This document shows positions 1-64,000 of a stretch of 64,000 nucleotides of DNA, piece after piece; the first letter of the stretch is position 1; each line of letters opens with the position of its first letter. The stretch covers positions 186,001 through 250,000 of the forward strand of contig NZ_JACEHK010000001.1 of assembly GCF_025377685.1 (NCBI RefSeq), read 5' to 3'. The notes below the pieces were generated by a model. The model ran no database searches. It was not told the DNA's origin and saw nothing but the letters and a program-made list of their open reading frames with translations. This stretch comes from Anaerobacillus sp. CMMVII. GTDB taxonomy: Bacteria > Bacillota > Bacilli > Bacillales > Anaerobacillaceae. The position numbers were made by a program, and so were the translations under genes.

Positions 1-516
1 TTAGATACTGCTTCATAAATTCATAAGGGTCTTCAATAATAAAAAAATCCTCTTCAGTTTTACTCCATTCTAAACCCTTCTTAAGTCGATAGATGAAGTT
101 AACTACTTCATAGATATTTGATAATTCCTTGAGGTCTTCACAACCTGAGCTTAAATCCTTATTTACTATTAAATAAAATTGGTCGAAAATGTCTACTACT
201 ACTTTTCTTACTTCAGGTGATTTTTGACAGAGTAGTTCCTGAAGGGTTTCAAAGTCGTTATTAAAAACGTATTCATCAACGTTTTTACGTCTCTTCTACC
301 AACTAGATAATCAATACTTACATCGAAATAGTTTGCAATCGCTTCAAAGGTTTCAAAGTTTGGTTGTCTGTCCTCTCGCTCGTAATTACCTAAAGCAGTA
401 AATGAAATACCTAATTCTTTAGAAAGTTGCTTTAAAGTCAACTTCTTTTCTTTTCTTAAGTTTCTAATACGTGTTCCGTACATGTGTTTCCCCCTTACTG
501 AGTATTTACTACTCAA
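1..516 (-). CDS. XRE-family repressor, frameshifted, runs off the left edge
   Basis: The N-terminal 70 residues are a Cro/C1-type helix-turn-helix (RKEKKLTLKQLSKELGIS then NYEREDRQP), typical of the lysogeny repressor of a phage or island. The first reading frame ends at 208 in an unlikely tail. Adding one A to the run at 282-286 (T-run on the + strand) restores a frame that stays open to base 1 (VKNVDEYVFNNDFETLQEL...), so the true protein has a C-terminal domain of at least 90 residues. It faces a second XRE gene across a 117-bp divergent control region with repeated ATTACAC motifs. It likely represses both promoters. The start is the ATG at 481-483 or the upstream one at 514-516; the inner one fits the HTH better. 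Confidence 0.7.
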
Positions 517-517
517 T

Positions 518-607
518 ATTACACAGTTTGTGAAACTAAGTCAACTTGTTTTCCAATTTATGTAATGATAAGATAGTAATTACACGAATTAGATAATAAA
601 TTACACG
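518..607. promoter_or_regulatory. Divergent operator region with ATTACAC repeats
   Basis: ATTACAC occurs at 518-524, 579-585 and 600-606, and its inverse TGTAAT at 561-566. The copies at 579 and 600 (extended as ATTACACG) are 21 bp apart, two helical turns, in direct orientation. This lies between two divergent XRE genes, so these are the likely operators. Binding is inferred from layout only. Confidence 0.5.
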
Positions 608-633
608 TTTTGGTGTTTTGTAGGAGTGATTAA

Positions 634-885
634 ATGGAATGTAGTAAAAAAATTAAACTTGAGCAAAGTTACAAGATTGACGGGAAAAAAATAAAGTTAG
701 CTAGGGTAGAGATGGATTGGTCAATTTCAAAATTAGCTGACGAGTCTGGGGTGACAAGAAAAACCATAGGTGAAATTGAAAGAGGAAGTAAGGTCAAAGT
801 TCGCTTTTCGACTATTGAACAAATTGCTGCAACTCTGGGTAAGGACGTTAATGACTTTAGAAAAACATTAATTAAGCAGAAGTAA
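634..885 (+). CDS. XRE-family (Cro-like) regulator
   Basis: An 83-residue protein with one helix-turn-helix over residues 20-75 (LADESGVTRKTIGEIERG). It is transcribed away from the repressor at 1-516, the usual place of a cro-like or activator gene in phages and islands. A good ribosome site (TAGGAGTG) sits 6-7 bases before the ATG. It is followed 18 bases later by the excisionase-like gene, so the two are probably co-transcribed. Confidence 0.75.
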   Translation: MECSKKIKLEQSYKIDGKKIKLARVEMDWSISKLADESGVTRKTIGEIERGSKVKVRFSTIEQIAATLGKDVNDFRKTLIKQK

Positions 886-903
886 GGGTGAGAGGGTGAG
901 AAA

Positions 904-1191
904 ATGAATTTTAGCTTTGAGTTACCAAAAGACACTATAGTAACAAATAGAACTGAACTAAAAGAGACTATTAAAGAATTGGTAATGGAAATGCAGGGGG
1001 AAATATCACAAGAAGAAATAATGACTGTGCGTGAGGTTGCTGGGTATTTAAAAGTAAGTGTACCTACAATTCGTTCAATGGTTGCTAAAAAAGAAATACC
1101 ATTTTATCAAAGGGGGCAAGTTATACGATTTAATAAATCAGACATAAGGGAATGGTTGCGAAGAAATTCAGAATTAGAAAGTAGAGGATAG
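904..1191 (+). CDS. Excisionase-like helix-turn-helix protein
   Basis: A 95-residue protein whose residues 38-90 match the MerR/excisionase DNA-binding fold (TVREVAGYLKVSVPTIRSMV, then QVIRFNKSDIREWL). Such proteins act as Xis directionality factors or as regulators of phage genes. Its place directly downstream of the Cro-like gene and upstream of the replication gene fits either role. The first 37 residues are not recognised. Confidence 0.65.
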   Translation: MNFSFELPKDTIVTNRTELKETIKELVMEMQGEISQEEIMTVREVAGYLKVSVPTIRSMVAKKEIPFYQRGQVIRFNKSDIREWLRRNSELESRG

Positions 1192-1203
1192 AATGATAAT
1201 TAT

Positions 1204-1238
1204 AAAAAAAGTGGTCGCTCACTTCATATTGCGACCAC
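1204..1238 (-). terminator. Hairpin, terminator for leftward transcription
   Basis: Perfect 8-bp arms GTGGTCGC (1211-1218) and GCGACCAC (1231-1238). On the minus strand the stem is followed by seven T, so it would stop leftward transcripts. On the plus strand there is no T-run. No leftward gene lies nearby, so it may instead be a structural site of the replication region. Confidence 0.5.
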
Positions 1239-1304
1239 AAAGACTTAACTTTCCTACAATTAATATAGCACAATATTTAAAAATTAAAATCAAGGTAATA
1301 GAAA

Positions 1305-2057
1305 ATGAAAGGGTGGATTAAACTTCATAGAAAATTACACGCTCATTGGCTTTATAAAGAAAGTAGAAAATTTTCCAAATTTGAAGCTTGGCTAGATTTA
1401 CTTATTATGGCAAATCATAAAGAACATACATTTGTATTAGGTAATGAACTAATACAAGTAAAGAGGGGCGAGGTAATAACATCTGAAGTGAAATTAATGG
1501 ATAAATGGAAATGGTCAAAATCAAAGGTTCGTTCATTTTTAAAGTTACTAGAAAAAGATGGTATGGTTATAAAAAAATCAGACACCAAAAAGACCAGTAT
1601 AACTATTTGTAACTATTGTTATTATCAGGACATAGAAACCATTAAAAATACCACAGTTAAACCAGAATTAGACTTTAATGAAACTGAAAAAAGTCTAAGT
1701 TCCGACACAATCAAGAATGATAATAATGAAATGAATGAAGATAATGAAAAAAATGATGAAGAAATACCGTATATAGAAATAATTGATTACTTAAACCAAG
1801 CTGCTGATAAGAATTATAAACATAATATATTGGAAACCAGAGAACTTATAAAGCAAAGGTGGATTGAAGGAAATACATTAGCTGATTTTAAAAAAGTAAT
1901 CGACTCAATGGTTATAGATTGGAAACATGATATAAAAATGAAGTCTTATCTAAGACCTAAAACGCTGTTTAGTGAGAAATTTGAAGAGTATTTAAATCGA
2001 TATAGTAATGAAGATTTAAAGAGCAAATTACAATATCGTAAGAAATTTAATTGGTAA
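1305..2057 (+). CDS. Phage-type replication protein (winged helix plus Phg_2220 C-terminal domain)
   Basis: A 250-residue protein. Residues 1-105 resemble the N-terminal winged-helix part of phage replisome organisers (GWIKLHRKL..., MDKWKWSKSKVRSFLKLLEKDG). Residues 110-155 are a low-complexity, Asn/Glu-rich linker. Residues 157-237 match the conserved phage C-terminal domain known as TIGR02220/Phg_2220_C (IIDYLNQAADKNYKH, TLADFKKVID, YLRPKTLFSEKFEEYL). It probably starts replication of the excised element by recruiting host helicase proteins. No DnaC-like loader follows it here. Confidence 0.75.
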   Translation: MKGWIKLHRKLHAHWLYKESRKFSKFEAWLDLLIMANHKEHTFVLGNELIQVKRGEVITSEVKLMDKWKWSKSKVRSFLKLLEKDGMVIKKSDTKKTSITICNYCYYQDIETIKNTTVKPELDFNETEKSLSSDTIKNDNNEMNEDNEKNDEEIPYIEIIDYLNQAADKNYKHNILETRELIKQRWIEGNTLADFKKVIDSMVIDWKHDIKMKSYLRPKTLFSEKFEEYLNRYSNEDLKSKLQYRKKFNW

Positions 2058-2093
2058 AGCAAGTCTTTTAGTTGTGAAGAGAGGTGTAAAACC

Positions 2094-2240
2094 TTGAAAT
2101 ATATAGAAATTAAGTTAACCAAATGTGTAGTCTTTTTAACAGTAGAGGAGATAAATCAGCTACTACAACGAGACCCAGATTTATTTGTAAAAGGATTAAG
2201 AAGAGGCAAGGACATATTAAGATACCGTAAGCAAAAATAA
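2094..2240 (+). CDS. Small hypothetical protein of the element
   Basis: A 48-residue frame starting at a TTG with a GAGAGGTG ribosome site upstream. Residues 16-46 (LTVEEINQLLQRDPDLF, RRGKDILRYR) look like a short helical DNA- or protein-binding segment. It lies between the replication gene and another small gene in the same direction. Function unknown. Confidence 0.45.
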   Translation: MKYIEIKLTKCVVFLTVEEINQLLQRDPDLFVKGLRRGKDILRYRKQK

Positions 2241-2355
2241 GAGAAAGTAAAAAGGAGTTTAAAATGACAAAACATGAGTGAAAAGTAAACAAATTGTATT
2301 AAAAATGAGGCGTAAGCCCTTGAAGTAACAATGTTATTAAGGGGTGAAGAAAGTT

Positions 2356-2568
2356 TTGAGTATGCCTAAAGGTAATATACGTTTAAAACGACCACAAGAT
2401 GTAAGGCGCTTATTAGCAAGAGTAATAAATGAGTTAATACAAAGTGAACCACCAAGCATTGAACGTGCTAGAGTGATTGCAACCCTATCCAATAGCATAA
2501 TTAAAGCTATGGAAGTTGGGGAATTGGATGAAAGATTAACTCAAATCGAACAGCAGTTAGGGTTATAA
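2356..2568 (+). CDS. Hypothetical protein, small helical phage-type protein
   Basis: About 70 residues, starting MSMPKGNIRLKRPQDVRRLL and ending DERLTQIEQQLGL, all predicted helical with basic N-terminus. The TTG at 2356 is preferred because an AAGGGGTGA ribosome site lies 8 bases upstream; a GTG at 2344 overlaps that site. Similar short proteins occur near phage terminase or structural genes, but I cannot name the family. It ends 1 base before the next gene, so the two are probably translated together. Confidence 0.55.
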   Translation: MSMPKGNIRLKRPQDVRRLLARVINELIQSEPPSIERARVIATLSNSIIKAMEVGELDERLTQIEQQLGL

Positions 2569-2569
2569 A

Positions 2570-2866
2570 ATGAAACTTATCTTGAATAGAATTAAGAAAG
2601 TAGAACAACTCTTGTTATTAAATAATGAATATCAGGTTGTAGATATAGAGGAGAATTTAACTACTGAGTGGTTAGTGAAAAATAATGAGGAATTTAGAGA
2701 GTGTCTTCGTAGCATTTACCGACTCCAAAATAATGCAGGGTCTCCTATCGAACAATTTAAAAATTGGAAAGCTCCATTTAAGGAGAAAGCCTTTCAATTG
2801 ATAAATCGAATGAATGAATTGATGGAAATAGGTTGCATTGAGAGGAATAGGTCGAATTTGTTGTAG
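2570..2866 (+). CDS. Hypothetical protein
   Basis: A 98-residue protein, mostly charged and helical, no membrane segment and no motif I recognise. It starts 1 base after the previous stop, so it belongs to the same small operon. A bidirectional terminator follows at 2912-2943, which closes the rightward early-type operon of the element. Confidence 0.55.
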   Translation: MKLILNRIKKVEQLLLLNNEYQVVDIEENLTTEWLVKNNEEFRECLRSIYRLQNNAGSPIEQFKNWKAPFKEKAFQLINRMNELMEIGCIERNRSNLL

Positions 2867-2911
2867 TTAAACGCTTTTAGTTATATAAGAGATAAATAAT
2901 TATTTTCTTCA

Positions 2912-2943
2912 AAAAAATAAGCCCTATTTTGGGGCTTATTTTT
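2912..2943. terminator. Bidirectional terminator between convergent genes
   Basis: Arms AATAAGCCC and GGGGCTTATT around a TATTTT loop, with an A-run on the left and a T-run on the right. It can end both the rightward operon and the leftward methyltransferase gene. Confidence 0.8.
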
Positions 2944-2948
2944 GATAA

Positions 2949-4154
2949 TTATATAAAAACTAAGTCTTTACTATTTATATAGTCGTTAATTAATAAATGA
3001 TAACTATCAATTATTAGGATATTATCATCGTTTTGATTAGGTTCGAGTTGAAGTGGAAGTGTATCGTTAGTTGTTGTTCTAATTAATACCAACAAACTAC
3101 AGCCTTTCTTTTTACTTGCTTGTAATAGTTTTATTTTTGCTTCTTCAAGTGTTTCGTTTTGTTGTTGAATTTTAACAGCCACTGGTTTATCTAAGTAACT
3201 TTTCTTCAGGAAGCCATCGATACCACTGTTTCGCTGTACAGGATATGCATCAATACTTTTTAAAATTGCAAGTTCTTCATCGGTTTTATTAATATATTGT
3301 TTTTTCGCCTTTTTCTAAAAGGTTAGAGGTTGTTTTTATTGGAGAATTAATTCTTTCCTGAGTAAGTTCAATCGCATCTTCAGAAATATCTATACCGATG
3401 AATTTTCTATTTAATAATTTAGCAGCTACTAAAGTAGTCCCACTGCCACAGAAAGGGTCTAAAACAGTATCACCAACATCTGTTGTTATTTTTATTATTT
3501 GTTCAAGTAAAAGGATAGGCTTTTGTGTTGGATAACCCGTTCTTTCTTTGCTTTAGGATTTAAATAAGGTATGTTCCAAACATCGGATAAAGGTACACCT
3601 TTCTTTTCTTTACCTAAAATAACATTGCCATCTTCATCTTTTTTGTATATAGATTTACCATTTTCATCTTTTATACGGTCTTGTAAGATTTGGTCAATGT
3701 TAGTAGACGGTGCATAATCAGTATAAATTGTATTGAACTTGAATTTATCTGTTTTGCTATAAAAGTAAATTGTCTGGTGGGAATTAAGCAGCCCTTTTTT
3801 TGAGTTAGACCATCTTTTGTAAGACCAAATTATCTCGCTTTGAAAGTTATCCATTCCAAATACTTCGTCTAATACAGTCCTTAAATAGTGTGATGCAGAT
3901 TTATCACAATGTAAAAAAATACTCCCTGTTTCCTTAAGTACCCGTTGACATGCTACTAAACGCTCTTTTATAAAAGCTTTATAGTGCTCAATAGAGTCCC
4001 AGCTATCATGAAAACTGTACTCCTTAGAATTATCTCTTGTCTTTAATTTTTGGGTTTTTTGAGTAAAGAATGGTGGGTCTAAATAAATTAAATCGACAGA
4101 GTTTGACTCAACTTCAATTAACTTTTCAAGACAATCCCCCAACAATAAAGTCAT
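2949..4154 (-). pseudogene. Type II DNA methyltransferase (beta-class N4/N6), two frameshifts
   Basis: The start at 4154 gives MTLLLGDCLEKL after a clear AAGGAG site. The catalytic motif DPPF is at residues 26-29, and the SAM motif DPFCGSGTT comes later (about 3430-3456), the permuted order of beta-class amino-methyltransferases. The frame breaks near 3540-3549 (before RTGYPTQKP) and again at the A-run 3300-3306 (before QYINKTDEEL). Each break is repaired by adding a single A. A C-terminal region ends at 2949 (VAVKIQQQNETLEEAK...). It would protect host DNA from the nuclease encoded divergently at 4345. If the frameshifts are real the enzyme would probably be inactive. Confidence 0.75.
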
Positions 4155-4344
4155 AAATAGTCTCCTTTCTATTGAGAGAAAATAATTTATGACCATTATA
4201 TCATAATGCTTGTCTTTTTGAGGCTTGTCCTAATTTTCTACAAAATAAAAAAAATGGATAAATATAGCACATTTTAAAGGGTATTGTAAAAAAATGTTGA
4301 ATGTTAGTTAGGTATTCTATTTATAAGGAGGAGTTAATTTTTTT

Positions 4345-4965
4345 ATGATGACTAAAGAAGAAAAACTAATTGAAATTTCAAAAATTGTGACAGAACACAG
4401 AAGTAAATTACAAGGTGCAATTGAAAATCGTATGGTTGAAATGGTTGCTGATAGCAATGAGCATTATCTAGTATATGGTGCTTTAGGTATGCCTGAGAAT
4501 GAGCATGCACTAATTGACAAATATCAAAATGTAGGAAGGTTCGTTTATAAGTATGCAGGTTCATTGTTAGAGAGAATGGCACAGATTGCGTTAGGTGGGG
4601 AAGCAATATACATAACGAACACTATTAGTAGTCAGCCTAAGCAGTTTGAAATTGATTGTTACACAGAGTGGGACAATAAGGCTCATGAAATAAAGTGGCG
4701 AGATGCAACAACTGATGGTGACCATAAAAACAAAGAAAACAATAAAGTAAAGTGTATTGTTAGCGAGGGGCTAATCCCTGTAAGGGTAATGTTTTTTATG
4801 CCGGAAAGAACTCAAGCAAGAAAGATACAGGAAAGAATTATTTCTATCTTTAAGGAACAGGGAGAGGCTTATATCGGAGAAGAGGCTTTTGAATATATAA
4901 AAGATTACTCTGGGATTGACATAAAAGAAATTCTAAACGAAGAAATGAAAAGCTTGCGATTATAA
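4345..4965 (+). CDS. Type II restriction endonuclease, ApaLI-like
   Basis: A 206-residue protein. The segment EIDCYTEWDNKAHEIKW has the layout of a PD-(D/E)xK nuclease core (Asp, then Glu-x-Lys), and EIKWRDATTDGDH is, from memory, the signature of the ApaLI-like endonuclease family. It stands next to and divergent from a DNA methyltransferase, the usual restriction-modification layout. The ApaLI recognition site cannot be assumed for this protein. A strong AAGGAGGAG site lies 11 bases before the ATG pair at 4345/4348. The gene appears intact, in contrast to the frameshifted methylase. Confidence 0.65.
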   Translation: MMTKEEKLIEISKIVTEHRSKLQGAIENRMVEMVADSNEHYLVYGALGMPENEHALIDKYQNVGRFVYKYAGSLLERMAQIALGGEAIYITNTISSQPKQFEIDCYTEWDNKAHEIKWRDATTDGDHKNKENNKVKCIVSEGLIPVRVMFFMPERTQARKIQERIISIFKEQGEAYIGEEAFEYIKDYSGIDIKEILNEEMKSLRL

Positions 4966-5056
4966 AGAAGGTAGTGAACACTATCTTGAATGTAATTGCA
5001 ACTTAAATTAAAAAAGGTAAGATTACATAAGATTATGTAGGTAGGTATAGGAAAGG

Positions 5057-5076
5057 TTTGACCACATTTTGACCAC
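5057..5076 (+). repeat. Direct repeat TTTGACCAC, possible integrase arm sites
   Basis: Two exact copies of TTTGACCAC (5057-5065 and 5068-5076) lie 11 bp apart, about 115 bp inside the proposed right attachment site. Short direct repeats at this distance are typical of arm-type sites for tyrosine integrases. The role is inferred. Confidence 0.45.
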
Positions 5077-5120
5077 CAAACATATATAACGATATTTTAC
5101 CTAGTTTTCATAAAATGAGG

Positions 5121-5145
5121 AAAAGCCCGTTAAATCGGGCTTTTT
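5121..5145 (+). terminator. Rho-independent terminator at the right end of the element
   Basis: Stem AAAAGCCCG / CGGGCTTTT around a TTAAAT loop followed by T residues. It lies after the endonuclease gene and would also shield the element from the chromosome. Confidence 0.75.
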
Positions 5146-5190
5146 AATAATCATTTTTTTTCTAGTTTCTTCATATTTAAATGTTAAATA

Positions 5191-5253
5191 AAAGAACGTA
5201 AAAAATACGGTCTTAAAGCAGCACGTCGTGCACCTCAGTTCTCAAAACGTTAA
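5191..5253 (+). pseudogene. rpsI: Displaced 3' end of rpsI (attachment site)
   Basis: These bases translate as KERKKYGLKAARRAPQFSKR and a TAA stop, the C-terminus of ribosomal protein S9. The frame has a stop at 5185-5187, so only 20 codons remain. In Bacillus, rpsI directly precedes ybaJ, which is found at 6624. The fragment is therefore the chromosomal tail cut off by integration; the element presumably carries its own copy of this sequence at the far end to keep rpsI whole. The att core lies within or at the left edge of this stretch. Confidence 0.85.
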
Positions 5254-5266
5254 TCTATACGTTTCA

Positions 5267-5302
5267 AGGCTCTCAAGGCTATATGCTTTGGGGGTCTTTT
5301 TT
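5267..5302 (+). terminator. Native terminator of the rplM-rpsI operon
   Basis: Directly after the rpsI stop, AGGCTCTCAAGG can pair with CTTTGGGGGTCT (several G-T pairs) and is followed by six T. It now lacks its own gene because of the integration. Confidence 0.6.
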
Positions 5303-5354
5303 GTTGGGGAAAAGGGAGTAAACAAATTAGAATTGACCTTCTACAGGTAATAAA

Positions 5355-5390
5355 AATAGTTCCAAAACAAAGTCGTTTTAGAACTATTTA
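5355..5390 (-). terminator. Terminator of the DUF2382 gene
   Basis: Imperfect stem around AATAGTTC...GAACTATT; on the minus strand it is followed by a T-rich tract just after the stop of the gene at 5399-5899. Confidence 0.55.
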
Positions 5391-5398
5391 TAGGTTCG

Positions 5399-5899
5399 TT
5401 ATCTTTCTTCTTCCGTGATTTCTTGTACATCGGCATTTCCTTCTACTTCATAGTGGGCAGTCTCTTTTTTTAATCTAGCTTTCACCTGTTCAATTTCCTC
5501 TATTTGGCGCTTTGTAATCGAGACATCATTCACTTGAACTGGGTGCTTATTTATCTCAATTTCTTCTTCTTTAAGAGGAATGCGAATTTCCTCATCCATA
5601 CCAGCCTCAATCACCATTTCTTCACGTCGAATTGGGACAGTAAACGTTCTTTGTTCTTCGACAACTTCTTTATGAATTTTTACTTCACCAGTTTGGACTC
5701 GTTTCTTCCTTATATCTAACTGCTCTTCGCGTAGTTGTATGGTTTCTTTGTTGGTAATATGGTCCATTCTTTTTGCATTCAAAGAATAAATAATTCCACC
5801 GACGAATGCTCCGAGGATAAGGCCTAGTAATATTGTAAAATTAAATACCCAACTTAAAAAAACTCCGATAACTGCACCAATCAATAGTAATTTTCCCAT
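5399..5899 (-). CDS. DUF2382 (YsnF/AvaK) domain protein with N-terminal membrane anchor
   Basis: A 166-residue protein. Residues 3-45 form one or two hydrophobic segments with Gly-rich stretches, so it is probably held in the membrane. Residues 55-165 carry the DUF2382 pattern of alternating charged strands (LREEQLDIRKKRVQTGEVKI, VPIRREEMVIEAG, IPLKEEEIEINKHPV). In Bacillus such proteins belong to the general stress type of genes. A second DUF2382 gene lies just upstream in the same direction, but a terminator separates them. Function unknown. Confidence 0.8.
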   Translation of the reverse strand: MGKLLLIGAVIGVFLSWVFNFTILLGLILGAFVGGIIYSLNAKRMDHITNKETIQLREEQLDIRKKRVQTGEVKIHKEVVEEQRTFTVPIRREEMVIEAGMDEEIRIPLKEEEIEINKHPVQVNDVSITKRQIEEIEQVKARLKKETAHYEVEGNADVQEITEEER

Positions 5900-5954
5900 A
5901 CGCCCTCCCGATTTACGTTTTATATTACTTTTCCCAATCTTGCTTAAGTGTATG

Positions 5955-5990
5955 AAAAACCCTACTTAACTAAAGTTAAGTAGGGAAAAA
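5955..5990 (-). terminator. Terminator between the two DUF2382 genes
   Basis: Perfect 11-bp arms CCCTACTTAAC (5960-5970) and GTTAAGTAGGG (5975-5985). On the minus strand a T-run follows, ending the transcript of the gene at 5997-6464. Confidence 0.8.
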
Positions 5991-5996
5991 GTGCTG

Positions 5997-6464
5997 TTAG
6001 TCCTCGCTAATTACATCCGCGGTACCTTGAGTTTCAACGTCGGCAACCTCTTTATGCAGGACATCACGTACCTGTTGAGTTTCCTCGACAGAACGCTTGT
6101 GAGCGGAAATTTCACCTGTGACAACAGTGTGCTTACCAACTTCAACTGTTTCCGCAGTAACAGGAATGTGAACCGTTTCTTCATCTGTAATCGGTTCCGT
6201 TGTTGGTTGACGGTCAACGGCTCTTCTTTCAATAACCACTTGGTCGTGAGAAACAGGAACATTAACTACCTGTTCTTCTTCAATGATATCTTTATGAAGT
6301 ACGACATCACCAGTTTCGACACGGTTTTTATGGATATCTAGCTCTTCTTCACGAAGGTCAAGATGTGCCTCATCAGTTGCAAATTCTGTATCAGCAACTC
6401 GATCTACTTCACGTACCTTTTTTCGATTTTCTTCATTTTCGTCAAATAAGTCAAAAAAGCCCAT
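5997..6464 (-). CDS. DUF2382 (YsnF/AvaK) domain protein
   Basis: A 155-residue soluble, acidic protein without a membrane segment. It has the DUF2382 layout: LREEELDIHKNRVETGDVVL, VNVPVSHDQVVIERRAV, IPVTAETVEVGKHTVVTG, then a repeat of charged helices. The first 30 residues are very rich in Glu/Asp/Lys. An AGGAGG ribosome site precedes the ATG. The two neighbouring DUF2382 genes may come from a duplication. Likely a general stress protein; function unknown. Confidence 0.8.
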   Translation of the reverse strand: MGFFDLFDENEENRKKVREVDRVADTEFATDEAHLDLREEELDIHKNRVETGDVVLHKDIIEEEQVVNVPVSHDQVVIERRAVDRQPTTEPITDEETVHIPVTAETVEVGKHTVVTGEISAHKRSVEETQQVRDVLHKEVADVETQGTADVISED

Positions 6465-6623
6465 ATGAAAACCTCCTAAGGAAATGTAGTTGATCGTCGT
6501 ACAAAAATTATTATTACCTGTGTTCCTAAATCTATTCTTGGTACATGATTACAGCTAAATTTGGTTGTGCTAATGAATTGTAGTAAAATAAAACATTATT
6601 GATATGATGGAGGATTATTTTAT

Positions 6624-7415
6624 ATGGAAGCTGATCAAAATAACAAAGCTTGGAATAATGGAGTTTATCAAGCATGGATAAATCGGTTTGGAACTGCAGA
6701 AGAAGCTGCGAAAAAAATAATGGAAGATCCACGAAAAAGAGTGGGTTCAGTTCTTACATACATGGGTGAGAAAGTTCAAGGTAAGAAGATTATTAATTTA
6801 TTAGGCTCGAATGGAAATAAGGCAGTTGCGTTATCCTTACTTGGAGCAAATGTAACAGTCGTCGATTTTTCAAATGAAAATGAAGTGTACGCTAAAGAGC
6901 TAGCCCAACATTCGGGTGTGCAACTTCGCTATATTGTTTCAGATGTTCTCAAGATGCCGGAAGAAGAACTAACAGGAGATTATGATATCGTTTTTATGGA
7001 ATTTGGCATCCTTCATTACTTTATTGATTTACATCCTTTGTTTCAGTTAGTGTCGAAATTACTTAAAGAAAATGGGCGACTCGTTCTTCAAGATTTTCAT
7101 CCTGTGTCGACAAAACTTATTTCTTCTCGTGGGACTACCGCGAAAATTAGAAAACATAAAGTAACTGGAAATTACTTTGATACATCGCTAGAAGAAAAAG
7201 AAGTATCACATTCAAAATATTTAGATCCGAATGATAAAAATCCAATAATGCACAAAGTGTTCTTACGAAATTGGACATTAGGTGAAATAGTAACATCGAT
7301 TGCTGATGAGGGATTATTTATAAAAACGTTAGAAGAACTACCTAACCAATCCTCAGAAGTTTTTGATCAAGGGATTCCAAAAACCTATACCGTCGTTGCC
7401 GAGAAAAGACATTAA
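6624..7415 (+). CDS. ybaJ: Class I SAM-dependent methyltransferase (YbaJ-like)
   Basis: A 263-residue protein. Residues 54-82 hold the SAM-binding motif (INLLGSNGNKAVALSLLG, followed by VTVVDFS), residues 100-130 hold motifs II-III (LRYIVSDVLKMP, YDIVFMEFGILHYF), and LKENGRLVLQDFHP is a typical post-motif. The substrate is unknown. Its place between rpsI (here displaced) and ybaK matches B. subtilis ybaJ. Ribosome site GGAGG lies upstream of the ATG. Confidence 0.8.
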   Translation: MEADQNNKAWNNGVYQAWINRFGTAEEAAKKIMEDPRKRVGSVLTYMGEKVQGKKIINLLGSNGNKAVALSLLGANVTVVDFSNENEVYAKELAQHSGVQLRYIVSDVLKMPEEELTGDYDIVFMEFGILHYFIDLHPLFQLVSKLLKENGRLVLQDFHPVSTKLISSRGTTAKIRKHKVTGNYFDTSLEEKEVSHSKYLDPNDKNPIMHKVFLRNWTLGEIVTSIADEGLFIKTLEELPNQSSEVFDQGIPKTYTVVAEKRH

Positions 7416-7510
7416 TGTATAATGTCTTTTTTTCCCTATAGAGTAGTAATTTCCATAGCATTAACAACTCTCCATTGAATGAAACTAACGTAAAAAAGGA
7501 GGGGACTACA

Positions 7511-7945
7511 TTGAATGTCATTACTACCTTTGAAGATCGTAGGCGAAAAAAACAATGGAATTTTGAACGACAAGTATTACGAAAACTTTCCTTATCTACA
7601 ATAAGAGGCTACATTCATAATCATTTCCCTTCAGTTTTTGAACATCAAAAAACTGGTGGTAGCTTTGTCGAGGATATTTGTGTAGATTTTGCTATAGATT
7701 CCTATTTATTAGGTGCTGAATTTAGTCGCTTTGGCTATTTTGGTGAATCTGAGGTTTCTGTACGTAGGCGTTGCCAGGAGGAATATGTCGAGCATGTCAA
7801 CCTTCTATATCACAAGCTGTCAGGTTTGCTTTTTCAAAACGACCAAGATGATAATTTTTATATGTTATGTGAAGCTTTTGTTCTTCATTGGTGGGATCAG
7901 GGCTTTCATGAAGGGGAAAAAAGATATCGAATGAAATTACACTAA
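7511..7945 (+). CDS. ybaK: YbaK-like protein (DUF2521)
   Basis: A 144-residue protein of the DUF2521 family, which is restricted to spore-forming bacilli; function unknown. The TTG at 7511 is chosen because a strong AAGGAGGGG site lies 7 bases upstream and the product then begins MNVITTFEDRRRKKQW, as in B. subtilis YbaK; an upstream TTG at 7475 would include the ribosome site in the gene. It precedes cwlD, as in B. subtilis. Confidence 0.8.
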   Translation: MNVITTFEDRRRKKQWNFERQVLRKLSLSTIRGYIHNHFPSVFEHQKTGGSFVEDICVDFAIDSYLLGAEFSRFGYFGESEVSVRRRCQEEYVEHVNLLYHKLSGLLFQNDQDDNFYMLCEAFVLHWWDQGFHEGEKRYRMKLH

Positions 7946-8007
7946 TTTAAGTTCATATTTTCCTTCTTGTCCCAATATACTGTATTGAGATGTAAGGAGG
8001 GGAATAG

Positions 8008-8724
8008 ATGAGCAAGTGGTTGAAGGGTGGAGCTTTTGCAGCTGGATTTTTACTTTTATTATTCTATATTCAATTTCAATTTGTGAGTACAGACTCTGGA
8101 TCATTATGGTCACTCCCGTTGTCAGGGAAAATAATTGTGATCGACGCAGGTCATGGTGGAATGGATGGAGGAGCCAGTTCTAAGCAGGGCCTTCTTGAAA
8201 AAGAGGTTTCTTTAGAAATTAGTTTAATACTTCGAGATTATTTACAAGAAGCAGGAGCTCTCGTTGTGATGTCTCGTGTGGAAGATACCGACTTAGCTGA
8301 CCCTTCTACGAAAGGTGTTAGAAATCGCAAGGTTCAGGATCTAAAACGCAGAGTGCAACTTGTAAATGAAACCGGTGCGGATTTATTTTTATCTTTACAC
8401 CTTAATGCAATTCCATCGCCACGTTGGTCAGGGGCACAAACTTTTTATAATCGGGCGATCGAAGAAAATGAAAAAGTTGCTAAATTCATTCAGGAAGAAA
8501 TTAGAACGAATTTAGAGAATACGGATAGATTGGCTAAACCTATTAACAATGTCTATTTATTAAAGCATGCTCAAATTCCTGGTGCCCTTGTTGAAGTAGG
8601 ATTTTTATCAAATCCAACTGAAGCTGAAATGCTTGATACTAAGGCTTATCAGCAAAAGGTAGCAGTTTCAATTTATCAAGGGATTATGAGGTATTTTACT
8701 AATGAGCCAGTTCCTACTTCGTAA
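8008..8724 (+). CDS. cwlD: N-acetylmuramoyl-L-alanine amidase CwlD (spore cortex)
   Basis: A 238-residue Amidase_3 enzyme. Residues 8-27 are a membrane-anchoring or signal segment. Zinc and catalytic positions are visible: DAGHGGMDGG (His), EKEVSL (Glu), LFLSLHLNA (His) and ALVEVGFLSNP (catalytic Glu). CwlD works with PdaA to make the muramic delta-lactam of the spore cortex that germination enzymes recognise. The upstream sequence TTCATAT...ATATACT resembles a sigma-G-type promoter, but weakly. It sits in the ybaK-cwlD-salA order of B. subtilis. Confidence 0.93.
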   Translation: MSKWLKGGAFAAGFLLLLFYIQFQFVSTDSGSLWSLPLSGKIIVIDAGHGGMDGGASSKQGLLEKEVSLEISLILRDYLQEAGALVVMSRVEDTDLADPSTKGVRNRKVQDLKRRVQLVNETGADLFLSLHLNAIPSPRWSGAQTFYNRAIEENEKVAKFIQEEIRTNLENTDRLAKPINNVYLLKHAQIPGALVEVGFLSNPTEAEMLDTKAYQQKVAVSIYQGIMRYFTNEPVPTS

Positions 8725-8845
8725 GAGAGGACTGGCGTTTTTTAATCGTCACAATAAATTCACTATTTAAGCGTAAAATTCAATCATCTTATGATTTTGT
8801 GTTATACTAAAAATGAAATCGAATACATAAAGGCGGTGTTTTGCT

Positions 8846-9895
8846 TTGCTTACACAAGAACAAATATTAGATGCTTTAAAAACTGTAAAAGAACCATTTA
8901 TAAATAAAAGCATTGTTGAAATTGATGCAGTAAAAGAAATTAAAATTAAAGAAGGTTTAGTAAGCGTAAAAATTGGAATTTCAAAAGTCGGTTCACCTGA
9001 ACAAATGAAACTTCAGGGTGAAATCGTAAATGTAATTAAGCAAGCAGGTGCTGATTCAGTTGGATTGCGTTTTGAGCAATTGACGGATGAAGAACTTAGT
9101 AAATTGGGGATCGAGGCACCACAAGAAGTTAAATCATTATTAGATGAAGGTGTAAAAACGACTTTTATTGCTGTAACTAGTGGTAAGGGTGGCGTTGGTA
9201 AATCAACAGTTTCTGTGAACTTAGCAACTTCTTTAGCCCGTTTAGGCAAAAAAGTAGGAATTATTGATGCGGATATTTATGGCTTTAGTGTTCCTGATAT
9301 GATGGGTATTGAAGATAAGCCAAAGGTCAAAGGAGAAAGAATTTTTCCAGTAAACCGTTTTGGTGTACAAGTTATTTCAATGGGCTTCTTTGTACATGAT
9401 AACTCACCAATTATTTGGCGTGGTCCAATGTTAGGGAAGATGTTAAATAACTTCTTTACGCAAGTGGAGTGGGATGATCTAGATTATTTAATCTTAGATT
9501 TACCTCCTGGCACAGGTGACGTAGCATTAGATGTCCATCAAATGCTTCCAAGTAGTAAAGAGATCATTGTCACAACACCGCATCCTACGGCAGCATTTGT
9601 TGCTGCAAGAGCAGGAGTTATGGCCTTGAAGACGGATCATGAGATCTTAGGTGTTGTTGAAAACATGGCTTACTTTAAAAGTCAGTTAACGGGTGAAAAA
9701 GAATTTGTATTTGGTCAAGGTGGCGGAGAGCGTTTAGCAAAAGAATTACAAACGGAAATTCTAGCGCAAATTCCTCTTGGGCAGCCTGAAATTGATGAAA
9801 AAGACTTTGCGCCTTCAATTTACGATCCAGAACATCCAATTGGCCAGATCTATATGAAGATGGCTCAAAAGGTTATTAATAAAATTGAACAATAA
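8846..9895 (+). CDS. salA: Mrp/NBP35-family ATPase SalA
   Basis: A 349-residue protein. Residues 1-90 form a MIP18/DUF59-type domain; residues 108-340 form a Mrp P-loop ATPase with SGKGGVGKST (Walker A) and DYLILDLPPGTGD. The family acts as iron-sulfur cluster carriers; in B. subtilis SalA is also a regulator that represses scoC and so raises protease expression. The start is the TTG at 8846 after a GGCGGTG site. Followed by a terminator shared with convergent gerD. Confidence 0.9.
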   Translation: MLTQEQILDALKTVKEPFINKSIVEIDAVKEIKIKEGLVSVKIGISKVGSPEQMKLQGEIVNVIKQAGADSVGLRFEQLTDEELSKLGIEAPQEVKSLLDEGVKTTFIAVTSGKGGVGKSTVSVNLATSLARLGKKVGIIDADIYGFSVPDMMGIEDKPKVKGERIFPVNRFGVQVISMGFFVHDNSPIIWRGPMLGKMLNNFFTQVEWDDLDYLILDLPPGTGDVALDVHQMLPSSKEIIVTTPHPTAAFVAARAGVMALKTDHEILGVVENMAYFKSQLTGEKEFVFGQGGGERLAKELQTEILAQIPLGQPEIDEKDFAPSIYDPEHPIGQIYMKMAQKVINKIEQ

Positions 9896-9902
9896 AAGAT
9901 CA

Positions 9903-9940
9903 AAAGACTCAACGCTTAAGAGCGTCGAGTCTTTTTTCTC
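9903..9940. terminator. Shared terminator of salA and gerD
   Basis: Stem AAGACTCAACGCT / AGCGTCGAGTCTT with a TAAG loop; T-run on the right and A-run on the left, so it works in both directions between the convergent genes. Confidence 0.85.
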
Positions 9941-9944
9941 AGTA

Positions 9945-10544
9945 TTAATTTTGTCCTTCTTCGCCCTGTTTTTCACCTTCAGTTTCTTTTGCCTCTTTCT
10001 TCATTTGCTCACTAGCGACTTTCCCTAAAATGTCATTTACCTGTGCTTTAAAGTAAGGACTTTCAAATGCTTCAGCCATAATATTTGTTACTTGCTGACG
10101 ATATTCTTTGCTTTTCATTAAGTCGAGGGAGGCTTTTTCCATTTCAGGGTCTTGTAAAATGTCCATCATCATACCTTGATATTCAGGGTCTTTCATTAAA
10201 TTTTTAAGAACTTTTTCAACTTCTGTTTGTAGACTCTCAGCAAATGCTTTGGCAAATTCAGGTTCTTGCATAAGCTCTTGCCAAAACTCTTTCCCCTTTT
10301 CTGAAGTCAAGACCTGTTGAATGGTTTCCTTCACCAGCGCTTGTTCTAATACGATTTCTTGTTTAACCTCATCATCACTTAAGACTTCCTGGATAGATTT
10401 CTTTCCTTCGTCTGTCTTAAGCATGTCAACCATCATTTTTTTTGTACTTTCATAATCAGGTTGACTTCCTTGATCCTCTACAGCTGCACAGCCAGCTATT
10501 AGAATTACCGTAAATAGTAAGAGGAGCTTCTTAAGGTTTTTCAA
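9945..10544 (-). CDS. gerD: Spore germination lipoprotein GerD
   Basis: A 199-residue lipoprotein: signal segment MKNLKKLLLLFTVILIAGC with the lipobox cysteine at residue 19. The rest is helical and charged, with repeated motifs around MKDPEYQGMM and LMKSKEYRQQV, and ends in a Glu/Gly-rich tail. GerD sits on the inner spore membrane and is needed for clustering of nutrient germinant receptors. Size and position between salA and kbaA match B. subtilis. It is transcribed against its neighbours. Confidence 0.92.
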   Translation of the reverse strand: MKNLKKLLLLFTVILIAGCAAVEDQGSQPDYESTKKMMVDMLKTDEGKKSIQEVLSDDEVKQEIVLEQALVKETIQQVLTSEKGKEFWQELMQEPEFAKAFAESLQTEVEKVLKNLMKDPEYQGMMMDILQDPEMEKASLDLMKSKEYRQQVTNIMAEAFESPYFKAQVNDILGKVASEQMKKEAKETEGEKQGEEGQN

Positions 10545-10738
10545 GATCTTCGCCCCTTTCTGTATTATGTCATTTTTTAATATGAAGCAATGTTGTGGAA
10601 TTTATCCAAAGAAGAGTAGAAATGAAAAAATATTCATTTCAGCATAGTGTTAGCTAATTTGTAAACTGTAATACTAGCTTTTTAATCAATATATTTGATA
10701 CAATCAATTGGATAATTACTATAAATGGAGGAACAAAC

Positions 10739-11335
10739 GTGAACTCAAGAAAGGTAGTTTATTTATTTTTTACAACATTACTAATAGGAGCTACTAGTGG
10801 TGCATTAGTAGGTTTTGTTTTAGATTGGAGAACATATTTTGACGGTCTAATGGCTGGAGAGGTCATCGATTTTATTCTTGTTATCGTTTGGTTATTTGGA
10901 ATAGGGGCAATGTGGAGTTTAATTAGTCAGATGGGTTTCTTCGCTTATTTAACTGTTCATCGTTTTGCATTAGGGATTGTGAATGCAAAACTATGGAATA
11001 TGATTCAAATCGTTATTATTGCTTTTGTCCTTCAAGGACTAGCCTACTTTCGATTCACATCATTTGCAGATGAGGGTGAAACAATATTTGGATTTATCCT
11101 AATCCCGTTACTATTATTAATCTACGGGCTTGTTGTTGCTTATATTAAAAGTAAACAAACTAATTTAGGTGCGTTTATTCCGGCTTTATTTTTTATGGTG
11201 GTTGTAACAACACTTGAGTGGCTTCCTGCTTTAAGAGTAAATGACCCTAAGTGGTTATGGGTGTACTTTACTCCTTTACTAGTAGCGAATACTTGGCAGT
11301 TATTAATATTACATCGACTTATCAATCGTAAATAA
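10739..11335 (+). CDS. kbaA: KinB-signalling pathway activator KbaA
   Basis: A 198-residue membrane protein with about six transmembrane segments (for example near residues 10-28, 42-62, 85-101, 115-135 and 146-163). KbaA is needed for activation of the sensor kinase KinB and so for phosphorelay entry into sporulation. The length equals that of the B. subtilis protein and the locus is the same. It starts at a GTG (10739) behind a GGAGG site. Confidence 0.88.
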   Translation: MNSRKVVYLFFTTLLIGATSGALVGFVLDWRTYFDGLMAGEVIDFILVIVWLFGIGAMWSLISQMGFFAYLTVHRFALGIVNAKLWNMIQIVIIAFVLQGLAYFRFTSFADEGETIFGFILIPLLLLIYGLVVAYIKSKQTNLGAFIPALFFMVVVTTLEWLPALRVNDPKWLWVYFTPLLVANTWQLLILHRLINRK

Positions 11336-11340
11336 AGATA

Positions 11341-11385
11341 AGAGGCTGCTACATCGCAATAAGCGAATGTAGCAGCCTCTTTTAT
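11341..11385. terminator. Shared terminator of kbaA and pdaB
   Basis: Perfect 14-bp arms AGAGGCTGCTACAT and ATGTAGCAGCCTCT with a 12-base loop and a T-run after it on the plus strand, between convergent genes. Confidence 0.85.
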
Positions 11386-11386
11386 G

Positions 11387-12148
11387 TTATTTAACCTCAG
11401 AACTGTCAGTTTCTGTACTTGCTAGTAATTCTGAAACAGAAACAAAATCATACCCTTTACCCTTCAAGCGTTCAATAATTGTAGGTAAGGCTTTTTCTGT
11501 ATGTTTGACTCGATCAGAAGCGTGGAATAGAACAATATCTCCGCCTGTTACATGATCTAATACATTTGAAATGACTTGTTCGACACCAGGATTTCCGTAA
11601 TCTTTAGAATCAATACTCCAGTGAACGAGTTGATATTTTTGAGCTTCTGCTATTTTTAGAACCCTTTTGTCAAAGTTGCCATTAGGTGGTCGAAGGAGTT
11701 TTGGTGCCTTATCCGTTAGTTCAAACAGAACCTGGTGGGCTCTTTGAATGTCTTTTCTAATTTTGTCATCTTCCCATTGTGGATAGTCTTCATAACGGTA
11801 GCCATGACTTCCAATTTCATGACCATCTTTGACAATTCTTTCAACGATGTCAGGATGCCTTTCAGCCCAGGAAGCAGATAAAAAGAAAGTAGCATTATTA
11901 ATCCCATTCTCTTTTAGAACGTCTAAAATAGGAATTGCTTTTTCTTCTCCCCAGCTAATATTAAAGGTTAGGGCGATTTTCTTTTCCTTTGTTTCTGCCT
12001 TATAAATTGCATTTGCTTCTGCTGTAGGTAAGAATACAGAAATCTGACTTCTCTCTACATACAAGATCCCCGCGGTAAAGAAAGCTGCTATTACAACGAT
12101 CATATATTGCTTTATTTTTTTCCCGTTCCAAATCCAAATGAAGTTCAT
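11387..12148 (-). CDS. pdaB: Spore polysaccharide deacetylase PdaB (YbaN)
   Basis: A 253-residue protein with one N-terminal membrane segment (residues 13-30) and a NodB-type deacetylase domain (residues 58-240): ATFFLSASWAERHPD, DGHEIGSHGY, LLRPPNGNFD, GDIVLFHASD. PdaB is needed for stability of dormant spores. Oddity: the first catalytic motif reads LTFNISWG, with Asn where I recall Asp (TFDISWG) in B. subtilis. Upstream on the minus strand, CATACAT at 12181-12187 preceded by TTCATA resembles a sigma-G promoter, weakly. Convergent with kbaA. Confidence 0.92.
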   Translation of the reverse strand: MNFIWIWNGKKIKQYMIVVIAAFFTAGILYVERSQISVFLPTAEANAIYKAETKEKKIALTFNISWGEEKAIPILDVLKENGINNATFFLSASWAERHPDIVERIVKDGHEIGSHGYRYEDYPQWEDDKIRKDIQRAHQVLFELTDKAPKLLRPPNGNFDKRVLKIAEAQKYQLVHWSIDSKDYGNPGVEQVISNVLDHVTGGDIVLFHASDRVKHTEKALPTIIERLKGKGYDFVSVSELLASTETDSSEVK

Positions 12149-12297
12149 ACGACCCCTCCTTGTCCATATCTCTGCATTATATGTATGCTTTTTTAAGACA
12201 AGATATGAATAAAAAGAGTGAAAGTAGAAAATAATTTCTCAGGAGCAGCTTTTCTTTTTACTAACTTTAGTACTTCTTCAAAGAAAGGAAGATTTTT

Positions 12298-12528
12298 ATG
12301 TTAGGGCTTATGTTAAACAGCAAAGAAACACAAGAAATTGAATACATGTTAAAAAGAGAGTTAGAAGAGCTTTTATTAGATTTAACAGATACAAGAATTG
12401 ATGGAATTGTAAAAAGAGCAATGGAAGAAAGGTATAAAATTATTTTTGGACTATATAAACGTTTTGCCTCACCTAAAGAGTGTTATAAATATATTAGAAG
12501 TAAGCGTCAGCGTTCTGAAAATGTGTAA
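12298..12528 (+). CDS. Conserved hypothetical protein upstream of the rRNA operon
   Basis: A 76-residue soluble helical protein (ETQEIEYMLKRELEELLLD, VKRAMEERYKIIFGLYKRFA) with a basic tail. From memory, short proteins of this type are conserved in bacilli, though I cannot name a family. Ribosome site AAAGGAAG lies 6-7 bases before the ATG. Start of the rRNA promoter region is just downstream. Confidence 0.7.
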   Translation: MLGLMLNSKETQEIEYMLKRELEELLLDLTDTRIDGIVKRAMEERYKIIFGLYKRFASPKECYKYIRSKRQRSENV

Positions 12529-12609
12529 TAACCTTATTGACATCTCTTATTCTAAGATGTTACATTATTAACCGTCGCTGTTAAACTGATAACAAGCATC
12601 AAAAGGTTA

Positions 12610-12638
12610 TTGACGATAGCCTGATAAAATGTTATATT
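12610..12638 (+). promoter_or_regulatory. rRNA operon promoter P1
   Basis: TTGACG (12610-12615), 17-base spacer, TATATT (12633-12638). A strong sigma-A type promoter about 200 bases before 16S. Confidence 0.8.
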
Positions 12639-12683
12639 AATCAAGTCGCTAAATTGAGTGACGGAAAAACGACTAAAAAAATG

Positions 12684-12712
12684 TTGACGAACCAAAGTAG
12701 TTCTGATACAAT
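12684..12712 (+). promoter_or_regulatory. rRNA operon promoter P2
   Basis: TTGACG (12684-12689), 17-base spacer, TACAAT (12707-12712). Tandem promoters spaced about 75 bases apart are usual for Bacillus rRNA operons. Confidence 0.85.
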
Positions 12713-12751
12713 AAAATTCTTGTTGTTGAAAAACGACAACATAAATATCGT

Positions 12752-12778
12752 TCTTTGAAAACTGAACACACAGCCAAG
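12752..12778 (+). other. 5' arm of the 16S rRNA processing stem
   Basis: The stretch with CTTTGAAAACTGAACACACA is complementary (with small bulges) to 14444-14470 downstream of 16S. The two arms enclose the whole 16S sequence, as expected for the RNase III processing stem. Confidence 0.7.
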
Positions 12779-12841
12779 CGAATTAAGAGATAGTAAATAT
12801 CTCGTCAATGTAACAAATTTTTTTGAGCTATATCAAACACT

Positions 12842-17797
<4,956 letters not shown>

Positions 17798-18005
17798 ATA
17801 AATAAGTTTAGAGTGATGAGTGTTGAGTTTTGAGTTGCGTGAGTAGCTCGAAGCAGTAAATACCAAATTCTAAATAAACGGATTGAATTTTACTCAAGTC
17901 TTAAATGTGTGTTATCTAGTTTTCAGGGAATGATTTTTTCTATAAAATAAGCTGGTTGACCTGTTAAGGTCAGTTGCTTTTTTTGACGGAAAGAACTAAA
18001 AGGTA
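17798..18005 (+). other. 23S-5S spacer
   Basis: Contains the 3' arm of the 23S processing stem (17900-17928, TTAAATGTGTGTTATCTAG complementary to 14611-14645). At 17957-17984 a short hairpin TGACCT / AGGTCA followed by GTTGC and seven T resembles a weak terminator and shares GGTCAGTTGCTTT with the dispersed repeat. Confidence 0.6.
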
Positions 18006-18034
18006 TTGACATAGATGAAAATATGTTTTATCAT
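18006..18034 (+). promoter_or_regulatory. Promoter directly upstream of 5S rRNA
   Basis: TTGACA (18006-18011), 17-base spacer, TATCAT (18029-18034): a near-consensus sigma-A promoter that would start transcription about 20 bases before 5S. It would drive 5S and the 11 tRNAs independently of the rRNA promoters. Confidence 0.7.
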
Positions 18035-18060
18035 ATCAATTGTCTATGTTGTTATACAAG

Positions 18061-18176
<116 letters not shown>

Positions 18177-18221
18177 AAATTCCTTGTATCTACTTATATT
18201 GATAATGGACTATTAAATCAT

Positions 18222-18296
18222 TCCACAGTAGCTCAGTGGTAGAGCAATCGGCTGTTAACCGATCGGTCGTAGGTTCGAGTCCTACCTGTGGAGCCA
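18222..18296 (+). tRNA. tRNA-Asn (GTT)
   Basis: Cloverleaf with anticodon loop CTGTTAA between CGG-type stem arms; CCA encoded. First of eleven tRNAs after 5S. Confidence 0.95.
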
Positions 18297-18297
18297 T

Positions 18298-18373
<76 letters not shown>

Positions 18374-18386
18374 TTTTCATATTCAT

Positions 18387-18461
18387 GGCCCGTTGGTCAA
18401 GCGGTTAAGACACCGCCCTTTCACGGCGGTAACACGGGTTCGAATCCCGTACGGGTCACCA
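18387..18461 (+). tRNA. tRNA-Glu (TTC)
   Basis: Anticodon stem CCGCC / GGCGG around CTTTCAC; acceptor GGCCCGT / ACGGGTC; CCA encoded. Confidence 0.95.
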
Positions 18462-18487
18462 TTTACTATTGATATATTTAATACTTC

Positions 18488-18563
18488 GGAGGATTAGCTC
18501 AGCTGGGAGAGCACCTGCCTTACAAGCAGGGGGTCGGCGGTTCGAACCCGTCATCCTCCACCA
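18488..18563 (+). tRNA. tRNA-Val (TAC)
   Basis: Anticodon stem CCTGC / GCAGG around CTTACAA; acceptor GGAGGAT / ATCCTCC; CCA encoded. Confidence 0.95.
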
Positions 18564-18608
18564 AATTTTCTTCGCAGCATAGTGGAGCAAAATAACTTAC
18601 TTTAATAT

Positions 18609-18681
<73 letters not shown>

Positions 18682-18701
18682 CTCGTGAACAACAGCAATG
18701 T

Positions 18702-18786
18702 GGAGGGGTAGCGAAGTGGCTAAACGCGGCGGACTGTAAATCCGCTCCCTCCGGGTTCGGCGGTTCGAATCCGTCCCCCTCCACCA
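18702..18786 (+). tRNA. tRNA-Tyr (GTA)
   Basis: Class II tRNA with a long variable arm (CTCCCTCCGGGTTC region); anticodon stem GCGGA / TCCGC around CTGTAAA; CCA encoded. Confidence 0.95.
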
Positions 18787-18795
18787 TTCTTTCAT

Positions 18796-18870
18796 TGGGC
18801 TATAGCCAAGCGGTAAGGCAACGGACTTTGACTCCGTCATTCTCTGGTTCGAATCCAGATAGCCCAGCCA
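18796..18870 (+). tRNA. tRNA-Gln (TTG)
   Basis: Anticodon stem ACGGA / TCCGT around CTTTGAC; acceptor TGGGCTA / TAGCCCA; CCA encoded. Confidence 0.95.
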
Positions 18871-18879
18871 TTATTATTC

Positions 18880-18952
18880 GAGCCATTAGCTCAGTTGGTA
18901 GAGCATCTGACTTTTAATCAGAGGGTCGAAGGTTCGAATCCTTCATGGCTCA
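18880..18952 (+). tRNA. tRNA-Lys (TTT)
   Basis: Anticodon stem CTGAC / (A)TCAG around TTTTAA; acceptor GAGCCAT / ATGGCTC. CCA is not encoded. Confidence 0.93.
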
Positions 18953-18975
18953 TCAGTTTTAAAACTTTCCATAAT

Positions 18976-19050
18976 GCGGAAGTAGTTCAGTGGTAGAACA
19001 CCACCTTGCCAAGGTGGGGGTCGCGAGTTCGAACCTCGTCTTCCGCTCCA
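18976..19050 (+). tRNA. tRNA-Gly (GCC)
   Basis: Anticodon stem CCACC / GGTGG around TTGCCAA; acceptor GCGGAAG / CTTCCGC; CCA encoded. Confidence 0.95.
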
Positions 19051-19067
19051 AAGCAACTACGTCGAAT

Positions 19068-19118
19068 AAACATCTTTGCAGCTTTGCGACGAGCAAACGA
19101 AGTGGCGCAGGAGCATTG
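19068..19118 (-). repeat. Dispersed repeat copy inside the tRNA cluster
   Basis: On the minus strand it reads GCTCCTGCGCCACTTCG, then CTCGTCGCAAAGCTGCAAAG, the same module found at 14510, 43670 and 43786. It fills the 92-base gap between two tRNA-Gly genes. Confidence 0.7.
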
Positions 19119-19142
19119 CATTTCATTATATTTTAAATTACT

Positions 19143-19216
19143 GCGGGTGTAGTTTAGTGGTAAAACCTCAGCCTTCCAAGCTGATGTTGTGAGTTCGATT
19201 CTCATCACCCGCTCCA
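19143..19216 (+). tRNA. tRNA-Gly (TCC)
   Basis: Anticodon stem with loop TTCCAAG giving TCC; acceptor GCGGGTG / CACCCGC; CCA encoded. Confidence 0.94.
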
Positions 19217-19219
19217 AAT

Positions 19220-19295
19220 GGGGCCTTAGCTCAGCTGGGAGAGCGCCTGCCTTGCACGCAGGAGGTCAGCGGTTCGATCCCGCTAGGCTCCACCA
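19220..19295 (+). tRNA. tRNA-Ala (TGC)
   Basis: Anticodon stem CCTGC / GCAGG around CTTGCAC; acceptor GGGGCCT / AGGCTCC; CCA encoded. Last tRNA of the cluster. Confidence 0.95.
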
Positions 19296-19309
19296 TACAT
19301 ATTACAATG

Positions 19310-19340
19310 AAAAACCCTAGGATAACCTAGGGTTTTATTT
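19310..19340. terminator. Terminator of the rRNA-tRNA operon
   Basis: Perfect stem AAAACCCTAGG / CCTAGGGTTTT with a 4-base loop, then ATTTTT. It overlaps the end of the convergent Spo0E-like gene. Confidence 0.85.
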
Positions 19341-19505
19341 TTCTTGCGCTATTTTATTGAACACGTTTAAGAGCTTGTCCAATCTAGTGCTAGCATCAAC
19401 TACTTCATCAGAACTTAGGGGATAGTCATATGCTAGCTTGATCATATGCTTTCGTGCAATTTCGATTTCTTCCAGCATAATATCGTTATTGTAGTTTTTC
19501 TTCAT
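19335..19505 (-). CDS. Spo0E-family aspartyl-phosphate phosphatase
   Basis: A 56-residue protein. It is two helices with the Spo0E signature in the second half (SSDEVVDASTRLDKLLNVF, Ser-x3-x-x-Asp pattern). Proteins of this family remove the phosphate from Spo0A and so delay sporulation. An AGGAGGG site precedes the ATG. It is convergent with the tRNA cluster and shares its terminator; divergent from sigW. Confidence 0.8.
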   Translation of the reverse strand: MKKNYNNDIMLEEIEIARKHMIKLAYDYPLSSDEVVDASTRLDKLLNVFNKIAQEK

Positions 19506-19610
19506 GATTCAATCCCTCCTAGTATTTTTTATACCCTGGATAAAAAAAGCAAAACGTATTTCTTCAAAATTGTGGAATTTTATTTTTATCATGTTAAAAT
19601 TAAGTTTGTT

Positions 19611-19636
19611 TGAAACTTATTTAAGTGTTGTTCGTA
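19611..19636 (+). promoter_or_regulatory. Sigma-W autoregulatory promoter
   Basis: TGAAAC (19611-19616), 16-base spacer, CGTA (19633-19636), the exact B. subtilis sigma-W consensus. It lies 38 bases before sigW, so the operon should be activated by its own product. Confidence 0.85.
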
Positions 19637-19673
19637 AATAGAGTAACCGCATAGAAGCGGAGGTAAAAAAAGT

Positions 19674-20237
19674 ATGGACACATTAGTAAAGCGCATAATA
19701 CAAAATGTAAAAAAAGGTGACCAACAAGCATTTGCTGAGCTAGTCGAGCTCTATAAGGATAAAGTTTATCAAATTTCCTATCGAATGGTTGGTAATGTTC
19801 ATGAAGCACAAGACATTGCTCAAGAAGCGTTTCTTAGGGCTTATATGAATATTGAAACATATGATACAAATCGGAAGTTTTCAACTTGGTTATTCCGTAT
19901 TGTGACAAACCTATCGATCGACCGACTCAGAAAGAAAAAACCAGACTTTTATCTTGATCAAGAAATTAGTGGAACAGAGGGATTAACACTTGCGTCCCAA
20001 ATTGCTGCAGCTGATGAACTACCGGAAGATTTAGTGATTACACATGAACTACAAGATTGGATACAAGGAGAAATATTAAAGTTACCAACTAAATATCGTT
20101 CGGCTATTATTTTGAAGTATATTGAGGACCTTTCATTGAAGGAAATAAGTGAGATTTTAGATCTTCCTATCGCAACGGTTAAAACAAGAATTCACCGTGG
20201 GCGAGAAGCACTTAGGAAACGATTAAGCAATGTATAA
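19674..20237 (+). CDS. sigW: ECF sigma factor SigW
   Basis: A 187-residue ECF sigma factor. Region 2 covers residues 25-95 (DIAQEAFLRAYMN, FSTWLFRIVTNL), region 4 covers residues 125-180 (LPTKYRSAIILKYIEDLS, then IATVKTRIHRGRE). SigW controls the cell-envelope stress response to antibiotics and alkaline shock in Bacillus. It is followed 14 bases later by its anti-sigma factor and preceded by a sigma-W promoter. Confidence 0.95.
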   Translation: MDTLVKRIIQNVKKGDQQAFAELVELYKDKVYQISYRMVGNVHEAQDIAQEAFLRAYMNIETYDTNRKFSTWLFRIVTNLSIDRLRKKKPDFYLDQEISGTEGLTLASQIAAADELPEDLVITHELQDWIQGEILKLPTKYRSAIILKYIEDLSLKEISEILDLPIATVKTRIHRGREALRKRLSNV

Positions 20238-20251
20238 AGGAGAGAGGATCA

Positions 20252-20884
20252 ATGAATTGTGAAAAAGAAATATTCTCCTTAATTCACAAGTATTTGGATG
20301 AAGAGGTTAATGATATTGAACGTAAACAGTTGAATAGTCATTTACGAGAATGTGAAAAGTGCCGAACACACATGAGCGAATTAAAAAAATCAATTGCCTT
20401 CATTCAAAGCTCTTCGCATATTGTAGCGCCAACAGATTTCACCAATCTTGTCATGAAGCAATTACCACAACAAAAGCCTTCTGTTAATTGGAAGCGTTGG
20501 ATGAAAAGACATCCGATCTTTGTTGCTGCATCTATATTTGTCATCCTTATGGCTACCAGTATGTTTTCCATGTGGACTGATGGTGGCGAGAAGCTTTCCG
20601 TAACTGGGCAAGCAAACTTAATTATTGATAAGGAGAGAAATATTGTTGTTGTTCCTGAAGGAGAGGTAGTTGAAGGGGATCTACTAATTAGAAATGGTAG
20701 CATTCAAGTAGATGGACAAGTGAATGGGAATCTTACTGTTGTTAACGGTCATAAATATATGGCTTCAGCAGGGCAGGTAGCAGGAAATATAGAAGAGATT
20801 AATGAGGGGTTAGAATGGCTTTGGTATAATATAAAATCATTCTTCTCTGAGGTTGTAAATATCTTTGAAAATAAAAAAGAATAA
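20252..20884 (+). CDS. rsiW: Anti-sigma-W factor RsiW
   Basis: A 210-residue membrane protein. The N-terminal zinc-binding anti-sigma domain has the His-x3-Cys-x2-Cys motif (HLRECEKC, residues 30-37). One transmembrane segment lies at about residues 90-108. The extracytoplasmic part (110-185) has a short beta-repeat region (GDLLIRNGSIQVDGQVNGNL) like polymer-forming domains. It holds SigW until cut by PrsW and RasP proteases. Length is close to B. subtilis RsiW (208). Confidence 0.93.
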   Translation: MNCEKEIFSLIHKYLDEEVNDIERKQLNSHLRECEKCRTHMSELKKSIAFIQSSSHIVAPTDFTNLVMKQLPQQKPSVNWKRWMKRHPIFVAASIFVILMATSMFSMWTDGGEKLSVTGQANLIIDKERNIVVVPEGEVVEGDLLIRNGSIQVDGQVNGNLTVVNGHKYMASAGQVAGNIEEINEGLEWLWYNIKSFFSEVVNIFENKKE

Positions 20885-20889
20885 TGTTA

Positions 20890-20932
20890 TTTAAGTGTCA
20901 CTGTCCATAAACTATGGAGGAGACACTTTTTT
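20890..20932 (+). terminator. Terminator after rsiW
   Basis: AAGTGTC pairs with GACACTT, with an inner TCCATA/TATGGA pairing, then a T-run. It separates the sigW operon from cdaA. Confidence 0.7.
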
Positions 20933-21052
20933 CATCTTCCTTGAAAGTAGAAATACTATTCATGGGGGTGTAGCTGATATAGTAATGATGATATGGTATA
21001 ATATAAAAGTTATAAACCTCATAATAAAGAATCTTTGTTTGGAGGAAAAAAG

Positions 21053-21877
21053 ATGCAGTTTTTTGAAGATATTCAACTTCTTACTATAATAAGAGTTGCT
21101 GTAGATATACTACTTGTTACATTTGTAATATATAAACTTATCATGATCATTCGTGGAACGAGAGCGGTACAGCTCCTTAAAGGGATTACGGTTATACTAG
21201 CTGTCTGGTTTTTGAGTGGACAATTAGGATTACATACACTTAGGTGGATTATGTCCCAAGCTGTCATTTATGGTTTGTTAGCAATTATCATTATTTTTCA
21301 GCCTGAACTTCGGCGAGCTTTAGAGCAATTAGGTAGAGGGAAATTTTTAGCCCGGTCAAGTTCAATTGACGACCTAGAAGTCGAAAAGGCTGTTGATGAA
21401 ATTGTCAAAGCTTCTATTTATATGGGGAAACGTCGTATTGGTGCGTTAATCTCGATTGAGCGAGAAACAGGAATGAATGATTATATTGAAACAGGGATTG
21501 CTGTGCAGGGGAAATTAACGTCTGAATTGCTAATAAATATTTTTATTCCCAATACACCATTACATGATGGAGCAGTAATTATAAAAAATCAGCAAATAAT
21601 GGCAGCTGGTTGTTATTTACCTTTGTCAGAAGATCCTTTTATTTCGAAAGAGTTAGGGACGAGGCATAGAGCTGCATTAGGAATAAGTGAGGTAACTGAT
21701 AGTATTACCTTGGCTGTTTCTGAAGAAACTGGTCATATTTCTGTAACGAAAAATGGTGAGTTGCACCGAAATCTTGATGAAGAAGCATTAAAAGAGTTAC
21801 TAAAGCAAGAGCTTGTAACAAATGTAAAAGCCAACTCTACTTCACTTTGGCAGTGGGGAGGGAAGAAAAATGGATAG
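21053..21877 (+). CDS. cdaA: Diadenylate cyclase CdaA (YbbP)
   Basis: A 274-residue membrane enzyme making c-di-AMP from two ATP. Three N-terminal membrane segments (residues 8-95) are followed by the DAC domain with the DGA motif (PLHDGAVI) and RHR motif (GTRHRAALG). The ATG at 21053 is preferred because GGAGG lies just before it. It overlaps cdaR by 8 bases. The cdaA-cdaR-glmM order is the conserved c-di-AMP and cell-wall precursor operon of Firmicutes. Confidence 0.95.
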   Translation: MQFFEDIQLLTIIRVAVDILLVTFVIYKLIMIIRGTRAVQLLKGITVILAVWFLSGQLGLHTLRWIMSQAVIYGLLAIIIIFQPELRRALEQLGRGKFLARSSSIDDLEVEKAVDEIVKASIYMGKRRIGALISIERETGMNDYIETGIAVQGKLTSELLINIFIPNTPLHDGAVIIKNQQIMAAGCYLPLSEDPFISKELGTRHRAALGISEVTDSITLAVSEETGHISVTKNGELHRNLDEEALKELLKQELVTNVKANSTSLWQWGGKKNG

Positions 21878-23159
21878 ATTGTATAATGACCCCTGGTTTG
21901 TGAAAGCTATCTCCTTTTTTATAGCAGTGATGCTTTTCGCTATTGTAAATTTTGATAATGCAAATAATCAACCAGGTGCGCTACCAAATATCACAAATGG
22001 ATCGTATACGATAGAGGAAGTTCCTCTAAATGTTTATTATAACGAAGAAGAATACGCCATTACTGAAATTGTTGATCATGTTCAGGTGAATTTAAGGGGA
22101 CCTCAAAATGTCCTAACTTTTTTCCAAATTGCACGACCTTCCTATGATGTGTTTATTGATCTACGTAATTTAGGAACAGGGACCCATGAAGTCAATGTAC
22201 AACATCGTAATTTTCCAAATGAGTTAACGGTAAACATTGTCCCTGAAAAAGTAACGGTCTCAATTGAAGAAAAAAGAACGATTTCAATCCCAGTCGATAT
22301 AGAATTACTCAATAAATCAGCATTACCAGGTGGATATACATTAGGGACACCAATTGTAAATCCAGTGAATGTAGAGATTACAGCAGCTGAAAGCATTATT
22401 AGTCAAGTTGGATTTGCAAAAGGGTTTGTCGATGTTAATGGCTCTAATGAAACAATAGAGAAGAGTGTTCCAGTAAAAGTCTATGATCAGCATGGCAATG
22501 AGCTTCACATTGATGTTAATCCAACGGTAGTCGACGTGAAAGTGCCAATCATAAGTCCAAATAAGGATGTCCCACTTAAGATTAATCGTCTTGGTGAGTT
22601 GCCAGAGGGGTTTAGTATAAAAACAATTAATACGGATCCTAAAGACGTTACAATTTTTGGACCAATAGATGTGATTAATCAAATAAGTGTAATTGAAGGG
22701 ATAGAAGTGGATTTATCGACAATTACTGAAAATAAAATTCTTGAGGTTGAGATTCCAATTCCACCAGGAGTGGAAAAAGTGACTCCAGCCGTAGTAAAAG
22801 TAGTGATAGAAGTAGACATAGAAGAGGAAATAGTGATCACTGACATTCCTATAGGTGTCATAGGGAAAAGGGATCAAGTAGAAGTTGCGTTTGTCTTACC
22901 AGAGCAAGAGTTAATTACAATTATCGTTAAAGGATCGCCAACGACAATTCAACGTTTACGAAAAGAAGATTTAAATGTGCACATTGATGTTAATCAATTA
23001 CCTATTGGAGAACATGATGTACCTCTACAGGTTACTGGTCATCAAAATGTAAAATTCACTTTGCCCTTTAACAATGTAAGGGTAAATATATCAGAAGTTT
23101 TGAGTGCTGAGGAAGAAGAGACCGAAAGCATTACTGAAGCCAACGATGAAACAACGTAA
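21870..23159 (+). CDS. cdaR: CdaA regulatory protein CdaR (YbbR)
   Basis: A 429-residue protein with one N-terminal membrane anchor (residues 10-27) and four extracytoplasmic YbbR repeats, seen as recurring patterns such as VTVSIEEKRTISIPVDIEL, VDVKVPIISPNKDVPL and VVIEVDIEEEIVITDIP. The tail is Glu-rich. CdaR modulates the activity of CdaA in complex with GlmM. It starts within the end of cdaA, which suggests coupled translation. Confidence 0.93.
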   Translation: MDRLYNDPWFVKAISFFIAVMLFAIVNFDNANNQPGALPNITNGSYTIEEVPLNVYYNEEEYAITEIVDHVQVNLRGPQNVLTFFQIARPSYDVFIDLRNLGTGTHEVNVQHRNFPNELTVNIVPEKVTVSIEEKRTISIPVDIELLNKSALPGGYTLGTPIVNPVNVEITAAESIISQVGFAKGFVDVNGSNETIEKSVPVKVYDQHGNELHIDVNPTVVDVKVPIISPNKDVPLKINRLGELPEGFSIKTINTDPKDVTIFGPIDVINQISVIEGIEVDLSTITENKILEVEIPIPPGVEKVTPAVVKVVIEVDIEEEIVITDIPIGVIGKRDQVEVAFVLPEQELITIIVKGSPTTIQRLRKEDLNVHIDVNQLPIGEHDVPLQVTGHQNVKFTLPFNNVRVNISEVLSAEEEETESITEANDETT

Positions 23160-23202
23160 AAATTAGCTATTATTTGCATGTAAATCTAAGGAGAGATATG
23201 AA

Positions 23203-24549
23203 ATGGGAAAATATTTTGGAACAGATGGAGTCAGAGGAGTTGCTAACACTGAACTGACACCAGAACTAGCATTTAAGCTTGGGAGATTTGGTGGATATGT
23301 CTTAACGAAAAATACAGATAAGCCTAAAGTATTAATTGGACGGGACACTCGCATCTCTGGGCATATGCTTGAAGGAGCTTTGGTAGCTGGTCTTCTTTCC
23401 ATAGGTGCAGAAGTAATGCGATTAGGAGTCATCTCAACACCAGGAGTTGCCTATTTAACGAAAGCTATTAGTGCACATGCAGGAGTGATGATTTCTGCTT
23501 CGCACAATCCAGTTGCAGACAATGGTATTAAGTTTTTTGGTCCAGATGGTTATAAGCTATTAGACCACCAAGAGGAAGAAATTGAAAAGCTTTTGGATAA
23601 AGAAGTAGATGAGTTGCCACGTCCAGTCGGAGCTAATGTTGGTCAACTAAATGATTACTTCGAAGGTGGACAAAAGTATTTACAATTTCTAAAGCAAACT
23701 GTTGAAGAGGATTTTACAGGGATCCATATAGCTTTGGATTGCGCGAACGGGGCAGCATCGTCACTGGCTCCTCATCTATTTGCAGATTTAGAAGCGGACA
23801 TCTCAACAATTGGAACCAGTCCAAATGGAACAAATATTAATGATGGGGTTGGCTCAACACATCCTGAGAAATTAGCTCAGTTTGTGCTCGATAGAAAAGC
23901 TGATATTGGATTAGCTTTCGATGGTGATGCGGATCGGTTAATTGCGATTGATGAAAATGGCCATATTGTTGATGGTGATCAGATTATGTATATTTGTGCA
24001 AGGTACTTTAAAGAGCAGGGCAGATTGAAACATCAAACAGTAGTTTCAACGGTTATGAGTAATTTAGGGTTTTATAAGGCGATTGAAGAGGCAAAGATTG
24101 ATGCGCGACAAACCGCTGTTGGTGATCGTTATGTGATGGAGGAAATGAGAAAGGGCGGCTACAATTTAGGTGGTGAGCAATCCGGACACATTATTTTCCT
24201 TGATTACAACACAACTGGAGATGGTTTATTATCCGCACTGCAGTTAGTTAATATTATGAAGGTAACTCAAAAGCCTCTGTCCGAGCTCGCATCAGGAATG
24301 AAGAAATTCCCACAAACTCTTGTTAACATTCGAGTTGAGGACAAGCAAGCGATGTTAACGAATGAAGTTATTAATGATAAAATCCGTCGAGTAGAAGAAG
24401 CGATGGGTGGAGAAGGTCGTATTCTCGTTCGTCCTTCTGGAACAGAACCTCTTGTTCGCGTTATGGCAGAAGCTCCTACACAAGAGCTTTGTGATCAATA
24501 TGTACAAGAAATTGTTGATGTAGTGAAAAAGGAAATGGGAACTGAGTAA
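23203..24549 (+). CDS. glmM: Phosphoglucosamine mutase GlmM
   Basis: A 448-residue enzyme that turns glucosamine-6-phosphate into glucosamine-1-phosphate for peptidoglycan. All family sites are present: phosphoserine loop ISASHNP (about residue 100), metal loop DGDADR (about 240), sugar loop GGEQSGH (about 325), phosphate site RPSGTEP (about 409). It follows cdaR by 43 bases and also binds CdaA in this family. A terminator follows. Confidence 0.97.
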
Positions 24550-24559
24550 AGGGTAAATA

Positions 24560-24590
24560 AAGCAAAGGGCCAATGCTCTTTGCTTTTCTT
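24560..24590 (+). terminator. Terminator after glmM
   Basis: AAGCAAAG pairs with CTTTGCTT, followed by TTCTT. It lies 10 bases after the stop. Confidence 0.7.
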
Positions 24591-24599
24591 ATTGTAAGG

Positions 24600-24745
24600 A
24601 AATTATATGGCTTTGGATAAGTTTAATTATAGTGATAGTCTAGCTCCACCTCCCAGCCGAGGTCAGTATCCTTTGTCGGGGCTAAGCGTGGAAAAAGCAC
24701 AGTATCAGTATCCTTTTTCCTAGACGTCTTGCGCTTTTCTTATTT
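24600..24745 (+). repeat. Composite dispersed repeat, copy between glmM and glmS
   Basis: Left module TAAGTTTAATTATAGTGATA (24619-24638) recurs at 43603-43622. Middle and right modules (GAGGTCAGTATCCTTTGTCG, GGAAAAAGCA, TTTTTCCTAG, CTTGCGCTTTTCTTA) recur at 38849-38941. The whole is partly palindromic and ends in a T-rich tract. No frame is conserved. Confidence 0.75.
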
Positions 24746-24837
24746 CACGGTGCACAAAACAAGTGCTACGTGCATATTTTTGTAATAAGCCTTTGCACTA
24801 AAAATTAGTTTGTATTTTTTATGGGTTAAAACACCAA

Positions 24838-24867
24838 TTGACGTTATTTGTAAGTTTGTAGTATGAT
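24838..24867 (+). promoter_or_regulatory. Likely glmS promoter
   Basis: TTGACG (24838-24843), 18-base spacer, TATGAT (24862-24867). It would start the transcript about 45 bases before the ribozyme cleavage site. Confidence 0.6.
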
Positions 24868-24904
24868 TAGTCTGATTTGTAAATTGAAAGGAGGATCGGA
24901 GACA

Positions 24905-25100
24905 CTATATTTTATAAAAGCGCCTGAACTATTCGGACGGGAAAATGGATAGTTGACGAGGAAGAGGTTTATCGAAGTAATCGGCGGATGCCTCTCGGTT
25001 GCCACACCACAACCGCAAGCTTTAGCAAAAAAACAAGAAGGTGACTTCTTGAACAAAGACTAAAGTACTGGTGCTCTGCGAAGAATATTACGTAAAGAGT
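24905..25100 (+). ncRNA. glmS ribozyme (glucosamine-6-phosphate responsive)
   Basis: The conserved cleavage context A|GCGCCTGAACT places self-cleavage between 24919 and 24920. Family core parts follow in order: GACGAGGAAGAGG, ATCGAAGTAATCGGCGGATG, CCTCTCGGTTGCCACACCAC and the AAAGACTAAAGTACT region. The ribozyme cuts the glmS mRNA when glucosamine-6-phosphate binds, leading to RNA decay. It lies about 90 bases before the glmS start. 3' end is approximate. Confidence 0.93.
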
Positions 25101-25189
25101 GGGGCAAGTATGCCCCTATATAGTTACACAAAGATTTTGTGTATGTATATTAGCGCTGCTTGCCCCCCAATTAGGGAGGATTATTAATT

Positions 25190-26992
25190 ATGTGCGGAAT
25201 CGTTGGATATGTAGGAAATCAAGATGCAAAAGAAATCTTGTTAAAAGGTTTAGAGAAGTTAGAGTATAGAGGTTATGATTCAGCAGGTATTGCGATTGTT
25301 AACGAAGAAGGAGTACATCTTTTTAAAGAAAAGGGACGCATTGCTCAATTACGTGAAGTAGTTGATCAAAACGAAACGGGAACAGTCGGAATTGGTCACA
25401 CTCGTTGGGCGACTCATGGTGCTCCAAGTCGTGTTAATGCTCATCCACATCAAAGTACTTCAAGTCGTTTTACGATTGTTCATAACGGTGTTATTGAAAA
25501 CTATGAGGAAATCCAAAAGGAATATCTAAAAGGTGTCTCATTTGTAAGTGAAACGGATACAGAAGTAATTGTTCAATTGGTAGAACGTTCGATGGGAGAA
25601 GGGAACTCTGTTGAAAGAGCTTTTAGACAGACATTATCCTTATTAAAGGGTTCTTACGCAATTGCCTTATTAGATGAAACAGATCCAGACAAAATTTATG
25701 TAGGAAAAAATAAAAGTCCTCTTTTAGTTGGTCTTGGTGAAGACGTAAATGTTGTGGCTAGTGATGCTATGGCAATGTTGAACGTTACCAATAAGTTTGT
25801 AGAACTTATGGATAAAGAGATTGTCATTGTTAGTCGTGATGAAGTAACAATCAAGAACCTAGCTGGAGTTACAATTACTAGAGAACCTTTTATTGCTGAA
25901 TTAGATGCAAGTGATATCGAAAAGGGAACGTATCCGCATTATATGCTAAAGGAAATTGATGAACAGCCTTTAGTGATTCGTAATATTATCTCCAAGTATC
26001 AAGATGAAAATGGAGAAGTTACGTTAGATGAGAATATCCGTAATGCTGTAAAAGCTGCAGATCGTATTTATATTATTGCTGCAGGTACTAGCTACCATGC
26101 TGGTCTTGTTGGAAAGCAGCTTATTGAAACGATTGCGAAGAAACCAGTAGAAACGCATATTGCTAGTGAGTTCCTTTACAATATGCCTTTAGTATCTGAA
26201 AAACCACTCTTTATTTTTATCTCACAAAGCGGTGAAACAGCAGATAGCCGTGGTGTTTTAGTAAATGTGAAAAAATTAGGCTATCCAGCCTTAACGATTA
26301 CAAATGTTCCAGGATCAACATTATCTCGTGAAGCTGATTTTACACTTCATACTGTTGCTGGTCCTGAGATTGCAGTAGCATCTACAAAGGCTTATACGGC
26401 GCAAATGGCAGTGTTATCTTTACTAGCTGTTGATGCAGCTAAAGCTCAGGGGTTAAAGCTAGAGTTTGATCCAATTAAAGAGCTAAGCATCGTTGCTACG
26501 GTAATGGAAACACTGTGTGATCAAAAAGAAGCGTTAGAAAAAATTGCACGTGATTATTTAAGCGTAACTCGCAACTGTTTCTTTATTGGCCGTGCTTCTG
26601 ATTTTTATGTTGGATTAGAAGGTGCCTTGAAATTAAAAGAAATCTCTTATATCCAAGCAGAAGGTTTTGCTGGTGGGGAATTAAAGCACGGAACGATTGC
26701 ATTAATTGAAGAAGGAACACCGGTAATTGCCTTAGCAACACAAGCACATGTAAACTTAAGCATTCGTGGGAATGTTAAGGAAGTTGCAGCTCGTGGTGCG
26801 AATCCATGCATCATTAGTTTAGAAGGACTAAATGCAGAGAACGATCAATTGGTATTACCAAAAGTTCACGAATATCTAACACCACTTGTTGCTGTAGTTC
26901 CATTACAATTACTTGCTTATTATGCTTCACTTCACAGAGGCTGTGACGTTGATAAGCCAAGGAACTTAGCGAAGAGTGTAACTGTAGAATAA
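25190..26992 (+). CDS. glmS: Glutamine-fructose-6-phosphate aminotransferase GlmS
   Basis: A 600-residue enzyme that makes glucosamine-6-phosphate. Cys2 is the N-terminal nucleophile (MCGIVGYVG) of the class II glutamine amidotransferase domain (1-230). Two SIS sugar-phosphate domains follow ([19 protein letters not shown]) and the C-terminus is KSVTVE as expected. A GGAGG site lies before the ATG. Expression is controlled by the ribozyme upstream. A terminator follows. Confidence 0.98.
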
Positions 26993-27000
26993 TTTTAAAA

Positions 27001-27041
27001 AACTCTTAGTACAGCATCTTGATGTACTAGGAGTTTTTTTG
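27001..27041 (+). terminator. Terminator of glmS
   Basis: Thirteen-bp stem AACTCTTAGTACA / TGTACTAGGAGTT (one G-T pair) followed by six T. Confidence 0.88.
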
Positions 27042-27186
27042 CGTTAAAGAAAAAAATTATGCAACTAGATTTTTGGTGAAATTGAACAAGTATAACCAAG
27101 TCTTACAGGCAATTACCTTCACATATATTAACACTCTAAGAAAAATACTAAATGTATGAACTACTATGGCATGATGGAGGGGAAAT

Positions 27187-28635
27187 ATGAGCGCATTTAA
27201 CTATAAAAATTCCTGGTTCAAAAACATTCGAGGGGATATCTTAGCGGGGATTGTTGTCGCACTTGCTTTAATTCCTGAGGCAATTGCTTTTTCAATCATT
27301 GCAGGGTTGGATCCAATGGTTGGGTTATATGCATCATTCGTAATGGCTATTGTTATTTCCTTTGTGGGAGGAAGACCGGGAATGATTTCTGCTGCAACAG
27401 GGGCGATGGCGCTAGTAATTGTTACACTGGTTGCGGACCATGGGTTACAGTATCTATTAGCTGCTACATTACTGACAGGAGTTCTTCAAATCCTGTTTGG
27501 TCTGTTTAAGTTAGCTAGGTATATGAAGTTTATTCCTCGGTCCGTAATGGTTGGCTTTGTGAATGCACTTGCTATCCTTATTTTTATGTCGCAACTTGAG
27601 TATTTTATTGGTGAAAGACCTATGATATATGCGTTAGTTGCGCTAACATTGCTCATTATCTATTTATTCCCTTACATAACTAGGGCAGTGCCATCTACTC
27701 TAGTAGCGATTGTTATTGTCACAGCTTTAGCAGTACTGATGAATATCCATGCCTGGACAGTCGGCGATATGGGGACAATTCCAAGAACATTACCTGATTT
27801 TTTCATTCCAGCTGTTCCTTTTAACTTAGAAACACTAAGAATTATCTTCCCGTATTCAATTGCTTTAGCTGTTGTTGGTCTGATTGAATCATTATTAACT
27901 GCTTCGATTGTTGATGATATGACAAACTCTGATAGTGAAAAAAATATTGAAAGTGGCGGACAAGGAATTGCAAACATTGCTGTAGGATTATTTGGTGGGA
28001 TGGCTGGTTGTGCAATGATAGGCCAGTCAGTCATAAATGTAAAGTCAGGTGGTAGGGGTAGGTTGTCTACTTTTGTAGCTGGTGTTTTTCTGATGTTTTT
28101 GATTGCCGTGTTAGGTGATATTGTTGTATTAATCCCTATGGCTGTATTGGCCGGAGTGATGATCATGGTTTCCATTAGTACATTTGACTGGAACTCGATA
28201 AGGACACTTCACTTAGTCCCTAAAACGGATGCAACGGTTATGGTTGTTACAGTAGTAACGGTTGTTGTAACACATAATCTTGCTATTGGCGTCTTTGCTG
28301 GTATTTTATTGAGTGCAATGTTCTTTGCATCGAAAATATCGAATGTCGAAGTTGAAAGTAAGCTTGAAGGAAGAGTGAAGGTGTATAAAATTAGAGGACA
28401 ACTATTCTTTGCCTCTGTCACTGATCTATTAAAGAAATTCGATTACAAAGACGATGTGAAAAAGGTAGAAATAAATTTATCAAGATCCCATATTTGGGAT
28501 GATTCTGCGGTAGTTGCTATTGATAAAATTGTTCATAAATTTAAAGAAAACGGAATTGAGGCAAATGTTACAGGATTGAATGAAGAAAGTTCAGAGTTAG
28601 TGGATAAACTGGCAAATAGGTTAGGTGGTCATTAA
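27187..28635 (+). CDS. SulP-family anion transporter with STAS domain
   Basis: A 482-residue protein with 10-12 membrane segments over residues 15-380 and a C-terminal STAS domain (385-480, [18 protein letters not shown]). The SulP signature is near the N-terminus ([20 protein letters not shown]). SulP proteins carry sulfate, bicarbonate or similar anions; the substrate here cannot be told. It is followed 15 bases later by a universal stress protein, a common pairing for SulP genes. Confidence 0.88.
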
Positions 28636-28650
28636 ACGGAGGTGAGAGAT

Positions 28651-29070
28651 TTGTACAAGAAAATATTATTAGCATATGATGGGTCAGAACATTCAAAGCG
28701 TGCCGCGGAAAACGCAATCCAGATTGCAAAATGCAGCTCTGATTCGACAGTAGAAATTGTTTATGTGGTCGATGCAAATAAGGCAAAGAATGATGTACTG
28801 AGCAATTGGAACACAATGAATTTAGAGGAAAAACGAAAAGAACTTTTAACTGGTGTAACAAAGAAAGCCACTGATGAAGGTGTAAAATACTCTATCAAGA
28901 TCTTACAAGGCGAAGCAGGCCCATCGATCATTAAATACGCCAATGATAATGATTTCAATATTGTAATTATAGGAAGTAGAGGTTTAGATGGAATACAGGA
29001 GTTCGTCTTAGGAAGTGTTAGTCATAAAGTAGCAAAACGAGTAAACTGTCCAGTGTTAATAGTAAAATAA
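28651..29070 (+). CDS. Universal stress protein (UspA family)
   Basis: A 139-residue single-domain protein: MYKKILLAYDGSEHS at the start and the ATP-binding pattern GSRG...GSVSHKV...CPVLIVK at the end. The TTG at 28651 is preferred over the GTG at 28642 because a GGAGGTGA site lies 6-7 bases upstream and the GTG overlaps it. Co-transcribed with the SulP gene; it may regulate that transporter, but this is inference. Confidence 0.9.
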   Translation: MYKKILLAYDGSEHSKRAAENAIQIAKCSSDSTVEIVYVVDANKAKNDVLSNWNTMNLEEKRKELLTGVTKKATDEGVKYSIKILQGEAGPSIIKYANDNDFNIVIIGSRGLDGIQEFVLGSVSHKVAKRVNCPVLIVK

Positions 29071-29071
29071 C

Positions 29072-29118
29072 AAAAGGTGTAATTCCTTAGGAAACTGAGG
29101 AATTATACCTTTTTTATT
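29072..29118 (+). terminator. Terminator after the Usp gene
   Basis: Long stem AAAAGGTGTAATTCCTTAG / CTGAGGAATTATACCTTTT with a short loop, then T-run. Confidence 0.88.
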
Positions 29119-29202
29119 AGGTGATTTGAAGTTCCGTCAATAAAGTAGACAAAAAAAATTGAGATTTTTTTGGTGAAACCACTACCGCACTTCGTTTGGT
29201 GG

Positions 29203-29250
29203 GGTAGTAGAAGTGATCAATCAAAAACATGACTGATCACTTCTACTACC
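29203..29250. repeat. Perfect 17-bp inverted repeat inside the IS end
   Basis: Arms GGTAGTAGAAGTGATCA (29203-29219) and TGATCACTTCTACTACC (29234-29250) with a 14-base loop. A third partial copy, CCACTACC at about 29179-29186, could compete for pairing. No T-run. Confidence 0.8.
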
Positions 29251-29282
29251 AAATGTCTAAATTATGAGATATTTTGTTGAGC

Positions 29283-30185
29283 CTACCGATAGTTTCTCTC
29301 GAATTGATTGGGTGAACACTTTCCTATCGTCGTATGTTTTCTTTTCTCATTATAAAAACTACTTATATAATAATTAACAGCTTTTATAGCCTCAGAACGT
29401 GTCTTAAAGCGGCGTCTATATATTAAGTCTTTCTTTAACGTCGCATGAAATGATTCAATACAAGCATTGTCATATGGATCACCTTTTCTACTCATGCTAA
29501 TTTGAATTCCATGTTCGTTTAAAAGGTTTGTATACTCATTACAACAGTACTGTGAACCTCTATCTGAATGATGAATTAATCCCTCTTCAGGCTGCCTTGC
29601 TATAATAGCCCTATTTAATGCTTGTAACGTAAGTTCCTTTTTCATACGAGTATCAAGTGACCATCCAACAATTTTTCTAGAGAATAAGTCCATAACTGTT
29701 GCTAAATAAACCCAGCCTTCTAGTGTCCACAAATACGTAATATCAGTGACCCAGATACGATTCGGAGTATCTACGTTGAATTGTCGTTTAACTAGGTTTG
29801 GATATATTTTTAAGGTATGATTTGAATCCGTTGTCACTTTATACTTTTCCTTTGGAATCGCTCTTAGCCCCAACTCGCGCATCACTCTAGCTACGGTTTT
29901 CTGAGAAATAACGTATCCCCAGTCTAATAGATCATCATGTACTCTAGGACTACCATATGTGCCACCACTCTCATGAAACGACTTCTTAATTTTTTGTTCA
30001 ATTTCTTTTCTATAACGTTCTCTTTCTGAATGAGTTTTCGCCTTGTTGTTTACCCATTTATAGTAACCGCTCGTCGAAACTTCAAGTACTTTGCACATCT
30101 TGGATACAGTAAATTCATCCCGATGAGCCTGAATGAAACTGTAGATTATACTTGGTTTTTGGTGAAGATGTGCATCGCCTTTTTT
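29283..30185 (-). CDS. IS3-family transposase OrfB (DDE integrase domain)
   Basis: The first in-frame ATG (30098) gives 271 residues, but the frame is open further upstream (KPSIIYSFIQAHRDEFTVSKM), so it is made by -1 frameshifting from orfA at 30179-30185. DDE residues are visible in TDITYLW, HSDRGSQY and ESFHATLKKD, with the usual HTH_21 region before them (GYYKW...). It carries out strand transfer. Coding appears intact. Confidence 0.9.
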   Translation of the reverse strand, partial: KKGDAHLHQKPSIIYSFIQAHRDEFTVSKMCKVLEVSTSGYYKWVNNKAKTHSERERYRKEIEQKIKKSFHESGGTYGSPRVHDDLLDWGYVISQKTVARVMRELGLRAIPKEKYKVTTDSNHTLKIYPNLVKRQFNVDTPNRIWVTDITYLWTLEGWVYLATVMDLFSRKIVGWSLDTRMKKELTLQALNRAIIARQPEEGLIHHSDRGSQYCCNEYTNLLNEHGIQISMSRKGDPYDNACIESFHATLKKDLIYRRRFKTRSEAIKAVNYYISSFYNEKRKHTTIGKCSPNQFERNYR

Positions 30186-30439
30186 AAGATTTCATTTTCC
30201 TCTTTTAGCTGTTGTAATTCTATTTCATGTTGTATTTTAATCTTTTCAAATTCTTTAGGCGTAATGTATTGTTCAGTAAACATATCACCTCTAGCTTTTT
30301 CTTTATAAGCTAAGACCCATCTGGAAACAGTTTTGTAAGCTAGTTCAAACTCATAAGCTACCTCAGTAGCCTTTCTTCCTTCTTCTACAATTAATTTGGC
30401 TATATACTCCCTATACTCTTGTGTATGATGCTTACCCAT
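30146..30439 (-). CDS. IS3-family transposase OrfA (helix-turn-helix)
   Basis: A 97-residue protein: HTH_Tnp_1 domain (residues 5-50, KATEVAYEFELAYKTVSRWV) and a C-terminal leucine-zipper-like helix (EIELQQLKEENEILKKAM). It binds the inverted repeats. The slippery run AAAAAAG on the minus strand (30179-30185) lies just before its end, in the usual place for making the OrfAB fusion by -1 frameshift. Confidence 0.9.
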   Translation of the reverse strand: MGKHHTQEYREYIAKLIVEEGRKATEVAYEFELAYKTVSRWVLAYKEKARGDMFTEQYITPKEFEKIKIQHEIELQQLKEENEILKKAMHIFTKNQV

Positions 30440-30539
30440 ATGAACACGTCCTTTAGAATGATAATTATATTATTAACTAAAATCTCATTTTGACGTGTCC
30501 ACTTATTAGACTAACTTTAGATTTTCATAAAACTTTGTT

Positions 30540-30670
30540 GTTTTTAGGTCGTCTATTGAGAATAAATAAGCTTTTGGGACAAATTTATTTATACCAAAAA
30601 GCTTATTTATTCTCAATAGCTTCACGCAGAGCGTGAAGAACCAAGCATTCGCTTGGTTACGCCCTAAAAC
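30540..30670. other. Structured intergenic element: closing stem with three hairpins
   Basis: GTTTT(T)AGG at 30540-30548 plus CGT pairs with ACG and CCTAAAAC at 30659-30670. Inside are three hairpins: an almost perfect 25-bp stem (30553-30577 with 30594-30619), TTCACGC/GCGTGAA (30621-30637) and AACCAAGC/GCTTGGTT (30639-30658). Together they form a four-way junction of 131 bases. No match to a known RNA family comes to mind. It lies just outside the IS. Confidence 0.6.
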
Positions 30671-30969
30671 TAATAGCAACAATATTCTAGAAAAGAGCGT
30701 GAGCCATAGAATTATTTCGCAATGTCTATTTTTTAGTAAATTTTTGAAACAATTTTAGGAGTTCATTCGTCTAATACTAATGAGTAGTTTTTTCTGAATA
30801 ATAGAAATAACACTAATCTTATCTTGTAAATTATGGTAAGTTATAGAAAGGTTGTTTAAAAATTGGTGATAACTGTAAAGGCTAGAAAACCAATACCTAG
30901 CACCAACGTAAGGTTAGTACATAAGCTATCATTTTTAAATTTTATTAAATTAAAGAAAGCAGGTAGAGT
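30671..30969 (+). other. AT-rich leader before the 30970 cluster
   Basis: About 300 bases without an open frame of note. It must hold the promoter of the cluster, but I see no convincing consensus pair. The ribosome site AAAGCAGG is weak and close to the ATG at 30970. Confidence 0.4.
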
Positions 30970-33342
30970 ATGGTACATAAGACAACGAAACTAGTAATCT
31001 TGTTAGCTATTTGTTTTGCTTTTATTTTTCCTTTCCAAACAGTACTTGCGGTAGAGGATCGCCTCACCGTTTCAACAGAAATTGGCTTTGATAACAAAAT
31101 AAAGCGTCAGCAGGGGTTCCCGATTGCTGTCACAATAACAAATGAGGGGCCTGATATTTCCGGAGAATTGGTGATCTCTGTCTCCCCAGGCTGGAATGCA
31201 AACGTAGGGAATATTATTACCTCAGTTGATATTCCAGCAAACAGCGAAAAAACAGTATGGCTTAGTTTACCTGGTCATAGTGATGCGCAATATTACGGAA
31301 ATCAACAAAATGTCCAGCACATTCGTTTTTATGAGGGTGGTTGGCAGGAAGGAAAAGAAGTTAAGGTAGGTGGGAAAACCAAAATAGCGCCTCGGATGTA
31401 CAATGAGGAGGATGTGTTGGTTGGATTATTTACTGATCAACCTGATGCTTTTAATTTCTTAAAAACTGTAAAAAGGCAACAGTATGGCAATTCTTTTACG
31501 ACAATTCCGATCGATCCTGCAAGAGTACCGACAGAACCTATTGGATTAGGAATGTTTGAGTTTATCCTTATTGATCAATATTCATTAACTGAATTATCTA
31601 ATGAGCAACAAGAGGCAATAAAATCATGGATATCAAGTGGTGGCAAGCTTATCGTTGGTGGGGACCTTGGTGTTCAGCAGAAGCTTGGGCAATTGTCCTC
31701 ACTGTTACCAATGGAACAAGATATCAAATCGGTAACGGCTTCCACGGAATTCTTTAATAAAAAAGATGGACGTGAATATCCGACAGAAACGATTGAGTTG
31801 ATTACAGGAACGTTGGCAGATAGTGCACAGATAAGTAAAAAAACAGAAAATGGTGATCCGGTGGTGACATCTCGCCCTTATGGTAGAGGAGAAGTACTCC
31901 AACTATCGTTCTCTCCTAGCGCACAAACTTTTGCGAGCTGGGATGGAGCGGGGGCCTACTGGTCAGATGCAGTACAACCAACTTTGCAAAACTCTACGAT
32001 GTACTATGATTCTATTTATGATCGATTAGCATGGGGGATTGCTAATACAACTAGTTTATTTCCGTCATCCTTTCTGCCTTTTTCAGTACTTGTGATTGTG
32101 TTCCTTGTTTATGTCATTTTAATTTTTCCAACGATCTATTTTATTTTACGTAAGGTTGATAAGCGGGAGCATTCTTGGTGGATCCTACCAACAATCTCTA
32201 TCCTTATTTGTTTGGGAATTTTCGGTTTCGGTGGGAAAGACCGAATTGCTCAGCCGCAAATGAATGAAGTGACGATTTTGCAGTTAGATGAGCAAGGACT
32301 TGGTCAAGGGTATGGAAGTATTGCATTGTTAAGTAACCGAAGTGGAAATTATACGATCAATGTCTCAACAGGCAGCTTTTCTCCATTTCCGATTTCTAAT
32401 AATCATTCTATGAACCGTTACGAAGGAAATGCGGGGATTCGCAATCAAGGTGATCAAGTCGATATTTTACTTAAAGATGTTGAGTACTGGTCGATTCGTA
32501 ACGTCGCTGGACCAATTTCAGCGCTAGAAGTGGGTGGCTTCGAAGTTGATCTTAAGGTCATCGATAAGAAGGTAACGGGAACCTTAAAAAATCAAACACA
32601 ACTTAGCTTTAGTGAAATGTTGTTATGGTCAGGTCGTCAAGAGGTTTCCCTCGGCTCAGTCGGACCAGGCGAAACCATTGATATTAGCTTTGAACTCAAT
32701 GGTTCCAGACTTACTACACCGACCTGGAGAAATAATTATTCGCAATCTAGTAACATACTAGAACGCCGACGTGAGGATCTACTTCGTTCATTACAAGAAT
32801 TTAATATGTTTGAGCGAGGCAAACCAGCGATCGTTGGTTTAAGCGGGGATGAATTGTTGCAAGCTTCACTGGAAAATAAAGCGGCACTTGTCGACCGTTT
32901 AAATATTATTGTCCAATCTATTGATGTAAAAGATGCATTTGGTGGTACCTTTGCTCTTAACACAGATGATTTGACACCATATGCGTATATGGTAGAAGGT
33001 CAGGGGTACTTGGATACAATGGAACTTGAAAGAGGTGGGCGAAGTGTATATGCCTCTGCAGGAACTTTTGAATTTGGTTTTACAGTACCAGAAGAACTAG
33101 TCGGAGAAAAAACAACGTACTCTGAGCTAGGTATCAAGGTTCGAATTCCGGAAAGTTTCAACTATGAAATTTATAACCATGAGGATGAGACTTATGAAGC
33201 ACTAAATGCTAGCAATACATTTGAGCAACCAAAAAAATATGTAAGTGAGTTTGGTCATATCATGATCCGTGTTCAAAAGTCAGAAATGCCTGATCAACTT
33301 CCTGTACCAGAAGTGACACTGAAAGGGGAAACGAAACGATGA
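30970..33342 (+). CDS. Large exported membrane protein of the ABC-MoxR cluster
   Basis: A 790-residue protein. Signal peptide at residues 5-27. The extracytoplasmic part (28-370) has an Ig-like start (NKIKRQQGFPIAVTITNEG) and a flavodoxin/amidotransferase-like stretch (IGLGMFEFILIDQYSLTEL, ISSGGKLIVGGDLG) reminiscent of DUF4350-type GATase folds. Two membrane segments follow (about 373-396 and 404-422), then a second external region. Function unknown. It ends in overlap (ATGA) with the ABC ATPase gene, so it probably works with that transporter. Confidence 0.7.
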   Translation: MVHKTTKLVILLAICFAFIFPFQTVLAVEDRLTVSTEIGFDNKIKRQQGFPIAVTITNEGPDISGELVISVSPGWNANVGNIITSVDIPANSEKTVWLSLPGHSDAQYYGNQQNVQHIRFYEGGWQEGKEVKVGGKTKIAPRMYNEEDVLVGLFTDQPDAFNFLKTVKRQQYGNSFTTIPIDPARVPTEPIGLGMFEFILIDQYSLTELSNEQQEAIKSWISSGGKLIVGGDLGVQQKLGQLSSLLPMEQDIKSVTASTEFFNKKDGREYPTETIELITGTLADSAQISKKTENGDPVVTSRPYGRGEVLQLSFSPSAQTFASWDGAGAYWSDAVQPTLQNSTMYYDSIYDRLAWGIANTTSLFPSSFLPFSVLVIVFLVYVILIFPTIYFILRKVDKREHSWWILPTISILICLGIFGFGGKDRIAQPQMNEVTILQLDEQGLGQGYGSIALLSNRSGNYTINVSTGSFSPFPISNNHSMNRYEGNAGIRNQGDQVDILLKDVEYWSIRNVAGPISALEVGGFEVDLKVIDKKVTGTLKNQTQLSFSEMLLWSGRQEVSLGSVGPGETIDISFELNGSRLTTPTWRNNYSQSSNILERRREDLLRSLQEFNMFERGKPAIVGLSGDELLQASLENKAALVDRLNIIVQSIDVKDAFGGTFALNTDDLTPYAYMVEGQGYLDTMELERGGRSVYASAGTFEFGFTVPEELVGEKTTYSELGIKVRIPESFNYEIYNHEDETYEALNASNTFEQPKKYVSEFGHIMIRVQKSEMPDQLPVPEVTLKGETKR

Positions 33343-34271
33343 TTGAAACGATAAATCTAACAAAAAAGTATGGTTCTTTTACAGCGCTTAATGATTTAAA
33401 CTTATCAATTGCTGAAGGAACAGTTTATGGGTTTGTTGGGCAAAATGGTGCCGGCAAATCAACGACGTTTCAAATATTAGCGACACTCATGTCCCCTACG
33501 TATGGCACAGCTTACATTAATGGTTTGGATGTAATCAAGGAATCAGCAAAGGTTCGCCGACTTATTGGTTATATGCCAGATTTCTTTGGTGTCTATGATC
33601 AGTTTAAAGCAGAGGAGTATTTACATTTTTATGGTGCGAGTTACGGCCTAACTTTACAGGAACGATCAGAAATCATTCCACAACTACTAGAGTTGGTAAA
33701 CCTTAGTCATAAGCGCGATTCTTATGTCGATCTACTCTCAAGAGGGATGAAGCAGCGTTTGTGTCTTGCGCGCTCCTTAATCCATGACCCAAAAGTTTTA
33801 ATTCTTGACGAACCTGCATCGGGACTCGATCCGCGAGCTCGTGTAGAGATGAGAGAAATCCTAAAAGAACTAAAAACGATGGGAAAAACAATTATTATTT
33901 CGTCCCATATTTTACCAGAACTAGCAGAAATGTGTGATGAGATTGGCGTAATAGACAATGGAAAGCTTGTAGCATCTGGTACTGTTTCAGAAATTCAGAT
34001 GAAGCTACAACAGCAAAAGGTGATCACAGTGACAGTTAACACTGATGTCGATAAAACTGTAAGATTTTTTGAAGATGATCCGGATGTAATGAACATTCAT
34101 GTTCTTGAAAATGGAACGATACAATTTGGCTATCGAGGCTCAGATGACAATCAGCAGGCACTCATTAAAAAGGCAGTCTTAGCAGACGTTCCGTTATTAA
34201 GCTTCAAACCTCTTGAAAAAAATCTAGAGGACGTCTTTATGGAAATAACGAAAGGGGTTGAGGAATCGTGA
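33339..34271 (+). CDS. ABC transporter ATP-binding protein
   Basis: A 310-residue ATPase of the ABC-2 exporter type: Walker A GQNGAGKST (about residue 36), signature LSRGMKQRL, Walker B VLILDEPASGLDPRA, H-loop SSHILPEL. The C-terminal 80 residues resemble the regulatory domain of such exporters. It overlaps the upstream gene by 4 bases and the permease gene by 4 bases, so all three are coupled. Confidence 0.93.
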   Translation: MIETINLTKKYGSFTALNDLNLSIAEGTVYGFVGQNGAGKSTTFQILATLMSPTYGTAYINGLDVIKESAKVRRLIGYMPDFFGVYDQFKAEEYLHFYGASYGLTLQERSEIIPQLLELVNLSHKRDSYVDLLSRGMKQRLCLARSLIHDPKVLILDEPASGLDPRARVEMREILKELKTMGKTIIISSHILPELAEMCDEIGVIDNGKLVASGTVSEIQMKLQQQKVITVTVNTDVDKTVRFFEDDPDVMNIHVLENGTIQFGYRGSDDNQQALIKKAVLADVPLLSFKPLEKNLEDVFMEITKGVEES

Positions 34272-35131
34272 AATCAGCACTTTTAAATCCTGTGTTAAAT
34301 AAAGAAATTAGACTTCGTTTTCGTTCTAAGAAAAGCTTTATTGGAATTGCTGCCTATTTATTAATTATCGGGATAATCTCTCTTGGGTTTATTGGGTTAA
34401 CATTAAACTTTGATTCCATGGGAACATTTCGACCTGAAGAAAGTAGGGGGATGTTTCTATTAATTAGTATGTTTCAGCTTGCCCTCGTTATTTTTATTAC
34501 TCCGGGCTTAACAGGAGGCGTAATAAGTAGTGAAAGAGAGAGGCAGACATTGCCCATTTTATTAACTACGGCACAATCATCTAGCTCGATCATTTTTAGT
34601 AAGCTTATATCTTCACTAGCATTCCTACTTTTGATTGTATTTGCTTCAGCTCCTTTATATATGATCATCTTCTTGTATGGAGGTATTTCACCATCAAGTG
34701 TACTTGCTAGTTTCGGACTTTATACGTTCACGATGCTTGTGATTGGAAGTATTGGTGTTTTACTATCTACTCTCATTCAAAAAACGATTATTGCGATGGT
34801 TACCACCTACAGCGTTGCCTTTTTTATGACAGGTGGCTTAGCCGTTATTACGGTGATGCTAACAAACTTCAGTTATTCATTCCAAAATCAAGGACAGGAC
34901 TATATATGGCCATTTCTATTTGCATCAATTAATATTCCGATCATGTTCTTTTCATTGTTTGAGGAATCCATCCTTAGTCAATTTCAGGATATGTCAGGAT
35001 ATTCATTTTCGCCATGGATCATTTTCTTTAGTGTGTACAGTGCTGTAATTGTATTGTCGCTAATATTAGCAATCAAGAAATTGCGTCCAAAAATGCGAAC
35101 GAAACCCTATCCAAAACGAATTAGCTGCTAG
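34268..35131 (+). CDS. ABC-2 type transporter permease
   Basis: A 287-residue membrane protein with six predicted segments (about 22-44, 64-85, 114-138, 145-168, 175-197 and 252-272) and the ABC-2 motif region GGVISSERERQTLPILLTT. It starts with GTG inside the end of the ATPase gene. Substrate unknown. Confidence 0.88.
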   Translation: MKSALLNPVLNKEIRLRFRSKKSFIGIAAYLLIIGIISLGFIGLTLNFDSMGTFRPEESRGMFLLISMFQLALVIFITPGLTGGVISSERERQTLPILLTTAQSSSSIIFSKLISSLAFLLLIVFASAPLYMIIFLYGGISPSSVLASFGLYTFTMLVIGSIGVLLSTLIQKTIIAMVTTYSVAFFMTGGLAVITVMLTNFSYSFQNQGQDYIWPFLFASINIPIMFFSLFEESILSQFQDMSGYSFSPWIIFFSVYSAVIVLSLILAIKKLRPKMRTKPYPKRISC

Positions 35132-35158
35132 ATATCAGTAAAAAAGGAGTGAGGCGAA

Positions 35159-36736
35159 GTGGACGATAAAGGTCAATTTCTAAAGCTATTGCTAGAAGTG
35201 AAAAATAACCTCTTAAAGTATCACTTTTTTCGTTTTTTTCAATACGCGCTTTTCTTTATTGTTTTGGCCATTTTTATCATAGCGATGCTTGCTCGTTGGG
35301 TTGTCATCACCAATATTTTCGTCTGGCTACTAATCGTTTCCGTCATGGCATTTGCTGGGGTTTTCTTTTATTGGTATCAGAAAAGACCAACAACGAAGAC
35401 TGCTACCCTTTTATACGATGGTGAAGTGAAAGAAAGCAGAGTCATTACTGCCTTTTCATTTTTAAGTGATACTCGTGAATTAGCGAGGTTGCAGCGACTC
35501 GAGGCTATTAGGCTAATGAAGCAAGCTAAGCACGAGATCGTCTCTAAGCAAAAGTACACCTTTCATTGGAAAGAATTGAGTATCGTCATTGTCCTAATTA
35601 GTGGGACGGTTCTCTCATTCCTATATCCGAGTGAGCCGATGGTAGCAGCTGAAGCTATTCAAACAAATAAAGAGTTAATTAATGATTTGCAGGAAGAAAT
35701 GAAAGAACTAGATGAACAAGAAAACGAAGAGCTAAAAGAAAAGCTTGAACAACTGAAAGAAAAGTTAAAAGAAGTAGAAACTGCAGAAGAGGCCCTACAG
35801 GAGCTTCTCCTTACCGAACAGCTATTAGAAGAAATGAAGCTAGAACTAGAATTGAAAGAACAACAGCTTAACCAGTTTTCAGAACAGTTTGATCATGCGG
35901 ACTTGAGTGAACTAGCGAAGGCATTGAAGGAACTAAATGAAGCGGCTCTCCAAGAAGCCTTAGAAGCATTAAAAGGGGTTGAGCTAACAGAAGAACAGAA
36001 ACAAGCGCTTCTTGAAGCAATGGAGAAGTTGTCTGGTCATGATGTTGGTTCCATGGAAGAGTTAACCGCTGAAGAGCTTGCGGAAATGTTGGAGAACTTA
36101 GAGGAATTTCTTTCAGAATTAATGGAGGCTAGTCTCGATTTAGAGGCACTTGCACAGTTGCAGCAGCAATTACAGCAGTCTGCAATGTCAATGAACTCTA
36201 ATATGTCGAGTGCAGGACTTCAAGCTAACCCTTCTCTCTCTTTTTCAAAACCACAAACGCAACCATCGTCATCTAATGGTAATTCCTCAGGGCAGGAAGG
36301 TTCCGAGTCAGGCAATGAAGGTGGAGAAGGTCAAGGCGGAGAAGGTTCAGGCTCGGGCGAAGGTAGTGGTTCTGGCCAGGGGCAGGGCCAAGGCCAAGGT
36401 TCTGGGAGTGGCTCGGGTTCTGGTGGTCAAGGTTCAGGAGGTGGAGGCCAAGGTGCAGGAGTTGGTCAAGGTTCAAGAGAATTAGTTACTGTTCCTGATC
36501 GTTTGCAAGCAGGAACAAACATAGAAACGGATCAAGGAGAACTTGGTTCTGGAAGTGGCGAAAAGCAGCAGTCAGAAACAGCCGCAGTCTTAAAAGGGTC
36601 TACGCGACCTTTTCAAGAAGTCCGTGGATATTATGAAGCAAGCTATAGAGAAAGTATGAAACGCATGCAGCTCCCGCGGCATTTAGAAGGGGTTGTCCGT
36701 GATTACTTTAGTGAACTTAATATGGAACAGGAGTGA
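35159..36736 (+). CDS. Membrane-anchored coiled-coil protein with Gly/Ser/Gln-rich region
   Basis: A 525-residue protein. Two membrane segments (20-42, 44-65), a further one at about 140-157, a long Glu/Leu/Lys coiled coil (165-330), and a very low-complexity Gly/Ser/Gln/Glu region (about 365-440, GQGQGQGSGSGSG type). The C-terminus (470-525) is ordered again (RPFQEVRGYYEASYRESMKR). Similar proteins (DUF4175-like) occur in MoxR gene clusters, but I cannot assign a function. It starts at GTG 35159 behind AAAAAGGAGTGAGG. Confidence 0.7.
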   Translation: MDDKGQFLKLLLEVKNNLLKYHFFRFFQYALFFIVLAIFIIAMLARWVVITNIFVWLLIVSVMAFAGVFFYWYQKRPTTKTATLLYDGEVKESRVITAFSFLSDTRELARLQRLEAIRLMKQAKHEIVSKQKYTFHWKELSIVIVLISGTVLSFLYPSEPMVAAEAIQTNKELINDLQEEMKELDEQENEELKEKLEQLKEKLKEVETAEEALQELLLTEQLLEEMKLELELKEQQLNQFSEQFDHADLSELAKALKELNEAALQEALEALKGVELTEEQKQALLEAMEKLSGHDVGSMEELTAEELAEMLENLEEFLSELMEASLDLEALAQLQQQLQQSAMSMNSNMSSAGLQANPSLSFSKPQTQPSSSNGNSSGQEGSESGNEGGEGQGGEGSGSGEGSGSGQGQGQGQGSGSGSGSGGQGSGGGGQGAGVGQGSRELVTVPDRLQAGTNIETDQGELGSGSGEKQQSETAAVLKGSTRPFQEVRGYYEASYRESMKRMQLPRHLEGVVRDYFSELNMEQE

Positions 36737-36741
36737 CCAAC

Positions 36742-37731
36742 GTGGAAGAAGCACAATTTCAGCAAGCGCGCGAGCAGCTACAAATAACAAAACGAGCGAT
36801 TCAGTCCTTTATTGTAGGACAGGAGGATGCACTTAATCAAATTATATGGTCGATGTTTGCTGGGGGGCACGCCTTATTAGAGGGACTTCCAGGTGTAGGG
36901 AAAACAATGATGATTCGTACGATTTCAGAGGCAATGGAACTGAGCTTTTCAAGAATTCAGTTTACTCCTGATCTCATGCCAGCGGATATTACAGGGACAA
37001 TGATGATTGAACCAAATGAACAGGGGAAGCAAGAGTTTACTTTTCACCAAGGACCTGTTTTTTCAAATATTGTTCTAGCAGATGAAATTAACCGGGCGAC
37101 GCCAAAAACTCAAAGTGCACTACTTGAGGCAATGGGGGAGCAGACTGTAACAGTTATCGGAGAAACACATTCCTTACCAAGGCCGTTCTTCGTGCTTGCA
37201 ACACAAAACCCCGTTGATTTAGAGGGGACATATCCTTTACCCGAGGCTCAAATGGATCGCTTTCTTTGCAAAATTAATATCGCTTATCCTAGAAAGAACG
37301 AGTTAAAAACGATTATTGAGCGAACAGTGACAAATGAAAAAAAGGACATTCAAGCGCTGATGAATAGCTTGGATGTTATCGCAATTCAAAAACTGGCAAC
37401 TAAAATCCTTGTTGCGGATGATATTCTCGATTTCGCTATTAACCTAGTGATGGCTACTCATGCAGATCATGAGCTCGCACCAGAGTCTGTTCGCGCTTAC
37501 GTTCGTTTTGGCTCAGGTCCACGTGGCCTCCAAAGCTTAATTAAAATCGCAAAAGTGCGTGCTTTAATGGAAGGGCGCTACCATGTTTCAGTTGGTGACA
37601 TAAAACAAGCAGCTTTACCTGTGTTACGCCATCGCCTATTTTTAAACTTTGAAGGAGAAGCAACGGGTATTTCAACGGACAGATTGATTGAAGATGTCAT
37701 TGAAAAAGTTTCTGTTGCCGAAACTGTATGA
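36742..37731 (+). CDS. MoxR-family AAA+ ATPase
   Basis: A 329-residue AAA+ ATPase: Walker A EGLPGVGKT, Walker B ADEINRATPKTQ, sensor region LATQNPVDLEGTYPLPEAQ. MoxR ATPases act as chaperones that work with VWA-domain proteins, several of which follow here. The GTG at 36742 is chosen because AGGAG lies 8 bases upstream; an alternative GTG at 36733 overlaps that site and the previous stop. Confidence 0.92.
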   Translation: MEEAQFQQAREQLQITKRAIQSFIVGQEDALNQIIWSMFAGGHALLEGLPGVGKTMMIRTISEAMELSFSRIQFTPDLMPADITGTMMIEPNEQGKQEFTFHQGPVFSNIVLADEINRATPKTQSALLEAMGEQTVTVIGETHSLPRPFFVLATQNPVDLEGTYPLPEAQMDRFLCKINIAYPRKNELKTIIERTVTNEKKDIQALMNSLDVIAIQKLATKILVADDILDFAINLVMATHADHELAPESVRAYVRFGSGPRGLQSLIKIAKVRALMEGRYHVSVGDIKQAALPVLRHRLFLNFEGEATGISTDRLIEDVIEKVSVAETV

Positions 37732-38597
37732 CGATGCTACTACCATCAGATTTACGGCTAAGATTAGGACGTTTAGCGTGGCAAACAACCCAGATGAAAC
37801 GCGGCCTGCAAAAAGGTAGTCGTCGCTCGAAAATGTTTGGTAGTTCACTAGACTTTTCTGATTTCAGACCGTACCAACCGGGTGATGATGTTCGTCAGGT
37901 CGATTGGAATGTTTATGCTAGAACCAATCGGCATTATATTAAAAGGTTTTTAGATGAACAAGAATTGTCGTTAACCATCTACTTAGACTGTTCATCATCC
38001 ATGGGATTAGAGGAAGAGAAGTGGCAAGCGGCTAAAGCATTAACTGCTGCGATTGCACATATTGGATTAGCTAATGATGACCGGGTCTCAATTATACCGG
38101 TATCCAAAAGTAATGTTCCTTTTTTAAACAAAAAAGGAATTGTCTTTTCTAATCAAATGGTTCAGCAAATTCAAACATATCAGACGTCTGTGACGGAACA
38201 TTTCTTTGAGCAATTACCACAGTTTCGCCAGCGAAAGTCCATGTTAAGTTTTTTGATTAGCGATTGTCTTGACCCAGTAAATGTAATGATGAACCAGTTA
38301 AAGGTTGTTCAGGCACACCAACAGCTCCGTGTCGTACATCTTCTTAGTGAAAGGGAATTAAACCCTACCATCTCTGGGGATTTAAAATTAATTAATGTTG
38401 AAGATGAAACGGACGTAGTGCAAGTAAGCATGAATCGCCAAGTCCTTCAACAATATGAAGAGAGATTGCAAGAACATTGTCTTTCTCTTGAAAGACAATG
38501 CAATGACCGTGGAATTGGCTACGTACAGGTTAGCTCAGGTCAATCTCTAGAGGATATTATCTTATATGAAATGAGAAAAAAGGGTTGGTTAGCGTAG
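37728..38597 (+). CDS. DUF58 protein (VWA-like)
   Basis: A 289-residue DUF58 protein with the signature KGSRRSKMFGSSLDFSDFR and YQPGDDVRQVDWNVYAR, and a VWA-like fold with a metal-site pattern (IYLDCSSSMGLEE). DUF58 genes regularly follow moxR. It overlaps the ATPase gene by 4 bases. A 362-base gap with repeat copies separates it from the next gene. Confidence 0.9.
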   Translation: MTMLLPSDLRLRLGRLAWQTTQMKRGLQKGSRRSKMFGSSLDFSDFRPYQPGDDVRQVDWNVYARTNRHYIKRFLDEQELSLTIYLDCSSSMGLEEEKWQAAKALTAAIAHIGLANDDRVSIIPVSKSNVPFLNKKGIVFSNQMVQQIQTYQTSVTEHFFEQLPQFRQRKSMLSFLISDCLDPVNVMMNQLKVVQAHQQLRVVHLLSERELNPTISGDLKLINVEDETDVVQVSMNRQVLQQYEERLQEHCLSLERQCNDRGIGYVQVSSGQSLEDIILYEMRKKGWLA

Positions 38598-38639
38598 CGT
38601 GATTAGCCAATGGTCGAAAACAGAGCAAAAGGAAGTTAA

Positions 38640-38945
38640 TTTGGACTTAGAAAACTGTCGAGCTACAGGTGCCATCTGATCCTGCAGTACTCGTCGCAAG
38701 TGCGAAGAAGCTAAATCGGGGTAGATCTTGGCTCGGGGTCAAAAACAATTGTTCACTTAAACGCTGCCTCTGTGGTCCAATAGGACCTTGAGGCAAAGCT
38801 GCATGTAGCTAAATCTAGAAGTAACACCTGTTGTGAACGAGGTCAGTAGCTTTTGTCGGGGCTTAAATGGAAAAAGCAGACCACTTTTTCCTAGGGAAAA
38901 AGCCACTACACTTTTTCCTAGGTGCCTTGCGCTTTTCTTAATGAA
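38640..38945 (+). repeat. Composite dispersed repeat inside the MoxR cluster
   Basis: It fills the gap between the DUF58 and VWA genes. Modules: CTGTCGAGCTACAGGTGCCA, TACTCGTCGCAAGTGCGAAG (38681-38700), GCAAAGCTGCATGTAGCTAA (as at 14549), GAGGTCAGTAGCTTTTGTCG, and two TTTTTCCTAGG palindromes, ending CTTGCGCTTTTCTTAATG as at 24728. Looks like two nested or joined copies. Confidence 0.75.
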
Positions 38946-38959
38946 AGTAGGTGACAGCG

Positions 38960-40759
38960 ATGGGAATACTAGTTCCCGCATTTTTAGGGCTTTCTATTTT
39001 TATAGGTGGAGTCGTCCTTTTTTATATGTTTAGAAAGCAATATACGGAACAAGTCATTTCATCTAATTTACTTTGGGAGCAAGTGATGAATGAATGGCAG
39101 GCAACAACGTGGTGGAAAAAGCTGCAAAGGCAGCTTTTGTTGTTGCTACAAATATTAATCCTCCTCTTCTTAATGCTGGCGCTAGCTCGTCCTTTTTTTA
39201 CTGCAGATGGATTAGAAGGTGATCATGTAATTATCCTTTTGGATAGTTCTGCTTCCATGACGACAACCATTGATCAAGATGGAACAACTAGATTTGAGCA
39301 GGCCAAAAAAGAAATCTCGGGACTGATAGATAAACGCTCACGTAGTCAAGCTGTAAGTATCATTTCCATAGCTTCGACTCCAACCCTAGTAGTAAATAGA
39401 GAAATAGATCAGCGAGTCATGAAAGATGCCCTTGAGGAGATCACTATATCCTATGAATATAGTGAAATTCAGCGAGCTTTGTCCTTGGCTAAGGCATTAA
39501 GTGAACAGCAGGCATCAAGTATCTATGTTTTCAGTGATCAAATGACTGAAGAGCACTTTATTGAAAGCCAGATCAACTCACCTTTTCATGTAGTGAATAT
39601 CGCAGGGGAAAATGATCGTAATATTTCAATCATGACCTTTGGAGTCAATACGAGTCGTGCCGGAGCCTTAGGAGTAGTTACATTGAGAAATGAAAGTAGC
39701 GAGGAGCAGTTGGTAACTATTCAGGTAATGGCAGATGGTGAACTCGTCCACACTGAAACCGTACAAATGGAAGCAACAACTCAGGCCTATCTTACTATAG
39801 GGGCGTTACCGCCAGCTACGTATTATACGGCAAAAATTATCGAAGACGATATTTACCCATTAGACAATGTTGCCTATTCGTTTTCTTCGATAGAGGTAAA
39901 GCCAGTTCTTTATTTGCTGGGAGACATTAATCCATTTTTACATAAGGTTTTCCTTCAACTAGGTAACGATATAATTCAAGCGGAGAAAATTGAGGATGTT
40001 CATGAGTTTGCAAAGAATAGCATTGTTATAGCTTCTGAGACAGAGCAGGTCTTCGAGGTTGGTAGACCACTCTTTTTGTTACCGTCCGCAGAGGGAGAGG
40101 GTATCCCTTTGGAAAAAAAGGTTGAGATAAAGAGCAATGACGAACTCTTTAGTTATGCTGATGTAGAAGAGATTTACATTAGCCAAGCTCAGTCACAGGT
40201 TAGTCAGTCAGTTAGTTTGGTAGATACGGTTATGTTCAGTGGCGACATTCCGCTAATTCAAAAGGGTTATAAAAACGGATTGCCATTTGTTCAACTTTTA
40301 TTTGATATTCAAGATTCAGACTGGCCCCTTCATTTCAGTTTTCCGATTTTTATCTATCATTCTTTAGAATATTTAAAGGGGGAATCTACTCATTTTGGTT
40401 ATTTTCAGCCGAATGAGGAACGAGCTTTACAGTTAGAGACAGCAGGAATGTACAGTGTCATCGATGAAACAGAGGAAGTAATTGCTACATTTGATCGTGA
40501 CAATGATTTTTTTAGAGCTCCGAACAAGCCAGGTTTGTATTCGTTAGTAGATAGTGAAGGAAACATCAAGCGTTTTGCAGTGATTTTAGATGAGCGTGAA
40601 AAAGAAACTCAAGCATATCAATCGTTTTCAAAACAAGGGAAAGAAACAACAATGGAAACCGGTACCGTGCAGTATGAGTGGTGGCCTTGGCTTCTGTTGA
40701 TCGCCTTCATTATTTTGTTGGTTGAATGGGAGGTGTACAGACGTGGGATTCGAGCTTGA
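38960..40759 (+). CDS. BatA-like VWA-domain membrane protein
   Basis: A 599-residue protein. The N-terminal segment (MGILVPAFLGLSIFIGG) and second segment (about 53-75) match the BatA/aerotolerance-type N-terminus. A VWA domain starts near residue 95 with the metal motif LLDSSASM. One C-terminal membrane segment (about 570-590). The ATG at 38960 is preferred over the GTG at 38951 because AGGTGA precedes it. Predicted partner of the MoxR ATPase. Confidence 0.85.
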   Translation: MGILVPAFLGLSIFIGGVVLFYMFRKQYTEQVISSNLLWEQVMNEWQATTWWKKLQRQLLLLLQILILLFLMLALARPFFTADGLEGDHVIILLDSSASMTTTIDQDGTTRFEQAKKEISGLIDKRSRSQAVSIISIASTPTLVVNREIDQRVMKDALEEITISYEYSEIQRALSLAKALSEQQASSIYVFSDQMTEEHFIESQINSPFHVVNIAGENDRNISIMTFGVNTSRAGALGVVTLRNESSEEQLVTIQVMADGELVHTETVQMEATTQAYLTIGALPPATYYTAKIIEDDIYPLDNVAYSFSSIEVKPVLYLLGDINPFLHKVFLQLGNDIIQAEKIEDVHEFAKNSIVIASETEQVFEVGRPLFLLPSAEGEGIPLEKKVEIKSNDELFSYADVEEIYISQAQSQVSQSVSLVDTVMFSGDIPLIQKGYKNGLPFVQLLFDIQDSDWPLHFSFPIFIYHSLEYLKGESTHFGYFQPNEERALQLETAGMYSVIDETEEVIATFDRDNDFFRAPNKPGLYSLVDSEGNIKRFAVILDEREKETQAYQSFSKQGKETTMETGTVQYEWWPWLLLIAFIILLVEWEVYRRGIRA

Positions 40760-43517
40760 ACGACCTCTTTATTTGTTATTCGTTATACCAGCTTTTTTAC
40801 TAGTGGTATTGTTTTTACGTACTAAAGTCCAATTAACAAAAAGAGAAAAAAAGATAATCGTTCCATTACGAATGATGATCGTCCTTCTCTTGGTATTTGC
40901 GCTTTCCATACCAAATCTTGTGTTTACTACAAAAAATGTCCATACAGTATTTATTGTCGACCGTTCAGATTCTATTAATGGTGTGAATTCTGAAATGACA
41001 GCTTTTATTAGAAATGCAGTTGCTGCTAAAGGTGCGGATGATCAGTTTGCTATTGTGTCAGTTGGGAGAGACGCTACCGTTGAAAGAATGCTCGGTACGC
41101 AATCGAGCTTTAGTAGTGATTGGAGTCAAGTGCATGCCGATTACACGAACATAGAAGCGGGGATACAAATTGCTTCAAGTCTACTAGCTAGAGAAGGATC
41201 TGGGCGTGTGGTTATTTTAAGTGATGGAAATGAAACGTTGGGAGACGCGCTGCAGCAAGCTAATTTTGTAAGAGTGCAAGGAGTGACTGTTGATGTTGTT
41301 CCATTTTATCAGGAAAAACTAAAGGATGTTTCTTTGCAAGAGTTTATTGTACCTCGTCAAATGTTTAAAGGCGAACAAGCGTCGTTGTCACTAACTGTTT
41401 ATAGTACGGAAGAAACCGAAACAACGCTTCGCATCTTATTAAATAATGAAGCGATTGTTCAGGATGTTGTCGAACTAAAGCAAGGTTCAAATTCGTTTCG
41501 ATTTAATTCTCCAATAAACGAAAGTGGCATGCATCGGTTACGTGCTGAGGTGCTTACGACTGGGGATAGCATTCTTGAAAATAATCAACTGACAGCGATG
41601 ACTGTTATTACCGGAACTCCAAATGTATTATTAGTAGAAGGAAATCGGCTAACTTCAAACCCATTGTACGATGCGCTGAATGCTACTGGTTTAAATGTAA
41701 ATCAGATTACTCCAGAGTTTTTACCAACAGAGTTAAATGGGTACCTCCAGTATGAAACGATTATTTTCAGCAATGTATCAAGTATGCGGATGACAGAAAC
41801 ACAGATGGATTTAATTGAAAAAGCAGTAAGAGACTTCGGAGTCGGTTTTATCATGACTGGTGGTCATGAAAGTTTTGCTCTTGGTGGCTATAAAGATACT
41901 CCCATCGAAAAGGTGCTTCCAGTGGAAATGGAAATCAAGAGTGAAGAAGAGCTTCCATCGTTAGGTCTCGTCTTTGTCATCGACCGTTCTGGTAGTATGC
42001 AAGGAATGCGTTTGGAATTGGCCAAAGAAGCTGCCGCAAGATCAGTTGAATTGTTACGTAAAGGTGATACGGTCGGTGTCATTGCCTTTGATGACCGAAC
42101 ATGGCAAATCGTTGATACCGAAAAAATGACAGATATTAAAGAGGTGTCGGAAAAAATACTAGGAATCACTGCAGGCGGTGGTACTGATATTTATCCAGGA
42201 TTAGCGGAAGCATACGCACAGTTAGCACCACTAGAATTACAGCGGAAACATATTATCTTACTAACAGATGGGCAATCCCCGGAAAGTGGGAATTACCAAA
42301 CACTAATAGAAGGTGGAAGAGAAGCGAATAATATTACGCTCTCGACTGTTGCAGTAGGTGATGGTGCAGACCATTATTTATTAGATGTACTAGCTGAATA
42401 TGGTACAGGAAGATTTTACTCGGTGTATGATGAAACCACAATCCCTAGTATATTATCTCGAGAAACAATGCTTACAACTCGGACGTATATAGAAGATGAA
42501 CCATTCTATCCTAGAGTGAACAACACGACAGAATGGAGCACTCATTTTACAAGTGGTGTTCCACAGTTGAATGCGTATATAGCAACAACTCCTAAAGGGC
42601 GTGCGACCAATGTTCTGATTAGTATTAAGGATGATCCAGTGTTATCACGCTGGCAATATGGTCTTGGGAAAACCGTTGCTTGGACCTCAGATGTCGAGGG
42701 TGTTTGGTCTGGCCAATGGGCTGCATGGGATCATTGGTCAAGTTTATGGAATGATATCGTCACTTGGACCTTTCCTGCAGATGTACAGGACCCCTTTGAA
42801 GTAGCACAAAAAAGAGAAGGTACAACGAGTATTCTAACTTTCACAACGGAAGAAAATCAATCTCGCCCACTAGAGGCGACGGTTGTAAATGAAAGAGGCC
42901 AATTAATAGAAGCCAATATTCGTATGACCGCACCTGGGGAGTACGAAGTATCCTTTGATGGACATGAAGGAATGCATTATGTGCAGTTGACAGATTTACA
43001 GCAAGCACCTGTTTTTCAAACGGGTATTACTGTTGCTTATCCAGAGGAGTATCGAATGCTGCCTACCAATGAAGCTTTTTTAGAGGCTCTTGCAGATGTA
43101 GGTGGAGGGATGGTTTTAGAAGAGGGGAAAGAAGCATTTCGTCCGTTAAATGAACGGCCTGTTACAAGGCAGCCAATTGCTCATTCACTCATTCTGCTTG
43201 CCTTTCTCTTATTCTTTGTAGAAGTCGCTGTTCGTAGGTTTGGAGTACCAAGAGTAAGTGGTTGGTATAACAAAAGCAAAATTAACAGTGATTCAATCAG
43301 GCCGTCAGAGACTATCCCGAAGATCCAGCGTAAAGCAGAAAAGCGCAATGTTGTTAGCGAGATAGCAAGAGACACATCTCATGACAAAGCTGTGTCGCAA
43401 GAACGAAACTCAGAGCCTAAAGGGAAGGATAACCAAAAGAACTCTAACGAAAAAAGGGTAGACACACAGGATACAATGAAACGGTTATTAGAGGCCAAAA
43501 AGCGTGGGCGGAGATAG
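40743..43517 (+). CDS. Large VWA-domain membrane protein with two VWA modules
   Basis: About 924 residues. Two N-terminal membrane segments, a first VWA-like module (VFIVDRSDSINGVNSE), an Ig-like part, a glutamine-amidotransferase-like stretch (IMTGGHESFALGGYKDTPIEK), a second VWA with complete metal site (VIDRSGSMQGMR...TDGQSPE), a C-terminal membrane segment (about 815-832) and a basic, charged tail. The GTG at 40743 follows a GGGAGGTG site and lies inside the end of the previous gene. A terminator follows. Confidence 0.85.
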   Translation: MGFELERPLYLLFVIPAFLLVVLFLRTKVQLTKREKKIIVPLRMMIVLLLVFALSIPNLVFTTKNVHTVFIVDRSDSINGVNSEMTAFIRNAVAAKGADDQFAIVSVGRDATVERMLGTQSSFSSDWSQVHADYTNIEAGIQIASSLLAREGSGRVVILSDGNETLGDALQQANFVRVQGVTVDVVPFYQEKLKDVSLQEFIVPRQMFKGEQASLSLTVYSTEETETTLRILLNNEAIVQDVVELKQGSNSFRFNSPINESGMHRLRAEVLTTGDSILENNQLTAMTVITGTPNVLLVEGNRLTSNPLYDALNATGLNVNQITPEFLPTELNGYLQYETIIFSNVSSMRMTETQMDLIEKAVRDFGVGFIMTGGHESFALGGYKDTPIEKVLPVEMEIKSEEELPSLGLVFVIDRSGSMQGMRLELAKEAAARSVELLRKGDTVGVIAFDDRTWQIVDTEKMTDIKEVSEKILGITAGGGTDIYPGLAEAYAQLAPLELQRKHIILLTDGQSPESGNYQTLIEGGREANNITLSTVAVGDGADHYLLDVLAEYGTGRFYSVYDETTIPSILSRETMLTTRTYIEDEPFYPRVNNTTEWSTHFTSGVPQLNAYIATTPKGRATNVLISIKDDPVLSRWQYGLGKTVAWTSDVEGVWSGQWAAWDHWSSLWNDIVTWTFPADVQDPFEVAQKREGTTSILTFTTEENQSRPLEATVVNERGQLIEANIRMTAPGEYEVSFDGHEGMHYVQLTDLQQAPVFQTGITVAYPEEYRMLPTNEAFLEALADVGGGMVLEEGKEAFRPLNERPVTRQPIAHSLILLAFLLFFVEVAVRRFGVPRVSGWYNKSKINSDSIRPSETIPKIQRKAEKRNVVSEIARDTSHDKAVSQERNSEPKGKDNQKNSNEKRVDTQDTMKRLLEAKKRGRR

Positions 43518-43523
43518 ATAGGG

Positions 43524-43560
43524 AAAATCCGAGAGGGTCATAGACCTCTCGGATTTTTAT
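43524..43560 (+). terminator. Terminator of the MoxR-VWA cluster
   Basis: Perfect stem AAAATCCGAGAGG / CCTCTCGGATTTT with inner GTC/GAC pairing and T-run. Confidence 0.88.
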
Positions 43561-43601
43561 TTGTTGGTTGTTAAGGGAAATATATGTTTTTTCATCTGTG
43601 C

Positions 43602-43866
43602 ATAAGTTTAATTATAGTGACAATCTAGCTTCAGCGAGGCTACTGCTTGAAATAGCTTCTTAGCTGCCTTGCGACGAGTAAACGTAGTGGCGCAGGAGCA
43701 GCTTTTAAGCCCCTCAAGGTCAAATAACCTTCGAGAATAAAAGTGAAAGAGCACACTTTTTTTCTCGAAGAACATTTGCTTGTCGCTGCTCCTGCGGTTA
43801 CTCGTCGCAAAGCAGAGAAGTAACCCGAAGAAGTTCCTTGGCTACCCAGGGCGCTTGCGCTTTTTT
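43602..43866. repeat. Composite dispersed repeat with an inverted pair
   Basis: Starts with TAAGTTTAATTATAGTGACA (as at 24619). The module GCTGCTCCTGCG...TACTCGTCGCAAAGC occurs twice, inverted: minus strand at about 43660-43706 and plus strand at 43786-43815. Between them lie CTCGAGAA-type arms (CTTCGAGAATAAAAG / CTTTTTTTCTCGAAG). It ends GCGCTTGCGCTTTTTTCC. Confidence 0.75.
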
Positions 43867-43867
43867 C

Positions 43868-44722
43868 CTAATGAACTTCTTTATCGACATATCTTCCGAA
43901 GTCAGGTTTAGCGACTTCATCAAAGTGATCGGTTAACGTTATTAAGCTAGTTTGTAGTAATTCGCCAGCCATCGGAAGACCATGACCTGTTACAGCAGTG
44001 GCAGGTCTTAATTCGGCCAATTTTCTCACTGATTCTCTGGCAGCAGTCCAATCAGTTGTAAAATACCTTGGGGGTCCGCTCATTTCTAATTTTTGTGTGA
44101 CGACTTTATAGAGAGAATCTTGTCTAACGGTTACAAATGCATCTCCGACAATAAGAAGGCGGTCCTCCTCTCGAAATAGAGAAATGTGACCGGGGGTATG
44201 TCCTGGTGTGTGGTGCCATTTCCAGCTAGGCATTCCAGGTACTGATCCATCCGAAGGAAGTTTTTCAACATATTTTCCAATGTTGATCGCTTCATTTGGA
44301 AACATTGCTGAAATTTTTGCTACCATTCCTCCTTCTACAGAAGGATCAGGCTCGGGATAATCTGTCTTACCAGTTAAATAAGGAATTTCTAACTCGTGAG
44401 CATACACAGGTACATTCCAATGCTCAATTAATTCTAAAATAGCACCAACATGATCAAAATGACCGTGAGTTAGAATAATTGCTTTTGGACGACTTTCTAC
44501 TCCATAGTGCTCCTCAGTCAATTCAATAATTTCCTCGGCAGAATGAGGCATTCCAGCATCGATTAGCACCCATTCTTCCTTCGTCCCAACTAAACAAACA
44601 TTTACAATTTGGATCGTATGGCAAAGAACATCAGGGGCGACAACGTGAGTCACGCCACTGCCTATTGAGGTTGCTGGTATAAACTTATAGTCTTTTCCGT
44701 ATTCCATCTCTTTTTCCATCAT
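43868..44722 (-). CDS. MBL-fold metallo-hydrolase
   Basis: A 284-residue metallo-beta-lactamase-fold enzyme. The metal motif THGHFDHVG is present, with WKWHHTPGHTPGH, IVGDAF and the late histidine in AVTGHGLPM, the glyoxalase II-like zinc set. The start at 44722 (MMEKEMEYGKDY) is preferred because GAGGGG lies just before it; a longer frame to 44860 would add an unlikely hydrophobic extension. Substrate unknown. Stands alone. Confidence 0.88.
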   Translation of the reverse strand: MMEKEMEYGKDYKFIPATSIGSGVTHVVAPDVLCHTIQIVNVCLVGTKEEWVLIDAGMPHSAEEIIELTEEHYGVESRPKAIILTHGHFDHVGAILELIEHWNVPVYAHELEIPYLTGKTDYPEPDPSVEGGMVAKISAMFPNEAINIGKYVEKLPSDGSVPGMPSWKWHHTPGHTPGHISLFREEDRLLIVGDAFVTVRQDSLYKVVTQKLEMSGPPRYFTTDWTAARESVRKLAELRPATAVTGHGLPMAGELLQTSLITLTDHFDEVAKPDFGRYVDKEVH

Positions 44723-44911
44723 AATATGACCCCTCTTTATATGTAGTGTTCTTAGATTATGATTACACATTAAGAAGGATATTATGATAATGCTAGTAAC
44801 AAGAGCTATGAATACATATTTTGTGGAAATAAGATATTTAATAAACTGAAAAAAGCACATGTTCAGCTGGTAATTGGTTTACCTACTGAACATGTGCTTT
44901 TTATTGAATAA

Positions 44912-45481
44912 TTAAACAAAAATAATAATTAAGTGAATGACTAATGAAACTAAGAATGTGACCGCTATCCAGCGATGCACTTGTCTACTTAAAAACGGTG
45001 TCATCATAAGTCCGATTCCATCGATAGCCAAAATCAGAAGTGTAACTAAGGCCACAATTCCAGAGGCAATTAAAACTGAACCGAATGCTCCAAATGTCAT
45101 ATACGCAAAGCCATGAATGAAAGCTAAGCCTAAGCCAACCATACCTGTCATCATATGAAGAGGTTTTACTACTTTAATGGAACTTGAAAGAAATTGCTTC
45201 GCGTTGGAACTTAAGTTTAGAGATTGTCTAGTAATGACAAACCACAATAGTCCGTGAAGTGAAGTGACGCTTACTAGGATTACCGAAGCCCAGCCCATCA
45301 TTGCTCCGTTGACACTCCAGCTAGGACTTGGGATTGGCGATACTAACCAAACTCCAAGTGCAACTAAAATTAATAATGTATAAAGTGCAATACTATTCCC
45401 GTATTCATCTGCAAAATTTACAAGTTTCATATATTTTGGAGCCCGAACGTTTCTTTCGTGATAACTCAAATTTGAACACAA
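44912..45481 (-). CDS. Membrane protein, putative heme b-binding (cytochrome b-like)
   Basis: A 189-residue protein with five predicted membrane helices (about 34-50, 62-82, 108-128, 134-155, 168-188). Histidines fall inside or at the edges of helices: SLHGLLW, KPLHMMTG with FIHGF 14 residues later, and QVHRWIA with VIHLI 14 residues later. Such spaced pairs are typical of heme b binding in ferric-reductase-like and cytochrome b families. No FAD/NAD domain follows. It lies upstream of the formate dehydrogenase module, so a role in electron transfer is possible. The first 18 residues may not be part of the protein. Confidence 0.6.
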   Translation of the reverse strand: MCSNLSYHERNVRAPKYMKLVNFADEYGNSIALYTLLILVALGVWLVSPIPSPSWSVNGAMMGWASVILVSVTSLHGLLWFVITRQSLNLSSNAKQFLSSSIKVVKPLHMMTGMVGLGLAFIHGFAYMTFGAFGSVLIASGIVALVTLLILAIDGIGLMMTPFLSRQVHRWIAVTFLVSLVIHLIIIFV

Positions 45482-45542
45482 CCTTTCTTAAATTTACATG
45501 CAGTTCAAAGACTTGTATAAGAACCGATCATAGACTTAATTG

Positions 45543-45732
45543 TTATATGTCTGATGATTGAGATGCTTCCTGATTTATAGGTTTACCTTCTTCTTGATCA
45601 ACCATAATTTCGTTAACAGAATTCTTAAACTCGCGCAATGTACTTCCTGTAGCTCTCCCGAACTCTGGTAATCTTTTAGGACGCGATAACAATAAACAAA
45701 ATAAGTCCTGGCATACCAATGTTCGACAACAT
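45543..45732 (-). pseudogene. tatA: TatA twin-arginine translocase subunit, internal deletion and frameshift
   Basis: The start MLSNIGMPGLILF at 45732 and the later stretch LLLSRPKRLPEFGRATGSTL, then REFKNSVNEIM, are clear TatA features, but they are in different frames. About five residues of the membrane helix and a number of bases not divisible by three are missing between them (near 45690-45700). The usual FGP hinge reads SRP. As written it cannot give a normal TatA. It is next to genes for a Tat-exported formate dehydrogenase, so it was probably its dedicated transporter subunit. Confidence 0.7.
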
Positions 45733-46005
45733 GTTCAATTTCCTCCTAAAAAGTGATTTTACCCACATTTTACCACTGTTTAGATTTCACAAAGTTGTAA
45801 CATATTAGTTTACTAAAATTAAAATTGATGGTAATATACATTTGCACCGTGCTCATATTGTTAATTATATAAAACTTTTCACAAATTAGAAACATTTTTG
45901 TTTTTTTATGGGCGGAAAGATTATGGAAATTAATTTTTACTTCATTGCCGTTGTGAAAGCGCTTAAAGGTAGTAATAAAATTATTAAACTCAACGGAGGG
46001 GAACT
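45733..46005 (+). promoter_or_regulatory. Divergent upstream region of fdhD and tatA
   Basis: A 273-base gap. TGAAAGCGCTTAAA at 45954-45967 differs by one base from the catabolite (cre) consensus and lies 38 bases before fdhD. TTTCACAA occurs at 45786-45793 and again at 45887-45894. No clear Fnr palindrome is seen. Ribosome sites of both genes are at the edges. Confidence 0.4.
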
Positions 46006-46746
46006 ATGTTTAATAAAACGTGTCCAGAAGAGTATCCAATTAATTTATATATAAATTCTCGTAATCTGCTAACCATCCAATTAACCGAAGTTCATTTAGA
46101 AGATTGGGCAATCGGTTATATGTATGCAGAAGGAATTATTGAATCTCCTGAAGAGGTCAAATCAATCACAATTGACCCCTATCGAGGTAACATACATGTT
46201 GATTTAGGTAATAGCATTGATATGGATGTTTTCTTGAAAAAGAAGAAAACAATCACTGCTGGTTGTGGTAAAGGTGCTACTTTTCGATCGATCAAAGAAA
46301 TGAGTAATTTCAAAAAGGTTCAAGAAGCTAGAAGTATCTCAACTGCTTTTTTAAGGCAGAAGATGCGTGATATGTATAAATTGACTCCTCTATACCATCA
46401 AACAGGTGGTATGCATGCGGCTTGTATTATTGATGAACAAGGCGAAATGATTGTTAGAGAAGACATCGGAAGACATAATGCTGTCGATAAAGTAATTGGA
46501 GCAGCGTTAAAGAAAGGTCTTACTGGTAAGGAATGCGTCATTATGACAACCGGCCGAATTTCAATGGAAATGTGCTCAAAAGTCGCCCGTTTTGGTATTG
46601 GTGTAGCAGCTTCTAGAACGGCTGCAACGAATTTAGCTGTTGCTCTAGCAAAAGAATTGAATGTTGATTTAGTAGGGTACGTTCGTGGCCAGTCTGCTTA
46701 TGTTTACACTGAAGGAAAGCGCATTCTTAAATTAGTAAATGAGTAA
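46006..46746 (+). CDS. fdhD: Formate dehydrogenase sulfurtransferase FdhD
   Basis: A 246-residue FdhD protein, which passes sulfur to the molybdenum/tungsten bis-MGD cofactor of formate dehydrogenase. Family features: the Cys loop ITAGCGKGATF (about residue 83), HQTGGMHAACI, REDIGRHNAVDKVIG and CSKVARFGIGVAASRTA. The cysteine loop has one Cys instead of the CxxC of E. coli, as I recall in other Firmicutes. It starts 87 bases before the catalytic subunit. Confidence 0.93.
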   Translation: MFNKTCPEEYPINLYINSRNLLTIQLTEVHLEDWAIGYMYAEGIIESPEEVKSITIDPYRGNIHVDLGNSIDMDVFLKKKKTITAGCGKGATFRSIKEMSNFKKVQEARSISTAFLRQKMRDMYKLTPLYHQTGGMHAACIIDEQGEMIVREDIGRHNAVDKVIGAALKKGLTGKECVIMTTGRISMEMCSKVARFGIGVAASRTAATNLAVALAKELNVDLVGYVRGQSAYVYTEGKRILKLVNE

Positions 46747-46833
46747 GAGAAGGTTAACCAATTGTTATCAATTCAAATAGAGATCTATTTGGATTTATAT
46801 AATCCTTAAAATCATTAATAAGGGGGAAAACAC

Positions 46834-49800
46834 ATGATTACACGCCGCGATTTTTTGAAGCGTACTGGTGCTGTAACAGCAGGTGCAACGATTGCTGCTG
46901 TTGGTGGGATTAATGTAAAACCTGTCCAAGCCCAAGTGACAAAAATTAAGCTTCAGGCGAAAGAAGGAAGACAAGTTCCGAGTGTATGTCCATACTGTTC
47001 TGTAGGTTGTGGAATGATCATCACTGAAGCTGAAGGTAAAATTATTAATATTGAGGGTAATCCAGATAGCCCAATTAACTTAGGTTCCCTCTGTCCAAAA
47101 GGAGCTGCAGCATACCAGCTAGCAGTAAATGAGGAAAGACCTCAACAAGTCTTGTATCGTGCTCCGTTTGCAACTGAATGGGAAACGAAGCCACTAGATT
47201 GGGCAATGGAGCGTATTGCTCAAAAAATGAAAGAAGATCGCGATAATCACTTTATTGAGAAACAAGATGGCAAATTAGTAAATGTTAACCCTGCGTTTGC
47301 TTCTCTTGGTGGTTCTACATTAGAAAACGAGTGGAACTATATTCATGCAAAATTAATGCGTGGTCTTGGCGTTGTTAACGTTGAAAACCATGCCCGTATA
47401 TGACACAGCTCAACAGTACCCGGTCTGGGTGCAGCGTTTGGTCGCGGTGGTGCGACTACCACTCCTCGTGATTTAGCAGAGAGTGATTGTATTGTCATTA
47501 TGGGTTCTAACTTTGCAGAGAACCATCCGGTAGGTTTCCGTTTCATTCTTCAAGCTCGTGACAAAGGTGCAAAAGTCATTCATGTTGATCCGCGCTTTAC
47601 TCGAACATCTGCAATGTCATCGGATTATGTACCAATGCGTTCAGGAACGGATATTACGTTCTTAGGTGCGCTAATCAATTACATGCTTCAAAATGAAAAG
47701 TACTTCAAAGAATACGTACTTAACTATACAAATGCTTCTTTCATTATCAAAGAAGAGTTTAAGGATACTGAAGATTTAGATGGTATTTTCTCAGGCTTCG
47801 ATCCAGAGAAAAAATCATATGATAACTCAAGCTGGGCGTATGAGCGTGAGGAATTAGTCGTTCTTGATGGTGAACCTGCGACTCTATCTGATCGTCTTGC
47901 GAAAGAAAAGTTACAAGGTAGACCAAAGCGTGATGAGACTCTCCAACATCCAAGAAGTGTTTTCCAAATTATGAAGAAGCACTACGCTAGATATACTCCA
48001 GAAATGGTAGAAGATATCTGTGGTACGCCTAAAGAAGATTTCATGATGGTTGCCGAAGCACTTGCTGCTAACTCGAATCCAGAGCGCACAAGTTCATTCT
48101 GTTATGCGATGGGTTGGACTCAGCATACGTATGGTGTTCAATGTATCCGTGCTGGAGCAATTCTACAAGGAATTCTTGGGAACATGGGTCGCCCAGGTGG
48201 CGGTATTTTAGCACTTCGTGGTCATGCGAACGTACAGGGTGCAACTGACTTATCAACACTTTGGAACTCGTTACCAGGTTACCTAGATATGCCAGCAAAA
48301 GCGAGACCGCATGATACGTTAGAGGATTTCTTACGATCAATGCAACGACCAACTGGTTTCTGGCAAAATTATCCTAAATACTTAGTGAGTTTACTTAAAG
48401 CGTGGTATGGTGATGCGGCAACAGCTGCAAATGATTTTGGTTATGATGCGCTACCAAAAACGCTTGGTAACCACTCACACTATCGTATGTTTGAAGATGC
48501 GTATAACGGAATCATCAAAGGGATGATCGTTATGGGGCAAAACCCAGCTGTTGGTGGTCAAAATGCATCTTTCCACCGTAAAGCATTAGCGAATCTTGAC
48601 TGGTTAGTTGTGAAAGATCCATTCTTGATTGAAACTGCAACATTCTGGTATGAAGCACCTGAAGTGAAAAATGGTACGGTGAAAGCTGAAGATATCGGAA
48701 CAGAAGTGTTCTATATGCCTTCAAGTGTATTTGCTGAAACAGAAGGTAGCTTCACAAACACGTCACGTATCCTACAGACGAAAGAAAAGGCCGCTGATCC
48801 TCCAGGAGATTGCCGTTCTGATCTATGGTTCACATATGAACTCGGTAAGAGATTAAAAGAGTTATATAAAGATAGTACAGCTAAGCATGACTGGGGTATC
48901 AAGAACTTAACTTGGGATTATGAGCCTGATGTAAACCCGCGTTTTAAGATACAAGAACCTAGTGAGCACAAAATCATCAAAGAGATCAATGGTTTTGATG
49001 TTGCAACAGGTGCACCATTAGCATCATTCGGATTATTACAAGATGATGGTTCGACTGCATGTGGGTGCTGGATCTACACAGGTGTTCTACCTGAGGAAGA
49101 TGTAAACCGTGCGGCTAGTCGTCAAGGTGACGATTATGTAGCATTGGATTGGGGCTTTGCATGGCCTGCGAATCGTCGTGTTCTCTATAACCGTGCTTCT
49201 GCTAGACCTGATGGGAAACCTTGGTCTGAGCGTAAGAAGTATGTATGGTGGGATGAAGCTGAAAAGAAATGGACTGGATATGATGTTCCTGACTTTGCAG
49301 CAACAAAAGCGCCAGATACACCAGCTGTTGTTGGTGCTGTTGGCTTAGCTGCACACAGTGGGGCAGACCCGTTCTTAATGATGGCTGATGGTGTTATCCA
49401 ATTATTTGCGCCTACTGGGGTAACGGATGGCCCGCTGCCAACACACTACGAGCCACCAGATACACCTGTTTCAGCAAATCAGTTATATCCAAAGTATACT
49501 CATAGTCCAACTGCCGTTATATTTGAAAATATTCCGAACAACAAAGTTCATGGTGCAAATAACTCTGAGTATCCATTTGTTATTACAACGTACCGTGTGA
49601 CAGAGCATCACTTAAGTGGCGCAATGACACGTTGGTTACCATGGCTTGCGGAGTTAATGCCTGAGTTATTCCTAGAGATCAGCCCAGAATTAGCTTCAGA
49701 GTTAGGTGTACAAAGCAAGGACTACGTGACAGTTTCCACTGCTCGCGGAACGATTGAAGCGAGAGCTCTAGTTACAAAGCGTATGCGCCCTCTTAAGGTA

Positions 49801-49980
49801 GAAGGTAAAGTCGTGCACACAGTTGGTATGCCAATTCACTGGGGTTACTCAGGTGTTGCAACAGGATCTGTACCAAACGATTTAAGTGCTATTGTAGCTG
49901 ATCCTAACGTATATATTCACTCTTCCAAAGCATTTACATGTAATGTGAAAAAAGGAAGATTACCAGGAGGGGTAGCATAA
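46834..49980 (+). CDS. fdnG: Selenocysteine-containing formate dehydrogenase catalytic subunit
   Basis: One gene of 1048 residues reading through an in-frame TGA at 47401-47403 (codon 190), placed exactly where the active-site residue belongs (ENHARI-Sec-HSSTVPGLGAAFGR). A Tat signal is at the start (RRDFLKRTG), then a 4Fe-4S motif (CPYCSVGCG...GSLCPKGAA), the bis-MGD domains (PVGFRF, QARDKGAKVIHVDPR, MGQNPAVGGQNA) and the C-terminal cofactor domain (HHLSGAMTR, SKDYVTVSTARG). It oxidises formate outside the cytoplasmic membrane as the FdnG-like subunit. A SECIS-like hairpin directly follows the TGA. It must depend on SelA, SelB, SelC and SelD, none of which is in the window. Confidence 0.93.
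47401..47440 (+). promoter_or_regulatory. Bacterial SECIS-like element
   Basis: After TGA, 18 bases lead to the apical loop GGTCT (47422-47426), closed by ACCC (47418-47421) and GGGT (47427-47430). The loop sequence and its distance from the TGA equal those of E. coli fdhF as I recall them. It directs selenocysteine insertion through SelB. Confidence 0.85.
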
Positions 49981-49981
49981 A

Positions 49982-50791
49982 ATGAGCCAAGTCGAAAGCA
50001 GTAAAGGTATGTTCATAGATACAACCCTATGTCACGGTTGTAAGGCTTGTGAAGTAGCTTGTAAGCAGTGGAATGAAATTCCTGCTAACCCTGCTCCTTC
50101 ATTAACAGGAAATAGTTATGATAATACAGGTGGCCTTGATGGTCAAAACTGGCGTCATGTTAAGTTTATTGAGGATATCTCTGACGATAGAAGTGATTCG
50201 CGTTGGTTATTCCTTTCTGACTCATGTAAACACTGTACATTAGCAGGTTGTATGTCGGTATGTCCGACAAATGCAATCATTCGTACAGAGTTTGACACAG
50301 TGTACATTGATCACGATACTTGTATCGGCTGTAAATACTGTATTACAGGTTGTCCATTTGGTGTTATCGGAATTGGAGATCTTAGTGGGACAGCTGAAAA
50401 ATGTTCACTATGCTATGATCGCTTACAAGTAGGTCAAGAGCCAGCATGTGCTCAGTCATGTCCAACTGACAGTATTGAGTTTGGAGATGTGACAGACCTA
50501 GTAGCAATGGCTAAACAAAGAGAGCAAGTTCTACAAGCAAGTGGAAATTTAAAAGCTAAATTATATGGAGATAAAGACATTTTAGGTGGCTTAAACGTAT
50601 TCTATTTACTTCAAGATACACCTGAAAAGTATGGACTTCCTAGCAACCCACAAATGCCACAAAAAAATATGCTTGGTGGTTACTGGAGTAGTGTTTTCAG
50701 CTTATTCGCTGTTGGCCTAGTATCACTTCTTAGCTTCCGTACGTATCGTGAACGTAAGCTATTAGAAGAAAAAACCACTACAAGTGCGTAA
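49982..50791 (+). CDS. Formate dehydrogenase iron-sulfur subunit
   Basis: A 269-residue ferredoxin-type subunit with four 4Fe-4S motifs: CHGCKACEVAC, CKHCTLAGCMSVC, CIGCKYCITGC and CSLCYDRL...CAQSC. A C-terminal membrane helix (about 235-255, GYWSSVFSLFAVGL) anchors it, as in FdnH. It passes electrons from the catalytic subunit to the membrane subunit. It starts 1 base after the catalytic subunit. Confidence 0.94.
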   Translation: MSQVESSKGMFIDTTLCHGCKACEVACKQWNEIPANPAPSLTGNSYDNTGGLDGQNWRHVKFIEDISDDRSDSRWLFLSDSCKHCTLAGCMSVCPTNAIIRTEFDTVYIDHDTCIGCKYCITGCPFGVIGIGDLSGTAEKCSLCYDRLQVGQEPACAQSCPTDSIEFGDVTDLVAMAKQREQVLQASGNLKAKLYGDKDILGGLNVFYLLQDTPEKYGLPSNPQMPQKNMLGGYWSSVFSLFAVGLVSLLSFRTYRERKLLEEKTTTSA

Positions 50792-50807
50792 TTGGGGGGA
50801 CTAAAAA

Positions 50808-51743
50808 ATGTATAGCTATGAACTAACGCAGTTAAAAAGTCCAGATTTTCCATTCATCATCATTTTTGACCTTTTTATCGGTGGTATAGCAGCAGGGGCA
50901 TTCTTAGTCACTGCCCTCCTGCTCGCCTTTGGTGGAAAGATTAATAAAGCTGGATTACATCGTGCGTATTATGTAACGATGGGGTTACTTCCAATTTACG
51001 GTCTATTGCTTGTTTTAAAACTTGATAAAAAAGAACGTTTTGTCAATGTTATGTGGCAGTTTAGAGATGGAAACCTTATGATTAATTGGGATTCTCCGAT
51101 GTCATTAGGGGCGTGGGTATTGAATGTCTTTGGAGTGTTTGCCCTTGTAGGTGTGTTGTATGCGCTAAAGAAGGACAATTTACTACAATTCTCTTGGGCA
51201 CAAAAGCTCTATGCATTAGCTACTTATTTACATGAAGGAAAGCTTGCAAAAGTATTCCTTTCAGTAGGAGCTTTTTTTGCAGCTTGGTTCTCCATGTACT
51301 TAGGAGTCCTTGTAACAACATCGAACCTACCAGCGTGGAATGCAACGCCGTTAATCCCAACCCTATGGATTATCAGTGCGGTAGTCACCGGTGTATCTGT
51401 TGTCATTTTATTGCTTTTATTTACAAACCGTGGCTCACAGTTGGATGAGTCCATCCAACGTTTAGATAACATTGTTAAGTCAGTTATTGTTATGAACATT
51501 GCGATGATTATCATCTTTGTGTTCGCGTTAGGTCAGTGGAGTGAAACAGTAACAAGAGATATGTTTGGAGTTCTGTTATGGGGCGGCGTAGTTGTTGTTG
51601 GATTATTAGTGCCATTATTGTTAAAACTAAAACCGAATCTCCTTGGAATGCGAAATTCATTAATCTTTTCAAGTGTATTAGTTTTGGTTGGTGGCTTTAT
51701 CCTACGTTACGTTGTGATGATGGGGCCAATGTCATTTTGGTAA
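50808..51743 (+). CDS. nrfD: NrfD/PsrC-family quinone-linked membrane subunit
   Basis: A 311-residue membrane protein with eight to nine helices and the NrfD start (FDLFIGGIAAGAFLVTALLL). It replaces the di-heme cytochrome b subunit (FdnI) of E. coli FDH-N and would pass electrons to menaquinone without heme. It follows the Fe-S subunit by 16 bases. Confidence 0.9.
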   Translation: MYSYELTQLKSPDFPFIIIFDLFIGGIAAGAFLVTALLLAFGGKINKAGLHRAYYVTMGLLPIYGLLLVLKLDKKERFVNVMWQFRDGNLMINWDSPMSLGAWVLNVFGVFALVGVLYALKKDNLLQFSWAQKLYALATYLHEGKLAKVFLSVGAFFAAWFSMYLGVLVTTSNLPAWNATPLIPTLWIISAVVTGVSVVILLLLFTNRGSQLDESIQRLDNIVKSVIVMNIAMIIIFVFALGQWSETVTRDMFGVLLWGGVVVVGLLVPLLLKLKPNLLGMRNSLIFSSVLVLVGGFILRYVVMMGPMSFW

Positions 51744-51837
51744 AATAAGGTTTGAAAAACGGGGAGATAGTGAGTCATTAAAATTGGCTTACTTTCTCCT
51801 TTCTTATATAATTGGATTAAAAGGAAGAGGGGCGATT

Positions 51838-52698
51838 ATGAGTACAGTAAGAGCGATTAAAAATGTTTGGAATCGTTATATTGATAAGAATAAAGATTAT
51901 AAAAATGTGTCGAAAGTCCATATTGATTTAGTTGAGCGTCTAGAAAAAATTGAACCGTTAGTAGCTCGTTTAGAGTTAAGTAAAGAGGAAATTGCGTCAA
52001 AGCTTCAGCAAGGTATCCCTTACTTAGAAGGTGAAGAAGATAAGGTTGAATTACAATTTGCAATCATGCACTTCCGTGAACTATCGAATTGGACTGGACT
52101 AGGCGATTCTCGCTCAATCTTTAAAAAGATGGGTAAAAAGGCAACGGATGCAGAAATTCAACAATTACAACGCGCGTGGCTCCTTGGTGATAGCACAGTG
52201 ATTGATCAATTTGCCGGTCAGTACAATCTACCGTTAGATGTTTTATTTGTAGTCATACGTTATAGCCTATTACCAACGCTTAACCAATACACGAAAGAGT
52301 TTGAAGAGACAAAAGTATTTAACGAAGAAGAATGGATGAAGGACTATTGCCCAGTATGTGGGGACCAGCATGGCCTTGCAGAGTACCGTGGAAGTGAGAG
52401 GTTACGTCATTTTAGATGTTTGTCATGTGCGGGAGATTGGACCTATTGGCGCATTGCATGTCCACATTGCGAAAATAAAGATCATAACCAACTAAGTACA
52501 CTTTTAATCCAAGAAGAAAAAGGATCATTCCAAATCGATGCTTGTGATGCCTGTCACGGCTATGTAAAAGGAATTAATAAACTAGATCCATCTAGTCCAA
52601 TGTTTCTTCTATTAGATGATTTTGCAACCTTCCATTTAGATTTATTAGCTAAAGAAAAGGGATACCACCGTCAAGGGTCCCAGACAACGTTACAGTAA
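51838..52698 (+). CDS. fdhE: Formate dehydrogenase accessory protein FdhE
   Basis: A 286-residue FdhE protein with rubredoxin-like Cys pairs: CPVCGDQHG, RCLSCAG, CPHCENKDH and CDACHGYVK. FdhE is needed for maturation of Tat-exported formate dehydrogenases. The ATG at 51838 is preferred (AGGAAGAGGGG upstream) over one at 51784. It is in line with the structural genes. Confidence 0.92.
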   Translation: MSTVRAIKNVWNRYIDKNKDYKNVSKVHIDLVERLEKIEPLVARLELSKEEIASKLQQGIPYLEGEEDKVELQFAIMHFRELSNWTGLGDSRSIFKKMGKKATDAEIQQLQRAWLLGDSTVIDQFAGQYNLPLDVLFVVIRYSLLPTLNQYTKEFEETKVFNEEEWMKDYCPVCGDQHGLAEYRGSERLRHFRCLSCAGDWTYWRIACPHCENKDHNQLSTLLIQEEKGSFQIDACDACHGYVKGINKLDPSSPMFLLLDDFATFHLDLLAKEKGYHRQGSQTTLQ

Positions 52699-52724
52699 CT
52701 GTATAAGGGGAGGAGAACAATCCT

Positions 52725-53321
52725 ATGAATGCAGGACTTATTTTATTATCAGGCGGAAAATCAAGTCGTATGGGCACAAATAAAGCACTACTACCTGTAG
52801 AAGGTAAGGCAAATATTGAAAGAATTTTAGACAGTCTTGGTGAAGATTTTACAGATCGTATAATTGTAACGAATAGTCCAGAAGACTACTCGTTACTTGA
52901 AGAAAAAGTAAAGTTAATTCCTGATGTCTACCCTGGATTAGGACCGCTATCTGGGATTCACGCTGGATTGCTAGCTTCATCTGCTGAATATAATATTGTC
53001 GTTGCTTGCGACATGCCTTTTGTTTCCCAACAGCTAGCGCGGATTTTAGTTGCGAGTAGTCCAGGCTATCAAGCAGTCGTTCCACGTTTTAACGGGATGA
53101 GACAGCCACTTTTCGCTGTTTACCATCAATTAATGGTAGAGGAAATTGAACGTTTCTTAAAAGGCAATGATTTTCGTGTCAATAATCTTTGGGATAAAGT
53201 CAATATGCTATGGCTTGAGGATGAGGTCCTTAGTTCAATCCCAGAAATCGAGCGAGCTTTTTACAACATGAATAAACCAGAAGAATATAAACAAGTACAA
53301 GAGTGGGTAGCAAAAGGGTAA
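52725..53321 (+). CDS. mobA: Molybdenum cofactor guanylyltransferase MobA
   Basis: A 198-residue nucleotidyltransferase: LLSGGKSSRMGTNKALLP at the start, then VYPGLGPLSGIHAGL and ACDMPFVS. It joins GMP to molybdopterin to make the MGD cofactor used by formate dehydrogenase. It lies 26 bases after fdhE in the same operon and is followed by a terminator. Confidence 0.92.
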   Translation: MNAGLILLSGGKSSRMGTNKALLPVEGKANIERILDSLGEDFTDRIIVTNSPEDYSLLEEKVKLIPDVYPGLGPLSGIHAGLLASSAEYNIVVACDMPFVSQQLARILVASSPGYQAVVPRFNGMRQPLFAVYHQLMVEEIERFLKGNDFRVNNLWDKVNMLWLEDEVLSSIPEIERAFYNMNKPEEYKQVQEWVAKG

Positions 53322-53343
53322 GATTAGTAGTGTAAATAGTCCA

Positions 53344-53379
53344 AACAGGAGTTGACATTGCGTCAGCTCCTGTTTTTTC
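53344..53379 (+). terminator. Terminator of the formate dehydrogenase operon
   Basis: Stem AACAGGAGTTGAC / GTCAGCTCCTGTT with a 5-base loop, then six T. Confidence 0.88.
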
Positions 53380-53600
53380 TCTAATTAATAGAACTTATTA
53401 CATAGGGAAAAAGTTTGGTAAAATAATCATCATTTTCTAAAAATAGGTAATTGTGTTCATGCGAAAAGAAATGTCAATAAAATAGCTATTACTATGGTCA
53501 TGAAAATGTTTTAAAATTCAAAAAACGACTCTTTTTTTAGAAAAACTTGTCATAAAATGGTAGGGATTAGGATCTATTGTAGTAAAAAGTAAAATGATCG
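53380..53600 (+). other. AT-rich region upstream of the riboswitch
   Basis: About 220 bases without a gene. TTGTCA (53548-53553) could be a -35 box, but no well-spaced -10 box follows, so the promoter of the Tad locus is not fixed. I see no other structure. Confidence 0.35.
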
Positions 53601-53604
53601 TTAC

Positions 53605-53640
53605 GTCGGATAGGCGAAAGTCCCACTATCGAATATGATA
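53605..53640 (+). other. Hairpin upstream of the c-di-GMP aptamer
   Basis: GATAG (53610-53614) and CTATC (53627-53631) close a loop with GCGAAAGTCCC; flanking TC/GA may extend the stem around one bulged G. It lies in the 5' leader, about 40 bases before the aptamer. Role unknown. Confidence 0.4.
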
Positions 53641-53671
53641 AACACATAACAACGAGATCTAACAAACTAGC

Positions 53672-53764
53672 ACTGGATCACGATAAAGGCAAAGCTAATG
53701 AAAATTAGTGACGCAAAGCTAAAGGGGCTAAGGTGGACTTCCACTAGGCCAGCCAGTTTCCGAA
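53672..53764 (+). promoter_or_regulatory. Cyclic di-GMP-I riboswitch (GEMM)
   Basis: Closing stem ACTGG/CCAGT (53672-53676 with 53753-53757); conserved core CACG...AAAGGCAAAGC; GAAA tetraloop on CTAAT/ATTAG (53695-53708); GTGACGCAAAGCT core; and the receptor helix GGGGCTAAGGTGG / CCACTAGGCC. This is the full GEMM-I layout. It lies about 125 bases before the first gene of the Tad pilus locus, with a terminator hairpin between, so pilus expression should respond to c-di-GMP. Confidence 0.9.
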
Positions 53765-53835
53765 AGAAATAGGGAGTTTGTTTTTACTATTGCTTGTGCA
53801 ATTAGTATATACATAGTACACCAGTAATGGTGTTC

Positions 53836-53870
53836 AACCCCACTTTCGGTATGGTGGGGTTATTTTATTT
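53836..53870 (+). terminator. Terminator hairpin, likely riboswitch expression platform
   Basis: Arms AACCCCAC (53836-53843) and GTGGGGTT (53854-53861), then ATTTTATTT. It lies between the aptamer and the first gene. Whether ligand binding turns expression on or off cannot be told from sequence. Confidence 0.75.
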
Positions 53871-53888
53871 GACAAAGAGGTGTAGAAA

Positions 53889-54251
53889 ATGGTTATGAGT
53901 CTGGTTAACTTGAACAATGGGAAAGTACTAGCAGATCAGCTACTAGTAGCTGATACATTTTCGAGAAGGCTTCGGGGCTTAATGTTTACATCCTCTTTAC
54001 CATCAAATCGTGCTATGCACATAAAACCCTGCCGATCGGTTCACACATTTTTTATGAACTATGCAATTGATGTTGTGTATCTGGATGCTTATTTTCGAAT
54101 TGTTGCTATTGATGAAGCGATGGCACCAAGAAGGATAGGGAAATTGTACAGAGATGCCACATCGGTTGTAGAGCTGCCAGCTAGAAAAGCTGCAGACACA
54201 GAAACAAAAGTAGGACACTACCTAAAAAAAATCGAAAGAGGAGAGATGTAA
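53889..54251 (+). CDS. DUF192 protein of the Tad locus
   Basis: A 120-residue DUF192 protein: ADTFSRRLRGLMF, then IKPCRSVHTFFMNYAIDVVYLD, then RDATSVVELPA. Family function is unknown; it is often found as a single small domain near secretion or pilus genes. First gene after the c-di-GMP riboswitch and 1 base before the pilin gene. GAGGTG site before the ATG. Confidence 0.85.
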   Translation: MVMSLVNLNNGKVLADQLLVADTFSRRLRGLMFTSSLPSNRAMHIKPCRSVHTFFMNYAIDVVYLDAYFRIVAIDEAMAPRRIGKLYRDATSVVELPARKAADTETKVGHYLKKIERGEM

Positions 54252-54252
54252 C

Positions 54253-54420
54253 ATGTTAAACAAATTCAAACAATTAGTAGTTCAAGAAGAAGGACAAGGG
54301 ATGACGGAGTATGGTTTGATTATCGGGTTAATTGCTCTTGCGGCTATTGTAGGGTTAACTGCATTTGGTAAAGAACTAGACACAATGTTCAATGGTCTAG
54401 TACAGAAATTTAAATTTTAA
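54253..54420 (+). CDS. Flp/Fap-type pilin
   Basis: A 55-residue pilin. The short leader with Gly before the processing site (EEGQGMTEYGLIIGLIALAA) has the Glu at +5 (MTEYG) of Flp pilins, followed by a hydrophobic helix. It is cleaved by the prepilin peptidase encoded next. A strong terminator follows, which could give more pilin than downstream products. Confidence 0.93.
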   Translation: MLNKFKQLVVQEEGQGMTEYGLIIGLIALAAIVGLTAFGKELDTMFNGLVQKFKF

Positions 54421-54437
54421 ATCTAGAATAGTATATT

Positions 54438-54473
54438 AAAAGGCTTTACGTGACTAACGTAAGGCCTTTTTAA
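54438..54473 (+). terminator. Terminator after the pilin gene
   Basis: Stem AAAGGCTTTACGT / ACGTAAGGCCTTT with a TGACTA-type loop, then TTTT. Probably partial, to set the ratio of pilin to assembly proteins. Confidence 0.8.
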
Positions 54474-54527
54474 AAAGTCAAAACTGTCGAATATTATAAA
54501 TAAGATTAGCTATCTTACTAGTGAGGG

Positions 54528-55043
54528 ATGGAAGTGGCTTGGATAAATCTATTATTATTAATTTTGCTTCTTGTTTGCTTAATCACTGACTTGAAAAATA
54601 GAAGAATTTATAACAAAGTCTTGTTCCCAACGCTTGCATTAGCAATTATTATTCATACATTCATTGATGGTTGGGCAGGTCTTAGCACCGCATTCTTAGG
54701 TTTTCTTATTGGTTTAGGAATCTTAATAATTCCCTTTTTGCTAGGTGGAATGGGGGCGGGCGATGTGAAACTTTTAGCCGTGATTGGTGCCTTAAAAGGA
54801 ACGTCGTTTGTCATAGTGACAGCGATTTACATGGCATTAGCTGGTGGAATTATTGCTATAGTGATTATCCTGATGAAAAAAGGAAGCGCAAAAGCACTCT
54901 TATATCATTTTTTTGGAAAGAAGTATGGTGTTGATCTTCCATATGAGAAAAGTGCCCTTTCTACAACATTTCCATATGGTATTGCCATTGTTGCAGGTGC
55001 TATATTTACACTTTTCAGTCAAGAGAAAATTACTCTTTGGTAA
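54528..55043 (+). CDS. A24-family prepilin peptidase (TadV/CpaA)
   Basis: A 171-residue membrane aspartic protease with the two catalytic Asp regions: LITDLKNRRIYN (about residue 22) and GGMGAGDVKLLA (GxGD, about residue 82). Six membrane segments. It removes the leader of the Flp pilin and of the TadE-like pseudopilins. Lacks the N-methylation domain, as usual for TadV. Confidence 0.92.
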   Translation: MEVAWINLLLLILLLVCLITDLKNRRIYNKVLFPTLALAIIIHTFIDGWAGLSTAFLGFLIGLGILIIPFLLGGMGAGDVKLLAVIGALKGTSFVIVTAIYMALAGGIIAIVIILMKKGSAKALLYHFFGKKYGVDLPYEKSALSTTFPYGIAIVAGAIFTLFSQEKITLW

Positions 55044-55157
55044 GAGTTAGATGAGGATATAAATTTTTGACCTTACTACTCCCAGTTAAATACTGTTAAG
55101 TAGTGGGGGATTTTTGATTTTTAAGGCTATGCAATTTCTAACAAGAGGAGGGTTTGG

Positions 55158-55541
55158 ATGAGATCAGAAGAAGGACAAGCATTAGTGGAATTTGCTCTAG
55201 TTTTTATGTTAGTGGCTCTACTCTTTTGTGGAATTATCGATTTTGGTCGGATTTTTCATGCCTACCTTGCCCTTGATCATGCAGGAAGAGAAGCAGCTAG
55301 AAGCGCAAGTATAGGTGGGACTGATGAGGAAATTAGGAATACAGCGAAACAGACTTCTAGACACCTCGAAATCAGCGATACAAATATTAATATTCAACCA
55401 GTTCCAAGTAACCGTGTTCGTGGTGTATATACAACTGTGACAATTACTTATCATATCGAATTCATCACACCGTTAATCGGAAAATTTTTTCCTGAGAATA
55501 GTCTTAAGCTCGAAGCGAAATCCGTAATGAGAGTGGAGTGA
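55158..55541 (+). CDS. TadE-like pseudopilin
   Basis: A 127-residue TadE-family protein: EEGQALVEFALVFMLVALLF is the leader, cleavage site and membrane helix, with Glu at the expected place. Then HAGREAARSASIGG. A minor pilin of the Tad pilus. GAGGAGGG site before the ATG. Confidence 0.9.
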   Translation: MRSEEGQALVEFALVFMLVALLFCGIIDFGRIFHAYLALDHAGREAARSASIGGTDEEIRNTAKQTSRHLEISDTNINIQPVPSNRVRGVYTTVTITYHIEFITPLIGKFFPENSLKLEAKSVMRVE

Positions 55542-55545
55542 GCAT

Positions 55546-56466
55546 ATGATGTCATTTATCTTATCATTAATAAAAAAACAAGAAGGAGGTATATTACCTC
55601 TTGTTGCTATATCAATGACTGTTTTACTAGGTTTTAGCGCTCTTGTTATTGATGCAGGAACATTATATTTAGAAAAAAGTAAAATTCAAAAGGCGGTTGA
55701 CGCAGCAGTTTTAGCTGGTGCACAGGAATTAGCTGAAGCACAGGAAAGACCAGAAAAGCGAGAAGAAGCGATTAAACAAGCATATAATATTATTGTAGCT
55801 AATGGTGTTGATCGAGAAAATGTCGAAATTAATATTAAAGGAACTGAAATCACAGCTTTTGCAAACGTTTCTAAAGAAATGACCTTTGCCCGTATTTTTG
55901 GAATAAAGGATACTCCTGTAGTTGCCAATGCTGCAGCGCAAATCTTGCCTATTAGTGCAGTAATAAATTCCTTTACAGCTGAACCATTTGGTATAAATAC
56001 GGATCGTTACCCAAATTTCATGGATGAAAAACATAATTTAGTTTTAAAGTGGGATAAAGATAACGAAGAGACAGGAAATTTTGGATTGTTAGATTTAGGC
56101 TCAGGCACAAATAAGATTACTGAAATGGTTGTTGGTGGTATCTATTCTACTGATCCTGGTAAAAGTGTTGGAAGAATTATGAAAAGAAACTATGAAAAAA
56201 AGACGGTTACAATTCCAATCTATCGGCTACTTCCTGAAAATTATGTTTTACAGGAAGGGGACCGTTGCAATAAAACTGGAACAACAGGGAAACGTTGTAT
56301 CCAAGTGCTAGGTTTTGCAACTGTTTATATAACTAATGTAGTGGAAGTTGCACAACATAAAGCTTCAATTTATGGGGAATTAAAAGAAATTACGCTGCCT
56401 AGTGGTAGTATTATGAATGAAAATGCACCGAATTTCGGTACTTATGAGGTCATTTTAACTAAGTAG
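55546..56466 (+). CDS. Tad-domain protein (TadG-like)
   Basis: A 306-residue protein. The N-terminal hydrophobic segment (KQEGGILPLVAISMTVLLGF) and LEKSKIQKAVDAAVLAGAQELA are the putative Flp pilus assembly TadE/G-like signature. The rest (140-300) is exported and has a Cys pair (GDRCNKTG, GKRCIQ). It lies 4 bases after the TadE gene and probably forms part of the pilus or its tip. Confidence 0.87.
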   Translation: MMSFILSLIKKQEGGILPLVAISMTVLLGFSALVIDAGTLYLEKSKIQKAVDAAVLAGAQELAEAQERPEKREEAIKQAYNIIVANGVDRENVEINIKGTEITAFANVSKEMTFARIFGIKDTPVVANAAAQILPISAVINSFTAEPFGINTDRYPNFMDEKHNLVLKWDKDNEETGNFGLLDLGSGTNKITEMVVGGIYSTDPGKSVGRIMKRNYEKKTVTIPIYRLLPENYVLQEGDRCNKTGTTGKRCIQVLGFATVYITNVVEVAQHKASIYGELKEITLPSGSIMNENAPNFGTYEVILTK

Positions 56467-56528
56467 GTTAAAACTAGAAATATATTAATAACGTAGTCAT
56501 TGATTTTATATCAAGGTAGGTGTAAGTA

Positions 56529-57233
56529 TTGAGTTCGAAGTCTATTTTTCTGTTAGCAATCATTATGGGTGGTATTACTACGCTCTTATTTAATAATTAT
56601 CTCAAAAACTCGATATCTTCAACAGCAGCAGTAGTTGCAGATAATACAGTTGATATCATTGTGGCCGCAGAACCGTTGAAAAAAAACGAGCGAATCACTG
56701 CTGAAAAACTAGAAGTAACAACTATTCCCGAAAAAGCGTTTCATCCACAAACAATCACCTCAAAAGAAGAATTAGAGGGCTTATTTGTTAATGCAGATAT
56801 GGAGCAAGGAGAAGCATTTTTCACTCACCGAGTTCAAAGTGAGGAAGAAGAGACTGTATTCATCTCTAGAAAGGTGAAAGAAGGATTTAGGGCAGTTTCA
56901 ATAGTGGTTAATTACGAACAATCTGTATCAACAATGGTTGAACCAGATGACCTAGTGGATGTCTTTTTTAGTAAAACAGAAAGAAAAGAAGATGAAAATG
57001 TGAAAGTTGTTAGCAGGCTCATTTTAGAAAATGTTCGGGTGTTGGCTGTAGGTAGAAAGATGAAGGAGCCATCTTCTCATGAAGATTACGCTGAATATAG
57101 TACGGTTACCTTTGAATTGACACCGGGAGATGCAGTAAAATTATTAGATGCACGTGTAGCTGTTGTTGATGAGGGAGCAACTATTCATTTAATGTTAAAT
57201 AGCCGTATCAATGAAGAAAAAGAAAATAATTAA
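56529..57233 (+). CDS. cpaB: Flp pilus assembly protein CpaB
   Basis: A 234-residue RcpC/CpaB protein: N-terminal membrane segment (5-25), SAF domain (about 45-105, VAAEPLKKNERITAEKLEV) and RcpC-type domain (VSIVVNYEQSVSTMVEPDDLVDV). It may bind cell-wall glycans in Tad systems. It starts at a TTG behind AGGTAGGTG. Intact. Confidence 0.9.
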   Translation: MSSKSIFLLAIIMGGITTLLFNNYLKNSISSTAAVVADNTVDIIVAAEPLKKNERITAEKLEVTTIPEKAFHPQTITSKEELEGLFVNADMEQGEAFFTHRVQSEEEETVFISRKVKEGFRAVSIVVNYEQSVSTMVEPDDLVDVFFSKTERKEDENVKVVSRLILENVRVLAVGRKMKEPSSHEDYAEYSTVTFELTPGDAVKLLDARVAVVDEGATIHLMLNSRINEEKENN

Positions 57234-57244
57234 TCTAATAATAT

Positions 57245-58095
57245 ATGGGAGGTGACGGAATGTCTGGAAAAGCTTTGCAACAAGGAGAATTAATCGCAGT
57301 TTGTAGTGGGAAAGGTGGAGTTGGAAGGACGTTATTATCCGTAAACCTTGCTATAGCCCTAAAGAAAAAAAATCTCAAGGTAAGTATTCTCGACGGTGAC
57401 TTCCAGTTTGGCGATGTTAATATGGCCATGGATCTTCAAACAGATACAACCATTTATGATCTTGTAAATGATATAGATCAATTAACTGTAACAAACGTAA
57501 ATGATTATTTAGTAACTCATCAAACTGGGGTTAGGGTTCTTCCAGCACCTAATAGACCAGAATTTGCTGATTTAGTGACACCAGATGTGATTGAAAAGAC
57601 GATTGAAATACTAATGAAGGAAAACGACTACGTAGTTGTTGATACTGAAGTAGGTTTTCATGAAAAAAGCTTAATGATTATTGAAAAGGCAGATCAAATA
57701 CTATTAGTTACTAATTAGAAGTTGCAACATTAAAGAATACTAAACTAATGTTAGAAACGTTTGTTACGTTAGGATTACGGGACAAAGTTAAGTTAATAGT
57801 AAATAAGTCGACAGTGAAAGGCTTTGTTAAAGTAGAAGATCTTCCGGCTATTTTAGGAACTGATATGCTTTACTATCTGCCAGAAAATGACCAAGTTGCA
57901 ACGAAGTCTCTCAATCAAGGAATTCCGTTTGTGATGAGTCGAGGTAAAACTGATTTAGCAAAAGCATTGTATAAACTAGCTGAACTACTGATTGAGAAAA
58001 TAGAAATTAATGAGTTAAGTAACAAGTCAAAGCCGATTTGTTGTGCAAAGTTATTCAGTAAAAAGAAACGTGTCAAAAGGGGGGAGAGAAAATGA
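57245..58095 (+). pseudogene. cpaE: CpaE/TadZ-type P-loop ATPase, frameshifted
   Basis: A ParA/MinD-like ATPase: GKGGVGRTLLSVNLA (Walker A with Arg in place of the second Lys), LDGDFQFGDVNMAMDL, VVDTEVGFHEKS. The frame stops at 57716 after LLVTN; with one base added it continues as EVATLKNTKLMLETFVTLG to 58095, so the gene is one unit of about 283 residues with a single-base loss near 57713-57718. CpaE localises the Tad machinery at the pole or septum. Real mutation or sequence error is open. Confidence 0.85.
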
Positions 58096-59703
58096 GTTTA
58101 CTAAAAGAATTCAAGCAAAACAACAAACTCACTCGCAGTCAACTACTCATAATGGGCAAACTTTAAAAGACCAGGCAGAACTTGAAGAAAAGGTAAAAAG
58201 AAAAATTAACTTACAGACAGAGCATGCAGAACAAGAAAGTAGTGCCGCAGTAGTTAATGAAGTATATGTGAATGAGCCAGAAGCGATTGAACTGGATAAA
58301 AAAGTCGATAAAGAGATCGGCAAAAGTTTAGATAAAAATACTGAAAATACCGAAAAACAAAGTTTTATGAAAAGTTTTCGAGAACTGACTGAAAAAACTC
58401 AACCTAAGCAAGTTAATTCGTATTCAACAGAGTCTAGCATAAATACTGATCTAGAAGCACAATTAAAAGTCAGCTTCATAAAAAAATTATCACAGAATAT
58501 AAAACATCGGATATCGATGAAATTGTTTCTAAGTTAAATGACATGGTAACGGAGATTATTGAAGATGAAAAATCACTTCGAGGAAATATCGATTCTAAAA
58601 AAGTCGTTTCAGAAATGATCAATGACTTAACTGGATTTGGCCCTATTAATCCACTCTTAAATGATCCGGAAGTGTCAGAAGTGATGGTCAATGGGCCAAA
58701 CCAAGTATTTGCTGAACGGAAAGGCAAACTCCAACTAACTGATGTTACATTTCGTGATAATGATCATGTTTTACAAGTGATTGAAAAAATTGTTGCACCA
58801 ATAGGCCGTCGGATTGATGAAAGCAGCCCAATGGTTGACGCGAGATTACCCGATGGTTCCCGTGTAAATGCAATTATTCCTCCCCTAGCTTTAAACGGTC
58901 CAACGATTACAATTCGAAAGTTCGCCGAGGATCCCTTTAAAGTTTCGGATTTAGTAGGCTTTGGGACCCTAACTGCTGAGATGGCCATTTTCTTAGATGC
59001 TTGTGTAAAATCAAGTCTTAATATATTTGTTAGTGGAGGAACAGGCTCAGGAAAAACAACGACATTAAATGTCTTATCCTCGTTTATACCTGAGGATGAG
59101 CGAATCGTTACAATTGAAGATGCCGCAGAATTACAGCTGGGTCAAGAGCATGTCATTTCCTTAGAAACAAGACCTCCTAATATTGAGGGGAAAGGCGCGA
59201 TAACGATCCGTGACTTGGTTAGAAATTCATTACGGATGAGACCAGATCGAATTGTTATTGGTGAGGTTCGTGGTGCTGAAGCATTAGACATGCTTCAAGC
59301 AATGAACACTGGTCATGATGGCTCTCTCGCAACAGGTCACTCTAATAGCCCGAGGGATATGATTTCTCGTTTGGAAACGATGGTTTTACTGGGCGGTGTT
59401 GACCTTCCGGTAAGGGCAATCCGTGAACAGATTGCAGGTGCAATTGATTTAATCATTCAACAATCGCGTTTGAAGGATGGTTCACGGAAAATAACCAATA
59501 TTACTGAGGTTCAAGGATTAGAGGGAGACGTTATTGTTTTGCAAGACATTTTTGTTTTCCAGCAAAGAGGAGTAGATAGCAAAGGTAAAATTATTGGAAA
59601 ACTTGTTCCTACTGGAGTTCGCCCTAAGTTTTACAGTCGTCTCGAGAATTCTGGCCTGTATATCCCACCAAACGTATTCATTGAAGAGGAGGATGTTTCA
59701 TAA
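58092..59703 (+). pseudogene. tadA: TadA/CpaF secretion ATPase, two frameshifts
   Basis: The gene starts at ATG 58092 (MSLLK) behind GGGGAGAG. It shifts frame at the A-run 58103-58106 (continuing RIQAKQQTHSQ) and again at 58465-58468 (continuing SQLHKKIITEYKTSDIDEIV). Each break is repaired by adding one A. The conserved domain from 58543 is intact: FVSGGTGSGKTTTLNV (Walker A), EDAAELQL, RNSLRMRPDRIVIGEVRG, GHDGSLATGHSNS. It powers pilus assembly. The intact part could still give a truncated ATPase if started internally. Confidence 0.9.
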
Positions 59704-60667
59704 TGGAGCCGATACTATTATTGTTCATCCTTATTTCTTCTAGTTTATTATTTGGAGCAATATTCAAAATGCTCTTTTTCTCTAAAAAAAAGACAAACCA
59801 GCGATTGAACCATTATCTTAACTTAGAAAAAAAAGAAGACAGTCTTAATAAAAAGGAATTTAATTTTGCGTTAAGATTACGATTAGCTAATGAAATGCTT
59901 AAAAAAAGTTACTTAGAAAAACAAAGAATAAAAATCTTGAACTCTTAATTAAAAGTTCAGGATTACTGATTAAAACGGAAGAATTTGTTGCGTTTCGTTT
60001 GATAGCTGCTTTAATATCTGGACTCTTGTTAAATCTAATTCTAGGGAATTTACTATTTTTAATCGTGGGGTTTTTAGTTGGTTATTTAGTACCGATTTGG
60101 TGGGTAAAAAAGAAACATACCGAAAGGTTACGAAAGTTTAATGAAGGATTACCTGATATGATTACAACTATCATTGGTTCATTACGGGCGGGATTTAGCT
60201 TTCAACAGGCATTAAAATCAGTGGTGGATGAAGCAGATTCGCCGATTAGAGATGAAATGGATATCGTCATCAAAGAAATGCAATATGGACGGAGTATTGA
60301 AGAATCCCTAAATGAATTAAAAGAAAGAATGCCTAGCGAAGACTTAGATTTAATGATCCAAGCGATCTTGATTCAACGTCAAGTTGGAGGTAATCTTGCA
60401 ACAATCTTAGATAAAATTGTAGAAACGATAAGAGACCGAACAAGAATACAGCAACAAATCTTAACTCTAACAGCCCAAGGAAGGCTTTCGGGGATGGTGA
60501 TTGGATTTCTCCCTATTATTCTAGGGTTATTAATTTATGTAATTAGCCCTGATTATATGGCGAGTCTATTCAATAATCCTATAGGACTATTGATGGTGGG
60601 TGTAGGGTTATTTTTTGGAACTATTGGTTTTATTTTCATTCGTAAATTAACATCAATTGAGGTGTAA
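59703..60667 (+). pseudogene. tadB: Tad inner-membrane protein TadB, frameshifted
   Basis: Starts at 59703, overlapping the tadA stop by 1 base. N-terminal membrane segment (residues 3-25). The frame breaks at the A-run 59930-59934; adding one A gives KNLELLIKSSGLLIKTEEFVAFRL and continues to 60667. The second part has the T2SSF domain (ITTIIGSLRAGFSFQQALKS, SIEESLNELKERM, RQVGGNLATILDKI) and two C-terminal helices. TadB and TadC form the membrane platform of the pilus. Confidence 0.88.
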
Positions 60668-60670
60668 GTG

Positions 60671-61597
60671 ATGATGTATTTCACCTTTTTCTTAACTATT
60701 ATGTTATTCGTGATTGCGCTGTTTAAGTTGAAGCAAAAAAAGCCAAAGGTTAATAAAAATCGGAGAATAGAACTTCTTTTAAATTCCATACCGCTAGAAA
60801 ACAGTGAAGAACAAATAGAAAAAGGAAAAGATTCTTTTTATCGTAGGGTTATTTATCCGCTTTTGCAGGATTATAAAAGAAGCTTTAGACAGAGGTTGCC
60901 AGGTGATAAAGTAGAAAAAATCGAGTTGAAGCTCTTGCAGGCTGGTAGTCCTTTTAACATGACCCCTGTCGAATTTCGGTTACTTCAACTAGGCCTCTTT
61001 TTATTGTTACCGATCCTCTTCGGTATTTATGGTATGTTAGTAAAAGGGCAGCTTAGTAGTGCAATAATATTTGGCCTGATTGGATTAATTGTCGGTCTCA
61101 TTCTTCCAAACTTTTATTTGAAACAAAAGACAAAACAAAGAAGTAAACAAGCATTAAGAGAGCTTCCAGATACCCTTGATCTTTTGACTGTAAGTTTAGA
61201 AGCTGGACTGGGTTTTGATGCGGCTTTGAGTAAAATTGTTTCTAAAAAAGAGGGTGTTTTAAGCAGTGAATTTACTCGCTGTTTAGAGGAAATGCGCCTT
61301 GGAAAAACGAGACGAGAGGCATTAACAGGTGTAAAAGAGCGGTTAGTCGTTCAGGAGATAAGTAGTCTCATTAATAATATCCTTCAAGCCGAGAAACTTG
61401 GAATTGGAATGGTTCAAGTTCTAAGAATACAATCTGAAGATGTTAGGGAACGTAGAAAGCAGCGAGCAGAAGAAGAGGCGATGAAGGCACCGATTAAAAT
61501 GCTTTTCCCTCTAGTTTTGTTCATCTTTCCAAGTTTGTTCATCGTACTCTTAGGCCCAGCTGTTATTCAAATAATAGAAACGTTTAGTAATCAGTAA
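60671..61597 (+). CDS. tadC: Tad inner-membrane protein TadC
   Basis: A 308-residue T2SSF protein: N-terminal membrane segment (2-18), two central helices (about 108-150), then ELPDTLDLLTVSLEAGLGFD, RLGKTRREALTGVKERL and QAEKLGIGMVQVLRI, and a C-terminal helix. The ATG at 60671 is preferred over the GTG at 60668. Intact, unlike the three genes before it. A terminator follows. Confidence 0.92.
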   Translation: MMYFTFFLTIMLFVIALFKLKQKKPKVNKNRRIELLLNSIPLENSEEQIEKGKDSFYRRVIYPLLQDYKRSFRQRLPGDKVEKIELKLLQAGSPFNMTPVEFRLLQLGLFLLLPILFGIYGMLVKGQLSSAIIFGLIGLIVGLILPNFYLKQKTKQRSKQALRELPDTLDLLTVSLEAGLGFDAALSKIVSKKEGVLSSEFTRCLEEMRLGKTRREALTGVKERLVVQEISSLINNILQAEKLGIGMVQVLRIQSEDVRERRKQRAEEEAMKAPIKMLFPLVLFIFPSLFIVLLGPAVIQIIETFSNQ

Positions 61598-61604
61598 AAC
61601 AAAC

Positions 61605-61642
61605 AAGAGGCTATCTCATTTGAGAAAAGCCTCTTATTTTAG
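61605..61642 (+). terminator. Terminator of the Tad operon
   Basis: AAGAGGCT pairs with AGCCTCTT around a loop with CTCAT/TTGAG, then ATTTT. Also close to the end of convergent modC. Confidence 0.75.
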
Positions 61643-61670
61643 ATGCTGCAAATTTATGGTTTTTACAACA

Positions 61671-62705
61671 CTACCCACCCATTATAAACAACTTTTCCAC
61701 TGGAAAATGAAGCGTTAGTTCACCATTACATATTTCCTTCACTGTTGATTTGGGCACGTTTACTTTAACTGTTAACTTACCCACTGCCACTGTCACTATT
61801 GAATGATCAATCCCATCAACAACGCTACATATCTCGTAACTAAACGTATTTTCAGACTGTTCATTTCGTACAAACGAGACATCGTAGCTGTGAATGCCTA
61901 TATATTTTGTGAGATTAGGAATAGGGCTTGCAGTTTGTAGTTCAATCCCATTCGTAACTATTGTTTTTTCTTTTACCATTTCAACCGCAAACACATTCTC
62001 ACACCCAACGATCTGTGCTGCTGCCTTCGTGACCGGCCGTTGAAGCACCTCTTCTTTTTGACCTAACTGAATGGTCTTACCACTGTCATACAAGCAAAGA
62101 TAATCACATAGTCGATATGCTTCCTCGATATTGTGCGTCACAAAGAGAACAACTCCAGAAAAGCTTCGTTTAATAATCTCCAATAACTCAAATTCAAGGT
62201 GTTTTTTCACGTGTTGATCTAGGGCGGAAAATGGTTCGTCCAATAATAGAATTTCAGGTTCTGTCACAAGCGTTCTCGCCAAGGCGACACGTTGCTGCTG
62301 ACCTCCAGATAATTCATTAGGATAGCGATTTTCTAACCCTGTCAATTGAATAATCTGAAGCATCTCGGCGATCTTTTTGTTTTTTTCGTCCTTAGCGAGT
62401 TTCTTTAAACCAAAACCAATATTCTCTGCAACAGTTAGGTGAGGAAAGAGGGCATAATTTTGAAAGACGTACCCAACTTTGCGATCTCGGGTTGGAATAG
62501 TAATGTTCTTTTCATGGTCAAATAATGTTCGTTCTCCAATTGAGATTGTTCCGGAGTCAGGTTTTAACAATCCTGCAATGGCTTGTAGTGTTAAACTTTT
62601 ACCACAACCAGAGGGTCCTAATATCCCAACAATTCCTTTTTCTACTTGGAAGGCGACATCAAGCTTAAAGCTTCCAAGAGATTTTTTGATGTCTACATAT
62701 AACAT
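61671..62705 (-). CDS. modC: Molybdate ABC transporter ATP-binding protein ModC
   Basis: A 344-residue ATPase: GPSGCGKSLTL (Walker A), LSGGQQQRVALARTL (signature), EILLLDEPFSAL (Walker B), VTHNIEEAYRL (H-loop). The C-terminal 110 residues resemble a TOBE-type oxyanion-binding domain. It overlaps modB by 1 base. Imports molybdate (or tungstate), which the nearby formate dehydrogenase needs. Confidence 0.9.
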   Translation of the reverse strand: MLYVDIKKSLGSFKLDVAFQVEKGIVGILGPSGCGKSLTLQAIAGLLKPDSGTISIGERTLFDHEKNITIPTRDRKVGYVFQNYALFPHLTVAENIGFGLKKLAKDEKNKKIAEMLQIIQLTGLENRYPNELSGGQQQRVALARTLVTEPEILLLDEPFSALDQHVKKHLEFELLEIIKRSFSGVVLFVTHNIEEAYRLCDYLCLYDSGKTIQLGQKEEVLQRPVTKAAAQIVGCENVFAVEMVKEKTIVTNGIELQTASPIPNLTKYIGIHSYDVSFVRNEQSENTFSYEICSVVDGIDHSIVTVAVGKLTVKVNVPKSTVKEICNGELTLHFPVEKLFIMGG

Positions 62706-63385
62706 TATGTTCGCCCTCCTTTGGAAACTTTGTTCTCGAGGCGGTTGATCGTAAACAATACAGTTAGGGACACAGCTGTCATTATGAATACTAGAATGTT
62801 AGCTAAATCCCGGTTACCAGCCAAGAGTGCATCGTAAATGGCAATTGGCATTGTCATTGTTTTATTTGGGATGCTTCCGGCGACCATTAAAGTTGTCCCG
62901 AAATCTCCTAATGCTCTAGCAAAGCCAAGGGTAATTCCAGCGACAATACCTCTCCAGGCTAAGGGAATGATTATTGTAAGAAAGATATTTAATTCTGTTC
63001 TACCCAAGACCCTTGCTGCATTGACCAGGTTAGGATCGATATTAGCAAACGCGGCTTTGGCTGACTTGATTAAAAATGGGATTGAAACAACCATCGCTGC
63101 AATAACTGCTCCTGTTGGTGTAAAGACGATCATGATATTAAAGTTTTCTTCAAGAAACCTGCCAATGCCGCTTTGTCTTCCTAACAGTACGAGTAAGTAA
63201 TAACCAAGCACAGTTGGTGGTAAAACAATTGGCAACGTAATAATCGTATCTAAAAAGTCAGCGACCTTACTTTTAGAACGACTTAAAAAGAACGCAATCG
63301 GCAGCCCGATAATAATAGTTAAAAGAGTTGCTGTGAGAGCAACTCTGAAAGATAAAAATAGTGGAAATAGATTAATTTGCTCCAT
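62705..63385 (-). CDS. modB: Molybdate ABC transporter permease ModB
   Basis: A 226-residue permease with five to six helices. The family regions LPIVLPPTVLGYYLLVLLGR and ARVLGRTELNIF, then GFARALGDFGTTLMVAGSIP (EAA-like loop with Ala-x-Gly), are clear. The binding protein gene modA is not next to it; the upstream neighbour is a divergent response regulator. So modA lies elsewhere or has been lost. Confidence 0.92.
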   Translation of the reverse strand: MEQINLFPLFLSFRVALTATLLTIIIGLPIAFFLSRSKSKVADFLDTIITLPIVLPPTVLGYYLLVLLGRQSGIGRFLEENFNIMIVFTPTGAVIAAMVVSIPFLIKSAKAAFANIDPNLVNAARVLGRTELNIFLTIIIPLAWRGIVAGITLGFARALGDFGTTLMVAGSIPNKTMTMPIAIYDALLAGNRDLANILVFIMTAVSLTVLFTINRLENKVSKGGRT

Positions 63386-63589
63386 AGTTAAGACTCCTTA
63401 AGAGATGCTACTTCATCCATACCTACTATCATAACAAATTAATGATCGTTTAAAAATAATAATTCATTTATAGAAGTGTATTCTCTTAAGTTACAAAGAT
63501 ATTTACTTTTCCTCCACACTTTTTTCATAAAAATATGTTACATTCAGAAAGATAACAAAAAGCGAGTTCCGATGAGGAGTGAGACTACG

Positions 63590-64000
63590 ATGGCGCATAA
63601 AGTATTAATTGTTGACGACGAAAAAGAGATGCGTATGCTCTTAAATGTTTGTTTAAAGCCATATGGATACCTGATTGATGAAGCACAAACGGGCTATGAA
63701 GCAATCGAGAAAATAATAGATGGAAAATATGATTTAATTTTATTGGATATTATGATGCCTACAATCGATGGTTTTGAAGTCTTAAAAAACGTTCGAGAAA
63801 TGATTGATAAAGATGTTCCAATTATCCTTTTAACAGCGTTAGGGGACACTGAACGAATTGTTAATGGTCTTCAGTTAGGAGCGGATGATTATATTGTGAA
63901 GCCATTTGAACCTAGAGAGCTTCAAGCAAGAATTCAGTCGATCATGAGAAGGGCCCAAAAGAGTACTGTTACTGAAGACACTACATTTAGCTTACATCAA
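63590..64000 (+). CDS. Two-component response regulator, partial (right edge)
   Basis: The first 137 residues are visible: a receiver domain with VDDEKE (acidic pocket), LLDIMMPTIDG (phosphoacceptor Asp), LLTALGD (Thr) and DDYIVKPFEPREL (Lys). The output domain is probably the OmpR/PhoB winged helix, judging from the EPRELQARIQSIMRR linker, but it lies outside the window. GAGGAGTGAG ribosome site before the ATG at 63590. Divergent from modB. Confidence 0.9.
   Translation, partial: MAHKVLIVDDEKEMRMLLNVCLKPYGYLIDEAQTGYEAIEKIIDGKYDLILLDIMMPTIDGFEVLKNVREMIDKDVPIILLTALGDTERIVNGLQLGADDYIVKPFEPRELQARIQSIMRRAQKSTVTEDTTFSLHQ

Follow-up and report, generated by a model that had tools for sequence, protein, structure and literature searches.

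The window analyzed here is a stretch of 64,000 nucleotides from Anaerobacillus sp. CMMVII (contig NZ_JACEHK010000001.1, positions 186,001 to 250,000, forward strand). It contains a predicted gene for the alpha subunit of an FDH-N-type formate dehydrogenase (FDH), of which the sole interruption is a TGA codon in frame with the ATG at 46834 (Table 1). When this TGA is read as selenocysteine (Sec), translation yields 1048 residues with U at position 190. The initial annotation had expected automated tools to split the gene in two. This holds for mechanical ORF listing, the sole kind of tool shown, which returns the pieces 46834-47403 and 47500-49980, and the claim stands to that extent. The gene is intact and is due for annotation as a single 1048-residue selenoprotein. 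Its five neighbors, encoding FdhD, an iron-sulfur subunit, an NrfD-type protein, an FdhE-like protein, and a MobA-like protein, all lie on the same strand.

Table 1. Features of the formate dehydrogenase locus (window coordinates) and selenocysteine genes of the host genome (contig C6)
Feature	Position	Strand	Evidence
FDH-N-type formate dehydrogenase alpha subunit (predicted), 1048 aa with Sec190	46834..49980	+	Translation, profile match, 1kqf alignment
In-frame TGA, predicted selenocysteine codon (residue 190)	47401..47403	+	1kqf alignment; stop in 80/80 relatives kept
Bacterial SECIS hairpin, 6-bp stem (47416-47421 with 47427-47432), loop GGTCT (47422-47426)	47416..47432	+	Covariation, folding, window scan
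fdhD, formate dehydrogenase accessory sulfurtransferase	46006..46746	+	TIGR00129, 191 bits (cut-off 140.9)
Iron-sulfur (beta) subunit	49982..50791	+	TIGR01582 (FDH-beta), 183.9 bits, below cut-off 334.7; Fer4_11, 85.4 bits, over cut-off
NrfD-type membrane anchor	50808..51743	+	PF03916, 102.6 bits (cut-off 25.8)
fdhE-like accessory protein, start codon unsure	51784..52698	+	PF24860, over cut-off; TIGR01562, 69.3 bits, below 187.65
mobA-like molybdenum cofactor guanylyltransferase	52725..53321	+	Below curated cut-offs
selA	C6:17813-19192		Own genome
selB	C6:10489-12360		Own genome
selC (tRNA-Sec), anticodon UCA	C6:8259-8351		58.6 bits (gathering 47)
selD, one in-frame TGA, GKGGUGCK	C6:15730-16659		Own genome

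The protein matches TIGR01553 (FDH-N alpha) at 1072.1 bits against a cut-off of 814.2, which backs the earlier call of a selenocysteine formate dehydrogenase and specifies it as FDH-N. In addition, it barely exceeds the cut-off of NF041513 (1425.7 bits; cut-off, 1400). The latter family is named "formate dehydrogenase" (formate_DH_Act), where we read Act as Actinobacteria, yet the window comes from a bacillus. Among proteins of solved structure, the best match is Escherichia coli FdnG (1kqf; E value of 1.8e-238 over query residues 2 to 1040), and the 13 best of the 31 solved relatives listed, with E values below 1e-230, are all named formate dehydrogenases. In this alignment, U190 falls on X of 1kqf, H191 on its H, and R462 on its R (196, 197, and 446, counted by hand), and C52, C55, C59, and C87 align with its cysteines. 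The alignment of U190 with the Sec (X) of 1kqf places the in-frame TGA at the catalytic position, as had been proposed. We take the aligned residues to be the Sec/Cys metal ligand, the following His, a distant Arg, and the cluster cysteines. Like FdnG, the protein has a twin-arginine start, the Tat-like signal MITRRDFLK, in which the RR motif was read by eye.

A Tat signal, a Fer4 subunit, and a membrane subunit, the components looked for in an FDH-N complex, are all present, with a beta subunit that stays below the TIGR01582 cut-off and an anchor of a type unlike that of E. coli. The E. coli FDH-N membrane subunit is a cytochrome b, whereas the window locus encodes an NrfD-type anchor, which is haem-free. 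The sequence after the Sec differs as well, being UHGP in FdnG and UHSS in the window enzyme. The window protein thus departs from the UHxP motif listed for FdhA in the accessible text of PMC13188914. However, none of 88 distinct relatives has P there, 60 carrying S and 28 carrying A, so this departure is a trait of the subfamily. Both the anchor and the UHSS site, together with an assignment that rests on homology, would fit a Sec molybdo-enzyme of the same family with a main substrate or direction other than formate oxidation, for example, CO2 reduction. We consider this unlikely, since the protein passes the equivalog cut-off of TIGR01553, fdhD, fdhE-like, and mobA-like genes adjoin it, and its closest solved relatives carry the formate dehydrogenase name. 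Relatives of all five neighbors, in conserved order, accompany the gene in Evansella clarkii, and four of the five do so in Ammoniphilus, where no mobA-like match was found at an E value of 1e-4. Further downstream, a c-di-GMP-I riboswitch (window 53678-53764) precedes DUF192, type IV leader peptidase, and TadE-like genes.

The hairpin described in the initial annotation is present: a GGTCT loop on a 6-bp stem begins 18 bases past the TGA, which is the distance in E. coli fdhF. On both strands of the window, a TGA followed after 16 to 20 bases by GGTCT occurs in five places, and a stem of at least 3 bp is found at the 47401 site only. With a loop of 5 nt starting with GG, a stem of 6 bp, a spacing of 18 nt, and an energy of -8.1 kcal/mol when folded alone, the hairpin lies inside the limits given for bacterial SECIS elements in the accessible text of PMC13188914 (loop, 3 to 9 nt; stem, 4 to 16 bp; a G in the first two loop positions; spacing, 16 to 37 nt; energy, -7.5 or lower). 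The surrounding 45-base stretch is no more stable than its shuffles (z score of -0.61; 50 of 200 shuffles as stable), and Rfam at gathering thresholds lists no match at the hairpin. Because shuffles fold as well, energy adds nothing to the Sec reading, which draws on position, loop sequence, covariation, and the presence of sel genes.

Comparison across relatives reveals compensatory changes that maintain the hairpin. The 109 loci yield 88 distinct sequences, in which 96.6% of the stem cells are paired and 77 cells show double changes, counts inflated by kinship to an extent that slid-stem and codon-dealt controls reduce but do not abolish. The slid-stem controls reach 33 to 53% pairing and 0 to 15 double-change cells. 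When synonymous codons are dealt anew, pairing averages 86% with 31 double-change cells; none of 500 such sets reaches either observed value, and the number of pair types is reached by one. A second count used 44 sequences, namely, 43 of the 88 plus the site of a host paralog on contig C10, with near-duplicates and all TAG rows omitted by choice. It agreed with the first, giving 95.5% pairing and 41 double-change cells, reached by 0 of 500 shuffles, while 90 of the 500 reached the observed three stem pairs showing a double change. Stem pair 17-31 is unpaired in 17 of the 88 sequences. The loop reads GGTCT in 88 loci, AGTCT in 11, AGTTT in 9, and GGGCT in 1, as counted over 109 of 110 rows with row L120, which pointed at a Cys paralog, omitted. 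Of the 89 loci with a Gly codon at the loop, 88 use GGT, whereas GGT accounts for 17% of the Gly codons in these genes. A chance hairpin was rejected on the covariation and the window scan. In Ammoniphilus (L040, 5565-5609), the loop is GGGCT and the genome has two tRNA-Sec genes, both with anticodon UCA.

A scan over named genomes, in which the best 80 of 149 relatives were kept, found a stop at this codon in all 80 (60 TGA and 20 TAG). These relatives are mostly Actinomycetota and also include Chloroflexota, Vulcanimicrobiota, and more. A single in-frame stop would equally arise from a sequencing error or from genuine nonsense mutation, leaving a Cys enzyme or a pseudogene behind, and the third FDH gene of the host does have an apparent frame break. 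Nevertheless, we regard this explanation as extremely improbable and rejected it on the conservation of the stop in the 80 relatives; moreover, two orthologs from the same genus (93% and 91% identity) also contain one TGA each, the host has sel genes, and the gene has a covarying hairpin.

From the 80 relatives, 22 genomes were picked by choice (13 with TGA and 9 with TAG). In all 22, a tRNA-Sec match exceeds the cut-off and the anticodon of the best such match corresponds to the stop codon (13 TGA/UCA and 9 TAG/CUA). This agreement strongly supports, on comparative grounds, recoding of this codon. General readthrough of the UGA, or its reassignment, for example, to Trp, would dispense with Sec insertion, and the downstream frame is open, as any readthrough needs. 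However, a known Sec occupies the aligned position in 1kqf, the nine genomes with TAG have a CUA tRNA-Sec, and the host possesses selA, selB, selC, and selD. Such decoding is therefore scarcely credible, and UGA reassignment was rejected on the match between stop and anticodon in relatives.

UAG-encoded Sec in FDHs of the Geodermatophilaceae has been published, according to the accessible text of PMC5330540. Those enzymes belong to the same family and share the same hairpin, but they combine TAG with a CUA anticodon, whereas the window gene combines TGA with UCA. A TAG-encoded Sec FDH recorded under Bacillus sp. AZ43 (flagged UNVERIFIED_ORG), with a CUA tRNA-Sec, falls inside the Geodermatophilaceae; the Bacillus name of this record is most likely wrong. 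ARAGORN labels nine CUA tRNA-Sec genes as tRNA-Pyl.

If the TGA is decoded as Sec, the host must have the full Sec pathway, as was pointed out initially. A search of its own genome (4.87 Mb, 21 contigs) located selA, selB, selC, and selD in the same assembly, all on one contig. The GKGGUGCK of SelD fits the UxxK motif listed for this protein in the accessible text of PMC13188914. The locus also contains a LysR regulator of a selenium-metabolism family (NF040786, 296.7 bits; cut-off, 250). A family 4 glycosyltransferase gene (L017 12378-13406) overlaps the end of selB; its nearest model is a GPMC-system model, below the cut-off, and it weakly resembles the selenosugar synthase SenB.

A SECIS model search of the host genome with E values up to 10, in which 150 of 443 first-look candidates were scored, returned three sites, corresponding to three FDH genes. 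The model was built from 44 sequences. The three sites match it by construction, because those of the window and C10 are in its alignment and that on contig C2 is identical to a member. The SelD site was absent among the matches from the 150 candidates scored, so the three FDHs and SelD are a lower bound for the selenoproteins of this host.

Taken with the subunit genes, these sequence data make it almost certain that the product of the gene is the catalytic subunit of a Sec-containing, membrane-anchored FDH-N-type formate dehydrogenase. By analogy with the family, SelB carrying Sec-tRNA(UCA) would bind the hairpin just 3' of the UGA, which would be decoded as Sec190, a ligand of a molybdenum or tungsten pterin site. 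The Tat system would export the folded enzyme, and the iron-sulfur subunit and the NrfD-type anchor would hold it there. Formate would then be oxidized outside the membrane, with electrons passing to menaquinone. For formate oxidation by this route, the host probably depends on selenium.

Two more FDH genes of the host have an in-frame TGA, at C2:284992-287982 and on C10 near 444.47 kb, and the GGTCT loop lies at 18 bases in all three. The C2 gene encodes a second FDH-N (TIGR01553, 1249.5 bits) with the same combination of TGA, loop, and spacing as the window gene. However, the two share only 49% identity, the C2 gene groups in a separate clade with genes from other families of the order, and it stays under the NF041513 cut-off that the window gene exceeds (1010.3 versus 1400). 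The C10 paralog has the motif UHAP. At the position corresponding to the Sec, seven more distant molybdopterin genes of the host encode Cys. Toward its 3' end, the third Sec FDH gene (L120, C10 near 442.93 kb, minus strand) shows a frame change, which is either a real break or a sequencing error.

The initial annotation had hinted that a Sec FDH is a rarity in such a host. This impression did not hold: among 397 sampled genomes of the order of the host, selA exceeds its cut-off in 181 and tRNA-Sec was found in 178, and Sec decoding is therefore common in this bacillus group. All seven genomes sampled from the host family, which belong to one genus, have selA. With Sec decoding genes in nearly half of the sampled genomes, Sec FDHs are to be expected there. 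With regard to the initial statement that most Bacillus formate dehydrogenases use Cys, close FDH homologs (E value of at most 1e-150) gave 29 matches in 26 of the 397 genomes, with one TGA each. selA is present in all 26, and tRNA-Sec is present in 25, the exception being G039, in a search with filters that lose weak matches. At 90% identity or more, the lineage of the window gene itself occurs in only 3 of the 397 genomes. Contig C1 of one same-genus genome (G004) carries a pair of tRNA-Sec genes separated by about 137 kb.

FdhA is described as the most widespread bacterial selenoprotein in the accessible portions of PMC5029168 and PMC13188914, and the FDH gene is a well-supported, ordinary example of it. 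This particular case is not reported in the accessible main-text portions of PMC9312934, PMC5029168, PMC1794560, PMC13188914, PMC10778597, and PMC5330540. A literature search linking Anaerobacillus to selenocysteine, with supplements and subscription papers outside its scope, found nothing, and the match from a search for selenoproteins with selenocysteine in Bacillaceae concerns tick bacteria.

A quick tree built from 109 proteins joins the window gene, the two same-genus genes, and those of E. clarkii and Ammoniphilus in one clade (SH-aLRT of 100). The other FDH-N clade of the order, which includes the second FDH-N of the host, stands apart (SH-aLRT of 100; branch of 0.94). This separation makes lateral transfer of the window FDH lineage plausible, a grade limited by the midpoint root, query-led sampling, and simple model of the tree. 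A more extended reading, which we advance tentatively and with less than even confidence, is that the window enzyme represents a second, laterally acquired Sec FDH-N lineage, shared with Actinomycetota and Chloroflexota and rare in Bacillota, with a UHSS site and an NrfD anchor. Alongside the resident FDH-N and an FdhF-like Sec FDH, three Sec enzymes might then divide the formate chemistry of this host. Within the clade of the window genus, the E. clarkii FDH groups with one same-genus gene (SH-aLRT of 98), although the 16S sequence of E. clarkii is only 92% identical to that of the window host, a distance that by customary standards is too great for one genus; either a recent transfer or tree noise would account for this grouping.
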